Below are positions 1 through 64,000 of a stretch of DNA of 64,000 nt, in pieces. Numbering within the stretch: position 1 is the stretch's first letter; every line of letters starts with the position of its first letter. The notes under the pieces are model-generated. The model was not told the origin of the DNA. It worked only from the letters and a program-made list of their open reading frames with translations, and did not search any database. Both the position numbers and the translations under genes were made by a program. This DNA is from Halopiger xanaduensis SH-6 (GTDB lineage Archaea > Halobacteriota > Halobacteria > Halobacteriales > Natrialbaceae), in assembly GCF_000217715.1 (NCBI RefSeq), contig NC_015666.1, positions 880,270 to 944,269 of the forward strand, in the 5' to 3' direction.

Positions 1-88
1 GGTCGCACCTACAAACCCCCGGTATGTTGCCGATCGAACGGCGTTCGAACGAACATCTATACGTGGATCGCCCCACTATTCATCAATA

Positions 89-871
89 ATGGCACAACTC
101 GAGCGGCTCAGGGTGTACCCCGTGAAGGGGCTGGACGGCATCGATCTCGAGTCGGCGTCGATCCTCGAGGGTGGCACCGTCGAGTACGACCGCGAGTTTG
201 CCCTGTTCGACGACGGGGGCGAGGTCATCAACGGCAAGCGGACCGACCGCGTTCACGACCTCGAGACCGATTTCGATCCCGCGACGCGCGAACTCGTCCT
301 CGAAGCGCCCGACGGCGAGCGACGGCGGTTCGCCCTCGCGGACGAAGCCGACCGGGAGCGGGCGGAGGCGTGGTTCGGCGACTTCTTCGACGAAGACGTG
401 ACCCTCGAGCGCGACCGGTCGCTGGGCTACGTGGACCGCCGCGAGATGGGCCCGTCGGTCGTCAGCACGGCCACGGTCCGGCAGGTCGCCTCCTGGTTCG
501 ACGAAGAGGGAATGACCCTCGAGGGCGCGCGCCGTCGCATCCGCGCGAATATCGAGATTTCCGGCGTGCCGGCGTTCTGGGAGGACCGGTTCGTCGGCGA
601 TGAAGCCCCCGCATTCGAGATCGAGGGGATTCGGCTCGAGGGCGTCACGCCCTGCGGCCGCTGCGTCGTTCCCCAGCGCGACCCCGACACCGGCGAGCCG
701 ATCGAGAAGTTCCAGCAGCGGTTCGTCGAGAAGCGCGAGGAGACGTTCCCCGAGTGGGCCGACCGGGACGCCTTCGACCACTACTATACGCTGATGATCA
801 TCGCGAGCGTGCCGCCGGCCGATCGCGGCGGGGCGATTACGGTTGGCGAGGCGGTCGACGTCGTCGACTAG
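89..871 (+). CDS. MOSC domain protein (mARC-like molybdenum cofactor protein)
   Basis: 260 aa. The N-terminal part, about residues 1-100, matches the MOSC N-terminal beta-barrel domain (LRVYPVKGL start). Residues about 110-255 form the MOSC domain. Cys189 and Cys192 lie in a TPCGRC motif where MOSC and mARC proteins place their cofactor-linked cysteine, followed by the typical PQRDPDTGE stretch. Family knowledge suggests a molybdenum-cofactor-binding reductase or sulfur carrier in the cytoplasm; the substrate cannot be read from sequence. It stands alone ahead of an unrelated small gene. The start gives the full N-terminal domain. Confidence 0.88.
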   Translation: MAQLERLRVYPVKGLDGIDLESASILEGGTVEYDREFALFDDGGEVINGKRTDRVHDLETDFDPATRELVLEAPDGERRRFALADEADRERAEAWFGDFFDEDVTLERDRSLGYVDRREMGPSVVSTATVRQVASWFDEEGMTLEGARRRIRANIEISGVPAFWEDRFVGDEAPAFEIEGIRLEGVTPCGRCVVPQRDPDTGEPIEKFQQRFVEKREETFPEWADRDAFDHYYTLMIIASVPPADRGGAITVGEAVDVVD

Positions 872-1016
872 CGGAGATCCGATCGCCCTCCACGGTCTTG
901 CGAAGCAAGTAGCTACTGCGAACGGAAAAACGGTACCGACGGCTACCGCGACCGCCGTCGAATTCGTTGAATACGCAGGGTGGAAATCAATCGTCCGCGC
1001 CCGTCAATTATCGCGT

Positions 1017-1409
1017 ATGACCGACTACGAGATGCACGAACCCGACTTTTCGGGGACGACGACCGAGGAGTGGGACGAACCGCAACTCGAGGATTTCGAT
1101 ATCTCCGAGCGAAGCTCGGATGGTCAGCGAGATTCGGACGAATCTCGCCAGACCGACGACCTGGGCGAGGTCGCCGACCACTTCATCCTCTCGGCGTCGG
1201 ACTTCCCGCCGGAGAACTTCACCGATCTCAAACTCCCCGTGGTCGATCCGGACGGCAACCTGAACAAGCACGCCCTGCAGACGGCCAAAAGCGGCGGGCA
1301 CGGCGTCGGCGCGGTCGAAGACTTGGACGACGAGAAGCGGGACGAAATCGAGGATATGATCGACGAACTGGCCAACGAGAACTTCGAGGACGCCGATTTC
1401 GGCGACTGA
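1017..1409 (+). CDS. Small acidic hypothetical protein
   Basis: 130 aa, not recognised. Residues 1-50 are a low-complexity, very acidic and Ser/Thr-rich lead. The second half looks folded: a block beginning FILSASDFPPENF, then KLPVVDPDGNLNKHAL, then an acidic helix (EKRDEIEDMIDEL). I chose the internal ATG because the 58 codons in front of it are low complexity and cross a likely promoter region. No signal peptide or membrane segment is visible. The conserved-looking core suggests a small soluble domain of unknown function. Confidence 0.65.
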   Translation: MTDYEMHEPDFSGTTTEEWDEPQLEDFDISERSSDGQRDSDESRQTDDLGEVADHFILSASDFPPENFTDLKLPVVDPDGNLNKHALQTAKSGGHGVGAVEDLDDEKRDEIEDMIDELANENFEDADFGD

Positions 1410-1465
1410 GAGGCCGTTGCGTCGCCGATATCGTCGCTCTCACCGACGTTGACCGTTCGACTCGA

Positions 1466-2425
1466 TCACTCCGGATCGAACCCGCCGACGAGGTACTCGA
1501 GCGCGAACAGGGCGACCGCGCCGAACGCGGCCCAGGCGACCGTCAGGGCGATCGTCTCGGCGGTCCACGGGTGCGCCGCGCCGATGTTGTGCAGCGGGGC
1601 GGGAACCGAGCCGGCGATGAGACTCACCAGGAAGACGAGCGTCAGGTTCCGACGCCGCTCGAGCGCGGCGCGGACGACGCGGGCGATCGTGACGAGGCCG
1701 ACGACGCCGCCGACGACGAACAGGACCACCGTCGTTCCCGGCCCGACGGCGGCCGCCGTCGATCCGCCGTCGAGGACGACGTCGCCGATCGCGCCGACGA
1801 ACGCGCTCAACTCCGAGGAGAGGAAGACGTACTGGCCGAGCAGGATCAAGATGAGCGAGCCGGAGACGCCCGGCAGGATCATCGCGCTGACGGCGAGCGC
1901 GCCGGCGACGACGATGACCAGCGGACCGCTGCCGGGCAGCGCCACTAGGTCGGCGGCGACCAGCAGCGCGAGTCCGGCGCCGACGATCGCCGCCGCGACG
2001 TGGGTCCGGGACGCGAACTCGAGGCTGCGGCCGAGCGTGACCGCCGAGGCGGCGATCAGTCCGGTGAAGAAGCCGAACATCGGGAGCGGATGGGTGGACG
2101 CCAGCGAGGAGACGATATCGGCGATGAGGACGACGGCGGTGACCATCCCGACGCCGAGCGGGACCAGAAACTGCAGGTCGAGCTCGAGCAGCGCCTCGCG
2201 CGCGTTCGTCCGCCGATCGGGGTGATAGCCGCTGAGAACGGTGATAATTCGGCCCGGCGTCAGCGCCGTGACCGCCGCGATCAGCCGCCCGTAGAAGCCC
2301 AGCAGGAGCGCGACGGTGCCGCCGGAGACGCCCGGGAGGGCGTCCGCCGTCCCCATGCAGAGCCCGTAGGCGTACGTCCGCAGGAGCTCGAGGCGATCGA
2401 CCGCGAGGTCGAGCCGTTCATACAT
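1466..2425 (-). CDS. DUF368 polytopic membrane protein
   Basis: 319 aa, with about eight to ten hydrophobic segments. The family signature is present twice: ADALPGVSGGTVALLLG near residue 30 and MILPGVSGSLILILLG in the second half, which indicates an internal repeat. Bacterial DUF368 proteins (PopT type) have been linked to recycling of the undecaprenyl-phosphate lipid carrier across the membrane. By analogy this one could move a dolichyl-phosphate carrier used in archaeal surface glycosylation, but that is inference. The chosen ATG (MYERLDL) removes 40 low-complexity residues that would overlap the divergent promoter region shared with the MutS-type gene. Confidence 0.85.
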   Translation of the reverse strand: MYERLDLAVDRLELLRTYAYGLCMGTADALPGVSGGTVALLLGFYGRLIAAVTALTPGRIITVLSGYHPDRRTNAREALLELDLQFLVPLGVGMVTAVVLIADIVSSLASTHPLPMFGFFTGLIAASAVTLGRSLEFASRTHVAAAIVGAGLALLVAADLVALPGSGPLVIVVAGALAVSAMILPGVSGSLILILLGQYVFLSSELSAFVGAIGDVVLDGGSTAAAVGPGTTVVLFVVGGVVGLVTIARVVRAALERRRNLTLVFLVSLIAGSVPAPLHNIGAAHPWTAETIALTVAWAAFGAVALFALEYLVGGFDPE

Positions 2426-2706
2426 GCGTTCGCCCCCGGCGGTCGTCGGTGGCGGTCCGGACGGTCGTCGGTCGACACCCTCGTCTCGAGTCCGTGCGGG
2501 CGGCCCCGCGCGTCGGTTGCATATTCGAGACGGGGACGCCGACACGTATAAAAGTACGATTCCGCATCAGTCGGCGGAGATTCCTCGCTCCGACCGGTCG
2601 ACTTCGTTTCCGAACGCGTCGACGGCATGCGGGACGATACCACGCCGCCGTGAAACCCGGGCGGGAACTTTTTCTCGCTCCGGTTGGATACGACCGTCGA
2701 GAAGCA

Positions 2707-4773
2707 ATGGAGCTCGAGTCGATCCCGGGCGTGGGCGAAAAGACCGCGCGGGCGCTGTCGGAACTCGACGACCCCGAGCGAGCGCTGCGCGCGGGCGACG
2801 TCGCGACGATCGCGACCGCGCCGGGGATCAGCCAGGGCCGGGCCGCCCGCATCGCGCGCGGCGCGATCCGCCACGAACACGACGATCCCGGCGGCTTCCT
2901 CGCGACCGACCGGGCCAGAGAAATCTATCGCGAGGTCCTCGGCCTACTGAAAGAGCGCACGGTCACCGACTACGCCGCCCAGCGCCTCGAGACGATCTAC
3001 CCGAGCCCGTGTCGCGCCCGGATCGAGGAAGTCCGCGCGTTCGCTCGCGAGGCCCTCGAGCGCGAGCCCGACTCCGACGTGCTCGCGGCGCTCGAGGGGG
3101 TCGAACCCCTCCGGCAGCCGGGCGACGTGCGGGTGCGCGAGCGCTGTCTGGCGACGACGGACGCCGAACGCTATTCGGAGGCGAAGGAGGCAATCCCCGA
3201 ACTCTCAGTCGAAGTCGTCGAGGACGCGCAGGGACTGGCCGAACTCGCGCGGGGCTACTCGACGGTCGTCGCGCTCGACGAATCGTTCGCCGGCGTCACC
3301 GTCGACGGCGACGTGCAGGTCCGGCCCGACGCCCTCGAGAACCCGGCCGAGATCGTCCCCGAGCGTCCGCTTTCGTTCTTCGCGCGGAACCGGGATCGGC
3401 TGCGAGCCGCCATCGCGGTCCACCGCGCCGCCGACCTCGAGGCCGACTGCGACCTCGCGGCGCTCGAGGACGGCCTCTCGCGGCTCGACGACGACGGCAC
3501 CGTCGCGGGCGACGACGAACTCGACCGGCTGACGACGGCGGTCGACGACCTCGACGCGGCGGCGAGCGCGGCGGAAAGCGTCGCGAACGACCAGTTGCGG
3601 GACGCGATCCGCGAGGAGGACGTGACGATCGAGGGCTCGGACCTCCTCTCGCTGGTCGAACGCGGCGCGGGCGTCGACTCCTTGCTCTCGCGCGAACTGG
3701 CCGACGAGTACGCCGCGGCCGTCGAGGCCGCCCGCGAGCACCTGATCGACGCGCTCGACCTCGATACGGGCGAAGCCGAGATCGCCCGCCGGGTCTTCGG
3801 CGACGAGCCGACGTTCCCCGTCGAGCGCGACGAGGACGCCGTCAGCCGCCTGCGCGAGGAGCTGACCGCCGCCAAGGAGCGGCGGGCGGGGCGGCTCAAG
3901 CGCGAACTCGCCGCCGATCTGGCCGACCAGCGCGAGGGCGCCCGCGGACTCGTCCGGACGGCCCTCGAGTTGGACGTGGAACTCGCGGTCGCCAGGTTCG
4001 CCGCCGATTTCGAGTGCACGATGCCGGCGTTCGTCTGGGACCCCGCGGCGGACGGCGACGGGGGCGACGCGGCGGAGACCGGCTTCGCTATCGAGGCCGG
4101 TCGCTCACCCCTGCTCGACGAACCGCTCGAGGCGATCGACCCCGTCGACTACGACGTCTCGGGCGTCGCCCTGCTCTCGGGGGTCAACAGCGGCGGGAAG
4201 ACCTCGACGCTGGACCTCGTGGCGAGCGTCGTCGTGCTGGCACACATGGGACTGCCCGTTCCCGCCGAGGGGGCCGAACTGCGCCGGTTCGACGACCTCC
4301 ACTACCACGCCAAGACGCAGGGCACGCTCGACGCCGGCGCCTTCGAGTCGACGGTGCGGGAGTTCGCCGACCTCGCGCAGGGCGGCGAGGGCTCGCTCGT
4401 GCTCGTCGACGAACTCGAGAGCATCACCGAGCCCGGCGCCTCCGCGAAGATCATCGCCGGCATCCTCGAGGCGCTCGAGGAGAACGGCGCCACGGCAGTT
4501 TTCGTTTCCCACCTCGCTGGCGAGATCCGCGAGATGGCCAACTTCGACGTCACCGTCGACGGCATCGAGGCCGTCGGGCTGGTCGACGGCGAACTCGAGG
4601 TGAACCGCTCGCCGGTCAAGGACCACCTCGCGCGGTCGACGCCCGAATTGATCGTCGAGAAGCTGGCGACCGAGAACGGCGACAGTGGGGCGGTCGCGAC
4701 CAACGGCGGCCGCGCGACGGCCGACGCCGCCGAGCCCGGCTTCTACGATCGACTGCTCGAGAAGTTCGAGTGA
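2707..4773 (+). CDS. MutS-type ATPase with N-terminal helix-hairpin-helix region
   Basis: 688 aa. Residues 1-60 hold two helix-hairpin-helix type motifs (SIPGVGEKTARAL, APGISQGRAARI). The middle is a helical lever/clamp region. The MutS-family ATPase occupies about residues 480-640: Walker A GVNSGGKTST near 495, Walker B SLVLVDELES near 563, and VSHLAGEI as the H-loop. There is no MutS1 mismatch-recognition domain and no C-terminal Smr nuclease domain, so it is neither classical MutS nor full MutS2. It probably binds branched or structured DNA in recombination or repair. The start is the ATG directly before the first hairpin motif. Confidence 0.86.
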   Translation: MELESIPGVGEKTARALSELDDPERALRAGDVATIATAPGISQGRAARIARGAIRHEHDDPGGFLATDRAREIYREVLGLLKERTVTDYAAQRLETIYPSPCRARIEEVRAFAREALEREPDSDVLAALEGVEPLRQPGDVRVRERCLATTDAERYSEAKEAIPELSVEVVEDAQGLAELARGYSTVVALDESFAGVTVDGDVQVRPDALENPAEIVPERPLSFFARNRDRLRAAIAVHRAADLEADCDLAALEDGLSRLDDDGTVAGDDELDRLTTAVDDLDAAASAAESVANDQLRDAIREEDVTIEGSDLLSLVERGAGVDSLLSRELADEYAAAVEAAREHLIDALDLDTGEAEIARRVFGDEPTFPVERDEDAVSRLREELTAAKERRAGRLKRELAADLADQREGARGLVRTALELDVELAVARFAADFECTMPAFVWDPAADGDGGDAAETGFAIEAGRSPLLDEPLEAIDPVDYDVSGVALLSGVNSGGKTSTLDLVASVVVLAHMGLPVPAEGAELRRFDDLHYHAKTQGTLDAGAFESTVREFADLAQGGEGSLVLVDELESITEPGASAKIIAGILEALEENGATAVFVSHLAGEIREMANFDVTVDGIEAVGLVDGELEVNRSPVKDHLARSTPELIVEKLATENGDSGAVATNGGRATADAAEPGFYDRLLEKFE

Positions 4774-4823
4774 CGCGCCGACGGGCCGATTCGACGAGAG
4801 ACGGGGAAGTTCAGCCCCTGTAC

Positions 4824-4838
4824 TATGCAAGTAGCATA
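4824..4838. promoter_or_regulatory. Inverted repeat upstream of the DUF1059 gene
   Basis: A 15-bp perfect inverted repeat, TATGC-AAGTA-GCATA, ends 30 bases before the ATG of the DUF1059 gene. It lies where a repressor or activator half-site pair would sit near the transcription start. No regulator can be assigned from sequence, and a chance palindrome is possible. Confidence 0.3.
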
Positions 4839-4868
4839 CCTACGACTCGACGCGGCAACTGTCACGGT

Positions 4869-5036
4869 ATGCCCTACCAATTCGAGTGTTCGGAGGGGAG
4901 CTGTCAGTTCCGCATCCGATCGAGCAGTTCCGACGAGGTGGAACGGCTCGTTCGCGCCCACGTTCGCATGGTTCACAACGGCCGGATCGATCGCGCCGAC
5001 CTCGAGCGCGGCATCGATCGGGTCGAACTGGCCTGA
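4869..5036 (+). CDS. DUF1059 family small protein
   Basis: 55 aa. It shows the compact DUF1059 pattern: MPYQFECSEGSC at the start, then an ARMVH-like helix (VRAHVRMVHNG) and a C-terminal acidic helix. Family proteins are about this size. The two cysteines (CSEGSC) and a histidine in RMVH could bind metal, but the function is unknown. The start was chosen at MPYQF because the family begins at this point; longer in-frame starts would run through unrelated sequence and the MutS-type gene. Confidence 0.8.
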   Translation: MPYQFECSEGSCQFRIRSSSSDEVERLVRAHVRMVHNGRIDRADLERGIDRVELA

Positions 5037-5072
5037 GTCGGCGTCCGTCGAGGCCGTCTCCGTCTCGTCTCC

Positions 5073-6164
5073 TCACTTCGGGAACGTCTCCGGCAGCGGC
5101 GCCGGTCGCTCGCAGGCGCTCTCGATGCGGACGTGTTCTTCCCGTTCGGCGGCCGTTCGGACGCCGGCCATGATCTCGAGAGTGTGGTACGCCCGCCGGC
5201 CGCTGGTGCGGTGTTCCCAGTCGTCGTTCTGCAGCGATCGCGCGAGGTCGGCGACGCCGACGCCGCGTCCGGCGGTATAGTCGTGGGTGTGCCGGACAGT
5301 CTCGAATTCGTCGGCGCCGCGCTCTCGCACGCGAACGGCTCCGTCGAAGTCGTTCGGATCGGGGAGCTGCAGCGTCCCCTCGGTCCCGTAGAGTTCGAAC
5401 AGCGGCGACGGGCCCGACGTGCCGCCGACGGCGTCGAAGCTGATTTGCAGGTTCGCGATCGCGCCGTTCTCGAAGGTGACGACGCCGACCTCGTGGGTCG
5501 GCACCTCGACGTCGATGGACTCTCCGGCTCGGGGTCCGCTCCCGATCGTCCGCTCCTCGAAGGCCCGCCCGGTCGCTCCCGTCACGCGCTCGGCCGGTCC
5601 GAGCAGCGCGATCAGGGCGCCGACGTAGTACGGTCCCATGTCGAACAGCGGGCCGCCGCCTTCCTGATAGTAGAGGTCCGGGTTCGGGTGCCACGACTCG
5701 TGGCCGCCGAACACTAGGTTCGCCGTCGCGCCGATCGGACGTCCGATCCGGCCCGCCTCGAGAACTGCCCGGGCGGTCTGGAGGCCGGCGCCCAGTACCG
5801 TATCCGGTGCCGAACCGACGCGAAGGCCGCGTTCGTCGGCCGTCTCGAGAACCGCTTCCGCGTCCTCGAGGTCCGTCGCGAGCGGTTTCTCGGTGTAGAC
5901 GTGGGTATCGGCCTCGAGGGCCTGCAGGATCACCCCGGCGTGGGCCGTCGGCGGGGTCAGGTTGATCGCGATGTCGATATCGGGATCGACGAGGAGATCC
6001 TCGACCGAGCGGGCCTCGAGTCCGTATTCGGCGGCCGTCGCCTCGGCGCGCTCGCGCTCGAGGTCGGCGCAGGCGGCGATGCGGTAGCTGTCGAAGCGGT
6101 CGTTCGCCTCGCAGTACGCGTCGGCGATGGTACCGCAGCCGACGATGCCGGCGGTGAGGGTCAT
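5073..6164 (-). CDS. Gfo/Idh/MocA family NAD(P)-dependent oxidoreductase
   Basis: 363 aa. An N-terminal Rossmann fold (AGIVGCGTIADAY, residues 5-17) is followed by the family's EKP motif (YTEKPLA, residues 90-96), whose lysine is catalytic. A C-terminal alpha/beta substrate domain covers about residues 125-330. The family oxidises or reduces sugars, inositols and related polyols. The exact substrate is not decidable. The nearest genes, a DUF1059 protein and a chaperonin paralogue, give no pathway context. Confidence 0.88.
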   Translation of the reverse strand: MTLTAGIVGCGTIADAYCEANDRFDSYRIAACADLERERAEATAAEYGLEARSVEDLLVDPDIDIAINLTPPTAHAGVILQALEADTHVYTEKPLATDLEDAEAVLETADERGLRVGSAPDTVLGAGLQTARAVLEAGRIGRPIGATANLVFGGHESWHPNPDLYYQEGGGPLFDMGPYYVGALIALLGPAERVTGATGRAFEERTIGSGPRAGESIDVEVPTHEVGVVTFENGAIANLQISFDAVGGTSGPSPLFELYGTEGTLQLPDPNDFDGAVRVRERGADEFETVRHTHDYTAGRGVGVADLARSLQNDDWEHRTSGRRAYHTLEIMAGVRTAAEREEHVRIESACERPAPLPETFPK

Positions 6165-6283
6165 AGAACTGCGTTTCCCGCCCGTGTGGTAAAGTCACCC
6201 GATCTCGATATCGAGGCGTTCGACGGGTTCGGCTCGAGCTTTCGACGCAACCGGCGTTCGGTGACCGGAAACACTCGAGGGAG

Positions 6284-8047
6284 TCAGTGACCGATCGCCC
6301 AGGGGTAGCCGTCGATGCTCGCCCGTGCACCTGAATTCGCGTGCTCGTGACCTCGGTCGTGTCCGTCTTCCGACGGTCCCTGGCCCGTTGCCGACCGAGC
6401 CGACTCCGCAAGGACGCCGTCGATCCGGAGTATCGCAGCCGTCGCCTCGAACGCCGCCGCGAGCGTCCGATCCAGCACTGCCCGCGGCTCGAGGACGCCG
6501 ATATCGGCCGTATCCGCGATCCCGCCGTTCGCGTCCACCCCGGCCGCAGACCGGCCCGCATCGTGCTCGGCCCGGAGTTCGGCCACGACGTCGATCGGGT
6601 CGCGGCCCGCGTTCGTCGCCAGCGTCCGCGGAATCGACTCGAGCGCCGTCGCGAACGCGTCGACGGCGAGTTGCTCCCGTTTGTCGAACCGGCTCGCGTA
6701 CCGCGACAGATCCTGTGCCAGCGCCATCGGAGTCGCCCCGCCGCCGGGAACGACGGCGCCGCCCCCGTCTCGAGCGACCGACGCGGTGACGGCGAGGCAG
6801 TCGTCGACGATGCGTCGGGTCTCGTCGGCGACCTGCGGCGTGCCGCCCCGGAGCAGCAGGGACGCATGCGCGTCACTCGGACAATTCGCGACGACGAGCA
6901 CCGGACTCGCGCCAATCGTCCGCCGCTCAACTGTTCCGGCGCGGCCGATCGTCGATTCGTCCAGGTCCGCAATCGAATACGTCGCTTGTGCTCCCGTCGC
7001 CGCCGCGAGGGCGTCGAACTCGTCCCGCCGCGTCCGCTCCGCGACGACGAGCCCCTCGCGCTCGAGGGTCTCGCGGATCCGCTCGTCGACAGACTGCTGA
7101 CAGACGAGGACGTCGACGCCGCGGTCGCGGCAGCGGTCGACGACGCGCGAGCGCTCCTCGCGTTCCGACTCGCGGAGCCGCTCGAGTTCGTCGGGATCGG
7201 TGACCGTCGGCGTCGTCACCGCGTCGGCCTCCTGAACGCCGATTTCGTGATCGACGAGCGCGATTCGGGCGTCCGTCGCCGAACGATCGGCGGCGCGGGT
7301 CCGCCCGTCCCGGTCGCGTTCGATCGTCGTCGACGACGCGTCCAGATCGACAACTAGACCGTCGATGAGTTCCGACGCCTCGAGCGGCGCGCCGGCGTAG
7401 GACTTTCGCGCGATCGATGCCGTCTCGAAATCGACCGCCCGCGCCGCCGAGACGGCGAGGTAGGCGAACCGGTCGATCGACGCGTCGTCCCAGTCGTTCG
7501 TGACGGCGGTGCGCGCGACGGCGCGCAGGGTTTCGTCGTCGCCGCGGTCGACGCCGGTTTCGTACTCGTCGAGCCGATCCCGTGCGAACCGGACCGCCGT
7601 TCCGTAGCCGGAGACGACCGTCGTCGGATGGAGCCCGTCCTCGAGCAGCGAGGCGGCCGCATCGAGCAACGCGCCGGTCAGCAGCACGGCCGTCGTCGTG
7701 CCGTCGCCGACGACCGCCTCCTGCGCCTCGGCGACCTCGACGACCGCTCGAGCGACGGGGTCGGCGATCTCCAGATTCTTCAGGACGTTCGCGCCGTCGT
7801 TCGTGACGACGACCCGTCCCTGTCGCCCGACGAGCATCTTGTGTCGCCCGTTCGGTCCCAGCGTCGTCCGCAGCGTCTCGGCGACGGCCGTCGCCGCGGC
7901 GATGTTCGATCGCCGGACGCTCGCGGGGTCGGTTTCCGACTCGATTCGCTCGCGGAAGGCCTCGCGCTCGAGGTCGCTGGTCGCGTCGGTCGGAAAGTGA
8001 TCCGCGTCCGGGCCTCGAGTCGGCCGGTTCGGTGGTGATCGCGTCAT
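6284..8047 (-). CDS. Divergent thermosome-like (group II chaperonin) paralogue
   Basis: 587 aa. The equatorial nucleotide-binding motifs are kept: LGPNGRHKML (residues 63-72), NDGAN (83-87), GDGTTT (114-119) and, near the C terminus, VDDCLAV followed by GGGA, matching the thermosome's catalytic-Asp region. The apical part is much more divergent than in the main thermosome at 36784-38451. The usual Gly-Gly-Met tail is absent, replaced by a tail rich in His and Gly (GHDRGHEHA). An N-terminal extension of about 40 residues is present. It is probably a specialised chaperonin subunit. It lies 31 bases downstream of the formamidase gene on the same strand. Confidence 0.85.
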   Translation of the reverse strand: MTRSPPNRPTRGPDADHFPTDATSDLEREAFRERIESETDPASVRRSNIAAATAVAETLRTTLGPNGRHKMLVGRQGRVVVTNDGANVLKNLEIADPVARAVVEVAEAQEAVVGDGTTTAVLLTGALLDAAASLLEDGLHPTTVVSGYGTAVRFARDRLDEYETGVDRGDDETLRAVARTAVTNDWDDASIDRFAYLAVSAARAVDFETASIARKSYAGAPLEASELIDGLVVDLDASSTTIERDRDGRTRAADRSATDARIALVDHEIGVQEADAVTTPTVTDPDELERLRESEREERSRVVDRCRDRGVDVLVCQQSVDERIRETLEREGLVVAERTRRDEFDALAAATGAQATYSIADLDESTIGRAGTVERRTIGASPVLVVANCPSDAHASLLLRGGTPQVADETRRIVDDCLAVTASVARDGGGAVVPGGGATPMALAQDLSRYASRFDKREQLAVDAFATALESIPRTLATNAGRDPIDVVAELRAEHDAGRSAAGVDANGGIADTADIGVLEPRAVLDRTLAAAFEATAAILRIDGVLAESARSATGQGPSEDGHDRGHEHANSGARASIDGYPWAIGH

Positions 8048-8078
8048 CGGTGGCGTCGGTGGTGACGGGTTCCGCGGG

Positions 8079-9350
8079 TCATCCGAGCGGATCGTCCGTG
8101 ACGACGACGTCGCCGCGATCCTTGTCGCTGCCGAGCGTCTCCGGGGAAACGTCGAACTCGAAGGCCCCCTTCGGGAGCGCGAGCGTCGAACACGCGTTCG
8201 GCACGTCGACGACGCCGCTCTGGCGCCCCTCGACCGGGACCGTCCCGAGGATGTGCAGCGCCTGCTGGCCGGTGTAGCCGAACTGCTTCAGGTAGTCGAT
8301 CGCCTGCAGCGAGGCGCGCCGGTAGGCCGTGTGGGAGTCGAGGTACCGCTGCTCGCCGTCCTCGGTCACCGAGTAGCCGCAGAAGGTGACGTAATCCTCG
8401 AAGGTCGGGCCGCGGTGGCCCGGCTCGAAGATCGGGTGATCGACGCCGAGTTTCTCCATTCCGTCCTCGACGAGGTCGAACTTCACGTCGACGTAGGCGG
8501 CCATCTCGATCGCCCCGCAGAAGGTGATCTCGCCGTCGCCCTGCGAGGCGTGGAAGTCGCCGAGAGCGAACTTGGCGCCGTCGACGTAGACGGGGAAGTA
8601 CACCGTCGAGCCGATCGAGAGGTCCTTGATGTCGTGGTTGCCGCCGTGCTCGCGCGGCGGGACGGTTCGGGCGGCCTCCTCGGCCGCCTCCTCGGCTTCG
8701 TCGGGGTCCATCTCCCCCATCAGCGCGCCCTCCGTCGTCGGCGGGTTCGCCACGGGCGGCTCCGCCTCGCCGGTCGGGTGGTTTTGGATCGAGTCGGGAT
8801 CCTCCGCGTGGCGCTCCATCAACTCCCGCTCGCGCTCGTTCCACTCCTCGAGCAGTTCCTGACTCGGGGCGCAGCCGGCCAGTCCCGGGTGGATCTTGCC
8901 TTCGTAGCGGACGTCGGGGACGTGTCGCGAGGAGACGGTGTAGCCGTCGAGATCCCAGATCGACTTGGCGGCGTTCGGGAAGTGATCCGTCAGGAAGCCG
9001 CCGCCGTTCTGCTGGGAGAACGTGCCGGTGAAGCCGAACTCCGCGCGGTCGTTGAGCGGGCCCATGTCGAGGAACTCGACTTTCAGCAGGTCGCCGGGCT
9101 CGGCGCCGTTGACCTCGACCGGGCCGGCGAGGTAGTGGACCTGCGACAGATCGACGTCCCGGACCTCGTTCGCGTCGTCGTTATCTCGAATCTGCCCGCC
9201 CGTCCAGTCCAAGGCCTCGAGTCGCATCGTGTCGCCGGGATCGGCCTCGACGACGGCGGGAATATCCGGATGCCACCGGTTGAACGGGTTCGCGCCGGGT
9301 TGGTCGTCTGGCGGTGCGTCGACGTCGACCTCGAATGCTACTTCTGGCAT
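8079..9350 (-). CDS. Acetamidase/formamidase family protein
   Basis: 423 aa. It matches FmdA/AmdA enzymes: the beta-rich N-terminal half contains GNHDIKDL and GSTVYFPVYV, followed by GDFHASQGDGEITFCG, the family's conserved catalytic region. The family hydrolyses formamide or short aliphatic amides to the acid plus ammonia in the cytoplasm. The acidic segment around residues 185-230 is a typical haloarchaeal insertion. The ATG eight codons inside the longest frame is preferred (MPEVAFEVD). An AT-rich stretch 30-45 bases upstream could hold its TATA box. Confidence 0.87.
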   Translation of the reverse strand: MPEVAFEVDVDAPPDDQPGANPFNRWHPDIPAVVEADPGDTMRLEALDWTGGQIRDNDDANEVRDVDLSQVHYLAGPVEVNGAEPGDLLKVEFLDMGPLNDRAEFGFTGTFSQQNGGGFLTDHFPNAAKSIWDLDGYTVSSRHVPDVRYEGKIHPGLAGCAPSQELLEEWNERERELMERHAEDPDSIQNHPTGEAEPPVANPPTTEGALMGEMDPDEAEEAAEEAARTVPPREHGGNHDIKDLSIGSTVYFPVYVDGAKFALGDFHASQGDGEITFCGAIEMAAYVDVKFDLVEDGMEKLGVDHPIFEPGHRGPTFEDYVTFCGYSVTEDGEQRYLDSHTAYRRASLQAIDYLKQFGYTGQQALHILGTVPVEGRQSGVVDVPNACSTLALPKGAFEFDVSPETLGSDKDRGDVVVTDDPLG

Positions 9351-9592
9351 TGTGCCAGTGATTTCCAACCACAATCTGCGATAAAATGTTTTCCCGTGAA
9401 CAGGTGCTACTCATCTAGGGAATATTATCAGTTTGAAGATATCGACTATCCCGATGGATTTTCGAAAGCAGTCGTTGCGTGAACGAGCCGATCCAGTCGA
9501 AAGAAGCAAAAGTCGATAATCGTCCGCAACCGCGCGAGTAATGGCGTCTTCGCTACGAACAACTAAGTAGCTCCGACAGCGTGGTGAAAGTG

Positions 9593-10723
9593 ATGGCAGA
9601 CGACCCCGAGGAGGGGATGTTGTCGTGGGACGAATCCGTGTTCAGGGACGAGCACGTCTTCGAAATCGACTACGTCCCCGAGACGTTCAAGCACCGCGAG
9701 GCCCAGACCGAGAGCCTGACGTACGCGCTCCGGCCGGCGGTGCGCGGGTCGCGACCGCTGAACGTGATGGTCCGCGGACCGCCCGGCACCGGCAAGACCA
9801 CGGCCATCCAGAAGCTGTTCGACGAGGTCGGCGCCCAGACCAGCGACGTCCGCACCATCCGCGTCAACTGTCAGGTCAACGCGACCCGCTACTCGGTGTT
9901 CTCGCGGCTCTTCGAGGGCACCTTCGACTACGAGCCGCCCTCTTCGGGGATCTCTTTCAAGAAGCTGTTCGGTCAGATCGCCGAGAAGCTCGTCGAGGAG
10001 GACAAGGTGCTGGTCGTCGCCCTGGACGACGTCAACTACCTCTTCTACGAGAACGAGGCCTCCGACACGCTGTACTCGCTGCTGCGGGCCCACGAGGAGT
10101 ACCCCGGCGCGAAGATCGGCGTCGTCGTCGTCTCCTCCGACCCCGCCCTGGACGTCATCGACGAACTCGATTCGCGCGTCCAGAGCGTCTTCCGCCCCGA
10201 GGACGTCTACTTCCCGGTCTACGACCAGCCCGAGATCGTCGACATCCTCGAGGAGCGCGTGAAACGCGGCTTCCACGACGGCGTCATCGGTCGCGACACC
10301 CTCGAGTACGTCGCCGAACTCACCGCCGACAGCGGCGACCTGCGCGTCGGAATCGACCTCCTGCGCCGTGCCGGACTGAACGCCGAGATGCGCGCGAGTC
10401 GCACCGTCGAGCGCCAGGACGTCGAGGAGGCCTACGAGAAGTCCAAATACATCAACCTCGCGCGCAGCCTCTCGGGGCTGACCGACACCGAGCGGGCGCT
10501 GCTCGAGGTGATCGCCCACCGCGACGGCGAACAGGCCGGCGACATCTACGAGGCCTTCCACGAGCGGACCGACCTCGGCTACACGCGGTACTCGGAGATC
10601 GTCAACAAACTCGACCAACTGGGGCTGATCGACGCCGAGTACACGGACGTTGACGGCCGCGGGCGCTCGCGGTCGCTGTCGCTGTCCTACGAGAAAGAGG
10701 CGGTGTTGAACCGGCTCGAGTGA
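9593..10723 (+). CDS. Orc1/Cdc6-family AAA+ ATPase (replication initiator type)
   Basis: 376 aa. Walker A RGPPGTGKTT (residues 61-70), Walker B-like VVALDDVNYL (141-150), sensor and lid regions to about 280, then a C-terminal winged helix (about 290-376). Walker B has Asp-Asp where most Orc1/Cdc6 proteins have Asp-Glu. Family members bind origins and load MCM, encoded here at 43545-45653. A GGTGA Shine-Dalgarno sequence lies 5 bases before the ATG and decides this start over the in-frame ATG four codons upstream. I could not see convincing origin-recognition boxes next to it. Confidence 0.9.
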   Translation: MADDPEEGMLSWDESVFRDEHVFEIDYVPETFKHREAQTESLTYALRPAVRGSRPLNVMVRGPPGTGKTTAIQKLFDEVGAQTSDVRTIRVNCQVNATRYSVFSRLFEGTFDYEPPSSGISFKKLFGQIAEKLVEEDKVLVVALDDVNYLFYENEASDTLYSLLRAHEEYPGAKIGVVVVSSDPALDVIDELDSRVQSVFRPEDVYFPVYDQPEIVDILEERVKRGFHDGVIGRDTLEYVAELTADSGDLRVGIDLLRRAGLNAEMRASRTVERQDVEEAYEKSKYINLARSLSGLTDTERALLEVIAHRDGEQAGDIYEAFHERTDLGYTRYSEIVNKLDQLGLIDAEYTDVDGRGRSRSLSLSYEKEAVLNRLE

Positions 10724-10828
10724 CGGCGCCCCGTTCCTGATACCGTACCGTACTGCTCGTCCTTCGACCACGAGATGCCAGCAGTCGCCGGCCCAACCGC
10801 AACGGGCGACTCCGTCCAAGCCGAGGGC

Positions 10829-11227
10829 ATGGAACGCCACGACTTCTACGGCTCCGTCCAGTTCGAAGCGGACCTCGCCGACGAAGCCGACGCCCGCGAC
10901 GCCACCCAGGCGGTGCTCTCCGCGCTGGGCGAACGGTTGGACGAGACGCGCCTGCAGCGCATCGACGGCGAGTTGCCCGCCGAGATCGGCGATCACCTCG
11001 TCGAGGGCGCCTCCGGTCGGCGGTTCGACTACGATGAATTCCTCGAGCGGATCACCGAGCGCGCCGACCGGGCCGACACCGGCGAGCCGGAGGCGCTCGC
11101 GCAGGCGGTCGTCGGGACCGCGCTCGAGCACATCAGCGACGAGGAGGCCGAAGGACTGCGCGACCGGCTCGAAGAACTGGAGTTCGGCGCGGCGATTCCG
11201 GAGACGGGGCCGGGCGCCAGGAGTTAG
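10829..11227 (+). CDS. DUF2267 family protein, copy 1
   Basis: 132 aa. The block FYGSVQFEADL through ATQAVLSALGERL, ELPAEIGDHL and the C-terminal helical pair match DUF2267, a small all-helical family of unknown function. It is paralogous to the next gene (shared ATxAVLxxLGERL, LPxxxxxHL, YDEFLERI/SEEEFVSRI). I prefer the internal ATG preceded by GAGGGC because the family domain begins there; an upstream ATG would add 18 residues without domain similarity. It is soluble, with no signal peptide. Confidence 0.72.
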   Translation: MERHDFYGSVQFEADLADEADARDATQAVLSALGERLDETRLQRIDGELPAEIGDHLVEGASGRRFDYDEFLERITERADRADTGEPEALAQAVVGTALEHISDEEAEGLRDRLEELEFGAAIPETGPGARS

Positions 11228-11285
11228 GACGGCACCCGGCAGTTGCCGCCCGAACCGTGAGGGACCGAGTCGCCCTTGCAACGGT

Positions 11286-11708
11286 ATGGACCAGGCAGAA
11301 CTACTCGAGACGGTGAGCGACCGCGCCGCCGCCGACGCGGACGAGGAATCGGCCGACGACGCGACTCGGGCGGTCCTCCAGACGCTCGGCGAGCGACTGA
11401 GCGCGGACGAAGCCCGGGATCTGGCCGCGCAGCTCCCCGGCGACCTGAGCCAGCACCTCACGGGGGGCGAGTCTGGCCAGCGCTTCTCCGAGGAGGAGTT
11501 CGTCTCTCGGATCGACCGGCGCATGGATACCACCGAACTGCACGGCGAAGAAGCGGCGACGACCGTCCTCGGAACGGTCCTCGAGGCGGTCGACGAGAGC
11601 GAGCGCGCGGCCGTCGTCGACCGGTTCGACCGCTACGGCTTCGGCGAACTGCTCGCGGAGACGGACGCGGACGCCGACGTCGACGAGCGGACGCCCGGCG
11701 AGTACTGA
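11286..11708 (+). CDS. DUF2267 family protein, copy 2
   Basis: 140 aa. Clear DUF2267 pattern: DATRAVLQTLGERLSADEARDLAAQLP near residues 25-50, then FSEEEFVSRI and a C-terminal segment ending in an acidic tail. It follows the first DUF2267 gene by 58 bases on the same strand, so the two arose by tandem duplication and may be co-transcribed. No function is established for the family; in bacteria members often sit near stress genes. Nothing in the sequence points to catalysis. Confidence 0.75.
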   Translation: MDQAELLETVSDRAAADADEESADDATRAVLQTLGERLSADEARDLAAQLPGDLSQHLTGGESGQRFSEEEFVSRIDRRMDTTELHGEEAATTVLGTVLEAVDESERAAVVDRFDRYGFGELLAETDADADVDERTPGEY

Positions 11709-11834
11709 TCGTCCGGCCGCTTTTCACCGGCGGTTCTCGGTTTTACCGCGTCGGTCCACGGGCGACTCGAGCGTCATCGGCCGATAGCCGGCCAGAGCGA
11801 CTCGAGCAGCGCGTCGGACGAGCGACACGGGGAG

Positions 11835-12101
11835 CTACGCCTGATCGACCTGCTCGCGGTAGTCCTCGACCGTCTCGATGGCCGACTCGACCTTGTCCTC
11901 GGTGTTGCCGTCGGTCCGCTCGCGAACCTGCCGGAGCGTGTTGAGCCGTTCGTCGAGGATCGCGTGATCCGGCGCGGTGTCGCTCCTCACGTAGTCGGCG
12001 AACGCGTCCGTCGTCTCGCGGATGTCCTCGCGCACGTCGTCGTCCGCCGATTTGGCCGCTTCCTCGAGGTCGTCTCGAGCCTGCTGCAGTTGCTCTGTCA
12101 T
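11835..12101 (-). CDS. Small helical hypothetical protein
   Basis: 88 aa, strongly charged and almost entirely predicted helix, with repeated EL/QA/DD heptad-like spacing (MTEQLQQARDDLEEAAKSA). It resembles small coiled-coil proteins widespread in haloarchaea whose role is not known. The start is the ATG directly before TEQLQQ; earlier ATGs would enter the shared promoter region with the exported protein on the other strand. It converges with the DUF2267 pair. Confidence 0.7.
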   Translation of the reverse strand: MTEQLQQARDDLEEAAKSADDDVREDIRETTDAFADYVRSDTAPDHAILDERLNTLRQVRERTDGNTEDKVESAIETVEDYREQVDQA

Positions 12102-12393
12102 AGTCGACACCACCACGAGGCGACCCATAACGATTGAGCGAGCAATCGCCACGTGGCGACCGCCGTCCGCTGGAAGGGCCACCGTACGTCGGAATACGAC
12201 GAAACCACCGACTCGGGGCGACCGCAGTGCCGCCGATAGATCGACCGGGACGCTCCTCTCGCCGCTCGAGTTACGGTCGCCCTTCGCCCGTCACCGGCGG
12301 GCTACACCGCGGCCGGCGGCGGGAAACGCCGGAACAACCATCGATACTAACACGCACCGTTTTTCTTCCCCGGTCCTCCGACTCGGTCGCACC

Positions 12394-13155
12394 ATGCCAG
12401 TATCACGACGGACGGCCCTGAAATCGCTGGGCGTCGCCGGTGGATTGACCGCAGCGAGCGGCACGGTCTTCGCGACCGGCGAACACGAAGCGGACGAACG
12501 ATCGAAACGGAAGAAAAGCGGGAACGCCGGCGACGAGCGGGCGACCGACGTCCCCACCGCCGCGGTTCGCGTCGCGCACTTCTCGCCGGACGCGCCGAAC
12601 GTCGACGTCTACGTCGACTGGACCCGCGTCCTCGAGGACGTTCCCTACGGCGAGATCTCGCCGTACCTCGAGGTCGAGCCGGGTACGTACACGGTGACGA
12701 TCACGCCGACCGGCGATCCGGAGACGAAAGCGTTCGAGGGAGAGGTCACCGTCGGCGAAGGCTTTTACACCGTGGCGGCGATCGGCGAACTCGGCGCGGA
12801 CACGTTCCGCCCCGAGGTCCTCACGGACGCCGGCTCAGCGCTGGTGCGGGCCTTCCACGCCTCGCCGGACGCCCCCGCGGTCGACGTCTACGCCGACGGC
12901 GAACCGCTGTTCGCAGACCTCTCCTTCGGCGAGTCGACGAACTACGTCGCCGTGCCGGCCGGCAGCTACGCGCTGTCGCTCCGGCCGGCGGGCGACGCGG
13001 AGACGGTCGTCGCCGAGTTCGACGCGCCGGTTGAAGCGGGCACCGCCTACACCGCGAGCGCGATCGGCTACCTCGAGCCGCCCGCCGACGCCGCGGACCG
13101 CGGCCTGGAGGCGGCAATCTCGGTCGACGGTGCGATGAGCGCGAGCGACGACTGA
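12394..13155 (+). CDS. Tat-exported DUF4397 repeat protein
   Basis: 253 aa. A twin-arginine signal opens the protein (SRRTALKSLG followed by a hydrophobic Ala/Gly/Leu run). After a charged linker come two DUF4397 domains, each with the phrase VRxxHxSPDAPxVDVY (about residues 67 and 150) and a closing VxAIGxL strand. These Ig-like domains occur in surface and extracellular proteins and may mediate adhesion or carbohydrate contacts. There is no lipobox cysteine, so it is probably secreted or held by other means. The start is set by the Tat motif. Confidence 0.87.
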   Translation: MPVSRRTALKSLGVAGGLTAASGTVFATGEHEADERSKRKKSGNAGDERATDVPTAAVRVAHFSPDAPNVDVYVDWTRVLEDVPYGEISPYLEVEPGTYTVTITPTGDPETKAFEGEVTVGEGFYTVAAIGELGADTFRPEVLTDAGSALVRAFHASPDAPAVDVYADGEPLFADLSFGESTNYVAVPAGSYALSLRPAGDAETVVAEFDAPVEAGTAYTASAIGYLEPPADAADRGLEAAISVDGAMSASDD

Positions 13156-13281
13156 CGGCTCGCACGATCCGATCCGTTTCTTCGCTTTTTCCGGCACGAT
13201 AGCGACGATTCCGACGGCGACGCGTCGCGGTCGCTCGCCGCATGCGAGCGCGTAAAGTACCTCGAACCCCTGTTCCCGATA

Positions 13282-15348
13282 ATGAGCGACTCCGATTCTC
13301 GAGGGCCCCTCCAGCCGGACCGTCCCGACGTCGACCGGCCGTTCGAGGTCGACGCGCCGTTCGAACCCGCGGGCGATCAGCCCGAGGCGATCGAGCAACT
13401 GGCCGAGGGCTTCCGGCAGGGGATGGACAAGCAGACCCTGCTGGGCGTCACCGGCTCCGGGAAGACGAACACCGTCTCGTGGGTGATCGAGGAGATTCAG
13501 AAGCCGACGCTGGTGATCGCCCACAACAAGACGCTCGCCGCACAGCTCTACGAGGAGTTCCGGAACCTGTTCCCCGAGAACGCCGTCGAGTACTTCGTCT
13601 CCTACTACGACTACTACCAGCCCGAAGCCTACGTCGAGCAGACCGACACCTACATCGACAAGGACGCGTCGATCAACGACGAGATCGATCGCCTGCGCCA
13701 CTCCGCCACTCGCTCCCTCCTGACCCGCGAGGACGTCATCGTCGTCGCCTCCGTCTCCGCCATCTACGGCCTGGGTGACCCGCGCAACTACGTCGACATG
13801 TCCCTGCGCCTCGAGGTGGGCCAGGAGGTCGGCCGCGACGAGTTACTGAAACAGCTCGTGGACCTGAACTACGAGCGCAACGACGTCGACTTCACCCAGG
13901 GCACCTTCCGCGTCCGGGGCGACACCGTCGAAATCTACCCGATGTACGGCCGCTACGCCGTCCGCGTCGAACTCTGGGGCGACGAGATCGACCGCATGGT
14001 CAAGGTCGACCCCCTCGAGGGCGAGACCAAAGGCGACCAACAGGCCGTGCTCGTCCACCCGGCCGAGCACTACTCGATTCCGGAGACGAAACTCGAGCGG
14101 GCGATGGACGAGATCCGCGAGGACCTCGACTCCCGGATCTCCTACTTCGAACGGAAGGGCGACATGATCGCCGCCCAGCGCATCGAGGAGCGGACGACGT
14201 TCGATCTCGAGATGATGCAGGAGACGGGCTACTGCTCGGGGATCGAGAATTATTCCGTGTACCTCTCGGACCGCGAGTCGGGCGACGCACCTTACACCCT
14301 GTTGGACTACTTCCCCGACGACTTCCTGACGGTCGTCGACGAGTCCCACCAGACGCTGCCCCAGATCCGCGGCCAGTACGCCGGCGACAAGTCCCGCAAG
14401 GACTCGCTGGTCGAGAACGGCTTCCGCCTCCCCACCGCGTACGACAACCGCCCGCTGACCTTCGAGGAGTTCGAGGAGAAGACCGACCAGACGCTGTACG
14501 TCTCGGCGACGCCGGGCGACTACGAGCGCGAGCACAGCGACCGGATCGCCGAGCAGATCGTTCGACCCACGCACCTCGTGGACCCCGAAATCGAGGTGTC
14601 CGAGGCCACCGGCCAGATCGACGACCTGATGGACCGCATCGACGAGCGCATCGAACGGGACGAGCGGACGCTCGTTACCACCCTCACTAAGCGGATGGCC
14701 GAGGACCTCACGGAGTACTTAGAGGAGGCGGGCGTCGACGTCGCCTACATGCACGACGAGACGGACACCCTCGAGCGCCACGAGATCATCCGCTCGCTCC
14801 GGTTGGGCGAGATCGACGTGCTCGTGGGGATCAACCTGCTGCGCGAGGGGCTCGACATTCCGGAGGTCTCGCTGGTCGGCATCCTCGACGCCGACCAGGA
14901 GGGCTTCCTGCGCTCCGAGACGACGCTGGTCCAGACGATGGGGCGCGCGGCGCGCAACGTCAACGGGAAGGTCGTCCTCTACGCCGACGAACCTTCGAAC
15001 GCGATGGAAGCCGCCATCGAGGAGACCCGGCGTCGCCGGCGGATCCAGCAGGAGTTCAACGAGGAACACGGCTTCGAACCGACCACCATCGAGAAGGAGA
15101 TCGGCGAGACCAACCTGCCCGGCAGCAAGACCGACACCTCCGAGGTCTCCGGCAAATCGCTCGAGGACGAGGACGACGCCGCCCGCTACGTCGACGAACT
15201 CGAGCAACAGATGCAGGAGGCCGCGAGCAACCTCGAGTTCGAGTTAGCTGCGGATATCCGCGACCGGATTCGGGAGGTCCGCGAGGAGTTCGACCTCGAG
15301 GGCGGCGACGAGGACGAGGGGATCGCGCCGCCGACCGAGGAGTTCTGA
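13282..15348 (+). CDS. uvrB: UvrB, nucleotide excision repair helicase subunit
   Basis: 688 aa, the usual length. Walker [12 protein letters not shown] (residues 54-64), the damage-probing beta-hairpin with [10 protein letters not shown] (108-117), DE-x-H-type box [11 protein letters not shown] near 353, helicase motifs around [13 protein letters not shown] and QTMGRAARN, and a C-terminal UVR motif (about 635-670) that contacts UvrC. It works with UvrA and UvrC to incise bulky DNA lesions. UvrC is encoded 3.9 kb away on the opposite strand; UvrA is not in the window. Confidence 0.97.
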
Positions 15349-15410
15349 GCGGCTCGACGAACGTACTCGATCACAAGACTTTCACCGCCCGTGCCACGAG
15401 CGGGTGACGG

Positions 15411-15962
15411 ATGCGCCGAATACTACTCGTCGTGGCGCTTGCGGCACTCGTATCGGTCGCCGGCTGTTCGGGATTCGTCGGCGAGACGGGCGCTCCGTCG
15501 TCCGACGCCGACGGAACGCTCGAGACTGCCGGAAACGGCACCGTCGAAGCCCAGAACCAGACGGCCGACGCGACGGCCGCCAACCAGACGGTGCAAATCG
15601 AGGCGAACGAATCGGTCGCCGGAAGCGAGTGGGAATCGCTGTCGGTGACGTACCCGCGCGAAAACTTCACCGTCGAGAGCGCCCAGCACGAGGAGATCGC
15701 GCTCGGCGTGGATACGAACGGCGACGGCGCGATCGACCGCGAGTTCAACGAGACTCACGTTAGCGGCGTCAACAACAACGACTACTCGTTCACCGTCGAA
15801 CTCGACGCGGACTACACGCTCGAGGACGGCGACGTGGTCGTCGCCGAGTACCCGGCCGTCAACAATCCGTCCGAACCGGGCGAGTACGCGGTCGAGGTGA
15901 CGCTTAACGAGGAACAGACGGTCGAGGGAACGATCGAGATTACGGCCGACGAGAGCGGCTGA
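15411..15962 (+). CDS. Lipoprotein of unknown function
   Basis: 183 aa. An N-terminal signal (MRRILLVVALAALVSVAGC) ends in a lipobox with Cys19 as the predicted lipidation site. The mature part begins with a Thr/Asn/Glu-rich linker containing several N-x-S/T sequons, then a beta-rich domain (YPRENFTVESAQHEEIALGV ... YSFTVELDADYTL). It has no recognised family. It is likely a membrane-anchored surface protein. It follows uvrB by 62 bases but appears functionally unrelated. Confidence 0.75.
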   Translation: MRRILLVVALAALVSVAGCSGFVGETGAPSSDADGTLETAGNGTVEAQNQTADATAANQTVQIEANESVAGSEWESLSVTYPRENFTVESAQHEEIALGVDTNGDGAIDREFNETHVSGVNNNDYSFTVELDADYTLEDGDVVVAEYPAVNNPSEPGEYAVEVTLNEEQTVEGTIEITADESG

Positions 15963-16087
15963 GGCGTCTCGAGTCGCGGTTCGCCGGCCTTTTACTGAAC
16001 TGCTCGCGGTTGCGACCGGCCGTTCGATGCGGTGTGTTCGGCGTCGATTAGACTGATTCGTCTCCGTAGGAAGAGAGAAACGACCGT

Positions 16088-17314
16088 TCAGAGCACGCCG
16101 AAGCCGAACTCCGCCATTCCGAAGACAGGCGCCCACAGCAGGTGGAGCGCGACGCCGACGATGACTGCCGGCAGGAAGTTGTAGATCGAGGCGACGACGG
16201 CCGCCTTCGCGTCGACGGCCAGCAGCGGGAACAGGGCGTCCCCGTCCTGTGCGATCGCGTTGGCGGTCAGTGCGGAGAACGGAAGCCCGCCCTCGGCGTA
16301 GACGCTCGCCAGCAGGATCTGCGGGCCGCAGCCCGGAATGAGGCCGACGACCGCGGCGCCGATCGGCGCGAGCACGCCAGCCGTCGAGGCGAGCGCGGCG
16401 ACGTTCAGTCCGGTGAGGAGGACGGCGTACTCGTAGACGAGGAAGGCTACGAGGACCCAGACGGTGACGAAACTCGTCTCCATCGCCGCGTGGGTGAGCG
16501 TGTCGTAGATCGATTTGAAGGAGTCTCGAGCCCGCGCGATCTCGCCCTCACCGACGTAGTGGCGGCCGACGACGTAGAGGTACAGCGATAGCAGAGCGCC
16601 GGCGATGCCGACGACGGTGAAGAGGCCGTCGAAGCCGAGGCCGGTCGCGAGCGGGACCTCGGGACCACCTCGGAACAGGTACAGCGATCCGAGAACGAGG
16701 CCGGCGACGGCGGCGACCCACCACAGGACGTGCGCGAGATGGGAGAGCGGCGTGAGCACTCGAGAGCGTCGATCCGGCCCGGTCTCGTGGGCGTGAGTCG
16801 GCGCCGGGCCGCCGTAGTCGTGGGCGGGATTCGGTCCGACGCCGCCGTTGACGACGGTCCCGCCGTCGGTCGTTGCGTTCGGCGAGAGTCGGGCCACGGC
16901 GGCGTCGACCCGCGAGACGCCCAGCCCGACGGAGTCGACGAGGTAGCCGGTCGCGACCGAGGCCGCGAAGGCGATGGCGTAGGCGTACAGCGCGGCCTCG
17001 GGCGCGAGCGCGAGGATCACGAACGCCGAGTCGCCGGCGGTCGCTCCCAGCGTCGCGACGACGGTGCCGAAGCTGACGGTTCCGCGGACGTACAGCGGCA
17101 TCACGATGATCGCGCCCCCACAGCCGGGCGTCAGCCCGAGCAGGCCGCCGAACAGCACCTGTAGCCGCTCGTTGTCCTCGATCGCTGCGAGTAGGGCGCC
17201 GTCGGTCCGGTACTGGATCAGGCCGAACGCGAGCACCGTTATCGCGACGAACGCGCTCACCTGCACGTAGCCGTCACGCAGCGACTCGAGGAGGACCGTC
17301 AGCAGTTCGTTCAC
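16088..17314 (-). CDS. Putative 10-TM heavy-metal/manganese exporter (ArsP_2-type permease)
   Basis: 408 aa, with about ten membrane segments in two related halves. Each half carries the diagnostic PGCG motif: LTPGCGGAI (residues 61-69) and LIPGCGPQI in the second half, both followed by a long helix with small residues. A His/Asp-containing loop (about residues 148-185) separates the halves. Proteins of this family are predicted metal-ion exporters; manganese has been proposed, but the ion is not shown by sequence. Two TTAG...CTAA palindromes sit upstream. Confidence 0.8.
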   Translation of the reverse strand: MNELLTVLLESLRDGYVQVSAFVAITVLAFGLIQYRTDGALLAAIEDNERLQVLFGGLLGLTPGCGGAIIVMPLYVRGTVSFGTVVATLGATAGDSAFVILALAPEAALYAYAIAFAASVATGYLVDSVGLGVSRVDAAVARLSPNATTDGGTVVNGGVGPNPAHDYGGPAPTHAHETGPDRRSRVLTPLSHLAHVLWWVAAVAGLVLGSLYLFRGGPEVPLATGLGFDGLFTVVGIAGALLSLYLYVVGRHYVGEGEIARARDSFKSIYDTLTHAAMETSFVTVWVLVAFLVYEYAVLLTGLNVAALASTAGVLAPIGAAVVGLIPGCGPQILLASVYAEGGLPFSALTANAIAQDGDALFPLLAVDAKAAVVASIYNFLPAVIVGVALHLLWAPVFGMAEFGFGVL

Positions 17315-17353
17315 GGGGTTTCACCCGGGATCGGCGTTCCCGCAGCACGAAGA

Positions 17354-17367
17354 TTAGACATCTCTAA
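17354..17367. promoter_or_regulatory. TTAG-N6-CTAA palindrome upstream of the metal-exporter gene
   Basis: TTAG-ACATCT-CTAA lies 40-53 bases ahead of the exporter start codon. It shares the TTAG/CTAA outer arms of the iron boxes at 56160 and 58267, but lacks the inner GG/CC. It may be a site for a DtxR/MntR-type metal regulator. A second, weaker repeat (TTTAG-N9-CTAAA, 17375-17393) lies just beyond it. Confidence 0.4.
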
Positions 17368-17374
17368 AGATTAG

Positions 17375-17393
17375 TTTAGTAGCACGCGCTAAA
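17375..17393. promoter_or_regulatory. TTTAG-N9-CTAAA inverted repeat
   Basis: A second imperfect palindrome in the same AT-rich island, between the metal exporter and the GNAT gene, both of which lie on the minus strand. The wide spacing makes it a weaker operator candidate than its neighbour. It lies upstream of the exporter and downstream of the GNAT gene's stop codon. Confidence 0.25.
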
Positions 17394-17513
17394 TAGTTGC
17401 TGGTGAACGCAATCGAGACGACGGTTCGATGCCGAGGGTTCCGTCGGTCGGGGCAGATGGAACCCGTCGCTCCGAAAACCGCGGCTCTACCGCGACGCGG
17501 ACCGTTGGTGCGA

Positions 17514-18017
17514 TTATAACTCGAGCGTGTAGACGACCTCGCGGCGCTGCTCGTCGCCGATTTCGACGGTCCCCTCGCCGGTCCGCTCGAACCCTTGTCG
17601 TTCGTAGAACTCGCGGCCGCCCTCGTTCGAGGCGAGGTCGATCGCGCGCATCCGCTCCATGTTGAAGTCCTGCAGGTCCTCGCAGAGTCGCTCGTGCAGC
17701 GCCGTTCCGATTCCCTCGTTCTGGTGGTCCGGATGGACGGCCATGCGGAGCACGTCGCCCTCGTCCTCGGTGACGACGCCGTGCGTGAATCCGACGACTT
17801 CCCCGTCGCGCTCGGCGACGAGGAACGCAGTGCCGGCCTTCGAGAGCGCCGTCTCGAGCGCGTCGTCGCCGTACCACTCGTCGATGGTTCGGTCGATGGT
17901 GTCGGCGTCGAGTTCGTCGTAGGTGTCGTGCCATGTGTCGCGGGCGACGGCCCTGATCCCCTCGCGGTCCTCGAGTGTCGCGGGACGGATCTCGATCTGT
18001 GTCTGTGTCTGTGTCAT
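17514..18017 (-). CDS. GNAT family N-acetyltransferase
   Basis: 167 aa, single GNAT fold. The acetyl-CoA pyrophosphate-binding motif is visible as VHPDHQNEGIGTALHERL (motif A, about residues 94-111). It is followed by LASNEGGREFYERQGF, the usual motif-B strand-helix. The substrate is unknown. The N terminus MTQTQTQ comes from three copies of a CTGTGT hexamer on the plus strand, a microsatellite that could vary in length. Confidence 0.87.
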   Translation of the reverse strand: MTQTQTQIEIRPATLEDREGIRAVARDTWHDTYDELDADTIDRTIDEWYGDDALETALSKAGTAFLVAERDGEVVGFTHGVVTEDEGDVLRMAVHPDHQNEGIGTALHERLCEDLQDFNMERMRAIDLASNEGGREFYERQGFERTGEGTVEIGDEQRREVVYTLEL

Positions 18018-18108
18018 AGCGCGCGCTACATCGGCGGTCGGTAAAGTGCTAACACCCCGTCGGATAGTCGATACGTTCCCGCCCTCTTCGGAATCGCTCG
18101 GTGGAACG

Positions 18109-18405
18109 CTACTCCTGGACCTTGAACCCGCGCTCGCGAAGCAGGTCCGGAACCCGATCGCGGTGGTCGCCCTGCAACTCGATGTGGCCTTCGGTGACCG
18201 TGCCGCCCGTCCCGAGCGAACTCTTCAGGTCGGAGGCGACGTCCTCGATCTCCGACTTCGAGAGGTCGAACCCCTCGACGATCGTCACCGGCTTGTCGTA
18301 GCGCCGGCTCTCGGTTCGGAGCCGCAGTTGCTGTTGTGACGTCTCGAGGTCGCCCTGGCCGTCGAGTTCGTCGAGCAGATCCTCGAGGTCGTCGTCGTTT
18401 GACAT
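18109..18405 (-). CDS. SUI1/aIF1-family translation initiation factor
   Basis: 98 aa. The C-terminal SUI1 domain (about residues 30-98) has the family core: KPVTIVEGF, then LKSSLGTGGTVTEGHIELQGDH, then VPDLLRERGF. Archaeal aIF1 binds the small ribosomal subunit and checks start-codon choice; a YciH-like role is also possible. An acidic N-terminal extension of about 25 residues (DDDLEDLLDEL) is typical of haloarchaea. Single gene, no operon partner. Confidence 0.92.
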   Translation of the reverse strand: MSNDDDLEDLLDELDGQGDLETSQQQLRLRTESRRYDKPVTIVEGFDLSKSEIEDVASDLKSSLGTGGTVTEGHIELQGDHRDRVPDLLRERGFKVQE

Positions 18406-18483
18406 ACGGTGACGTTGGGTCGGACGCGCGGATAGCCCTGTCCTTGCGCTCGCAACTGTCTGAATGCGGGGCGGCGGACGCGG

Positions 18484-19152
18484 TTACTCGTCCAGGTCGA
18501 ACTCGAGGACGTCGCCTTCGCTGACGTCGCGTTCGGCCGTCCACTCGTAGTTGACCTCGAGGACGTACTGCCCTTCGCCGGGGTACGTGTGTTCCTCGGA
18601 CTCGCCGTCCTCGCCCGGTTCGGGTTCGGGCGCGTGGTGGACGCTGGTGATCGTGCCGTCGGCGTCGGCGTAGATAATGTCGATGCCGAAGCTCATCTCG
18701 CGCATGACGAATTCGCGCTCCTCAACCGACTCGTAGACGAACAGCATGCCGCGGTCCTCGGGGAGCTCTTCGGTGTCGCTCAGACCGAGGTAGCGAAGTT
18801 CGCTCGTGTCGGCGATCGCCGCCGTCACCGAGCCGAGTTCGTCGCCGTCGGGCGTGGCGACCGTGACGTCGGTCGTTTCGTAGTTCTCGTGGACGGTCGA
18901 TTCGTCGCCGTCGCTCTCGTTTTCACCCTCGCTTTCGTTCTCGTCGTCCGATTCGTTTCCGTCGCCGCTTTCGCTCGCCGACTCGGTTTCGTCGCCGTCG
19001 GTCCCGTCGGTTCCGTCGGTCCCATCGGTCTCGTCGGTCGAATTACCCGCTTCGTCGGTCGATGCACCCGAACCGATCCCGTCGAGGCAACCTGCGGCCG
19101 CGACCGTTCCGGCGACTGCGAGAAGGTGTCGTCGTCGCCACACGTCTGTCAT
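18484..19152 (-). CDS. DUF192 lipoprotein
   Basis: 222 aa. The signal sequence ends in a lipobox (VAAAGC). The next segment of about 60 residues is a disordered linker of Thr-Asp-Gly triplets and Asp/Glu/Ser/Asn, encoded by 9-bp repeats. The DUF192 domain fills the C-terminal 120 residues (RGMLFVYESVEEREFVMREMSF, then GIDIIYADADG). DUF192 is a small exported beta domain of unknown function. The start was placed at the ATG that gives a normal signal peptide. Confidence 0.85.
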   Translation of the reverse strand: MTDVWRRRHLLAVAGTVAAAGCLDGIGSGASTDEAGNSTDETDGTDGTDGTDGDETESASESGDGNESDDENESEGENESDGDESTVHENYETTDVTVATPDGDELGSVTAAIADTSELRYLGLSDTEELPEDRGMLFVYESVEEREFVMREMSFGIDIIYADADGTITSVHHAPEPEPGEDGESEEHTYPGEGQYVLEVNYEWTAERDVSEGDVLEFDLDE

Positions 19153-19228
19153 ACCCGTACCTCCAACGATCCGGATTAAGTGACTTCCGTCACGCGAGCG
19201 TGACACTCTTCGGACTCGTCCCGTTCGG

Positions 19229-21031
19229 CTACCCCTCGAGCCGCGACTTGATCGTCTCCGCCGTCTTCTCGCCGATGCCGGGGACGCTCCGGAGATCCTC
19301 GAGGCTTGCCTCGCGGACGTTCTCGACGCTGCCGAAGCGGCCGAGCAGCCGCTTTCGGGTTTCGGGGCCGACGCCCTCGACGTCGTCCAGCACGGTCTTG
19401 ACCTCGTCGCGGACGGTCTGGTGGTACTGGACCGCGAAGCGGTGGGCCTCGTCGCGGACCCGCTGGAGGAGGTGGAGGTGGGGCGCGTCGTCGGGCCACG
19501 AAAATTCCCGATCGGGCGTTACCACGCGCTCCTCGGCCTTCGCCAGCGCAACTGCCGGTACGTCCCAGCCGACGTCGGCGAGCGCGTCGCGGGCGGCCTC
19601 GAGTTGCCCCTGGCCGCCGTCGATCAGCAGCAGGTCGGGGTCGGGTCGGTCGTCGCGGTCCTCGACGGCCCGCCGGGCGCGCCACTCGAGGAGGGCGCGC
19701 ATATTGTCGTAGTCGTCGTTCTGGTCGGTGAGTTTCTTGCGGCGGTAGTCGGCCTTCTCGGCGCTGCCGTCGACGAAGGTGACGTCGCTGCCGACGGCCG
19801 ACTTTCCCTGGGCGTGGCTCACGTCGAACCCCTCGATGCGGCGGGCGGAATCGATCTCGAGGGCGTCCGCGAGCATGCCACACTCGTCGCGGCGGCCGAC
19901 GTTCCGCCGGGCGTTCTTCAGCGCGAGGTCGACGAGTTTCGCCTCCCGTCCGGCGCCCGGCACGCGCACGGAGACGCCCTCGGCCTCGAGCCAGGCGGCG
20001 ACTTCCTCGTCGCCGTGGCGCTCGGGGAGCAAGATCGCGTCCGGCAGTCGGCGCTCGGCGTAGTACTGGACGATGAAGGCCGCGAGAACGGCGGGGACGC
20101 CGCCCTCGCCGGTGCTGCTGTCGCCGTCCGCGCTGGCCGCCTCGGCCGCGTCCGCGGTCGTCTCGGGGTCCGCAGCCGGCGCCTCGAGCGTGTGCCGTTC
20201 CCGATCGACCAGCTTTCCGTCCTCGGCGCGCAGGCGGGCGACGGTCGCGTCTCCGCCCTCGATAGCGACGCCGAGCACGTCGACCGCGCGCTCGTCGCCG
20301 ACCGACTGGACGGCCTCGCCGCCCTCGCCGTGAAACGCCTGCACGGTCTCGAGGCGGTCCCGCAGGTTGGCGGCGCGTTCGAAGTTCTGGTCCTCGGCGG
20401 CAGCCTCCATCTCCCGGCGCAGCGGGTCCGCGAGGATGCCGGTCTCGCCCTCGAGGAAGCGTTCGACCGCGGTGACGTCCTCGCCGTAGCTCTCGAGGTC
20501 GATCTCGCGGGTGCAGGGCGCGGTGCACAGCCCCATCTCGTAGTCCAGACAGGGCCGGTCGCGGTTGGCGTACTTGTGATCCGAACAGCCGCGGACGCCG
20601 TAGGTCTCTCGCAGGGCTTTCACGACGGTCTCGACCTGGCCCTTGTTCGTGTAGGGGCCGAAGACGGTCGCGGACTCGTCGGGATCGCGGGTGATCTCGA
20701 TCTGGGGCGCCTCGTGGTCCGCCAACTGGACCATCGGGTACGATTTGTCGTCCTTCAGGCGGACGTTGTACCGGGGCTGGTGGCGCTTGATCAGGTTCGC
20801 CTCGAGCAGCAGGGCCTGAGTCTCGGTGTCGGTGACGGCGATCTCGATGCCGTCGGCGCGCTGGACCATCCGCCGGATGCGGGCGCTGCGCGGATCGGCG
20901 TAGGAGCCGACCCGGCTCCGGAGGTCGACGGCCTTCCCGACGTACAGCGTCGTCTCGTCCTCCCGAAACTGGTAGACTCCGGGCTCTCGCGGCAGCGATC
21001 GCGCGCGTTCGCGAACCCCCTCGGCGTTCAT
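19229..21031 (-). CDS. uvrC: UvrC, nucleotide excision repair endonuclease subunit
   Basis: 600 aa, typical length. GIY-YIG 3'-incision nuclease domain at residues 17-95 ([21 protein letters not shown]), a UVR motif at about 205-235 ([19 protein letters not shown]), the RNase H-like 5'-incision domain from about 380 ([15 protein letters not shown] with its catalytic Asp), and tandem helix-hairpin-helix motifs at 545-600 ([20 protein letters not shown]). It cuts both sides of the lesion after UvrB loading. Confidence 0.97.
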
Positions 21032-21057
21032 CGGTGGCCCTAGGGCGTCAGCGCGTT

Positions 21058-21828
21058 TCAGCCTGACTCATCGGGGTCGCCGCCCGGTCCGAACCCGTCC
21101 TCGCTCGCGCCGGGCTCGAGGTCGGCGGGGCCGTCGACGCCGCGGCCGCCGGCGTTCCGCTCGCGGAGTTCCTCGACCGAGGGGGCGGTGATCGGATCGC
21201 GGTCCTCCTCGTCCGGTCCCGGTCGGATCGCCGCCTCGAGTTCGCTCACGATGCCGGCTTCGATGTCGGCGTCGGTGATCGGCAGTTGGATGTCCTCGCC
21301 GCCGCTGACGGAGAGGACGATCCGTCTCGAGCGCGACCGGAGGTACAGCGCGAGGTAGCCGACCGCGACAACGAGTGCGAGGGCGCCGAGCCCCACTGTC
21401 GCGAGTTCGACGGCCGCGAGCACCGTTGCGACGGTCTCGAAGACGCCGCCGGTGACGTCGGCGACGCCGCCGCCCGTTCCGTCTGCACCCTCGGAACCGC
21501 CGAAGGCGGGAATGAGGCTGCTCGCGTCGAGGAACGTCCCGACTGCGACCAGCCCGCCCCCGAGGAGTCCGGGACCGAGGCTCCGAATCAGGTGACTCGT
21601 CGAACCGCCCGTTTTGACGGTCACGCCGCGGACGTTCGGCCGGTCGACGGTTCGGTACGCGGCGCCCATCTCCGACTCCGTCCGGGGCGAGGCGATACCG
21701 CCGTCGTCCTCGGCGAACACGAGCACCCGGTGGGTCGTGACGACGACCGTCGCGTCCGCGAACTCGAGACGGCGCCGTTGCTCCTCGCCGCCGTACAGCA
21801 ACTGATCGACGTGATCGCTCCAGGACAT
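21058..21828 (-). CDS. Hypothetical membrane protein
   Basis: 256 aa, not recognised. The N-terminal third is a soluble beta region with [17 protein letters not shown], similar to the start of small PH-like membrane domains. Two hydrophobic segments follow (about residues 82-110 and 140-165), flanking a Gly-rich loop. Then comes a short strand region ([17 protein letters not shown]) and a disordered acidic tail. The ATG (MSWSDHV) is chosen because it precedes the first ordered segment and leaves a shared divergent promoter gap of 124 bases with the next gene. Confidence 0.65.
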
Positions 21829-21952
21829 CGATGAGTTCGTCTCGAGTTCGACTGCGTGGTCGACCACCAAGTACGTCCGGGCCGATTCGCCGCGTGCGAA
21901 ACGCCGTCCGGAACGCGGTACATTCTCGAGGATGGGGACCGAACGGGAGCGC

Positions 21953-22282
21953 ATGACCGATTCGACGGACGCGACGGACGGCGACGACACAGCGGCGGCG
22001 GACGACGGCGGCGAGGCGGACGAAACGGTCCGGTGCTGGCTCGTCGAGCGCGAGTTCGGCGACCGCAACTTCGTCACGATCGTCTACGCGACCCGCGACG
22101 GTTCCCGCTATCAGCAGTGGGAGCGGTCGACGACCTCGCTGCGAACCGGCTCGCAGATCACCGCCGCCACCGAAATTCCGGAATCGGAACTCGAGGCGGT
22201 GACCGACGAGGAGACCCGCGAGCGCTACGCGAGGGAGGCCGAACGGACCGCCGACCAGTACGAGCCGGACGACCCGATCTGA
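21953..22282 (+). CDS. Small soluble hypothetical protein
   Basis: 109 aa. After an acidic Thr/Asp/Ala-rich lead of about 24 residues comes a compact domain with RCWLVEREFGDRNFVTIVYATRDG and YQQWERSTTSL, two beta strands and helices. A pattern of this kind is common in small haloarchaeal proteins without known function. It is divergently transcribed from the membrane protein gene. Confidence 0.68.
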   Translation: MTDSTDATDGDDTAAADDGGEADETVRCWLVEREFGDRNFVTIVYATRDGSRYQQWERSTTSLRTGSQITAATEIPESELEAVTDEETRERYAREAERTADQYEPDDPI

Positions 22283-22338
22283 TCGGCTAACCGCGGGCCT
22301 GAGTTCCCATCGGCCGTTCTTTCACTACGATAGACGAA

Positions 22339-22346
22339 GTATATTA
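22339..22346 (+). promoter_or_regulatory. TATA box of the ABC exporter operon
   Basis: GTATATTA in an AT-rich patch about 50 bases before the exporter ATPase start. A transcription start roughly 25 bases downstream would give a leader of about 25 bases. Confidence 0.45.
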
Positions 22347-22395
22347 GTCGGCGCAAGTGGCAACCCTTTTCGGCAAACGGCCTGACTACTCAGCC

Positions 22396-23340
22396 ATGCC
22401 CGCTATCACAGTCGATTCCCTGACCAAGTCCTACGGTCAGGGGTCGGAAGCGACCCTCGCGCTCGAGGACCTCTCCTTCGAGGTCCGGGAGGGCGAGGTG
22501 TTCGGCTTCCTCGGTCCCAACGGCGCCGGCAAGTCGACGACGATCAACGTCATCCTCGATTTCATCCGGCCGACCGCCGGGCGGGTCGAGGTGCTGGGCA
22601 TGGACGCTCAGGCCAACAGCCGCGAGATCCGCTCGCGGACCGGCGTCCTCCCGGAGGGCGTCGAGACCTACGACCGCCTGACCGCCCGCCAGCACCTCGA
22701 GTTCGCCATCGAGTCGAAAGGCGCCGACGACGACCCCGAAACTCTCCTCGAGCGGGTCGGCCTGCTCGACGCGATCGACAAGAAGGCCGGCGGCTACTCG
22801 AAGGGGATGGCCCAGCGGCTCATGCTCGCGATGGCCCTCGTGGGCGAGCCGGACCTCCTGATCCTCGACGAGCCCTCCACCGGCCTCGACCCGAACGGGG
22901 CCCGCGAGATGCGAGATATCGTCCGCGAGGAGAACGCCCGCGGTGCGACGGTCTTCTTCTCGAGTCACATCATGGAGCAGGTCGAGGCCGTCTGCGACCG
23001 CGTCGGCATCCTCCGGGACGGCGAGATGGTCGCCGTCGACTCCGTCGAGGGGCTGCGAGACTCGGTCGGCGGCGGCACCTCGCTGCGGGTCACCGTCGAC
23101 CGGCTCGACGATGAGGCCCTCCAGGCGGTGCGCTCGCTGCCGGACGTCTCGAACGTCGTGGTGGAAGGCGAAGATCCGCCGACGATCACCGTTCAGGTTC
23201 AGGCGGACGGCTCGAAGACGGCCGTCCTCGGCGAACTCGAGGACCGCGGCGTCGAGGTGCGGGACTTCTCGACCCGAGAGGCCTCGCTCGAGGACGTCTT
23301 CCAGTCGTACACGACGGGCTCGGAGGTGGAAGCGCGATGA
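22396..23340 (+). CDS. ABC transporter ATP-binding protein (ABC-2 exporter type)
   Basis: 314 aa. Walker A FLGPNGAGKSTT (about residues 38-49), signature YSKGMAQRL (about 134-142), Walker B LLILDEPSTGLDPNG (about 153-167), H-loop SSHIMEQ, and a C-terminal regulatory segment ending near the stop. It powers the permease encoded immediately downstream; their coding regions overlap by ATGA. The substrate is not indicated. The start at MPAITVD is favoured because it precedes the first conserved strand; the longer frame adds 13 non-conserved residues. Confidence 0.93.
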   Translation: MPAITVDSLTKSYGQGSEATLALEDLSFEVREGEVFGFLGPNGAGKSTTINVILDFIRPTAGRVEVLGMDAQANSREIRSRTGVLPEGVETYDRLTARQHLEFAIESKGADDDPETLLERVGLLDAIDKKAGGYSKGMAQRLMLAMALVGEPDLLILDEPSTGLDPNGAREMRDIVREENARGATVFFSSHIMEQVEAVCDRVGILRDGEMVAVDSVEGLRDSVGGGTSLRVTVDRLDDEALQAVRSLPDVSNVVVEGEDPPTITVQVQADGSKTAVLGELEDRGVEVRDFSTREASLEDVFQSYTTGSEVEAR

Positions 23341-24347
23341 GCGCCGATACCGGCGCCGGTTCGGGAACCGGTGCGGGAACGGACACACGCGCCGGGACGC
23401 CGTCGGCCGGCAGCACCTCGAGTTCGATCAACCCCGAGAGCGTCCGTGCGGTCGCGAAGAAGGATTTCCGTGATTCGATCCGTTCGTGGGTGTTCTGGGG
23501 GCTCAGCATCTTCTTCTTCACGCTACTGGTCAGCGTCACCGGCGCGATCTCGTACTTCGGCGATGAAATCGCGCAGGCCGGCGCGACGACGGAGGCGCTC
23601 GTGCTGTTCGTCAGTCAGATCACGCGGCTGGTCATCCCGCTGATAGCGATCGTGCTCGGATGGAAATCGATCGCCGGCGAGCGCGAGTCGGGCAGTATCA
23701 AGATCCTGCTCTCCCTGCCCCACTCGCGCAAGGACGTGCTGCTCGGCAAACTGCTGGGTCGATCGGCCGTGCTCTCGATCTCGCTGACGATCGGCTTCGC
23801 GCTCGCCGCGGTCGTCGTCGCGGTGGTACTCGGCAGCTTCGACGTCGTCGACTACGTGAGCCTGCTCGCGATGGCGATCATCTACGGGCTCGCCTACACG
23901 AGCATCACCGTCTCCCTGTCGTCGATGACGCGCTCGACGACGCTCGCCGGCGCCGCCATGGCCGGCGTCTTCCTCCTGTTTTACCTCGTCTGGAACGCCC
24001 TTCAGAGCGCGTTCCAGTTGCTGATGAGCCGCGGGCTGATCTCCGGCGTCTCCTACACGCGGGAGGTCACTCTCCTCGACGGATCGACCGAACAACGGAC
24101 TGCCGAGCGACTGCCCGACTGGGCCCTGTTCGTCGACATGATCGATCCGGGCAACGCCTTCCAGAACGCGATCACCGTCCTCAGTTCCGCCGGCGGGAGC
24201 AACTTGGGAACGGCCTACCCCGAGTACTACTTCCCGGACGGACTCCCGTTCTACCTCGAGAACTGGTTCTCCTTCGTCATCCTGCTGCTTTGGATCGTCG
24301 TCCCGATCGCGATCGCGTTGTACCGATTCGACCGGGTCGACCTCTGA
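23337..24347 (+). CDS. ABC-2 type transporter permease
   Basis: 336 aa. After a Gly/Thr-rich N-terminal lead come six or so membrane segments in the ABC-2 arrangement, with the cytoplasmic motif GERESGSIKILLSLPHSRKDVLLGKLLGR between the second and third helices. An extracytoplasmic loop of about 90 residues follows helix 5. It forms an exporter with the ATPase upstream (ATGA overlap, so translationally coupled). Cargo unknown; drug, lipid or polysaccharide export are all possible. Confidence 0.92.
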   Translation: MSADTGAGSGTGAGTDTRAGTPSAGSTSSSINPESVRAVAKKDFRDSIRSWVFWGLSIFFFTLLVSVTGAISYFGDEIAQAGATTEALVLFVSQITRLVIPLIAIVLGWKSIAGERESGSIKILLSLPHSRKDVLLGKLLGRSAVLSISLTIGFALAAVVVAVVLGSFDVVDYVSLLAMAIIYGLAYTSITVSLSSMTRSTTLAGAAMAGVFLLFYLVWNALQSAFQLLMSRGLISGVSYTREVTLLDGSTEQRTAERLPDWALFVDMIDPGNAFQNAITVLSSAGGSNLGTAYPEYYFPDGLPFYLENWFSFVILLLWIVVPIAIALYRFDRVDL

Positions 24348-24479
24348 GCGGAGTTGAGGCGTCGTACACCTTCAGTTACCGCTGCCTACGTTTCGCCAGC
24401 TCTGGTGAGTTTCCCGCGAACCATCCCCTGCGACAACTAGTAACATAGAAACTAACCGATCGTCGAACGTAGATCGCGT

Positions 24480-24764
24480 GTGGTCTCGCTCGAGGAAATC
24501 TACGTGACTGTCGTCGGCATCCTCTTGCTCGCTGCGTTAGGAGCCTGTATTTCGGTTCTCGTGCAGCTCTTCCGAGACGGTCTCGAGCGGCATCGCAAGC
24601 GGACGTCCGGGGGACGAAACCGGGACACCGAAGCGGATGACGGCGACTCGAGGACCTCCGCCCGCCATCGGACGGATGCGACGGCTCGCCTGACGTGCGA
24701 TCACTGCGGCGCGACGAACGATTCCGAGTTTAGATACTGTCGGTGCTGTTTGGAACGACTCTGA
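24480..24764 (+). CDS. Small membrane-anchored zinc-ribbon protein
   Basis: 94 aa, starting with GTG. Residues 8-31 form one membrane helix, followed by a charged linker. A C-terminal zinc ribbon has Cys73, Cys76, Cys87 and Cys90 (CDHC and CRCC). The ribbon would face the cytoplasm if the helix is a simple anchor. The family is common in haloarchaea and uncharacterised. No operon is evident. Confidence 0.75.
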   Translation: MVSLEEIYVTVVGILLLAALGACISVLVQLFRDGLERHRKRTSGGRNRDTEADDGDSRTSARHRTDATARLTCDHCGATNDSEFRYCRCCLERL

Positions 24765-24912
24765 TCGGTTTCGATTCGTGTGGCCCCCTCGAGCCCCACT
24801 GGTGGCAGAAAGGCGTCAGCACCCGTTGTTCGTCGTTCGCTGGCGATCGACTTCGCTTGCGGATGGTCGGGCTGCGGCGTACCGACCGGCACGTGAACGC
24901 GGGCCGGCGATC

Positions 24913-27078
<2,166 letters not shown>

Positions 27079-27456
27079 TCACTTCCAGGGGTTCTCGACG
27101 AGTTCGGCATGGACGCTCGAGCCGACCGCGAGCCGACAGTCCGCTCGCGGCGCGGCAATGCACAGCAGGACGTAGCCCGCCGCGCGGTGGCGGTCCTTCA
27201 GCGCTCGCGGCGGCCGGCGGTAGTCGAAGGCCTCGTCGACGGTGGTCGGCTCCGAGTTGGTGCCCGTCGCGTCCGTTCCGCCGACCGAGAGGAGCCGTCC
27301 GGTACAGGTGCCGCAGGCGCCGGTGCGACAGCCGAACGGGAGGGCGACATCGGCGCGTTCGGCGCCCTCGAGAACCGTCTCGTCGGCGCGGACCGCGATC
27401 GTCCGCCGCTCGCGGTCGGCCTCGGGCCACTCGAGGACGACCTCGTGGCTCGCCAT
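27079..27456 (-). CDS. 2Fe-2S ferredoxin (plant type)
   Basis: 125 aa. Ligands Cys43, Cys48 and Cys51 (CRTGACGTC) plus Cys99 (VLLCIA) give the C-x4-C-x2-C...C pattern of the plant-type fold. A variable insertion with Thr/Gly/Asn lies between the third and fourth ligand. The gene begins 4 bases after the stop of the methanethiol oxidase gene on the same strand, so it is almost certainly in the same transcript. A paralogue lies upstream of the oxidase. Likely an electron acceptor or donor for the oxidase. Confidence 0.93.
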   Translation of the reverse strand: MASHEVVLEWPEADRERRTIAVRADETVLEGAERADVALPFGCRTGACGTCTGRLLSVGGTDATGTNSEPTTVDEAFDYRRPPRALKDRHRAAGYVLLCIAAPRADCRLAVGSSVHAELVENPWK

Positions 27457-27460
27457 CCGC

Positions 27461-28870
27461 TCACTGCCAGACGTCGCTCGTGCAGTCGCCGTCGGGCCAC
27501 CGGATCTCGTGGGCGCGGGCCGGTCCGTCGGGACACTCGCCCCAGTCGACGAGGAAGTCCTCGTCGAGTTCCATCGTCCCGTTCCGCGGGTCGACGTCGG
27601 CTTTCAGCATCACCGAGCCGCGCTCGCCCTCCTGGGGGTAGAACTGCTCGTCCCACGAGGAGAACAGCGAGGTGGTCCAGTAGAGCCGCTTGCCGTCCAG
27701 CGAGAGCTGGATCATCTGCGGCCCGGCCGAGAGTTCCCGTCCCTGCACCTCCTGCACGTCGCCGAAGGTACCGCCGACCGAGAGCGAGTCAGCCCGCCGC
27801 GGGTTCGCCGGGTCCGAAATGTCGTACATCCAGACGTCGCCGTGGAGCCAGTTCGAGCCGAACAGGTAGCGGTCGTCCATCGAGATCAGGATGTCCGTCG
27901 GCAGGGCGGGCACTGGCATGTCCCAGTCGGGGTGCTCGCGGTCCTCGAAGTCGATGACCTTCTCGGCGCGGTACTCGCCTGTCCGATCGCGCCAGAAGTG
28001 GAAGATATTCGACGACAGCGCGGCCCCGACGAATCCGTGGGTTGATTCCGGCGTGTGGAGAAAGCGCACCTCGAGCGGGATTAGCCCCTCCTCGCCGAGG
28101 TCGATCGTCTGCTCGACGGTCCCCTCCTCCCAGTCCCAGAAGTGGAGCCGGTGGCCGTAGTTGCCTTCTTCGACGTCCTCGAGGTCGAAGCCCGGGTAGT
28201 AGGTTTTGGGCGCGGCCCACTCGCTCGAGACCATCACGTTCTGGCGGGGCTGGTACCAGTAGTCGTAGTTCATCTCGATCTCTCCAGGCGGCTCCCACCG
28301 CCCCTCGATCTCGAAGTCGTCGTTCAACTCGAGGAAGCCGCCCGGGAGGTCGCCGTCGGCGTCGCCCAGCATGCTGATGAGGATCTCCCCGTCCGGAATG
28401 CAGTGGACCGTGTGGGGCGCCGAGAGGTCGTACTCGAAGACCTCCTCGGGTTCGATGACCGTCTCGAGTTCCGGATTCCGTCGGTCGGCCGCGTCGATGA
28501 CGTGGATCCGCGAAGATCGCTGGCCGGGCACGATCAGGTGCCTGCGCTCGAGGCCTTCCATGTGACACGACGACGAGCAAGCGTTCCACCCGAAGTGGTG
28601 GAGTTCGTCGCCGCGGTTCGGCAGTTCGATCCGGTCGACGATCTCGCAGTAGGTGTCCGAATCGGGATCGAGGTCGACCACTGCGACGAAGTCCGGCGCG
28701 TCGACGTCCGTGCCGACGTAGAGGCTCATCACGTAGGCAAGTTTCTCCCGCTCGCCCTCCTCGATGGCAGCCTGGGGCGTCGCGTAGCCGGGCCCCTCGT
28801 GGTCGTGGTGGTGCTCGTGGTCGTGTTCCGGCTCCGGTTCCGCGTCGCCTGGCGTGCTAGCGTCACTCAT
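27461..28870 (-). CDS. Selenium-binding protein/methanethiol oxidase family
   Basis: 469 aa. Strong match to the SBP56/SELENBP1/MtoX family: HHFGWNACSSSCH at residues 91-103, APHTVHCIPDGEIL, then beta-propeller strands with WDMPVPALPTDILISMDDRYL and GPQMIQLSLDGKRLYWTTSL. Characterised members are copper enzymes that convert methanethiol to formaldehyde, sulfide and hydrogen peroxide. A His/Asp-rich N terminus (HDHEHHHDHE, residues 16-25) could bind metal. It is flanked by two ferredoxin genes on the same strand. A TATA-like element sits about 25 bases before the start. Confidence 0.9.
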   Translation of the reverse strand: MSDASTPGDAEPEPEHDHEHHHDHEGPGYATPQAAIEEGEREKLAYVMSLYVGTDVDAPDFVAVVDLDPDSDTYCEIVDRIELPNRGDELHHFGWNACSSSCHMEGLERRHLIVPGQRSSRIHVIDAADRRNPELETVIEPEEVFEYDLSAPHTVHCIPDGEILISMLGDADGDLPGGFLELNDDFEIEGRWEPPGEIEMNYDYWYQPRQNVMVSSEWAAPKTYYPGFDLEDVEEGNYGHRLHFWDWEEGTVEQTIDLGEEGLIPLEVRFLHTPESTHGFVGAALSSNIFHFWRDRTGEYRAEKVIDFEDREHPDWDMPVPALPTDILISMDDRYLFGSNWLHGDVWMYDISDPANPRRADSLSVGGTFGDVQEVQGRELSAGPQMIQLSLDGKRLYWTTSLFSSWDEQFYPQEGERGSVMLKADVDPRNGTMELDEDFLVDWGECPDGPARAHEIRWPDGDCTSDVWQ

Positions 28871-28892
28871 ACTAGTGCCGACCACGAAACAG

Positions 28893-28901
28893 TAGATAAG
28901 T
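28893..28901 (-). promoter_or_regulatory. TATA-like element for the methanethiol oxidase gene
   Basis: On the minus strand the motif reads ACTTATCTA, placed 23-31 bases before the oxidase ATG, consistent with a leaderless transcript. This would allow expression of the oxidase and the downstream ferredoxin separately from the upstream ferredoxin. Confidence 0.35.
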
Positions 28902-28956
28902 CTGTGCGGGGTGGTCGGTCGGGACGGCGGAGGGACCGACCGAACCGAGGCGAGAA

Positions 28957-29379
28957 CTACGCCCAGGGGCTGTCGCCGACCTGCGCGCGGATCTGCGGGC
29001 CGACCTCGAGGCGGCAGTCGGCCCGCGGTTGGGCGATACAGAGCAGGACGTAGCCGTCGGCCCGCTCGCCCTCGGTGAGCGCCGCGGGCGACCGCCGGTA
29101 CGCGAAGGCGTCGGCAGGATGGGGTGCGCCAGCCGAATCGTCCGCGTCGGAATCAGCGTCCGTTCCGTCGCCGTCGGAGTCGGCGTCCGTCGCCTCGCGT
29201 TCTCCCTCGCCGTCGACCTCGAGCAACCGGCCGACGCAGGTGATACAGGTCCCCTTCCGGCAGTCGTACGGCAGTCGGACGCCCGCCCGCTGGGCCGCGT
29301 CGAGGACCGACTCGCTCTCGGGCGCATCGATTGTTTCCGTTCGACCGTCCGGCCACTCGAGGGTGACGTCGTAGGTCAT
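28957..29379 (-). CDS. 2Fe-2S ferredoxin (plant type), second copy
   Basis: 140 aa. Cys40, Cys45 and Cys48 (CRKGTCITC) with Cys114 (VLLCIA) form the cluster site. The C-terminal third (GYVLLCIAxPRADCRLxVG) is nearly the same as in the ferredoxin downstream of the oxidase, so the two are paralogues. An acidic Asp/Ser/Gly-rich insertion, longer than that in the downstream copy, separates the third and fourth ligands. It lies 86 bases upstream of the oxidase on the same strand. Confidence 0.93.
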   Translation of the reverse strand: MTYDVTLEWPDGRTETIDAPESESVLDAAQRAGVRLPYDCRKGTCITCVGRLLEVDGEGEREATDADSDGDGTDADSDADDSAGAPHPADAFAYRRSPAALTEGERADGYVLLCIAQPRADCRLEVGPQIRAQVGDSPWA

Positions 29380-29493
29380 GGTCGCCCCTCCGGCAGCCGT
29401 CGTTCACGTTCGCAGTGGTCGATCATGGACCCAGTACGTCGTCGGAGCGGAAAAGTCCGCGCCGGCGTGAGACGCGTGCCGGACCGTCGGCGG

Positions 29494-30957
29494 TCAGTCT
29501 TCGGCGGTCGTCGACGCGGCTCCCACCGGGGCGTCACGCTCGGGACTGTCCTTGTAGAAGATACCCCAGCCGGTCAGGCCCATCCCGATCAGGACGAACG
29601 GCGAGAGGATGCCGAAGAAGTAGTACGGGGCGTACTGGAGCACCGGCACGTCGAGCGCCGAAGCCATGAAGACCCCGCCGGAGCCCCACGGCACGAACGC
29701 CGAGGTCGTCGTCCCGGCGGCTTCGACCGCCCGCGAGAGGTTCCGGCTCTCGAGGTCGTACTCGTCGTACAGATTCTGGAGGGTCATCCCGGGGACGACG
29801 ATCGCCATGTACTGCTCCGCCGAGAAGAAGTTCATCGCGACGGTTCCGACGGCCGTTCCGAACGTCAGCCCGAAGACGCTGCTGATCGCCCGTCCGATGT
29901 GGTACGCGATCGCCGCCAGGACGCCCGTCTCCTGCAAAATGCCGCCAAGCGCCAGCGCCGCGACGACGATCGTCACGACCCAGATGGATCCCTCGAGGCC
30001 GCCGCTCGCGAGCAGTTCGTCCGTGAGATCGACGCCCGTCTCGGGTTCCGTCCCGTAGTGGACGACGCTCCAGGCGGCGGCGAATCCCTTCCCCTGAACG
30101 ACGGTGGTGATCCCGACGCCGGCGAAGATGCCGGCGCCGAGCGACGGCAGCGCCGGGAGGCCGTAGAACGCGAGCGCGAACGTGAGCACCAGCGGGAGGA
30201 ACGTGATCGGCGAGATAGCGTAGCTACTCGAGAGCCCGCCTTGAATCTCGGCGATGCGATCGGCGGGGATCGTCCCGCTCGCGTTCAGGCCCAGCAGGAC
30301 AAACAGGAGCAGCGAGATCGCAAATGCGATCGCGGTACCGGGGCGCATCGCCCGAATGTGATCCATCAGATCCGTGTTCGTCACCGCGGCGGCGAGGTTC
30401 GTCGTGTCCGAGAGCGGCGAGTTCTTGTCGCCGGTGTAGGCGCCCGAGAGGACGGCGCCGGCCGTCATCGGCTCCGGAATCCCCAGCCCGGCGCCGATGC
30501 CGATCATCGCGACACCGAGGGTCCCGGCCGTCGTCCACGAGGAACCGATCGCGAAGGCGACGACCGCCGAAATGATGATCGTGAAGGGGAGGAAGATCTG
30601 CGGCGAGAGGAACTCCAGCCCGTAGTACATCAGCGACGGGATCGTCCCGGAGTCGATCCAGGACGCGATCAGCATGTAGATGACGAACAGGATGAGGATG
30701 GCCTGCAGCCCCATCAGGATGCTGCGCCCGATCCCGTCGTAGAGCTGGTCCCAGTCGTAGCCGAAGTAGTACCGGCCGAACAGCCCCGCGAAGGCGATCC
30801 CCCACAGCAGCGGCATCTGGGGATCCATCTCGAGGTAGATCATTCCGACCGAGAGGAACAGCAACATCGCCGCGATCGGAACGAGCGCTTCTCCCAGGGA
30901 CGGCTGCTTGTCCGCAGGAATTTCGTCGTAGCTTTTCGGTGTGAAATCTAATCCCAT
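29494..30957 (-). CDS. NhaC family Na+/H+ antiporter
   Basis: 487 aa, with about 11-12 membrane helices. The family motifs GSSWTTAGTLGVAMIGIG and AYTGDKNSPLSDTTNLAAA are present in the first half, and a second half carries EQYMAIVVPGM and the conserved GTTTSAFVPWGSGG. It likely exchanges sodium for protons at the cytoplasmic membrane, useful in a high-salt setting, though some NhaC proteins also carry organic acids. Single gene, divergently oriented to rio1 with a 155-base gap. Confidence 0.93.
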   Translation of the reverse strand: MGLDFTPKSYDEIPADKQPSLGEALVPIAAMLLFLSVGMIYLEMDPQMPLLWGIAFAGLFGRYYFGYDWDQLYDGIGRSILMGLQAILILFVIYMLIASWIDSGTIPSLMYYGLEFLSPQIFLPFTIIISAVVAFAIGSSWTTAGTLGVAMIGIGAGLGIPEPMTAGAVLSGAYTGDKNSPLSDTTNLAAAVTNTDLMDHIRAMRPGTAIAFAISLLLFVLLGLNASGTIPADRIAEIQGGLSSSYAISPITFLPLVLTFALAFYGLPALPSLGAGIFAGVGITTVVQGKGFAAAWSVVHYGTEPETGVDLTDELLASGGLEGSIWVVTIVVAALALGGILQETGVLAAIAYHIGRAISSVFGLTFGTAVGTVAMNFFSAEQYMAIVVPGMTLQNLYDEYDLESRNLSRAVEAAGTTTSAFVPWGSGGVFMASALDVPVLQYAPYYFFGILSPFVLIGMGLTGWGIFYKDSPERDAPVGAASTTAED

Positions 30958-31112
30958 GCTACTCTCTACCCGTGCTTGCGACAGCGGTTACAAAAGTAGC
31001 GCCATTCGGATCCAGATGTGTTGTATATTCTCATACACCACTACAGTCTCGGTGACTATCCGTCGGGGCCGGACCCAGCACTTTACCCGTCGCGACTCCT
31101 ACGCTCCGGTAG

Positions 31113-31988
31113 ATGGGACAGGGACCGGATACGGAGTACGGACTGGTCGACCTCGAGGAAGCGGAGACGCCGGGCGACGAGTGGGAGGAGATCGACGTCT
31201 CCGATACGGAGGCCGACAGGATCGCCCGCAAGCGCGACCGCGAGTTCAACCAGTTCCAGGAGCGCATCAAGGACGCCGACCAGTTCAAGGTCGAGCAGTC
31301 GGTGTTCGACGACGCCACCTTCGCGGCGCTGTACAAGCTGGTCCAGGACGGCTACGTCGAGGCCTTCGGCGGCCCGCTCTCGACCGGCAAGGAGGCCAAC
31401 GTCTACCACGCCCTGGGCGACGACCGCGAGGTCGCAGTCAAAGTCTACCGGATCAATGCCTCGAACTTCCGGCAGATGCGCGACTACCTCGAGGGCGACC
31501 CGCGCTTCGAGGGGCTGGGCGGCAAGAAGAAGGACGTCGTCCTCGCCTGGACGAAGAAGGAACTGGCGAACCTCCGCCGCGCGAAGAAGGCCGGCGTTCG
31601 CGTTCCGGAGCCGATCGCGTCCGAGCGCAACGTCCTCGTGATGGAGTACATCGGCAACGAGGACGGCCGCGCGAAGCGACTCGGCGAGGTCCAGATCGAG
31701 AACCCCGAGACCGCCTACAGGGTCATGCGCGAGTACATGCGCCGGCTCTACTCGGCCGGCCTGATCCACGGGGACCTGAGCGAGTACAACGTCGTCTTCG
31801 ACGAGGGCCAACTCGTCCTCATCGACCTCGGGCAGGCCGTCACCGTCCACCATCCCAACAGCTGCGACTTCTTGGAACGCGACTGCGAGAACGTCGCGAG
31901 CTTCTTCTCCCGCCAAGGAATGGACACCGACCCCGACGAACTGCTCGAGTTCGTGACGAGCCCGGAGCCGGATCCGTCTCGAGACTGA
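31113..31988 (+). CDS. rio1: Rio1 serine/threonine kinase
   Basis: 291 aa. RIO1 kinase domain: flexible P-loop PLSTGKEANVYHA (residues 88-100), ATP-orienting Lys110 in VAVKVYR, catalytic loop IHGDLSEYNVV with Asp221, metal-binding Asp238 in LIDLGQAV. An acidic N-terminal region (about 60 residues) precedes the domain. Rio1 acts in late maturation of the small ribosomal subunit. A Dim2/Pno1-like KH protein of the same pathway is encoded at 36007-36564; the two are separated here by four other genes. Confidence 0.95.
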   Translation: MGQGPDTEYGLVDLEEAETPGDEWEEIDVSDTEADRIARKRDREFNQFQERIKDADQFKVEQSVFDDATFAALYKLVQDGYVEAFGGPLSTGKEANVYHALGDDREVAVKVYRINASNFRQMRDYLEGDPRFEGLGGKKKDVVLAWTKKELANLRRAKKAGVRVPEPIASERNVLVMEYIGNEDGRAKRLGEVQIENPETAYRVMREYMRRLYSAGLIHGDLSEYNVVFDEGQLVLIDLGQAVTVHHPNSCDFLERDCENVASFFSRQGMDTDPDELLEFVTSPEPDPSRD

Positions 31989-32020
31989 GCGACGTTCTGC
32001 GACCGGACCGGAGCACCGCC

Positions 32021-33661
32021 TCAGACCGTCTCGATCCGCCCCTCGGTTTCGGGTGCGATCGTCCCTGCGTCCTCGATCGCCGCGATCGCGAGCGCCGACA
32101 GCAAGGTACCTTCGTCGGACGACACGAGCACGTCCGCGTTTGCGAGCATCTCGTAGCCGTCGCCACCGCCCGCGAGGAAGTCGTTGGTCCCGAGTTCGTA
32201 GGTCGCCTCGAGGTCGACCGGCTCCCCGCCGACCGTCAGCTCTTGCACGCGCTGACCCGCTTCGGCGTCCGGATCGTAGACGAACGACAGCCCGCTGACC
32301 TGCGGGAAGCGGCCGTGTCCGTCCTCGACCGCTCCGACGCCGTGCTCGATCGCCGCCTTGAGCGCTTCGCCGGTGATCTCGAGTTTCGTCGTGTAGTTCG
32401 GGAACGGTAGGATGTCGACGATCATCCCGCGCGTGATCTCGCCAGCCTCGTACAGCTGGTCGCTCCGGATGCCGCCGCCGTTCTGGATCGCGACGTCGGC
32501 GTCGACGTCCTCGCGGATCAGGTCGGCCAGCCAGTTGCCGAAGTTCGACTCCGCCTGCCGGACCGTCTCTCGGCGGGTGTCCAGATCAACCGCCGTCTCG
32601 CCGATAACCTCGCCGAGTTCGTCCTCGAGTTGCGACTCGTAGTCGGTCAACAACTCTCGAATCTCCTCGTGGGGCTCGACCTCGCCGTCCTCGACGAGCG
32701 CCGCAAGGTCGTGGCGCTCGAACGCGTAGTCGACGACATCGCCGTCCGCGATCTCGAGGTCGAGTTGGCCGACGTAGTCGAACTCGTCGCCGACGAACGA
32801 GAGGATCGTCTCATTCACTTCGGCAGGCTCGTCCGCGACGTACGCCGCGTGATCGCCGACGACGACGTCGATACCGTCGACCGCGGCGGCGAGCTCCTCG
32901 GCCTCGGGGCTGGCGATGTGGGAGAGCGCGACGATCAGGTCGGCGCCCTCGTCCTGCAGGTCGGCGACGACCGCCTCGGCCGCGGCGGTCGGCTCGAGCA
33001 CCTCCACGTCGTCGCCGACCGAGGTGACGTCGGGTGTATCCGCGGGCGCGAAGCCGGTAAAGCCGACCCGTACGCCGCCGATCTCCTCCGTTGCGTACCT
33101 GACGACGCCCTCGTCGCTCGCGAAGGGCCGATCGGTGCCGGCCTCGAGGACGTTCGCGGTGACCCAGGTGAACTCGCTGGCGGCGATGTTCTCCCGCAGG
33201 CTCTCGGGCCCGGCGTCGAATTCGTGGTTGCCGATCGTGTTGTACGAGACGGGACTCTCGTTCAGAATCGACGTGATGTGCTCGCCGTCGAAGACGGAGG
33301 ACTCGACGGACATGTGCAGGTCGTCGCCGTTCCCGACCGCGACGGCGTCGTCGGCCTCGGCGCGTAACTCGTCGATCAGGCCGAAGTAGTTCGCGACGTT
33401 CAGCGGTTCCTCGGAGTCGCCCAACTTCCCGTGGAAGTGCGTATCGTGGAGCAGTCGGAGACTCGTCGTCTCGGTCTCGGATTCGTCCCCGTTCTCCTCC
33501 CGGTCGGACTCGTTGCCGTCCCGGTCGTCCGTTTCGTTCTCGCTGGGCTCGGCCGCGTCGCTCTCCTCGCTCGAGCAGCCGGCCAGCGCCGCCGTCCCGA
33601 CGCCGCTCAACGCTGTCAGCAGCCGACGCCGCTCGAGTTTCGGGGTCGATCGCTCGGACAT
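32021..33661 (-). CDS. 5'-nucleotidase/2',3'-cyclic phosphodiesterase family lipoprotein
   Basis: 546 aa. A twin-arginine signal (ERRRLLTALSG) leads to a lipobox with Cys29. A 40-residue acidic linker follows. The metallophosphatase domain has LHDTHFHG (Asp73, His75), GNGDDLH, TIGNHEFDAG and a later ALSHIASPE. The 5'-nucleotidase C-terminal domain runs from about 340 (NGGGIRSD, FPNYTTKLEITGEAL). It likely acts outside the membrane, dephosphorylating nucleotides or cyclic forms to recover phosphate and nucleosides. Confidence 0.92.
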   Translation of the reverse strand: MSERSTPKLERRRLLTALSGVGTAALAGCSSEESDAAEPSENETDDRDGNESDREENGDESETETTSLRLLHDTHFHGKLGDSEEPLNVANYFGLIDELRAEADDAVAVGNGDDLHMSVESSVFDGEHITSILNESPVSYNTIGNHEFDAGPESLRENIAASEFTWVTANVLEAGTDRPFASDEGVVRYATEEIGGVRVGFTGFAPADTPDVTSVGDDVEVLEPTAAAEAVVADLQDEGADLIVALSHIASPEAEELAAAVDGIDVVVGDHAAYVADEPAEVNETILSFVGDEFDYVGQLDLEIADGDVVDYAFERHDLAALVEDGEVEPHEEIRELLTDYESQLEDELGEVIGETAVDLDTRRETVRQAESNFGNWLADLIREDVDADVAIQNGGGIRSDQLYEAGEITRGMIVDILPFPNYTTKLEITGEALKAAIEHGVGAVEDGHGRFPQVSGLSFVYDPDAEAGQRVQELTVGGEPVDLEATYELGTNDFLAGGGDGYEMLANADVLVSSDEGTLLSALAIAAIEDAGTIAPETEGRIETV

Positions 33662-33978
33662 ACCCGGCCTCTCCCGGAGCGGGGTAATGTATCTGCTGAA
33701 ATGTTTGTATGTTGTCCTATTTTCCCGATCGGACCGGTCCGGACGACGCCGTACCGGTCCGCTGCCGGCGCAACGTTCAATTAGATCCCGTTCGAACTGG
33801 CGAGTGATGACGGTCGCTCTCGAGTGGCAGTGGCGCTGGTGGGTCCCCTCGAGAGCGGACAGTATCGTCGCGGCGGGCGACGCGGCCTAACCCGTCGGCT
33901 GCGGTGGCGACCGTTCCCTCCGTTCGTTTCGTTCCGTATCGTTCGCCAGCCGCTGCAGTCGTTCCCATCTCGAGACGA
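33662..33978. other. Divergent intergenic region between the nucleotidase and trpS genes
   Basis: No convincing gene. The left part, next to the nucleotidase start, is AT-rich (ATGTTTGTATG, TATTTTCCC) and likely holds its promoter. The right part is GC-rich; short open frames here show no family features and differ in composition from neighbours. Confidence 0.55.
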
Positions 33979-35307
33979 ATGTCCGACGACACACCGCACG
34001 ACGCCGAACCGACTTCGAACCAGTCCGCCGCAGCCGCCGACGGTGACTTCACCGTCACCCCCTACGCCGTCACTGGCGAAATCGACTACGACAAGCTCCT
34101 CGAGCGCTTCGGCGCCGACCCCCTCACCGACGAGCAGATCGCCCGGTTCCCCGACCACCCGATGCTCCGCCGGCGAACCTTCTACGCCGGCCGGGACGTC
34201 GATCGCTACCTCGAGGCCGCCGAAGCGGACGAGCCGCACGCGATCGTCACCGGCCGCGGCCCGTCGGGGCCGATGCACCTCGGGCACGTCCTGCCGCTGT
34301 ACCTCGCGAAGCGCTTCCAGCAGAAGACCGGCGCGACGGTCTACGTGCCGCTATCGGACGACGAGAAGTTTCTCGCGAAGGACCAGTCCTTCGCGTCGAT
34401 CGGCGAGCACACCCGCGACAACCTCCGCGACATCCTCGCGGTCGGCTTCGATCCCGAACGGACGCGGATCGCCGTCGACACGGCCGATGCGGACGTCGTC
34501 TACCCGATCGCGGTTCGGCTCGCGAAGCACCTTACGCCCGCGACCGTCGAGGCCGTCTACGGCGAGCAGGATACCGTCGGCCTGCAGTTCTATCCGGCCG
34601 TGCAGGCGACCCACCTCCTGCTGCCCCAACTCGTCGACGGTCGCCAGCCGACGCTGGTCCCCATCGCGGTCGATCAGGATCCCCACGTCCGGGTTTGTCG
34701 CGACGTGGCCGCCAAGGAGGCGCTGCCCGTCGCGAAGCCCGGCGCGCTGCTGGGCCGGTTCCTGCCGAGTCTCGAGGGGCCGGGAAAGATGAGTTCCTCC
34801 GGCGACGCGCCGTCGATCGGACTGACGGACGATCCGGAGACGATCGCCGAGACGATTCGAAATCACGCCTATACGGGCGGTCGATCGACGCTCGAGGAAC
34901 ACCGCGAGAAGGGCGGCGACCCGACCGTCGACGTCCTCTTCCAGTACCTGCGGTTCTTCTTCGAACCCGACGACGAGGCACTCGAGGGCATCGCCGAACG
35001 CTACCGGGCCGGCGAGTTGCTCAGCGGCGAGCTGAAGGAATTCGCGATCGAGCGCATTACGGACTTCCTCGAGACACACCAGCGGCGGCGGTCGGAACTG
35101 GGTGCTCTCGAGGCGGAACTCGAACCCTATCGGCTCACCGACGCGGAACGTCGGCGGGCGCTCGAGCGCATTACGGACTTCCTCGAGACACACCAGCGGC
35201 GGCGGTCGGAACTGGGTGCTCTCGAGGCGGAACTCGAACCCTATCGGCTCACCGACGCGGAACGTCGGCGGGCGCTCGAGCGGGCTGGCGTGCCGTCGCA
35301 GTTCTAA
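33979..35307 (+). CDS. trpS: Tryptophanyl-tRNA synthetase with a C-terminal 38-residue tandem duplication
   Basis: 442 aa, class I synthetase that charges tRNA-Trp. The HIGH-like motif is MHLGH at residues 99-103; the KMSKS-like motif is KMSSS at 270-274. The start follows an unconserved region; MSDDTPH is preferred. In the anticodon-binding C-terminal domain, residues 358-395 (starting ERITDFLETHQRRR) are repeated exactly as residues 396-433, and the DNA copies are identical. Without the extra copy the protein would be 404 aa. A nine-residue tail (ERAGVPSQF) follows. Function may be kept if the added helices pack outside the core. Confidence 0.95.
   Translation: MSDDTPHDAEPTSNQSAAAADGDFTVTPYAVTGEIDYDKLLERFGADPLTDEQIARFPDHPMLRRRTFYAGRDVDRYLEAAEADEPHAIVTGRGPSGPMHLGHVLPLYLAKRFQQKTGATVYVPLSDDEKFLAKDQSFASIGEHTRDNLRDILAVGFDPERTRIAVDTADADVVYPIAVRLAKHLTPATVEAVYGEQDTVGLQFYPAVQATHLLLPQLVDGRQPTLVPIAVDQDPHVRVCRDVAAKEALPVAKPGALLGRFLPSLEGPGKMSSSGDAPSIGLTDDPETIAETIRNHAYTGGRSTLEEHREKGGDPTVDVLFQYLRFFFEPDDEALEGIAERYRAGELLSGELKEFAIERITDFLETHQRRRSELGALEAELEPYRLTDAERRRALERITDFLETHQRRRSELGALEAELEPYRLTDAERRRALERAGVPSQF
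35048..35275. repeat. Perfect 114-bp tandem direct repeat inside trpS
   Basis: Two head-to-tail copies, 35048-35161 and 35162-35275, are identical in all 114 positions, so the reading frame is preserved (38 codons). A 7-bp TCGAGCG sequence begins each copy and recurs right after the second (35276-35282), the pattern expected from slippage or unequal exchange between short direct repeats. The complete identity suggests a recent event. Confidence 0.98.
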
Positions 35308-35374
35308 CCGCCCCGCCGGCCGCGACGCGGCTGACTCCCGAACGAATTAGTGGTTCGCCCGCGCGCTGTCGCGT

Positions 35375-35905
35375 ATGAACGTCGGCATCATCTCCGACAC
35401 CCACGACAACGTCGCGGCGGCCGAACGAGCGGCAGAGATATTCGCGGAGGAAGGCGTCGAGGTCGTCGTCCACTGCGGTGACTTCATCGCCCCGCCGCTG
35501 CTGCCGGCCCTCGAGGACTTCGAGGTCCACGGCGTCCTCGGGAACAACGACGGCGAGATTGCGGGCCTCCACGCGGCGTTCGACGACCTCGGCTCCGAGA
35601 GCGAACTCCACGGCCGCTTCGCGAGCCTCGAGTTCGACGGCCTCTCCTTCGCGGTACTGCACGGCGAGTCGAAAGCGGAGGTTGAGGCCTTGGCGGCCGC
35701 CGAGGCGTACGACTTCGTCTGTTACGGCCACCACCACGAGCGCGACCTGACCGAAAACGGCCGGACGACGCTCCTGAATCCCGGCGGTCACTTCCCGACG
35801 ATCCCCGACGAGCACCGCACCGTCGCGATCGTCGACACGCTCTCGGAATCGGTGCGGTTCCGGTCGGTCCTCGAGGACGGGGTCGGCGCCGAAGACGAGG
35901 CGTAA
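35375..35905 (+). CDS. YfcE-type metallophosphoesterase
   Basis: 176 aa. All calcineurin-like motifs of the small YfcE/MJ0936 group are visible: SDTHDN (residues 7-12), VHCGDF, GNND, VLHGE and GHHHE, followed by LLNPGGH. These coordinate two metal ions. Family members are phosphodiesterases with unsettled natural substrates. It lies between trpS and the KH gene on the same strand. Confidence 0.92.
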   Translation: MNVGIISDTHDNVAAAERAAEIFAEEGVEVVVHCGDFIAPPLLPALEDFEVHGVLGNNDGEIAGLHAAFDDLGSESELHGRFASLEFDGLSFAVLHGESKAEVEALAAAEAYDFVCYGHHHERDLTENGRTTLLNPGGHFPTIPDEHRTVAIVDTLSESVRFRSVLEDGVGAEDEA

Positions 35906-36006
35906 CCGCCGGCCGTATGCCGCGTGTCGTCACACTGCGTCACCGCCGGAGCATCCCGTAGCGTCCGGACCAAGGCCTTAACCTGTCCCAGCCAGTATCG
36001 CATTGT

Positions 36007-36564
36007 ATGCAACACGTGAAGATTCCGCAGGACCGAATCGGCGTTCTCATCGGCGAGGGTGGCGAGACGATGCGCGAAATCGAAGCCGAGGCCGAGGTGC
36101 GACTCGACATCGACTCGGAGAACGGCTCCGTCGCCGTCGAAACCGTCGGCGATCCCGTGCTCGGGCTCAAGGGCCCCGAGATCGTCCGCGCGATCGGACG
36201 CGGCTTCGCGCCCGAGGACGCGCTGCGACTGCTCGAGGACGAGATGATGCTGTTCGACGTCGTCGACATCGACGCCGCGTCGCGCAACAAAAACGACATG
36301 AAGCGCCAGAAGGGCCGGCTCATCGGCGAGGAGGGCCGCACCCGGGAACTCATGGAGGAACTGACCGGCGCCGACGTCGTCATCTACGGCTCGACGCTGG
36401 GCATCATCGGGACGCCCGAACAGGTCGACGCCGTCCGCAGCGCCGCGGAGATGCTGCTCGACGGCGCGCCCCACGGCGCCGTCTACTCGTTCCTCGAGGA
36501 GCGCCACAACGAGATGAAACACAAGGGCATGGAGTACCACCGGTTCCCCGGCGGCCAGTCCTGA
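36007..36564 (+). CDS. KH-domain RNA-binding protein (Dim2/Pno1-like)
   Basis: 185 aa with two KH domains. The first starts QHVKIPQDRIGVLIGEGGETM with the GxxG loop GEGG near residue 18. The second is KGRLIGEEGRTRELMEELTGADVVIYG, around residues 102-130. Archaeal Dim2p/Pno1-like proteins bind the 3' end of 16S rRNA precursor and assist aIF2 or Rio1 during small-subunit maturation. Rio1 is encoded 4 kb upstream on the same strand. Confidence 0.93.
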   Translation: MQHVKIPQDRIGVLIGEGGETMREIEAEAEVRLDIDSENGSVAVETVGDPVLGLKGPEIVRAIGRGFAPEDALRLLEDEMMLFDVVDIDAASRNKNDMKRQKGRLIGEEGRTRELMEELTGADVVIYGSTLGIIGTPEQVDAVRSAAEMLLDGAPHGAVYSFLEERHNEMKHKGMEYHRFPGGQS

Positions 36565-36748
36565 TCGCACCTCCCCGTCATCGACCGTCTTCTCTGAGTC
36601 GCCGCTGCCGTTTTTGCCGCCGATGTTTCACTGTCCGATTCGGGTCTCGGACTCCGCACACCGTCGACCACCATAAATGATGGGCTGATCCGCCGTGACA
36701 CACCGACCGCGCCGCGTCTGGCGATTCGCAGCTGCCTGGTGAGAAAGA

Positions 36749-36756
36749 TTTATATA
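36749..36756 (+). promoter_or_regulatory. TATA box of the thermosome gene
   Basis: TTTATATA preceded by a purine-rich GAGAAAG (BRE-like). It lies 28-35 bases before the ATG, so transcription should start only a few bases before the coding region. It is a strong archaeal promoter, fitting the high expression and heat response known for haloarchaeal thermosome genes. Confidence 0.75.
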
Positions 36757-36783
36757 GAATCACAATCAATCCATCGGACGACT

Positions 36784-38451
36784 ATGGCACAACAGCAGAT
36801 GGGCAACCAGCCCCTTATCGTCCTCTCGGAGGACAGCCAGCGGACCTCCGGGAAAGACGCTCAGTCGATGAACATCCAGGCCGGGAAGGCCGTCGCCGAG
36901 TCGGTACGCACGACGCTGGGTCCGAAGGGCATGGACAAGATGCTCGTCGACTCGACGGGCAACGTCGTCGTCACGAACGACGGCGTCACGCTCCTCTCGG
37001 AGATGGACATCGACCACCCCGCGGCCGACATGATCGTCGAAGTCGCGGAGACCCAGGAGGACGAGGTCGGCGACGGCACCACCAGCGCCGTCGTCATCGC
37101 CGGCGAACTCCTCAGCCAGGCCGAGGAGCTTCTCGAGCAGGACATCCACGCGACTACCCTCGCGCAGGGGTACCGCGAAGCCGCCGAGGAGGCCACGGAG
37201 GCCCTCGAGGAGATCGCGATCGACGTCGACGAGGACGACGACGAGATCCTCCACCAGATCGCCGCCACGGCGATGACCGGCAAGGGCGCCGAAAACGCCC
37301 GCGACCTGCTGGCCAACCTCGTCGTCGAGGCCGTTCAGGCCGTCGCCGACGACGAGGGTATCGACACCGACAACATCAAAGTCGAAAAGGTCGTCGGCGG
37401 CTCCGTCGAGAACTCCGAGCTCGTCGAGGGCGTCATCGTCGACAAGGAGCGCGTCTCCGACAGCATGCCCTACTTCGCCGAGGACGCCGACGTCGCGATC
37501 ATCGACGGCGACCTCGAGATCAAGGAAACCGAAATCGACGCCGAGGTCAACGTCACCGACCCCGACCAGCTCGAGCAGTTCCTCGAACAGGAGGAACAGC
37601 AGCTCAAGGAGATGGCCGAGGGCATCGCCGACGTCGGCGCCGACGTCGTCTTCGTCGACGGCGGCATCGACGACATGGCCCAGCACTATCTCGCCCAGGA
37701 GGGCATCATCGCCGTCCGCCGCGTCAAGTCCAGCGACCAGACGCAGCTGGCCCGCGCGACCGGCGCCACGCCCGTCACGAGCGTCGACGACCTGAGCGAG
37801 GACGACCTCGGCTTCGCCGGGAGCGTCGCCCAGAAGGAGATCGCCGGCGACCAGCGCATCTTCGTCGAGGACGTCGACGAGGCCAGGTCCGTCACCCTCA
37901 TCCTCCGCGGCGGCACCGAGCACGTCATCGACGAGATCGACCGCGCCATCGAGGACTCGCTGGGGGTCGTCCGCACCACCCTCGAGGACGGCAAGGTCCT
38001 CGCGGGCGGTGGCGCACCCGAGGTCAACCTCTCGCTCGCGCTCCGCGACTACGCCGACTCCGTCGGCGGCCGCGAGCAGCTGGCCGTCGAAGCCTTCGCG
38101 GACGCGCTCGAGGTCATCCCGCGCACGCTGGCCGAGAACGCGGGGCTGGATCCCATCGACTCCCTCGTGGAGCTTCGTGCGGACCACGACGGCGGTAACT
38201 CCTCCGCCGGTCTGGACGCCTACACCGGCGACACCATCGACATGGCCGAGGAAGGCGTCTACGAGCCGCTGCGCGTGAAGACCCAGGCCATCGAGTCCGC
38301 CACCGAAGCCGCCGTCATGCTGCTGCGCATCGACGACGTCATCGCCGCCGGCGACCTCGCCGTCGAGGACAACGACGACGACGAGGAGATGCCCGGCGGC
38401 CCCGGCGGCGGCATGGGCGGTATGGGCGGCGGCATGGGCGGCATGATGTAG
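36784..38451 (+). CDS. Thermosome subunit (group II chaperonin)
   Basis: 555 aa. Complete set of chaperonin motifs: [26 protein letters not shown], a canonical apical domain with [18 protein letters not shown], the catalytic-Asp region IEDSLGVVR, and LAGGGAPE. The C terminus is the expected Gly/Met-rich tail ([12 protein letters not shown]). It folds cytoplasmic proteins using ATP in a double-ring complex. Strong TATA promoter upstream, hairpin downstream. A much more divergent paralogue is at 6284-8047. Confidence 0.97.
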
Positions 38452-38454
38452 GCT

Positions 38455-38501
38455 TAAATTTTGCTCTACGGACCGCCTTCGGCGGCCCTCGGCAAAATTT
38501 A
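38455..38501 (+). terminator. Stem-loop downstream of the thermosome gene
   Basis: Outer 10-bp arms TAAATTTTGC and GCAAAATTTA enclose an inner helix CCGCC-TTC-GGCGG (38473-38485). It begins four bases after the stop codon. The AT-rich outer arms plus GC-rich tip could act as a transcript end or an mRNA-stabilising 3' structure. Confidence 0.55.
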
Positions 38502-38889
38502 GTATAAAAGCCTCCTCGCTCCGTTCGCTCCGCTCACATCGGTCGTCGGCCCGACGCGGCTTCGCCGCGCTCGGTGAACGGCGTCGTTCGGGTTCTTCGA
38601 ACCGCTCACTCGCCGACGATCGACTCGAGGAACGATTCACCGAGTGACACGGAGCGGGAGGCCGCCCACGCTACCGCTCGCATCGCCATCGAGTCGGCCC
38701 ATCTCTTGCCGTTTTGCCGTTCTGCCGTTCGTTCCGACACTCGTCGTAGCTCCCGATCCCATCTCTATCTGCGTCTGGTCGATGCGAACTCGAGACAGGC
38801 CAGTAATTATCCGTACGTACCCTGTCTCGTTTTCTGCGGGTCGCCGTCGATTCACGACGACTAAGTAGCGTCCCGCAAAATTTGACACC
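38502..38889. other. Intergenic region between thermosome and alanine-dehydrogenase-like genes
   Basis: About 390 bases after the stem-loop, with no supported gene. A second small hairpin (GCGGC-TTC-GCCGC, near 38560) is visible. Short frames on both strands are arginine/serine-rich shadows. The promoter of the next gene presumably lies near its right end. Confidence 0.5.
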
Positions 38890-39885
38890 ATGAATACGCT
38901 TCTGTTAGACAGCGACGCGGTCGACGAGCACGCCCAACTGGCCGCCGTCATCGACGCCGTCGAGGAGGCCTTCGGCGCCTTCGAGCGCGGCGACACGCAG
39001 ATGCCCGCCAAGTCCTACATCGAACTGCCCCAGTACAACGGGGACTTCCGCTCGATGCCCGCCTACCTCGACACCGGCGACTGGGACGCCGCCGGCGTCA
39101 AGTGGGTCAACGTCCACCCCGACAACCCCGCCGAGCACGACCTGCCGACCGTGCTCGGGACGATGATCTACTCCGACCCCGAGACCGCGTTCCCGCTCGC
39201 GATCATGGACGGAACTATGCTGACGATGAAACGCACCGGCGCCGCCGCGGCCGTCGCCACCGACTACCTCGCCCTCGAGGACGCCTCGAGCCTCGGTATC
39301 GTCGGCGCCGGCGTCCAGTCGTACACGCAACTCGAGGCGATCAGCGAGGTCCGGCAGCTCGAGGAGGTCGTCGTCGCCGATCAGGACGAGGAGCGCGTCC
39401 AGCGGTTCGTCGAGACCTACGAGGACCGGTTCGACGTCCGCGGCGGCTCGATTTCGGAGGCCGGCCACTGCGACGTCCTTTCGACGGTGACGCCCGTCCG
39501 GGACCCGATCGTGGGTTCCGACGACGTCGGCGAGCACACCCACATCAACGCGATCGGCGCCGACGCGGCAGGTAAGCACGAACTCGCGGACGACCTGCTG
39601 CAGGCTGCGCGGATCGTCATCGACGACCACGAGCAGTGCACCCACTCGGGCGAGATCAACGTCCCCTACGGCGAGGGCGTGCTGACCGACGAGGACATCT
39701 ACGCGGAGATCGGCGAACTCGTCGTCGGCGCCAAGGACGGTCGAACCGCCGAGACGGGCGTCACGGTCTTCGACTCGACCGGCCTCGCTATTCAGGACGT
39801 CGCGGCGGCCCGCGTCGTCTACGAGAACGCGAGCGACGCCGACGACGGCTACGCGTTCGGCATGATCGACACGAGCCAGCGGTAG
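38890..39885 (+). CDS. Ornithine cyclodeaminase/alanine dehydrogenase family protein
   Basis: 331 aa. Mu-crystallin/OCD fold: substrate-site Lys71 in GVKWVNVHPDNP, Rossmann motif GIVGAGVQSYTQ (residues 136-147), LSTVTPVRDPIV and HINAIGADAAGKHEL. The archaeal alanine dehydrogenase (Archaeoglobus AlaDH) belongs here and converts alanine to pyruvate plus ammonia using NAD; ornithine cyclodeaminase is the main alternative. The family includes several activities, so substrate is a guess. Monocistronic. Confidence 0.88.
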   Translation: MNTLLLDSDAVDEHAQLAAVIDAVEEAFGAFERGDTQMPAKSYIELPQYNGDFRSMPAYLDTGDWDAAGVKWVNVHPDNPAEHDLPTVLGTMIYSDPETAFPLAIMDGTMLTMKRTGAAAAVATDYLALEDASSLGIVGAGVQSYTQLEAISEVRQLEEVVVADQDEERVQRFVETYEDRFDVRGGSISEAGHCDVLSTVTPVRDPIVGSDDVGEHTHINAIGADAAGKHELADDLLQAARIVIDDHEQCTHSGEINVPYGEGVLTDEDIYAEIGELVVGAKDGRTAETGVTVFDSTGLAIQDVAAARVVYENASDADDGYAFGMIDTSQR

Positions 39886-39960
39886 CGACGCTACTGGAAC
39901 TGACTACGCAGCGCACAGCACTCCCGCTGCACGGAAAAATACGGAAATCAGTTTTCGCCG

Positions 39961-41403
39961 TTAATCGTCGCCCTCGACCGCCGCCGTGGAATCGCGTCCG
40001 GCGTCGGTTCCCAGTGCCGTCTCGCGAAGGTCGGCTTCGATCTCCTCGAGCGAGCGGCCCTTCGTTTCGGGGACCAGCCGGTAACAGAACACCAGCGCGG
40101 CCAGCGAGAGCGCGCCGTAGAGCCAGAACGTGCCGGACTGCCCGAAGACGTCGACCAGCCGGAGGAAGGTCAACGAGACGAGCAGGTTTGCGGCCCAGTT
40201 TAGGACCGTGACGACGCCCATCGCGGTCCCGCGGAACTCCATCGGGTAGATCTCGGAGATCATCAGCCAGAACACCGGGCCGAGCCCGATCGCGAAGAAG
40301 GCGACGTACAGCATCAGGCTCCCGGTCGCGACCCACCCGACGACCCCCGAGAGGCCGGGGAGGTAGAACACGGCGCCGAGGACGCCGAGCATCACGGTCA
40401 TCCCGCCCAGTCCCGTCAGCAGGAGCGGACGGCGGCCGGTGCGGTCGATCAGCAGGACCGCGACGACGGTCAGCGCGACGTTGACGACGCCGATGCCGAC
40501 CGTCGCGAGGATCGAGGCCGTGTCCTCGAAGCCGGTCGACTCGAGGATCGTCGGCGCGTAGTACATGACCGTGTTGATGCCGGTCACTTGCTGGAACACC
40601 GCCAGTCCGACGCCGACGATCAGCATCGGCCGGATCCACGGCTGCAGCAGGTCGCGCAGGCTACCCGACTCGGTGCGGATGGTCTCTTTGATCTCGCGGA
40701 GTTCGTCGTCGACCTGGTGCTCGACGCGGGTGCGGGTCAGCACCTCGCGGGCGTCGGCCTCGCGGCCCTGCTCGTAGAGCCAGCGGGGGCTCGCGGGCAT
40801 GAAGAGCATCCCGACGAACAGGACGGCCGCGGGGAGCATCCCGAGGCCGAGCATCCAGCGCCAGTCGCCGCCCGCCGAGAACGCGTAGTTGACGACGTAG
40901 GCGATGAGGATGCCGGTCGTCACCGTGAGCTGGTTCAGCGAGACCAGCGAGCCGCGGATTTTCGGCGGGGAAATCTCGGAGATGTACAGGGGGCCGACGA
41001 CGGAGGCGAAGCCGACGCCGATCCCGTCGATGATGCGGCCGAGGATGAGGATTTCGACGGTCGGTGCGATCGCCATGATGAGCGAACCGACGAAGAAGAC
41101 CACGGCGCCGACGAGAATGAGTCGGCGGCGGCCGAGTCGGTCGGCTAACCGTCCCCCGAACGCGGCGCCGAGGATCGCGCCGACCATCGCGCCGCTGACG
41201 ATCACTCCCTCGATGAGCGACGGGTCCAGCGAGACGCCGAGGACCGTCGCCAGTTCGAACGTCTCCCGGATGTACAACATCGCACCGGAGATAACGCCGG
41301 TGTCGAATCCGAACAGAAGCCCGTTGAGTGCGGCCAACGCCGCCACGACGTAGACGAACGAGTTGCGCTCGTCGGCGGCGTCGCCGGTCAGTAGTGATGG
41401 CAT
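39961..41403 (-). CDS. MFS sugar transporter (SP family)
   Basis: 480 aa, 12 membrane helices. Sugar-porter signatures are clear: GFDTGVISGAML near helix 1, GRLADRLGRRR after helix 2, PASPRWLYEQGR at the end of helix 6, QQVTGINTVMYYAPTI in helix 7, and PETKGRSLEEIE after helix 12. It is probably a sugar or polyol symporter or uniporter in the cytoplasmic membrane. The particular sugar is not readable. The central cytoplasmic loop is acidic. Confidence 0.95.
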   Translation of the reverse strand: MPSLLTGDAADERNSFVYVVAALAALNGLLFGFDTGVISGAMLYIRETFELATVLGVSLDPSLIEGVIVSGAMVGAILGAAFGGRLADRLGRRRLILVGAVVFFVGSLIMAIAPTVEILILGRIIDGIGVGFASVVGPLYISEISPPKIRGSLVSLNQLTVTTGILIAYVVNYAFSAGGDWRWMLGLGMLPAAVLFVGMLFMPASPRWLYEQGREADAREVLTRTRVEHQVDDELREIKETIRTESGSLRDLLQPWIRPMLIVGVGLAVFQQVTGINTVMYYAPTILESTGFEDTASILATVGIGVVNVALTVVAVLLIDRTGRRPLLLTGLGGMTVMLGVLGAVFYLPGLSGVVGWVATGSLMLYVAFFAIGLGPVFWLMISEIYPMEFRGTAMGVVTVLNWAANLLVSLTFLRLVDVFGQSGTFWLYGALSLAALVFCYRLVPETKGRSLEEIEADLRETALGTDAGRDSTAAVEGDD

Positions 41404-41493
41404 GTGTGGACTGTGATAAAAGTTAACTACGGTCCGAAGTAAATTTGACGATCGTTTCCAATCGATGGCTCAATCCGCGACCCGGCGGTCGGT

Positions 41494-42261
41494 TTACAGT
41501 CGGCGGGGCACCGATCCCGTCATCGACAGTTCGTCGCAGTAGTACGCGATCGGCGACTCCGTCGGCACCGGGAGCCCGTCGGCCTCGAACAGCGTGTTCT
41601 CGTGAATCGTCACCTCGGCGGGCTGCAGCGGCCACGGCTCGTGGGAGACCTCGGCCGTCAGGACGTCGCCGTTCGCCGGCGCGTAGAACCGCCGCCGCTC
41701 CGTGAGCCAGTACTCGAGCGTGTCCGGTTCGGGCCTGAACGCGTCCCCGTCGGGCCGGTACGTCGCCGAAAACCAGCCCGACTCGCGGTCCGGCTCCCCC
41801 GCCGTCGCGGGGTTGACGTCGGTTCGCCGGCTCGAGAACGAGATTCCCGTCTCGCTGCCGCTGACGTGCATCTGCGCGTAGCGGACGGGAAGGCGTGTTT
41901 GCCCGGCCGCGGCCGCAACGAGCGGATTGCCGACGTCGACGCTGAAGAAGAAGAGTCCGGGATCGTCGCGGTACCGAACGTACGTCCGGACGTTGAGTTC
42001 GGGGAAAGCGATCCTGGTCGCCGACGGCGAACCGCGGAGGCCGACGTTGACCAGCACGAACGGCAGCACGCTGATCCAGGCGTCCCCCTCCCACGTCTCG
42101 AGCGCGAGCGGGTCCGGAAGCTGTGGCCGGAGCGCGTCGGGACTGATCGGCCAGTGAACGAACAGGCCGTGTCGCCACGTCATCGAGGTGAGATGCGGGA
42201 GTGTCGGCAGCGCCGTATCGGTGTCGTGCCGTCGAAACGGTTCCGTATTGTGAGCCGTCAT
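41494..42261 (-). CDS. DUF2071 (YqjF-like) family protein
   Basis: 255 aa. Family features: MTWRHGLFVHWPISPDALRPQLP near residues 27-49, FVLVNVGLRG, FPELNVRTYVRY and FFFSVDVGNPLV, then the basic YWLTERRRFYA. It relates to acetoacetate-decarboxylase-like folds (YqjF), but no reaction is proven. Soluble, no signal. Divergently oriented to the TFB gene with a 213-base gap. Confidence 0.88.
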   Translation of the reverse strand: MTAHNTEPFRRHDTDTALPTLPHLTSMTWRHGLFVHWPISPDALRPQLPDPLALETWEGDAWISVLPFVLVNVGLRGSPSATRIAFPELNVRTYVRYRDDPGLFFFSVDVGNPLVAAAAGQTRLPVRYAQMHVSGSETGISFSSRRTDVNPATAGEPDRESGWFSATYRPDGDAFRPEPDTLEYWLTERRRFYAPANGDVLTAEVSHEPWPLQPAEVTIHENTLFEADGLPVPTESPIAYYCDELSMTGSVPRRL

Positions 42262-42430
42262 CTTGACTGTGCTGTTGCTGTGCTGCTACACCGGTACGTG
42301 GCATAAAACGGCGCGCTGCCTGTTAGATCCGATTGACGTCGCGATCGGTGTCGGCATTGTTCACTATCTGGAACGACGATAAGAAACACCGATTCGATCT
42401 CGGATGCGTTTATTTCACCGAGTCCGTTAC

Positions 42431-42438
42431 TTTAAATA
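42431..42438 (+). promoter_or_regulatory. TATA box of the TFB paralogue gene
   Basis: TTTAAATA lies 37-44 bases before the ATG. A GGAGA Shine-Dalgarno sequence (42466-42470) sits 4 bases before the start, so this transcript should carry a short leader, unlike the leaderless neighbours. Confidence 0.6.
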
Positions 42439-42474
42439 CCATTGTGGGGCAAACGGTAATTATCAGGAGATACA

Positions 42475-43401
42475 ATGGCGACTTCCGATTCGAACTCGAA
42501 CTCGAACTTGACTTCGGTCTGTCCCGAGTGCAACGGTCGATTGCGAGAGACCGATACCGAAACGGTCTGTGAGGAGTGCGGACTCGTCACGACCGAAGAT
42601 GCGGTCGATCGCGGGCCCGAATGGCGTTCGTTCGACGACGAGGAGACCGACCGTCGACGAACCGGCGCCCCACTCACTCGATCGCGCCACGATCGAGGGC
42701 TGTCGACGGAAATCGGCTACGGATCCGGCTCTAACTCGAGTTACGAAACCCGGTTGACCGGCCGGAAACGACGGCAGATCGCGCGCCTCCGGCGCGAACA
42801 CAATCGCGCCCGGATCTCCTCGAAAGCAGAACGGAATCAAGTGTACGGGTTCGCCGAAATCAGACGCGTCAACGCACAGCTTTCCCTATCTGACTCTGTT
42901 CGCGAACAGGCTTGCGCCCTGTTCGAGTCGGCCCAATCCGACGGTCTCTTTCAGGGCCGATCGCTCGAGGGGTTCGCCGCCGCTGCGATCTACGCGACGT
43001 GTCGAACGCGGTCCGTCGCGCGTACGATCGACGAGATCACGGCCGTCGCTCGCGCCGACGCCGACGAACTTCGCGCCGCGTACGACGCGTTGAACCGCGA
43101 ACTGGGGCTGCCGACCGGGCCGATCGATCCCGCGCAGTACCTGCCGCGATACGCCGCGAAACTCGAGGTCGGTTCCGCGGTCGAACGCCGCGCTCGCGAG
43201 CACGCGAACGCACTCTCGGAAGCGGGGCAGATCGGCGGCCGGAATCCGAGCGGCGTCGCCGGCGGCTGTCTCTACAAGGCGACGCAGGAACGCGAGGAGT
43301 GGCCGACGGTGACGCAGGCGGCCGCCGCCGACGTCGCCGACGTCGCCCCGGTGACGATTCGTGCGACGGTCACCGCGCTCGAGGAACTCGCTGATCGGTA
43401 G
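42475..43401 (+). CDS. tfb: Transcription initiation factor TFB, divergent paralogue
   Basis: 308 aa. Zinc ribbon Cys16, Cys19, Cys32 and Cys35 (CPEC, CEEC), then a linker with GPEWRSFDDEE as in TFB B-reader regions, and two cyclin-like repeats at about 112-205 (GRSLEGFAAAAIYATCR) and 210-305 (GRNPSGVAGGCLYKAT, VAPVTIRATVTAL). Haloarchaea have several TFB copies with different promoter preferences. Compared with canonical TFB, the second repeat is divergent and the basic linker region around residue 95 is Arg-rich. Confidence 0.92.
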   Translation: MATSDSNSNSNLTSVCPECNGRLRETDTETVCEECGLVTTEDAVDRGPEWRSFDDEETDRRRTGAPLTRSRHDRGLSTEIGYGSGSNSSYETRLTGRKRRQIARLRREHNRARISSKAERNQVYGFAEIRRVNAQLSLSDSVREQACALFESAQSDGLFQGRSLEGFAAAAIYATCRTRSVARTIDEITAVARADADELRAAYDALNRELGLPTGPIDPAQYLPRYAAKLEVGSAVERRAREHANALSEAGQIGGRNPSGVAGGCLYKATQEREEWPTVTQAAAADVADVAPVTIRATVTALEELADR

Positions 43402-43544
43402 CGAAGGGGTTCGGACGCCAATCTCGCTCGAGCGTCCGTTCGGATGCGCAACTGGCTCTCCGTGTTTGTGCTCGAGATTCAGCGATAGTTAGTGTCGACA
43501 GCGACGATACTCCGGTCCGATACTGACAGGCGTCACGCCGGCCG

Positions 43545-45653
43545 TTAGGTCGTCCGCAACGTATCCGTACTCGGCTCGTAGACCTCGCCTTTCTGTTTGA
43601 GCTTGTCGATCTCGTGTTCGGCCTTCGACTGGTCCATGCCGACCTCCTCGGCCCGCTCGAGGACGATATCGACCGGCGCGCCGTCGTCGTACTCCTCCTC
43701 GATGTCGCTGATGAGTTGCTTTAAGTTCTTGATCCGGTCGCGCTGGGACTTCGAGGTGCCGGCCTCGACGATGTCCGCGTCGAACTCGCCCGTTTCGGGG
43801 TCGACGCCGATGTCCTGTAGACAGGAGCGAACGATCTCGATGACCCGGTTCGCGTCGGACTCTTCGACCGTATCGGACAGTCGCACGCGGGCGCTGGCCT
43901 CCGAGAGGCGAACGAGCGCCTCGAGTTTCCGGGCCGTCACGGGAACGGGTGCGTCCTCGTCGGTCCCCTTCGAGCGCAGATCGACGTAGAAGTCCCGGAT
44001 CGCTTCCCGGGCCGCCTCGGTCATCCGCGGGTGGCAGTTCTGCTTCGCGAAGGCGATGTACTTCCGGAGGAGTTCGGCGTCGATCTCGGGGTCGACCTGC
44101 TCGGTCATCTCGTCGATCTCGTCGTTGCTGACCTCCAGCGAGGTCATCTGTTCGCGCTGGGTCGTCAGCTCGCCCGCGTAGTTGGTGGTCAGAATGTGCT
44201 CGGCGAGGTTCTTGTCCTTCTCCTCGTCGGGCTGGTCCGTGACTGTGAAGATGAGGTCGAATCGCGAAATGAGGGCCGGCTCGAGGTCGATCTGCTCGCC
44301 GATGGGTTCGTACTGGTCGAAGCGGCCGTACTTGGGGTTTGCCGCGCCCAGCAGGGAGCAGCGGGACTTGAGCGTGGCGTTGATCCCCGCTTTCGAGACG
44401 GAAATCTTCTGCTGCTCGAGCGCTTCGTGCATCGCCGAGCGGTCCTCCGGGCGCATCTTGTCGAGCTCGTCGACCGCCGCGATCCCCTGGTCGGCGAGCA
44501 CGAGCGCACCGGCCTCGAGGGTCCACTGCTGGCCGTCGCCGAAGTCGTCGCGGACGGCGGCTGCCGTGAGACCGGCTGAGGACGACCCCTTCCCGGAGGT
44601 GTAGACCGAGCGAGGGGCGATGTTCTGGATGTAGCCCAGCATCTGCGACTTACCGGTACCGGGGTCCCCGATAAGGAGCATGTGCAGGTCCCCGCGGATC
44701 CGCGAGCCGTCGGGGAGCTGCTTGGTGACCCCCGAGAACAGCTGGAGGATCATCGCGAGCTTCTCCTGGTCGTAGCCGTAGATCGAGGGCGCGATCGAGC
44801 CGATCATCTGCTCGTAGACGTCGTCCCGGTTGGAGATGTTGTAGATCTCCTTCTTGTCCTCGTCGGTGATGTTCATGTCCTCGAACTGCTCCTCCTCGAT
44901 CTCGACGGACATCCCCTCCATGTAGAAGTCGAAAACGGGAGACTTGTCCTGGCCGTCGCCCTGCTGCTCGAGGCGGAGGACGCCGGTCGCGGAGACGTGG
45001 TCGCCGGGGGTGACCTCGCCGGTGATGTCGTCCTCGACGTGGACGTCGAGCGACTGGGGCGTCTCCCCGCCGCGGAGCCCTTCGGGACTCTCCTGGATGC
45101 GGAGCTTCTGGGAGTCGACGAACTCGGACTGGTCGAAGTTCACCTGGAACGGTCCCTGTCGCTCGCAGCCCTGGCACTCGTGGGGTTCCTGGAAGTCGCC
45201 GCTGGACTGGGGGACGCGCGTGAGGGTGCCACAGAGCTGGCACTCGAAGGCGGCGTCCTCGATCTTCGGCCGGACGTCGGTGGCCTTGCGGACGATGCCG
45301 CGGACCTCGACGAGCGTGTTCATGTCGGGGGAACGGATCTCCCGAATTTCGGGTGATTCCGTCTCCGGCAGGTTCCGGACGCGGACGTGGGCCTGCCCGA
45401 GGCTGACGTCGATCGGGAGGTCGTAGAGCCGCAGCGCCTCCTCGGCGTATCGCTGGAGTTGCTCGGGCTGGTTCAGGAAGTCGTCGGCCAGGTCGGGATC
45501 GTACCGGTAGAGGTCCTGCCAGTCGACGTGGAGCGATCGCTGCTCGTTGGGGTACTGCTGCGCAAGCTGCTTGATCTCGTTGTCGTAGTAGTTGCGGAAG
45601 AACTGCTCGAAGGAATCGACGAGTTCGGAGTTACCCGCTTGCGCCTGCGCCAT
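43545..45653 (-). CDS. mcm: MCM replicative helicase
   Basis: 702 aa. N-terminal A domain, zinc site Cys138, Cys141, Cys160 and Cys163, OB domain with N-terminal hairpin, Walker A GDPGTGKSQ (329-337), Walker B VDELDKM (394-400), arginine finger in ISRFDL (Arg464), and a C-terminal winged helix after about 610. It forms the hexameric 3'-5' helicase at forks. No intein is present, although MCM is an intein site in several haloarchaea. A TATA box lies just upstream. Confidence 0.98.
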   Translation of the reverse strand: MAQAQAGNSELVDSFEQFFRNYYDNEIKQLAQQYPNEQRSLHVDWQDLYRYDPDLADDFLNQPEQLQRYAEEALRLYDLPIDVSLGQAHVRVRNLPETESPEIREIRSPDMNTLVEVRGIVRKATDVRPKIEDAAFECQLCGTLTRVPQSSGDFQEPHECQGCERQGPFQVNFDQSEFVDSQKLRIQESPEGLRGGETPQSLDVHVEDDITGEVTPGDHVSATGVLRLEQQGDGQDKSPVFDFYMEGMSVEIEEEQFEDMNITDEDKKEIYNISNRDDVYEQMIGSIAPSIYGYDQEKLAMILQLFSGVTKQLPDGSRIRGDLHMLLIGDPGTGKSQMLGYIQNIAPRSVYTSGKGSSSAGLTAAAVRDDFGDGQQWTLEAGALVLADQGIAAVDELDKMRPEDRSAMHEALEQQKISVSKAGINATLKSRCSLLGAANPKYGRFDQYEPIGEQIDLEPALISRFDLIFTVTDQPDEEKDKNLAEHILTTNYAGELTTQREQMTSLEVSNDEIDEMTEQVDPEIDAELLRKYIAFAKQNCHPRMTEAAREAIRDFYVDLRSKGTDEDAPVPVTARKLEALVRLSEASARVRLSDTVEESDANRVIEIVRSCLQDIGVDPETGEFDADIVEAGTSKSQRDRIKNLKQLISDIEEEYDDGAPVDIVLERAEEVGMDQSKAEHEIDKLKQKGEVYEPSTDTLRTT

Positions 45654-45989
45654 TGCACTGTGGTACGGGCGCCAATAGGTATAAATTGTCGCAAAGCGGG
45701 GCGAAACTGATCGCGGATCGCATCGCAGTTATCGGTCGGTGCGGTCCGATCGTCGTGCAGACTCGAGTCCTGTCGACTGAGAGACGAGCCGCTGGTAGGT
45801 GGCTGATGACGGCGCCGCGAAAGGGCGGGCCACGTCGAACAAGTCGTCCCCGACCGCTGTCGGGAACACACGCCGCGTCCTGTCTCGTTCCCTGTCGTTC
45901 ACGTGGCCACGATTTTCGATACGGTTCGTTCAGTTATGTATGTACGGCCAATTCATTTTGGTATCTGGTTCTGAAATAATCCGGTCGCG
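45654..45989. other. Upstream region of mcm
   Basis: 336 bases holding the mcm promoter at its left end and the end of the DUF502 gene at its right. The right part is AT-rich (ATGTATGTACGGCC, TTCATTTTGG). A 108-codon open frame on the plus strand has biased, unfamiliar composition and overlaps the mcm promoter, so I do not call it a gene. Confidence 0.5.
45678..45687 (-). promoter_or_regulatory. TATA box of mcm
   Basis: Reads AATTTATACC on the minus strand, 25-34 bases before the mcm ATG. The spacing predicts transcription beginning at or next to the start codon (leaderless mRNA). Confidence 0.65.
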
Positions 45990-46628
45990 TCACTCGTCTT
46001 CGTCGAACCCGTTCGAGGCGACGCCGAGCGTCGCGATCGAGCGGGCGGCTTCCTCGACGGTGACGTCGACGTCGTGGACGTTCTCGCGAGGCATGTGCAT
46101 CACGAAGCCGTTCGTCGTCGGGTTCGGTCCGAGCGGCACCATGATCGTCACCATGTCTTCGCTGGCGACGGACTGCTCGATATCGTCCGGCGTAACCGCC
46201 GTGAGGAAGCCGAGCATGTACGCTCCCTCGTGGGGAAACTCGACGAGTTTCACCTCCTTGAACTGGTCCGTATCGTCGTCGGCGAGGATCTTCGACGCCC
46301 TGCGGACGCTCTCGTAGACCGTACTCACGCCGGGAATCGTCTCCATCGTCTGGTGAACGCGCTGGGAAATGTACCGGCCGGGCGTATACTCCGCGACGAA
46401 CCCGATCAGGAGGAAGAGTCCGAACAGCGATGCGAGCGTTAGCAGTTGCACGACCGCCCGCGGCGGTTCGTTCGGCCAGGCGTAGAGCACGCCTTCGATA
46501 ACCGGGGAGAGCACGCCGAGAACGAAATCGAAGACGACGAGCAACACGACGAGCGTGGCGACCAGCGGAATCGTGATTACGATCCCGTTGACCAGCCACC
46601 GTTTCACTCCGATCCGGGGGGCCGACAT
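45990..46628 (-). CDS. DUF502 family membrane protein
   Basis: 212 aa. Two N-terminal membrane helices (about residues 10-40 and 60-82) are followed by the DUF502 core: TPGRYISQRVHQTMETIPGVSTVYESVR, KEVKLVEFPHEGAYMLGFLT and the closing MVPLGPNPTTNGFVMHMP. Bacterial and archaeal members are uncharacterised. Single gene. Confidence 0.88.
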   Translation of the reverse strand: MSAPRIGVKRWLVNGIVITIPLVATLVVLLVVFDFVLGVLSPVIEGVLYAWPNEPPRAVVQLLTLASLFGLFLLIGFVAEYTPGRYISQRVHQTMETIPGVSTVYESVRRASKILADDDTDQFKEVKLVEFPHEGAYMLGFLTAVTPDDIEQSVASEDMVTIMVPLGPNPTTNGFVMHMPRENVHDVDVTVEEAARSIATLGVASNGFDEDE

Positions 46629-46798
46629 TGGATCGTCTAGTTGTCAGTTCACCCCGGAAATCGTTCGGCTTGCAGGAAACTGTCGTCTCGCGCTGGAATC
46701 ACTCGATTTCCGACCGTTGTTACGTCTATCACAACAGGTCTGGTACTCCTCCCGTCGTTACAGCAACTATTTACAATCCGTGTTCTCACGTCGCAGCG

Positions 46799-47029
46799 AT
46801 GGACGAACGCGACGATCCCGATCGGATGATCGCCGCCTGTACGCACTGTGGCGCACTCTACGCAGCGACCGAACTGTCGGACGGCTCGATCCTACCGATC
46901 GGCCGACGTGACGGCTGTCGCTGCGGGGGCACGACGTTCACAAAAGTCAACGAGGAACTGCTCGAGAACGCGACCGGCGGTGGGCCGGCCGCGACCGAGA
47001 CCGACGACGAAGTCGAGTCCGAGGACTGA
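46799..47029 (+). CDS. Small zinc-ribbon hypothetical protein
   Basis: 76 aa. Cys14 and Cys17 (CTHC) with Cys40 and Cys42 (CRC) suggest one zinc site. The C-terminal 25 residues are acidic and probably disordered. The start follows an AT-rich CTATTTACAA element by about 22 bases, consistent with a leaderless transcript; longer in-frame starts would run through that element. Unknown role, possibly nucleic-acid or protein binding. Confidence 0.68.
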   Translation: MDERDDPDRMIAACTHCGALYAATELSDGSILPIGRRDGCRCGGTTFTKVNEELLENATGGGPAATETDDEVESED

Positions 47030-47206
47030 GTCCGGTTCCGTCTGTGTCTCTGCTGTCCGGTACCCACAGACGAGGCCGTTGCCGGAAGAACTGTCCGGCT
47101 CGTTCTCGAGCGCCGACGCGAATCTGCTATAAGCCGAAGTCGATCGCTCGGTTATCGCAGAACGGCGGGGAAACGGTGCTGGTGGCGGCGACCGCGTCGG
47201 ACGCGA

Positions 47207-48037
<831 letters not shown>

Positions 48038-48496
48038 ACGCGACGGTTGGGACGTGACGTGAAAAGGGCCTGCGCTCGCAGAAACGAATTCCGGAAAGCG
48101 GTCTAGAGAGTCTCTGGCGCGAATAATCGTTACTGTTCGAGAACGTTAGAACAGTGGATCTGTTCGTCGATTCCCTATCGTGGCAACAGGCTAGTCGTTC
48201 GCAACGTGCCGTCTCGTCAGTTCCGCGACTTCGACTTATTCAGGTACTGTCCGCGACCCAAACAAAGATGGGATAGCACTTACTTGTGTTACACCTTCAC
48301 ATCCAATTGGCCTGTCTCTCAAACGGCAGGTCAGCCCGCCACGCGAGCACCCACCAGAGCACGCCTGCGAGCCACCCTCCCGGCTCGAGGATTCGGATCG
48401 GAATTGCTCGAGAATACCCCCTTTTGATCGCTTTCACGGTTACATCTAGCTACCATCAACGTCTGTTGCTCATAGCGTCGCTCGTGACAGAACGAA
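48038..48496. other. Gene-poor, lower-GC region beside tRNA-Pro
   Basis: About 460 bases without a supported gene. Composition is more AT-rich than its surroundings (for example TTATTCAGGTACTG and GATCGCTTTCACGG). Open frames of up to 73 codons exist on both strands but none show domain features. Given the tRNA fragment at its right edge, this may be the residue of a lost integrated element. Confidence 0.45.
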
Positions 48497-48551
48497 GGGT
48501 ATCGTCCGGATTTGAACTGGAGATCGTCACGAATTCGTCGCTCACGATCTT
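48497..48551 (-). pseudogene. Degenerate tRNA-Pro fragment
   Basis: The stretch from 48486 matches the tRNA-Pro 3' acceptor and T-arm region at an offset of 72 bases: 30 of 35 positions agree, including GGATTTGAAC of the T loop. It then resumes a 5'-acceptor-like CACGATCTTG near 48543. Anticodon and D arms are missing, and the acceptor and T stems have mismatches, so it cannot fold as a working tRNA. It could be a decayed duplicate or an old attachment site. Confidence 0.65.
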
Positions 48552-48568
48552 GTTCGCGACAGAATGAA

Positions 48569-48641
48569 TGGGATCGCCCGGATTTGAACCGGGGTCACGG
48601 GCACCCAAGGCCCGAAGTATACCAGGCTAACCCACGATCCC
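48569..48641 (-). tRNA. tRNA-Pro (anticodon UGG)
   Basis: 73 nt. Acceptor arms GGGATCG and CGATCCC pair fully, discriminator A. The anticodon stem CGGGC/GCCCG encloses the 7-base loop CTTGGGT, giving anticodon TGG, which reads CCA and other proline codons by wobble. The T arm CCGGG with loop TTCAAAT is intact. CCA is not encoded. No intron. Confidence 0.95.
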
Positions 48642-48723
48642 GCATCCACTCTTTCGGGCGGACATCATAAAGGGTTTCGTTCCGTTCCGAACCGTTTTGT
48701 ATCGTCCTGAGCTAGTATCGCGT

Positions 48724-48981
48724 ATGGTTACTGGTCTCGAGATCCTCCTATTGGTCCTCGTCCTTGCGGCTGTCCTGGGTGCCTCCACGCTGATCCAGAC
48801 GGTCAGGCCCTTCATCGTCAACGCGGTGGTCGGACTCGTCGTCCTGTTTCTCGCACAGGCGGTGTTCGGCCTCAACGTCGCCGTCACGCCGATCGCGCTC
48901 GTTATCGTCGCCATCGGCGGCTTCCCCGGCTCGCTGCTGGTACTCTTGCTGTCGCTGTTCGGGGTTGCGTTCGTTCCCTGA
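48724..48981 (+). CDS. BofA-like small membrane protein
   Basis: 85 aa with three hydrophobic segments. The sequence FIVNAVVGLVVLFLAQAVFGL ends one helix, followed by VTPIALVIVAIGGFPGSLLVLLL; the GxPG turn matches the pro-sigma-K processing inhibitor BofA family. Archaea lack sigma-K, so the archaeal role is different and unknown, perhaps interaction with a membrane protease. The start chosen is MVTGLEI; a longer frame would add nine residues overlapping the tRNA promoter side. Confidence 0.8.
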   Translation: MVTGLEILLLVLVLAAVLGASTLIQTVRPFIVNAVVGLVVLFLAQAVFGLNVAVTPIALVIVAIGGFPGSLLVLLLSLFGVAFVP

Positions 48982-49023
48982 CCGCGGCGCTGTCGGCGCT
49001 GCCGGCAACTCGATCCCCGACAC

Positions 49024-49347
49024 TCAGTCTCGCTCGTCGTCCTCGCCCGGCAGTCGACGAACCGCCTGCTCCCACCTGTCTTTGGCCGCCTGTCCGGGAT
49101 CCGCAAACGGATCGGACGTGATATCGTCGGCCGTCCCGAGGTGGGCCTGCCCGTCGCCGTCGGCCGGCCGCCGCCAGAGACCGACCGCAGTTGCGAGCAG
49201 CAACAACACGATCAGGACCGCAAACAGGATACTCCACGCGTTATCGTGGGGCAGCGCGACGAACAGCAGGACCAGCAGCAGTACGAGAAACTGGAGCGCG
49301 TGGAGGGCGCGACCGAGCGACCGGCGGATACACTCAAGACGACCCAT
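49024..49347 (-). CDS. Small two-helix membrane protein
   Basis: 107 aa, not recognised. Two membrane helices (about residues 15-32 and 38-57) form a hairpin. The C-terminal half is cytoplasmic and acidic with DPFADPGQAAKDRWEQAVRRLP, a predicted helix. It converges with the BofA-like gene, 42 bases apart. No homologous family can be named. Confidence 0.65.
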   Translation of the reverse strand: MGRLECIRRSLGRALHALQFLVLLLVLLFVALPHDNAWSILFAVLIVLLLLATAVGLWRRPADGDGQAHLGTADDITSDPFADPGQAAKDRWEQAVRRLPGEDDERD

Positions 49348-49510
49348 CGTTCGTGTCGCTCAACGAACTAGTGCCGCATAGGCTTTATCACAGCACCTCG
49401 AGCCGGCTACAACGACGAACTGCCTCGCTCGTACGGCGGGCAGTTCGCGAGTGCTCGCCGGCGGCAGACGCCTGTTCCGATCGAAACGACGGCTGCTGCC
49501 GGCTCAACGC

Positions 49511-49519
49511 TTTATTTTT
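49511..49519 (+). promoter_or_regulatory. TATA-like box of the 49539 gene
   Basis: TTTATTTTT, 20-28 bases before the ATG, predicts a leaderless transcript. Confidence 0.45.
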
Positions 49520-49538
49520 CCGGCGTCGTATCCGTGCT

Positions 49539-50066
49539 ATGCCGACCCACGTGAGCGAACGACAGGTCCGCTGGTGGCTCGACCGAAACGCCGTTCAGGA
49601 GATAACGGCACACACGCAGGAGGAGACGGAGTTCAACCTGCAGGTGACCCTCTCGAGCCTGCCGATCCACCTCATCAAGGAGGAGCCGAAGGGGCCGGTC
49701 CGGGTCGTCGGCCGCAGCGGGCTCGACAGCGAGCGGGCCAGACGGCTCGTGCGCGACGACGGACAACGCGCGGAACTGTTGAGTCAGATCGGACCGGTGC
49801 TCGCGACGACGCCCGGATTCTACACGTTCCTCGACGAGGAGAGCCGGGGCTGCGAACTTCGCGAGGCCGAGACGCTCCAGATGGAGCACCGGATCTATCC
49901 CGACGGCGCGTCCCAACAGGCGCTGATGGACAGCGTGATGGCCATCGCCACCGGAATGCGGTATCTCCAGAACTTGCTGGCCGCCTCGAACCCTCAAACT
50001 CCCCGAGAACCGCCCGGTTCGAACCGACTCGAGAGCGACAGCGAGAGCGCGAGCGAAGAGGACTGA
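49539..50066 (+). CDS. Hypothetical soluble protein
   Basis: 175 aa, not recognised. N-terminal half: VSERQVRWWLDRNAV and TEFNLQVTLSSLPIHLIKEEPKGPVRVVG, an alpha-beta arrangement. C-terminal half: a long helix ending SVMAIATGMRYLQNLL, then a disordered acidic tail. The start is supported by the TATA-like box; the longer upstream frame crosses the divergent promoter. It ends six bases from the convergent helicase gene. Confidence 0.72.
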   Translation: MPTHVSERQVRWWLDRNAVQEITAHTQEETEFNLQVTLSSLPIHLIKEEPKGPVRVVGRSGLDSERARRLVRDDGQRAELLSQIGPVLATTPGFYTFLDEESRGCELREAETLQMEHRIYPDGASQQALMDSVMAIATGMRYLQNLLAASNPQTPREPPGSNRLESDSESASEED

Positions 50067-50072
50067 CGCCGC

Positions 50073-52139
50073 TCAGAGATCGTCGTCCCGAAGCTCGATG
50101 TCGGCGACGAGGTCGTAGGGGTGGGCGTCCTTCCGAATTCCGTCGACGAGGGTGAAGGCCTCGCCGGGCTCGAGGAAGTGTTGGGTGATGACCTGGCCGA
50201 GCGGCGTCGGTTCGAAGCCGTCGATGAAGTCGTACTGCAGCAGCTTGCCGATGGCGTGTTTCGTCGGCACTTCGCCGAGCATGCGGTCATTCAACGCCTT
50301 CGCGGCCTTGCCGCCGACCGCGATGTTGGCCAGGGTCTCCTCGACGGCGGCGGCCTCGTCGTAGTGGGTCATCACCGACTCCATCTCGCCCTTGAGCAGT
50401 TTGAACGCGATCTCGTCCTCGGTCCCCTCCATCGAGTTGTGGTAGGCGCAGTCGGGTTCGACGAGGACGTACACCTTCCCCTTGTCGTGGTAGTCGGGCC
50501 GGCCCGCGCGGCCAAGCATCTGGTGGAACTCCTGGACGGAGAGCCACTCGATACCCATCGCCAGCGAGTCGAAGACGACCTGCGAAGCGGGGAAGTCGAC
50601 CCCGGCTGCGAGCGCCGCGGTCGTGACGACCGCCGATAGCTCCTGCTCGCCGAACTGGCGTTCGACCTTCTTCCGGCGTTTGTAGTCCAGCCCGGCGTGG
50701 TACGGGGCGGAGGAGTACTCCAACTTGCGCGAAATCTCGTGACACCGTCGTCGGGAGTTGGTGAAGATAATCGTCTGGCCCCGGTACCCCTTCGAGGACT
50801 TGGTGTCGAACTCGCGTTTGACGAGTTTGTTCTCGATGCGGACCTTCTCCTGGCCGTCGGCGAAGGTGACGTGGCGCTCGATCGGCACCGGCCGCTCCTC
50901 GAACTCGATGAGTGTCGACTCGAGGACGTCCGCGAGCTGTTCGGGGTTGCCGACGGTCGCCGAGAGGTAGATCCACTGGGCGCCCCCGTAGTCGTCGCGC
51001 CGTTTCGCGCGCTGCTCGCAGGTGTACTTGAGCCGCGAAATGAGGCCGTCGAGTCGGTGGCCTCGGTCTTCCTCCTTCAAGGTGTGAACCTCGTCGATGA
51101 CGACGGTCCCGATGTCGCCCATGTCCTTGCCGGTCCGGAGGGCGTGGTCGATCCCCTCGTAGGTGCCGACGATGACGTCGGCGTTCGGGTCGAACTGGTT
51201 GCCGTTGTCGGCGATCCGGCTCGCCCCGACGCGGATGGAGACGTCGACGAGGTGGCCGTACTCGTCCTGGAAGTCCTCGTACTTCTGGTTGGCAAGCGCG
51301 ACCAGCGGGACGAGAAAGAGCATCTTCCCCTTCCCGTTCAAGACCCGGTTGATGCCGGCCATCTCGCCGACCAGGGTCTTCCCGGTCGCCGTCGCGGAGA
51401 CGACCATCTGGTCGTCGCCGTCGAACAGGCCGTTCTCCACCGAGAGACTCTGGACGGGCAGCAGCGTCTCGAATCGGTCCTCGAGCAGGTTCTGCAGGCC
51501 CGGATGGAGATTCAGGGAGTCGACCGGGACGGGATCGATCTCGTCGGTCGTCGCCGAGATCGTATCGAACTTCGTCAGGTCGGGGTCGAGTTGCCCCTTG
51601 AGCAGGTTGACGATCCGCTCTAAGTCCTGCACCTCGAGCATGAGGTCCTCGAGACGCTCTTTGGCGGCGCCGGTGACCGCACCGCCGCCCGAGAACGACA
51701 GTTGGCGCTCGAGTTCCTGACGCGCGCAGTCCTGACAGATCCAGTCGTTGTCGTCCTTGACGGCGGTTTCGGTCGTGATCGGCGAGTACCGGCCAGCCGA
51801 GGCGCAGTACCGGCAGGTCCGGACGGCCTTGGCCTTGTCCTCGAGCTGGTAGCCCGCGAGCATCTCGGTGAGCTCGCGGCGCTTCTCGGCGGAGGTCTGT
51901 TCAGAAATGCGGATCCGCTTGGCGCGGCGGGCGAGTTCGACGAACTCGTCGGGCTGGCGGGGCTCCTCGCTCGAGCCCTGCTTGAGGCGGAACTTGGCGG
52001 GTCGGGGACCGGCCGACGTCTCCGAGAGGACGAGCTTCGCCCGGAACAGCCGCTCGCCGTCGCGCTGGACGACGATCAGGTAATCGTCACCCGTCTCGTG
52101 GCAGAAGATCGTTTCGACCTGCTGGACCTGCTTCGACAC
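50073..52139 (-). CDS. Ski2-like DEAD/DEAH-box helicase with zinc finger
   Basis: 688 aa from a GTG start. A N-terminal beta domain (VQQVETIFCHETGDDYLIVV) and a zinc finger (CRYC and CQDC, residues 109-138) precede the helicase core: Walker A SATATGKT (about 248-255), DEVH (349-352), SAT motif LSATVGN, and motif VI QMLGRAGRP. A C-terminal helical domain follows. The GTG is preferred over an ATG 45 codons upstream, since those codons are low complexity and cross a promoter-like region. Likely RNA or DNA unwinding in turnover or repair. Confidence 0.88.
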   Translation of the reverse strand: MSKQVQQVETIFCHETGDDYLIVVQRDGERLFRAKLVLSETSAGPRPAKFRLKQGSSEEPRQPDEFVELARRAKRIRISEQTSAEKRRELTEMLAGYQLEDKAKAVRTCRYCASAGRYSPITTETAVKDDNDWICQDCARQELERQLSFSGGGAVTGAAKERLEDLMLEVQDLERIVNLLKGQLDPDLTKFDTISATTDEIDPVPVDSLNLHPGLQNLLEDRFETLLPVQSLSVENGLFDGDDQMVVSATATGKTLVGEMAGINRVLNGKGKMLFLVPLVALANQKYEDFQDEYGHLVDVSIRVGASRIADNGNQFDPNADVIVGTYEGIDHALRTGKDMGDIGTVVIDEVHTLKEEDRGHRLDGLISRLKYTCEQRAKRRDDYGGAQWIYLSATVGNPEQLADVLESTLIEFEERPVPIERHVTFADGQEKVRIENKLVKREFDTKSSKGYRGQTIIFTNSRRRCHEISRKLEYSSAPYHAGLDYKRRKKVERQFGEQELSAVVTTAALAAGVDFPASQVVFDSLAMGIEWLSVQEFHQMLGRAGRPDYHDKGKVYVLVEPDCAYHNSMEGTEDEIAFKLLKGEMESVMTHYDEAAAVEETLANIAVGGKAAKALNDRMLGEVPTKHAIGKLLQYDFIDGFEPTPLGQVITQHFLEPGEAFTLVDGIRKDAHPYDLVADIELRDDDL

Positions 52140-52300
52140 GATACCGGGTACGGGCGCGCGGTATTTCAGCGGTTCGGACTGGTCCGATCGGGAACCGTCC
52201 CGCGGTCGTTCGGACGATTGCGTACCCCTCCGGTCCGGTATATAGGCGTACGGAACACTCTTACCAACGTACATGAGACGGGTGTCGAATCCTCAACCAG

Positions 52301-54844
52301 ATGAGGTTGAATCCGTGGGAGTACGTTCCTGGTGTTCGGCGCCGTTACGCGCTCCGGTTCGTGGCTGCACTGATCGTCGTGGTTCTGGTCGTCGGGGCCT
52401 TCGGCGGGGTCATCTACGCGCACACCGGCGCGGAGCTCGAGTCCGACGTCGAGTCCCAGCTCGTCTCCGATGCACAAAAGGACGCGAGCCGGCTCGATAC
52501 CTGGTTCGATTCGACCGGCCGGTACGTGGACTCGCTCGTCCGCTCGTCGACGTTTCGGAACGGCGATCGGTTCGCCGTCGCCGACTCGTTATACCGAATG
52601 ACCGATCGGACGGCGTTCGACGGCGCCTACTACGTCAACTACGAGACGGGGGAAGTCGACGCCAAGTCCGGAACCGATGCGGCCCTCGAGGGCGGACAGG
52701 TGAGCGATGCGGTCGACGACCGGCTCGCGACCGCGACCGAATCGCCGTCGCAGGTCACTTTCTCCGAACCGTTCGAGACCGAGGACGGCCGGCCCGCGAT
52801 GCTCGTGATCGGCATGTCCAGCGCCGACCACGCGGTGGTCGGGCTGGTCGATCTCGGATCGCTGTCCCAGTATATGGTCGGGACGGACGCGAGCGACGAC
52901 GTGGTCGTCGTCGATCAGTCGGGAACGACCGTCCTCGCCGCGGACCGCTCGCGGCTGTTGCAGGAGGACGCGATCGATCCGACGGAGATCGGCACCGGAT
53001 CCGGCACGACGTCGTTCGACGCGGGCGGCACCGAGACCGTCGCCGGCTACGCGGGCCTCGAAACCGAACAGCAGGATTGGACGCTGACGACCCGCGTGCC
53101 CGCCGGCGAGGCCTACTCGCTGCAGTCGGACATCTCGAACCAGATCCTCTCGATGATCGGCGTCGTCTTCGCCAGCATGCTGTTGCTCGGGGCGACCGTC
53201 GGCCGCACCACCGCGGGCTCGCTCCGACACCTCTCCGAGCGGGCGGCCGCCATCGAGGACGGCGACCTCGAGGAGTCGGTCGAGTCCGACCGCAGCGACG
53301 AACTCGGCGAACTCCACCGGTCGATCGACCGGATGCGCCGCTCGCTGCGCGATCGACTCGAGGAGGCCGAACGCGAGCGCGAGCGGGCCGAGTCGGCCCT
53401 GCAGGACGCGGAGGAAGCCCGCGAGGAGGCCGAGCAAGCCCGCGCCGAGTCCGAGGCGTTCTCTCGGCGCCTCGAGGAAACCGCCGACGACTACGGCGAG
53501 GCGATGCGGGCCTGCGCCGACGGCGACCTCACGCGCCGGCTCGAGTCCGACGACGAGAGCGAGGCGATGGCGACGATCGCCGCCGAGTTCAACGCGATGA
53601 TGGACGATATCGAGGCGACGCTCGCGGCGACGCGAGCGTTCGCCGACGCAGTCGACGAGGCGGCCGATTCGACGGCGGAGGGCGTCGTCGAGGTGCGGTC
53701 GGCCTCCGAGCAGGTGGCGACGTCGGTTCAGCAGATCGCCGACGGTGCGGACCGCCAGAGCGGCCAACTGACGACGATCGGCGGCGAGATCGACGACCTC
53801 TCGACGACGACCGAGGAGATCGCCGCAACCGCATCGGACGTCGCTACGCTCGCCGAGCGCACCGCCCGGACCAGTTCGGCCGCTCGCGAATCGGCGACGA
53901 GCGCCATCGACGGCATGAACGCCATCGAGGACGAGGCCGCGGCTGCCGTCGACGAGGTCGAGCAACTCGAGGCCGAGATCGACGCGATCGACGACCTGCT
54001 CGAGTTCATCCGCGAGGTCGCGCAGGAAACGAACATGCTCGCGCTGAACGCCAACATCGAGGCCGCACGTGCGGACGCCGCGGATGCCGGCTTTGCCGTC
54101 GTCGCCGACGAGGTCAAGTCCCTCGCGGAGGACACCCAGGGGGCCGCTGACGACGTCGAGGAGCGCCTCGAGCGGGTGCGCGGGCAGGCCGAGCAGGTCG
54201 CCGCCGTGGTCCGGCAGACGGACGCGCGGATCGGGGACCACCGAGGCGCGGTCGAAGACGCGATCGGCTCGATCGAGGAAATCTCGGAGTACGCGGCCGA
54301 GACCAACGACGGCATCCAGCAGATTTCCTCGGCGACCCAGCAACAGGCCGCCGCGACCCAGGAGATCGTCTCGATGGCCGACGACGTGACGGCGATCAGC
54401 GAGGAGACCAGCGCCGAGGCGCAGACGGCCGCCGCGGCCGCCGAAGAGCAGACGTCGTCGCTGACGGACGTCTCACACACCGCAACCGCGCTGTCCGAGC
54501 AGGCTCGAGAACTCGCGGACGCCGTCGGGAAGTTCGAGGTGTCGGCTGAACCCGATGCGATCGCAGGTCCTGACTCCCCGCTGCCGGCCGCCGACGCGAC
54601 CGGTGACGATAGGGCTACTCCGGATGCGGGTGCGCCAGTGATCGACGTTGAGGCACAGCCCCAGCCGGCCGCGGTGCCGGCTGACGAGCACGACGCGCCC
54701 GACGAATCCAACGGGCACGACGATGACGACACCTCTCAGGGGTCGACATCGGATGCCGATCGCGATTCGGATTCGGACGCGAACTCGGAACCGGACTCTC
54801 CCTCGGAATCCGACGATTCGAACACGTTCACGTGGTCCGACTAA
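52301..54844 (+). CDS. Methyl-accepting chemotaxis transducer (Htr-type)
   Basis: 847 aa. TM1 (about residues 20-40), an extracytoplasmic Cache-like sensor (about 45-275), TM2 (about 283-303), HAMP domain, a coiled coil (EEAERERERAESALQDAEE), then the methyl-accepting signalling domain (about 440-720) with the conserved tip EVAQETNMLALNANIEAARA. A C-terminal tail of about 120 residues is Asp/Ser/Pro-rich and probably disordered. It signals to CheA/CheW, not encoded here. Ligand unknown. It is divergent from the helicase. Confidence 0.95.
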   Translation: MRLNPWEYVPGVRRRYALRFVAALIVVVLVVGAFGGVIYAHTGAELESDVESQLVSDAQKDASRLDTWFDSTGRYVDSLVRSSTFRNGDRFAVADSLYRMTDRTAFDGAYYVNYETGEVDAKSGTDAALEGGQVSDAVDDRLATATESPSQVTFSEPFETEDGRPAMLVIGMSSADHAVVGLVDLGSLSQYMVGTDASDDVVVVDQSGTTVLAADRSRLLQEDAIDPTEIGTGSGTTSFDAGGTETVAGYAGLETEQQDWTLTTRVPAGEAYSLQSDISNQILSMIGVVFASMLLLGATVGRTTAGSLRHLSERAAAIEDGDLEESVESDRSDELGELHRSIDRMRRSLRDRLEEAERERERAESALQDAEEAREEAEQARAESEAFSRRLEETADDYGEAMRACADGDLTRRLESDDESEAMATIAAEFNAMMDDIEATLAATRAFADAVDEAADSTAEGVVEVRSASEQVATSVQQIADGADRQSGQLTTIGGEIDDLSTTTEEIAATASDVATLAERTARTSSAARESATSAIDGMNAIEDEAAAAVDEVEQLEAEIDAIDDLLEFIREVAQETNMLALNANIEAARADAADAGFAVVADEVKSLAEDTQGAADDVEERLERVRGQAEQVAAVVRQTDARIGDHRGAVEDAIGSIEEISEYAAETNDGIQQISSATQQQAAATQEIVSMADDVTAISEETSAEAQTAAAAAEEQTSSLTDVSHTATALSEQARELADAVGKFEVSAEPDAIAGPDSPLPAADATGDDRATPDAGAPVIDVEAQPQPAAVPADEHDAPDESNGHDDDDTSQGSTSDADRDSDSDANSEPDSPSESDDSNTFTWSD

Positions 54845-54978
54845 CGAGTGCTTGAGTGGCACCGTTGATTGGTGATGCAGTTTTGGCTGGGCGACGTGCC
54901 ACAGTAGGTAAAATCGCAGCGAGAAAAACGCGAAAGAGACGGCCCACCGGAGCCGTGCGACGGTCGCGGACCGTCGAC

Positions 54979-56154
54979 TTAGAAGTTCCCGTTGACGATG
55001 TCGCTGACCTCCTGCCGGTCGAACAGTTCCTCGTCGACGCCGTAGAGATCCCGGGCTGCGCGCTCGGTCAGCACGAGGTTCGCGATCGGTCCCTGGTAGA
55101 GCGGGCCGCCGCGGTAGACGTCGCCGTTCTGGACGGCCGTCAGGTCGCTGGCAACGTTGTGGTTTTCCATCTCCGCGACGACCTGATTCTGGAACTCCTC
55201 GTCGCTCAGGGACTCGTTGCTCGGCCCGCGGAGCACGAGGACGTCGGGATCGATCTCGAGCAGGTTCTCGTAGTCGATCGTCCCGCGATCGTCGGTGAAG
55301 TCCGAAACGCCCGCCTCGCTCAGCGCGTCGCCGACGCCGAGGTCGCGCCACTGTTTGTAGCTCGTCCCCTCGTCGATGGTGTAGGGATAGAACGTGTCGT
55401 CGCCGGCCGGCCACACGATCGCAACGTCCGGCCGCTCGTCTTCCGGCGGGACGATGGCCTCGACTTCGTCCTGGAACCCGTCGTGGAGCGACGCGAAGGC
55501 CTCGTACCGTTCCTGCTCCTGGAAGACTTCCGCTAGCTTCTCGAAGGCCTCGTACAGCGTGAGGAACTCGTAGTCGTGCCAACCGTAGTCCCGCGAGAAG
55601 ATACTGTTGCCGAAGAAGGGCGCGCCCATCGATTCGATCTGGTCGATATCGTCCTGATCCCAGTCCCCGCGGTTGATGAGGAAGTTCGGGTCCATGACGA
55701 ACACGTCGACCTGTTCGCTGAGTTCGATGAACTCCTCGGGGTCGAGTTCGTCGTCCCAGAGCGCGTCGATCTCGCTCTTATCGACGCTGACGTCGGGGAT
55801 TTCGTCGTAGTACTGCGTGTGATAGCGATCGGTAAGGTAGACGGCCTCGGGCGGTTGTTGCCCGAGCGCGATGCCCATGTCGGCCCAGCTGCCGTTGTTG
55901 GCCGCCCACGTTTCCGGAACGGAATCGAACTCGACGGTGCCGACCGGCTCCATCGTCACGGAGTAGCTCTCGCTCGAGCCGTTTCCGTTGCCGCTGTTGT
56001 CACCGTTTCCGCTTTCGGTATCGCCGTTCCCGTTTCCGTTGCCGTCGCCATTGCCGTTTCCGTCGCTCGTACACCCGGCAATGAGGCCCGCCCCGGCAAC
56101 TGTTGCGCTCGTTCGAAGAATCGCTCGTCTCGTTCGGTGGCTGTCGTCAGTCAT
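54979..56154 (-). CDS. Iron-siderophore ABC transporter substrate-binding lipoprotein
   Basis: 391 aa. A twin-arginine and lipobox signal (RTRRAILRTSATV, then LIAGC) and a Gly/Asn/Asp-rich linker. The FecB/TroA-type fold follows (VGTVEFDSVPETWAANNG, then DPDVLVLRGPSNES and VQNGDVYRGGPLYQG). It captures ferric-siderophore or a similar compound outside the membrane and delivers it to the permease. It is last in the permease-ATPase-binding-protein order, with its own iron-box promoter. Confidence 0.92.
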   Translation of the reverse strand: MTDDSHRTRRAILRTSATVAGAGLIAGCTSDGNGNGDGNGNGNGDTESGNGDNSGNGNGSSESYSVTMEPVGTVEFDSVPETWAANNGSWADMGIALGQQPPEAVYLTDRYHTQYYDEIPDVSVDKSEIDALWDDELDPEEFIELSEQVDVFVMDPNFLINRGDWDQDDIDQIESMGAPFFGNSIFSRDYGWHDYEFLTLYEAFEKLAEVFQEQERYEAFASLHDGFQDEVEAIVPPEDERPDVAIVWPAGDDTFYPYTIDEGTSYKQWRDLGVGDALSEAGVSDFTDDRGTIDYENLLEIDPDVLVLRGPSNESLSDEEFQNQVVAEMENHNVASDLTAVQNGDVYRGGPLYQGPIANLVLTERAARDLYGVDEELFDRQEVSDIVNGNF

Positions 56155-56159
56155 TACGC

Positions 56160-56175
56160 TTTAGGCTTGCCTAAA
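56160..56175. promoter_or_regulatory. Iron box upstream of the substrate-binding protein gene
   Basis: TTTAGGC-TT-GCCTAAA, a perfect palindrome with 7-bp arms, sits 5 bases before the start codon, between the likely TATA element and the coding region. DtxR-type iron regulators of haloarchaea bind sequences of this pattern. A bound repressor would block transcription initiation when iron is plentiful. Confidence 0.75.
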
Positions 56176-56201
56176 AGTAGAAAAGCGTTCCGGTATCGCC
56201 C

Positions 56202-57155
56202 TTACTCGTTGTCAGATTGCAGCGCTCGCTTGGGGAGCACCTGCAGTTCGGGATCGTAGGCGACGGTCGCCTCGACCTCGAACACGTCCGCGAGCAACTG
56301 CTCGGTGACGATCTCCTCCGGCGGGCCCCAGTCGTACAGTTCGCCGTCGCGCATCGCGATGAGGTAGTCCGCGAACCGCGCGGCTTGGGAAATGTCGTGG
56401 AGCACGACCGCGACGGTGACGCCCTTCTCCTCGTTCAGCTGGCGGATCGTCTCGAGGACGCGGAACTGGTGGTGGAGATCGAGGAAGGTCGTCGGCTCGT
56501 CCAGCAGGAGGATGTCCGTATCCTGGGCCAGCACCATCGCGATCCAGGCGAGTTGTTTCTGGCCGCCGCTGAGTTGGCCGAGTTCGGAATCGCGGAGGTG
56601 CTCGACGCCTGCCAACTCGAGGGCGCGTTCGACCGCCTCGCGGTCCTCCGGGGAGACGCTGTCGAAGAATCCGCGGTGCGGATAGCGACCGTGGTAGACC
56701 AGGTCCTCGACGGTGATCCCGCTGACCGAGTCGTTCTCCTGGGAGAGGAGGCCGAGTTCGCGCGCGAGTTCGGGCCGATCGAACGACTGGAGGTCCTCCC
56801 CGCGCAACCGAACGACGCCCGTATCCGGCTCGAGGTGCTTCGAGAGCGCCTTCAGCATCGTGCTCTTGCCGCTGCCGTTGGGGCCGACGAGGGCGGTGAT
56901 CTCGCCCTCCGGCACGTCCAGGCGCGTACAGTCGACGATGGTCTCGTCGCTGCCGGGGTAGCTCAACTCGAGGCTGTCGCCGACGAGGGCGCTCTTGGCG
57001 TCGTCGTCGTGGCCGCCGGTCGTCGTCTTGCCATCGGCAGCGGTGTCGGCGATGTCGAGGTTCGTCTCGGCGTCCGCGTCGCGTGCGCTGTGCCCTGTCG
57101 ATGCGTCGGCGTCCGGGTCGACGTTCGTGTCGGTCATGGTACTCGGATCCGTCAT
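56202..57155 (-). CDS. Iron-siderophore ABC transporter ATP-binding protein
   Basis: 317 aa. After a disordered acidic lead of about 60 residues, the FecE-like domain has Walker A VGPNGSGKST, signature QLSGGQKQLAWIAMVLAQ, Walker B DILLLDEPTTFLDLHHQ and H-loop VVLHDISQAARF. It pairs with the permease and binding protein in this operon. The start codon overlaps the stop of the permease gene by one base (TAATG), giving translational coupling. A second ATG six codons later is also possible. Confidence 0.95.
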   Translation of the reverse strand: MTDPSTMTDTNVDPDADASTGHSARDADAETNLDIADTAADGKTTTGGHDDDAKSALVGDSLELSYPGSDETIVDCTRLDVPEGEITALVGPNGSGKSTMLKALSKHLEPDTGVVRLRGEDLQSFDRPELARELGLLSQENDSVSGITVEDLVYHGRYPHRGFFDSVSPEDREAVERALELAGVEHLRDSELGQLSGGQKQLAWIAMVLAQDTDILLLDEPTTFLDLHHQFRVLETIRQLNEEKGVTVAVVLHDISQAARFADYLIAMRDGELYDWGPPEEIVTEQLLADVFEVEATVAYDPELQVLPKRALQSDNE

Positions 57156-58261
57156 TAGAGTTCACCCATCGATCGCTGTTTGCGCATCAGATAGAGGAAG
57201 TACGGCCCGCCGAGCAGGCCGGTGACGACGCCGACCGGCATCTGGACGCCGCCGAGCGCGAGGCGGGCGCCGACGTCGGCGGCGACCATCAGCGCCGGCC
57301 CGGCGAACAGACAGCCGACCATCAGCTGACGGTAGTCGCTCCCGACGGTGTTGCGGACGATGTGGGGCACGACGAGGCCGAAGAAGCTGACGATCCCGGC
57401 GACGGAGATCGCGACGCTGGCGGCCAGGATGGCCACGCCCGACAGCAGGAACCGCACCATCTCGACGCGCATCCCGAGCGAGCGGGCGGTCTGCTCGCCG
57501 AGCAGCAAGACGTTGAGCTGTCGAGCCCCGGCCATCGCGAGCACGATCGCGATGATGGCCGGGATGGTGGCGATGCGGACCTCGTCCCAGCCGGTGCCGG
57601 TCAGCGAGCCGGTCAGCCAGGCGATCGCGGTCTGGACGACGCCGATGTCGTCGGCGAAGAAGAACAGCCCCTGCTGGAGCGACTGGAAGACCATGTTGAC
57701 GATGACGCCGGCCAGCACCAGTCGAACGGGGCTCGTGCCGTCTTTCCAGGCGATCAGGTAGACGACGAGGAACGCGATCGTTCCGCCGAGTGCGGCGATA
57801 AGCGGCAGGAGCGGCGCGAGGCCGCTGAAGACGACCAGCGTCGCGAGCACGGCGAACCCGGCGCCGGAGCTCACGCCCAGCACGAAGGGGCTGGCCAGTT
57901 CGTTGCGCGTCACCGCCTGGAAGATCGCACCCGACACCGCCAGCGTCGTCCCGGCGATAATCGCGACGAACACCCGCGGGAGCCGGATGTTCCAGACGAC
58001 GATGCTGTTCCTGCTCATCTCGGGCAGTTCGCCCCCGAACAGGAACGCGTTCCACGCCTGCCGGTTGAACACGACCGCCGGATCGACGACCGCTCGCCAG
58101 GCCTCCCCGATCGTCATCGAGTACGATCCGAAGCTCACCTGTACCAGTCCCGCGACGACGGTGATAACCGCGCTCGCGAGACAGAACAGGACGAGCGTCC
58201 CGGTGAACCATCCCTCCTGCTCACGGGCTGCGTGAGCCCCCGCCGAGTGCGATCCTGCCAT
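57155..58261 (-). CDS. Iron-siderophore ABC transporter permease (FecCD family)
   Basis: 368 aa with nine to ten membrane helices. FecCD hallmarks: NIRLPRVFVAIIAGTTLAVSGAIFQAVTRNELASPFVLGVSSGAGF in helices 2-4 region, SLTGTGWDEV in the middle, and LGMRVEMVRFLLSGVAI and GLVVPHIVR near the end. It forms the channel with two copies (a homodimer) or a partner not seen here. It is the first gene of the operon and starts 5 bases after an iron box. Confidence 0.95.
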   Translation of the reverse strand: MAGSHSAGAHAAREQEGWFTGTLVLFCLASAVITVVAGLVQVSFGSYSMTIGEAWRAVVDPAVVFNRQAWNAFLFGGELPEMSRNSIVVWNIRLPRVFVAIIAGTTLAVSGAIFQAVTRNELASPFVLGVSSGAGFAVLATLVVFSGLAPLLPLIAALGGTIAFLVVYLIAWKDGTSPVRLVLAGVIVNMVFQSLQQGLFFFADDIGVVQTAIAWLTGSLTGTGWDEVRIATIPAIIAIVLAMAGARQLNVLLLGEQTARSLGMRVEMVRFLLSGVAILAASVAISVAGIVSFFGLVVPHIVRNTVGSDYRQLMVGCLFAGPALMVAADVGARLALGGVQMPVGVVTGLLGGPYFLYLMRKQRSMGEL

Positions 58262-58266
58262 TCGTA

Positions 58267-58282
58267 TTTAGGTGTGCCTAAA
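58267..58282. promoter_or_regulatory. Iron box upstream of the siderophore permease operon
   Basis: TTTAGG-TGTG-CCTAAA, 6-bp arms, 5 bases before the permease start codon. It mirrors the box at 56160-56175 in both sequence and position, so both transcription units of the importer appear to be iron-regulated. Confidence 0.75.
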
Positions 58283-58371
58283 GAGTGTTTAGTAGTTGCG
58301 ATTCCACCCAGCAGCCTGGAAGAAGCTCGGTTCGATAGGGCGATCGATGCGCTCAAGCGACACTGTCCGAG

Positions 58372-58815
58372 CTACTCGAGCAGTTCGATCTCGTCGTCGC
58401 CGTTCGGGACGGCACAGAGGAAGGCTCCGGGCTCGTCGCCCTCGTTGCGGTACCAGTGGACTGCCCCGGCGGGGATCAGTAGGGAGTCGCCGGCTGTAAC
58501 CTCGTACTCCTCGTCCGCAATGCCTACGACGTACTCGCCCTCTAGAACGTACTGCTCGTGCTCGACGTCGTTGGTGTGTTTCGGCACGTCCGCCCCGGGC
58601 TCGAGGACGAACCGGCGGATCGCGAAGTGTGGGGCGCCGTGCTTGTCGCCGATCAGCACGCCCTTCTCGAGGCCGTCCGCCGCGTCGACGGACTCGTATG
58701 AAATGTCGTCGCTGCGCCGGACCAGCGGCTCCGGATCGGCGGCTGTGGACACCGGATCAGGAGCGGTGCCGTCGGCGTCCGTCTCGGGTTCGGGCTCCGA
58801 CGAGGAGTCGGCCAT
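58372..58815 (-). CDS. Cupin domain protein
   Basis: 147 aa. After a 40-residue acidic lead, a single cupin barrel has motif 1 HTNDVEHEQYVLEGEYVVG (two His, one Glu ligand candidates) and motif 2 PAGAVHWYRNEG with a His. Such single cupins bind a metal and act as isomerases, dioxygenases or sensors; nothing decides which. Transcribed toward the iron operon, but separate. Confidence 0.88.
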   Translation of the reverse strand: MADSSSEPEPETDADGTAPDPVSTAADPEPLVRRSDDISYESVDAADGLEKGVLIGDKHGAPHFAIRRFVLEPGADVPKHTNDVEHEQYVLEGEYVVGIADEEYEVTAGDSLLIPAGAVHWYRNEGDEPGAFLCAVPNGDDEIELLE

Positions 58816-58937
58816 ACCCAGCCCTCGGACGCGGCGCTACTAAAGTCCCCTACTTGTCGTTCCAACCGGAACGCGAGCGCCGTAGCTAGTCGGTGTAAAA
58901 TACTGCAGTCAAGTGCCGATACCGTTACGAATCCGCC

Positions 58938-59132
58938 TTACAGGCGCTCGACGTTCGTCGCGCGCGGGCCCTTGGGGGCCTGCTCGATTTCGAACTCGAG
59001 CTCCTGTCCTTCTTCGAGGTCCGGGCCGCCGATGTCTTCCATGTGGAAGAAGACGTCCTCGTCCGCATCCTCAGTTTCGATGAATCCGTAGCCGCCAGTG
59101 TCGTTGAAGAAATCAACGGTTCCTTGCGCCAT
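58938..59132 (-). CDS. Cold-shock domain protein (CspA family)
   Basis: 64 aa, complete cold-shock domain. RNP1-like GGYGFIET (residues 13-20) and RNP2-like DVFFHMED (26-33) are the single-strand nucleic-acid-binding motifs. It binds RNA or single-stranded DNA, limiting secondary structure. Strong TATA element upstream; short gene with codon choice typical of high expression. Confidence 0.95.
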
Positions 59133-59158
59133 TGCTTCTAAAGAGAGTGGACGGATAC

Positions 59159-59166
59159 GTATAAAC
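59159..59166 (-). promoter_or_regulatory. TATA box of the cold-shock gene
   Basis: Reads GTTTATAC on the minus strand, 27-34 bases before the ATG, so the transcript should be leaderless or nearly so. Confidence 0.6.
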
Positions 59167-59340
59167 GCTGCGACTCATGGACCGCCGACACACCGGGTGT
59201 CACGGCCGATGTCCTGCCATCTCTGGCTTTCGCTGGGGTTGCAAGTCTCGCCCTCGAGCCAGGCCCTCCCCATTCGCTCGAGATCGGCGAGCGCCCCTCC
59301 GACGGACCCGAACCCAGCCCGCGGGACGCAGGCGAAGTCC

Positions 59341-59348
59341 CTTATATT
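59341..59348 (+). promoter_or_regulatory. TATA box of the Lrp/AsnC regulator gene
   Basis: CTTATATT, 22-29 bases before the ATG; leaderless transcript predicted. Confidence 0.6.
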
Positions 59349-59369
59349 CGCCGGTCGAAACGACGCGGT

Positions 59370-59834
59370 ATGACCGAGTACGAGCTCGACGCGGTCGACC
59401 GGGAGATCCTCTACGCGCTCCAGGAGGAGGCCCGGAACCTCTCGTCCGGCGAGATCGCCGAACGGACCGACGCGTCCTCGAGTACGGTCCGCAAGCGCAT
59501 CCAGCGCCTTGAGTCCGAGGGCGTCATCAAAGGCTACAGCGCCAACATCGACTACACGAAGTCCGGATATCCGATCCGGATGCTGCTCTTCTGTACGGCG
59601 CCGATCCCGGAGCGAGGCGACTATCTCGACGAGGTTCTGGACATCCCCGGCGTCGTCTCGGTCCAGGAACTGGTGACGGGCGAGGAGAACCTCCTCGTGA
59701 CGGCCGTCGTCAAGAACGATCGGGACATCACCCCGATCGCGCAGGAGCTCTCGGACATGGGACTAACGATCACCGACGAGGTGCTCGTGCGCAGCCACGA
59801 GTCGACCTCCTTCGACGAGTTCTCCGCGGAGTAA
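59370..59834 (+). CDS. Lrp/AsnC family transcriptional regulator
   Basis: 154 aa. An N-terminal winged helix-turn-helix (LDAVDREILYALQEEARN, then SGEIAERTDASSSTVRKRIQRLESEGVIKGY) is followed by an alpha-beta RAM domain for ligand binding and oligomerisation. It lies directly upstream of dabB on the same strand, so it is the first candidate regulator of that operon. Ligand is unknown; many relatives sense amino acids. Confidence 0.92.
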   Translation: MTEYELDAVDREILYALQEEARNLSSGEIAERTDASSSTVRKRIQRLESEGVIKGYSANIDYTKSGYPIRMLLFCTAPIPERGDYLDEVLDIPGVVSVQELVTGEENLLVTAVVKNDRDITPIAQELSDMGLTITDEVLVRSHESTSFDEFSAE

Positions 59835-59898
59835 CCGCGCCGTCGCCGGGTTCGGTTCGCTTTTTTATACCGCTATCCGCCGTCCGATTTCGCCGGTA

Positions 59899-59916
59899 AC
59901 GCCGCTTCAGCGGCGT
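59899..59916 (+). terminator. Hairpin downstream of the regulator gene
   Basis: ACGCCGC-TTCA-GCGGCGT, a perfect 7-bp stem with a 4-base loop, 65 bases after the regulator stop. It follows a run of six T (59862-59867). It may end the regulator transcript. Confidence 0.4.
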
Positions 59917-60022
59917 CTCCGTCGTGCCAACGCGACCGACCGTCCGGATCGCCGTCTGATCGGCAGATTGGGTTGCGGCACTTCTTGCGATAGACCATGA
60001 TGTTCTTTCACACGGGATTTGA

Positions 60023-60037
60023 CGAACGATTTGTTCG
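60023..60037. promoter_or_regulatory. Lrp-type palindrome upstream of dabB
   Basis: CGAAC-GATTT-GTTCG, a 15-bp perfect inverted repeat with AT-rich centre, the form bound by many Lrp/AsnC proteins. The last arm continues as GTTCGAAC. It sits just before the TATA-bearing palindrome at 60045. Confidence 0.5.
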
Positions 60038-60044
60038 AACAGCA

Positions 60045-60057
60045 GGTTATAATAACC
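60045..60057. promoter_or_regulatory. TATA-overlapping palindrome of the dab operon
   Basis: GGTTAT-A-ATAACC, a perfect 13-mer palindrome containing TTATAATAA, a good TATA box. Transcription would begin near 60075, after an in-frame ATG at 60061, supporting the dabB start at 60145. A protein bound here would block TBP. Confidence 0.5.
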
Positions 60058-60144
60058 AGGATGTTCAAAGCGGTGGTAGCGACGACCAGACGGATCGATC
60101 CTGCAGCGCAACCGTCCGCGCTGGTCGGAGGTGACACTCGACGC

Positions 60145-61644
60145 ATGACTGACGAACGCTCGATCGACGCCGCACAACTCTCGGAACTGACGACGACGGA
60201 CGATTCGGTCGTCCCGCGGGCGTCGACGCGGCTGGTATGGGCGCTGTTCCTCTGTAGCGTCGGCGTCCTCGCGCTGACGATTCGGCGCGGCGAGCCGTGG
60301 ACCGGCGTCGATTATGTCGTCGTCGACGGACTGACGGCGGTGCTGTGGGTCGTGGTCACCTTCTTCAGCGGCATCGTCCACAGCTACTCCCGGCGCTACA
60401 TGGCGGGCGACCGCGACCTCGAGCGCTTTTTCGCCCGCGTGTTCGCGTTCACGCTCGTCGTGATGGCCCTGACCGCGGCGGACCACGTCGCGCTGTTCGC
60501 GGCGGCGTGGCTCGCGATGGGCCTGCTGATGGCCGGCCTCATCGGCCACGTCCGCGACTGGGAGCAGGCCCGGGCCGCCGGCGCGCTGGCGCGTCGGTAC
60601 TTCGTCGCCAGCAGCGCGGTGCTGGCCGGCAGTCTGGCCGTACTCGCGTGGGAGGCCGGAACGACGTCGATTTCCGGTATCTTCGGCGGCCTCGAGGAGG
60701 TCTCCGCGACGGTCGGCCTCGTCGCCGCCGGCGGGATCGTCCTCGCGGCGCTGATCCAGTCGGCGCTGTTCCCGTTCCACGGGTGGCTGCTGTCCTCGAT
60801 GACGGCGCCGACGCCGGCCTCGGCGCTGATGCACGCGGGGTTCGTCAACGCGGGCGGGGTGCTGCTGACCCGCTTCTCGCCGCTGGTCGCCGACCACCTC
60901 GCGATCATGTCGGCCGTCGTCGTCCTCGGCGCGGTCAGCGCCCTGCTGGGCCAGGCGATGCTGCTCGTCCAGACGGACGTCAAACGCAAGCTCGGCAGCT
61001 CGACGATGGCCCAGATGGGCTTTATGATCCTCCAGTGCGGCCTCGGATTCTTCGCGGCCGCGATCGCCCACCTCGTGCTGCACGGCTTCTACAAGGCCTA
61101 CCTGTTCCTCTCGTCGGGGGCCGCCGTCGAGGAGGCGGCGCCGAAGTCGACGGCCAAACACGCCGGCCACACCGAATTCGGCTTCTCGAGCGCCCTCCTC
61201 AGTCTGGCGACGGCCGTCGGCGGCGGCGTGCTCTTCGGCGCCCTCACCGGGAAAGCGACGGGCCTGTCGTTCGACAGCGGGACGATCCTGACGCTCGTCG
61301 TGGTCCTGACGACGCTGACCGCGGCGCGGGACATCCTCAACCGGACGACGCTGCCCCGGTCGGTCCGGTTCGTCAGTGTCCCGCTGGTCGTCCTCACCGC
61401 GATCGGCGGCTACGCCCTGCTGTACAACGCGATCTCGGCGGTGGTTCCCTCGGCGATGACCCACGCTTCGACCGACGTGACGATCGCCCACGGGCTCGTC
61501 GTCGCCCTGTTCGTCGGCGCGTACGTCGCGACGGAACTCGGGTGGCACCGCTCGAGCGAGCGCCTCTACGTCTCGCTACTGAACCTCTCGCAGCCGGATT
61601 CGTCGACCGTTCTTACGAACAAGGAGGAGTACAAAGATGTCTAA
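60145..61644 (+). CDS. dabB: DabB-like proton-conducting membrane subunit (NuoL/MrpA family)
   Basis: 499 aa, about 12-13 membrane helices with complex-I antiporter motifs: FFSGIVHSYSRRYM, SALFPFHGWLLSSMTAPTPASALMHAGFVNAGG, KRKLGSSTMAQMGFM and HGFYKAYLFLSSG. It is followed by a DUF2309 gene with overlapping coding (ATGTCTAA), so it is the DabB partner. The DAB pair takes up inorganic carbon by converting CO2 to bicarbonate coupled to cation flow. The start is supported by a leader with GGAGGTGA; a longer frame would begin upstream of the predicted transcript start. Confidence 0.92.
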   Translation: MTDERSIDAAQLSELTTTDDSVVPRASTRLVWALFLCSVGVLALTIRRGEPWTGVDYVVVDGLTAVLWVVVTFFSGIVHSYSRRYMAGDRDLERFFARVFAFTLVVMALTAADHVALFAAAWLAMGLLMAGLIGHVRDWEQARAAGALARRYFVASSAVLAGSLAVLAWEAGTTSISGIFGGLEEVSATVGLVAAGGIVLAALIQSALFPFHGWLLSSMTAPTPASALMHAGFVNAGGVLLTRFSPLVADHLAIMSAVVVLGAVSALLGQAMLLVQTDVKRKLGSSTMAQMGFMILQCGLGFFAAAIAHLVLHGFYKAYLFLSSGAAVEEAAPKSTAKHAGHTEFGFSSALLSLATAVGGGVLFGALTGKATGLSFDSGTILTLVVVLTTLTAARDILNRTTLPRSVRFVSVPLVVLTAIGGYALLYNAISAVVPSAMTHASTDVTIAHGLVVALFVGAYVATELGWHRSSERLYVSLLNLSQPDSSTVLTNKEEYKDV

Positions 61645-64000
61645 GCCGACGGCCCAGTCCGAACTCGAACCGGAAGCCGAACAGACGCCACAGCAATCGC
61701 AGCAACCCGATCAGGCGGCGGACCGCCCCGAGACCGGCACCGACGCCGATCGGGATCCCCTCGCCGCGACGATCGAGCGCGCGGCCGAGCGGGTCGGCTC
61801 CGTCTGGCCGCTGTACTCGTTCGTCACGGCCAATCCTCTCTCGGGGTTCGAGGACCGGCCGTTCCACCGGGCCGTCGACGAGGCCGAGTCCCTGTTCGGC
61901 GGCCGTGGGTACCCGCACCCCGACGTCTTCCGGAAGGCCCGGGAGCGCGGCCAGATCGATTCCGACGTGCTCGAGGACGAACTCGAGGCCCGCGGCATCG
62001 ATCGCGACCCCGAAACGCTCCTCGAGGAGATGGCCGAGGCCGACGCGGCGCGCGACGCGGACGCCGACGACGCGACCGAGACCGTCGACCGCGTGCTTTC
62101 GAAGTGGCTCGCGGCCTTCCTCGACGAGGGGCAGGCCAAGTGGCCGATGCCGAACCGCGAGGAGGGGTTCTACGCCGCCTGGCGCTCGGTCGCGCCCTAC
62201 GACGGCGACGTGCCGGGCTGCGACGATCCCGGCGACCTCCCGGAGACGGCGACCGAGGCGCTCGAGTCGGTCCTCGGCGACTATCCCGAAGACCGGTGGA
62301 CCGACATCGCCGAGCACCACTTCGCCGCGCTGCCGGGCTGGACCGGCTTCATCAAGCAGCGCGTCGACGACGAAACCGACCCCTGGCAGGCCGAGTATCC
62401 GATCACGCTACGTGACTACCTCGCGGTGCGGCTGACGCTCGCGGACCTGCTGGACGCGCCGATCGAGCCTGCGAACGACGAGCGCGGTGCCGACGCCGGC
62501 GACGGAGCGGACGACAGCGAGGAGGTGCTCCCGATCCCTGAAATCTGGCTGACCGCCTGGGAGAAGAGCTACCGCGAGCGCCTGCTCGAGCAGATCGACG
62601 GCTCGGTGACCGATCCCGCCGACGCGGACAAGTCGTCGCGGCCGGCCGCCCAGCTGGTGTTCTGCATCGACACGCGCTCGGAGATCATCCGCCGCCACAT
62701 CGAGGACCAGGGGTCCTACGAGACCCACGGCTACGCCGGCTTCTTCGGCGTGCCGATGCGGTACCGCGGCTACGACGCGAAAGCCGACGTCGACGCCTGT
62801 CCGCCGATCGTCGACGCCGAGCACCGCGTGGTCGACCGGCCCGACGACCCGGAGACGACGGCGAAACGCGACCGCTGGAAGGGGCTCGCGACGGCGACCC
62901 GGAAACACTTCAAGCGGCTCAAGGCCAACGCCGTCGCCGCGTTCCCGTTCGTCGAGGGCGGCGGCGCCGCCTACGGCTCGGCGATGGCCGCGCGGACGCT
63001 CGCCCCCTCGGCGATCGCCTCGCTCGAGAGCGCCGTCGCGGACCGCGTCCCGAGCCGGCACGAGTTCTGTTCGCCCGCGATCGACTACGACGACCACGAC
63101 GACCACAGCCACGCCGACCACGACCTCCCGCAAGGGATGAGCCTCGAGCAGAAGGTCGGGTACGCGGAGAACGCCTTCGCGCTCATGGGCTGGACGGAGT
63201 TCGCCCGCCTGGTCGTCTTCGCCGGCCATGCCAGCGAGACGACGAATAACCCGTTCGACTCGAGTCTCGACTGCGGGGCCTGTGCCGGCAACCCCGGCGG
63301 CCCGAACGCCCGCGTGCTCGCAACAATCTGCAACGACCCGGACGTGCAGGCCGAACTCCGCGAACGCGGGTTCCACATCCCCGACGACACGGTCTTCCTC
63401 GCCGGCGAGCACAACACGACGACCGACGAGATCACCCTGTTCGACGGCGCGGTCCCCGAGAGCCACCGCGAGGATCTCGAGCAGCTGCGCGCCGACCTCG
63501 AGCGCGCACAGGCCGGCGCGGCGGCCGAGCGCCTCGAGTCGATGACCGACGAGACCGACGTCGACCCCGAGGAGGCCGTCGCGGAAGTCGAGCGCAAGGC
63601 CGCCGACTGGGCCGAAACCCGCCCCGAGTGGGGGCTGGCCGGCAACGCCTCCTTCGTCATCGGCCCGCGCGAGCTGACCGACGACGAGAACCTGGACGGC
63701 CGCGCGTTCCTCCACTCCTACGACTGGACGACCGACCCCGAGGGCGACGCGCTCGAGGCGATCATGACCGGCCCGCTGGTGGTCACCCAGTGGATCAACA
63801 ACCAGTACTACTTCGCGACGGTGGACAACGGCGTCTACGGCAGCGGCTCGAAGGTCACGCAGAACGCGCTCGGAAACGTCGGCGTCGTGCAGGGCAACGG
63901 CGGCGACCTGATGACCGGCCTCCCGCTTCAGTCGCTGCAACTCTCCGACGACGAGTCGTACCACCAGCCGCTCCGCCTGACGGCGGTCATCCACGCGCCC
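61637..64000 (+). CDS. dabA: DabA (DUF2309) carbonic-anhydrase-like subunit, truncated by the window end
   Basis: 788 residues seen, no stop before the edge. Zinc-site residues fit DabA: Cys343 and Asp345 in FCIDTRSE, His531 in FAGHASETTNN, Cys546 in SLDCGACAGN; the His-Cys spacing of 15 equals that in the studied bacterial protein. An N-terminal acidic/Gln-rich lead, LYSFVTANPLSGFEDRPF and a His/Asp loop (DDHDDHSHADHD) are visible. It overlaps dabB by 8 bases, so translation is coupled. It should form a membrane-associated complex with DabB. Confidence 0.93.
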   Translation, partial: MSKPTAQSELEPEAEQTPQQSQQPDQAADRPETGTDADRDPLAATIERAAERVGSVWPLYSFVTANPLSGFEDRPFHRAVDEAESLFGGRGYPHPDVFRKARERGQIDSDVLEDELEARGIDRDPETLLEEMAEADAARDADADDATETVDRVLSKWLAAFLDEGQAKWPMPNREEGFYAAWRSVAPYDGDVPGCDDPGDLPETATEALESVLGDYPEDRWTDIAEHHFAALPGWTGFIKQRVDDETDPWQAEYPITLRDYLAVRLTLADLLDAPIEPANDERGADAGDGADDSEEVLPIPEIWLTAWEKSYRERLLEQIDGSVTDPADADKSSRPAAQLVFCIDTRSEIIRRHIEDQGSYETHGYAGFFGVPMRYRGYDAKADVDACPPIVDAEHRVVDRPDDPETTAKRDRWKGLATATRKHFKRLKANAVAAFPFVEGGGAAYGSAMAARTLAPSAIASLESAVADRVPSRHEFCSPAIDYDDHDDHSHADHDLPQGMSLEQKVGYAENAFALMGWTEFARLVVFAGHASETTNNPFDSSLDCGACAGNPGGPNARVLATICNDPDVQAELRERGFHIPDDTVFLAGEHNTTTDEITLFDGAVPESHREDLEQLRADLERAQAGAAAERLESMTDETDVDPEEAVAEVERKAADWAETRPEWGLAGNASFVIGPRELTDDENLDGRAFLHSYDWTTDPEGDALEAIMTGPLVVTQWINNQYYFATVDNGVYGSGSKVTQNALGNVGVVQGNGGDLMTGLPLQSLQLSDDESYHQPLRLTAVIHAP

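Follow-up and report, generated by a model that had tools for sequence, protein, structure and literature searches.

A recent in-frame 114-bp tandem duplication close to the 3' terminus of a haloarchaeal trpS2 gene

The window, which is the whole stretch of 64,000 nucleotides analysed here, contains a gene for tryptophanyl-tRNA synthetase (TrpRS) in which a segment close to the 3' end is present twice in direct succession. The gene, trpS2, resides on a contig of 3,668,009 bases in a genome of 4,355,268 bases and four contigs. The features at this locus are as follows.

33979 to 35307, + strand: trpS2, archaeal/eukaryal-type tryptophanyl-tRNA synthetase of 442 amino acids (profiles, catalytic motifs, Foldseek)
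35048 to 35161, + strand: copy 1 of the 114-bp duplication, residues 359-396 (self-comparison; native structural position in the model)
35162 to 35275, + strand: copy 2, identical, residues 397-434 (self-comparison; modelled as a C-terminal helical extension)
35048 to 35054, + strand: TCGAGCG, short homology at the left end (also in the single-copy sister)
35162 to 35168, + strand: TCGAGCG, junction of copy 1 and copy 2 (sequence)
35276 to 35282, + strand: TCGAGCG, short homology at the right end (also in the single-copy sister)

The identification of the gene as trpS is borne out by its scores of 595.8 bits against the NCBIfam tryptophan--tRNA ligase profile NF008927 (cut-off 478) and 83.9 bits against the Pfam class I synthetase profile PF00579 (cut-off 21.1). 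Both catalytic signatures are intact. A HIGH-like MHLGH occupies residues 99-103 and a KMSKS-like GKMSSS occupies residues 269-274, and within them H100, G102, H103, G269 and K270 are invariant in 62 sequences. The predicted structure has the TrpRS fold, and its 50 best Foldseek hits are all TrpRS enzymes (best E-value 1.6e-32, TMt 0.84).

Self-comparison of the window reveals an exact run of 121 bp with a period of 114, at first-copy positions 35048-35168, so that the repeated tract extends to 35282. No other exact direct repeat of at least 22 bp occurs at periods of 20-399 in the 64-kb window, and Tandem Repeats Finder (TRF) assigns this tract a score of 471, compared to 50-84 for all other tracts in the window. 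The two copies lie head to tail, show no difference over 114 bp, and are followed by a 7-bp remnant. A perfect tandem copy of 121 bp is ruled out as a chance occurrence. The duplicated segment is found nowhere else in the genome except for a 22-base match on contig C2. The duplication keeps the reading frame and lengthens the protein by 38 residues; beyond the second copy only RAGVPSQF remains before the C-terminus. A first-pass annotation had described a perfect in-frame 114-bp tandem duplication at 35048-35282, with TCGAGCG at each junction. Self-comparison, TRF and translation of the open reading frame confirm this description, the motif is present at all three positions, and the span is now refined to the two copies listed above plus the remnant at 35276-35282. 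The proposed ancestral length of 404 amino acids, against 442 now, is likewise supported.

Perfect tandem repeats of smaller size are not unusual in this chromosome. A scan of 2.46 Mb (67% of the chromosome) for exact runs of at least 24 bp, with periods of at least 10 bp and runs no shorter than the period, recovers 19 runs, several of them overlapping, and 17 of these have periods divisible by three. All other perfect tandem duplications in the scanned sequence are shorter than that of trpS2; the second-longest exact run measures 91 bp and has a 27-bp unit. The notion that the genome is rich in such long duplications was rejected, as the other perfect runs in the 2.46 Mb reach at most 91 bp with units of at most 54 bp. 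The trpS2 duplication is the most extreme member of a common class and is ordinary in kind. Other perfect short tandem arrays occur on the same chromosome (G000:C3) at 1888319, 983279, 2367850-2368058, 870476 and 1655131, with units of 27, 27, 18 and 27, 25 and 15 bp.

Relatives of the gene were compared using one genome per species, which yielded 109 distinct TrpS2 sequences, 107 of which reach the duplicated region. When these sequences are searched with the 38-residue unit, two copies are present in the window gene alone. From the motif LLSGELK to the end of the protein there are 96 residues in the window gene, compared to 52-71 in the 103 other distinct sequences in which this motif was located. 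The first-pass annotation had also considered that all relatives might carry the same duplication with diverged copies; comparison shows that no relative has it, and a conserved repeat domain was rejected on the same observation. In the TrpS2 of one halobacterial metagenome-assembled genome (L094:3001-4152, the same sequence as L032), part of this C-terminal helix region is missing in frame, such that LLSGE is followed directly by GPLAEELPAYRLT; the loss is either genuine or due to misassembly. No literature specific to haloarchaeal TrpS2 or to a trpS2 duplication was found.

A sister species of the same genus (L004, 89% identity) is particularly informative with regard to the origin of the duplication. 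Its gene is single-copy and aligns to the window gene with one clean gap of 38 residues. The sister sequence reads GCGATCGAGCG at the left end and GCGCTCGAGCG at the right end, and TCGAGCG is present at both ends, 114 bp apart, with a further GCG match one base upstream. This heptamer is common in the window DNA (48 and 55 occurrences on the two strands of 64 kb), and the short homology alone is therefore moderate evidence. However, a 7-base match at a spacing of 114 is found at only 0.27% of window positions, and the homology at the ends thus favors misalignment between direct repeats. Because the single-copy sister carries the TCGAGCG pair at this exact spacing, there is good support for an origin of the second copy by slippage or a short-homology event on the terminal branch, in agreement with the recent slippage at a 7-bp repeat proposed in the first pass.

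The event is young, because no difference separates the two copies, whereas 21 of 114 sites distinguish the sister from copy 1. Over the whole gene, the sister and window sequences differ at 11.6% of sites and at 27% of fourfold sites. If change is clock-like and gene conversion is absent, a rough 95% upper bound on the age of the event is 0.14 of the time since the split (3/21).

The same identity of the copies, together with the absence of the duplication from all relatives examined, would also be seen if the cell had one copy and 114 bp had been wrongly duplicated during assembly. Such an artefact is unlikely. Ordinary reads can span a tract of approximately 235 bp. The junction coincides precisely with a short homology that the sister also has, and the reading frame is kept. 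Moreover, assemblers collapse repeats of this type more often than they expand them.

TrpS2 is not the only TrpRS in this organism. A second enzyme, TrpS1, is encoded on the same chromosome (C3:466099-467670), is 35-39% identical in two pieces, and has intact HIGH and KMSSS motifs. The family of haloarchaea to which this organism belongs commonly has two TrpRS genes, and the affected gene is the accessory one. A close TrpS2 match is absent from 46 of the 125 family genomes searched, and 39 of those 46 are at least 90% complete. It is the other TrpRS that occurs throughout the family, and for this reason the earlier description of the trpS2 product as an essential enzyme is unsupported. Taking its essentiality for granted was rejected in view of the second TrpRS, the absence of TrpS2 from near-complete family genomes, and plasmid-borne copies elsewhere. 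TrpS2 is probably an accessory TrpRS that is not essential as such.

TrpS2 relatives are also found on large plasmids in several haloarchaeal genera, and NZ_CP119991.1 and NZ_CP039140.1 are examples of plasmids with TrpS2-type tryptophan--tRNA ligase genes. In bacteria, an accessory synthetase is linked to resistance to the TrpRS inhibitor indolmycin. By analogy, the plasmid-borne TrpS2 enzymes, which are accessory synthetases, may be linked to inhibitor resistance. The genes for a phosphoesterase and a KH-domain protein that lie downstream of trpS2 also adjoin it in the sister and in many relatives. In the sister, the 5'-nucleotidase-like gene upstream of trpS2 is likewise found beside it. 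These conserved neighbors fit a chromosomal trpS2 that has been inherited vertically.

The structural consequences of the duplication were assessed with an AlphaFold2 model of the window protein, built with 61 relatives (mean pLDDT 88.8, pTM 0.84), and with a model of a single-copy relative. These are models of single chains without tRNA, and anticodon and dimer contacts are outside their reach. The C-terminal helices of the window protein are predicted at residues 349-372, 377-384, 388-422 and 426-435, with pLDDT values of 98 up to residue 390, 94-98 across copy 1 and about 80 across residues 401-440. In the model of a natural single-copy relative (L039), which is another protein than that of the window, helices at 359-382, 387-394 and 398-407 are followed by a low-confidence tail. 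Copy 1 is thus modelled in the native position and copy 2 as a C-terminal extension, with the native last helix fused in the prediction to the first helix of copy 2 to give the 35-residue helix 388-422. Comparison of the two predicted structures supports the earlier suggestion that the extra helical unit lies outside the core.

These observations are probably explained by a single recent slippage duplication on the terminal branch that left an active enzyme and was tolerated as a near-neutral change. The single-copy gene would have had two ancestral TCGAGCG sites 114 bp apart. Misalignment between them, by replication slippage or short-homology repair, would then have created the tandem duplication on the terminal branch of this species. 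The repeat length of 114 bp is a multiple of three and the frame continues across the junction, so that the enzyme became 38 residues longer. Copy 1 would continue the native helix and complete the native C-terminal domain, and copy 2 would form an extra helical tail ahead of the original last eight residues. The extended enzyme most likely retains its function, and the extension would be tolerated because the haloarchaeal C-terminus is variable past the family core and because TrpS1 is present.

There is a small chance that the duplication instead damages the enzyme and that trpS2 is beginning to decay, buffered by TrpS1. The presence of this second synthetase and the dispensability of TrpS2 across the family, where 39 near-complete genomes are missing it, are in keeping with decay. 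However, the frame is open, the catalytic motifs are intact, the native fold is predicted through residue 390 at high confidence, and no other lesion was found in trpS2. An adaptive role of the extra helix, such as a change in tRNA binding or dimer contacts, is far less probable. The predicted continuous helix of approximately 35 residues beside the C-terminal domain would suit such a role, but no second species has the duplication and the copies are undiverged, and consequently nothing points to selection for a new role. An older duplication whose copies have been homogenized by gene conversion is compatible with their identity but is the most improbable of these alternatives, because the gene is single-copy in the same-genus sister and in all other relatives, and the event is thereby confined to the terminal branch.

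A near-neutral slippage duplication in trpS2 opens no large question. It is a clean case of in-frame slippage that extends a synthetase at its end by one structural unit, and the state before duplication, with its short homology, is preserved in a sister species. If, as seems highly doubtful, a larger TrpRS has become fixed in this species and its duplicated terminal helix alters tRNA-Trp recognition or dimer behavior, the gene would offer a snapshot of a new synthetase C-terminal appendage being born.

The window protein resembles other haloarchaeal TrpS2 enzymes in its full family match, its catalytic motifs, its identity of approximately 80-90% to most TrpS2 proteins of the same family, and its common downstream neighbors. 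It differs from them in having 96 residues rather than 52-71 from LLSGELK on, because of the perfect 38-residue tandem repeat. It shares its fold with the TrpRS of Pyrococcus horikoshii (PDB 3jxe) and with the yeast and human enzymes (3kt3, 1r6t). The P. horikoshii and yeast enzymes are the closest solved structures by sequence, and their alignments end at window residues 377 and 394, respectively, both before copy 2. As in other tandem duplications mediated by short homology through replication slippage, the copies are identical and head to tail, and the 7-bp homology is present in an unduplicated relative. Only its length sets this duplication apart from the other perfect tandem repeats of the scanned chromosome.
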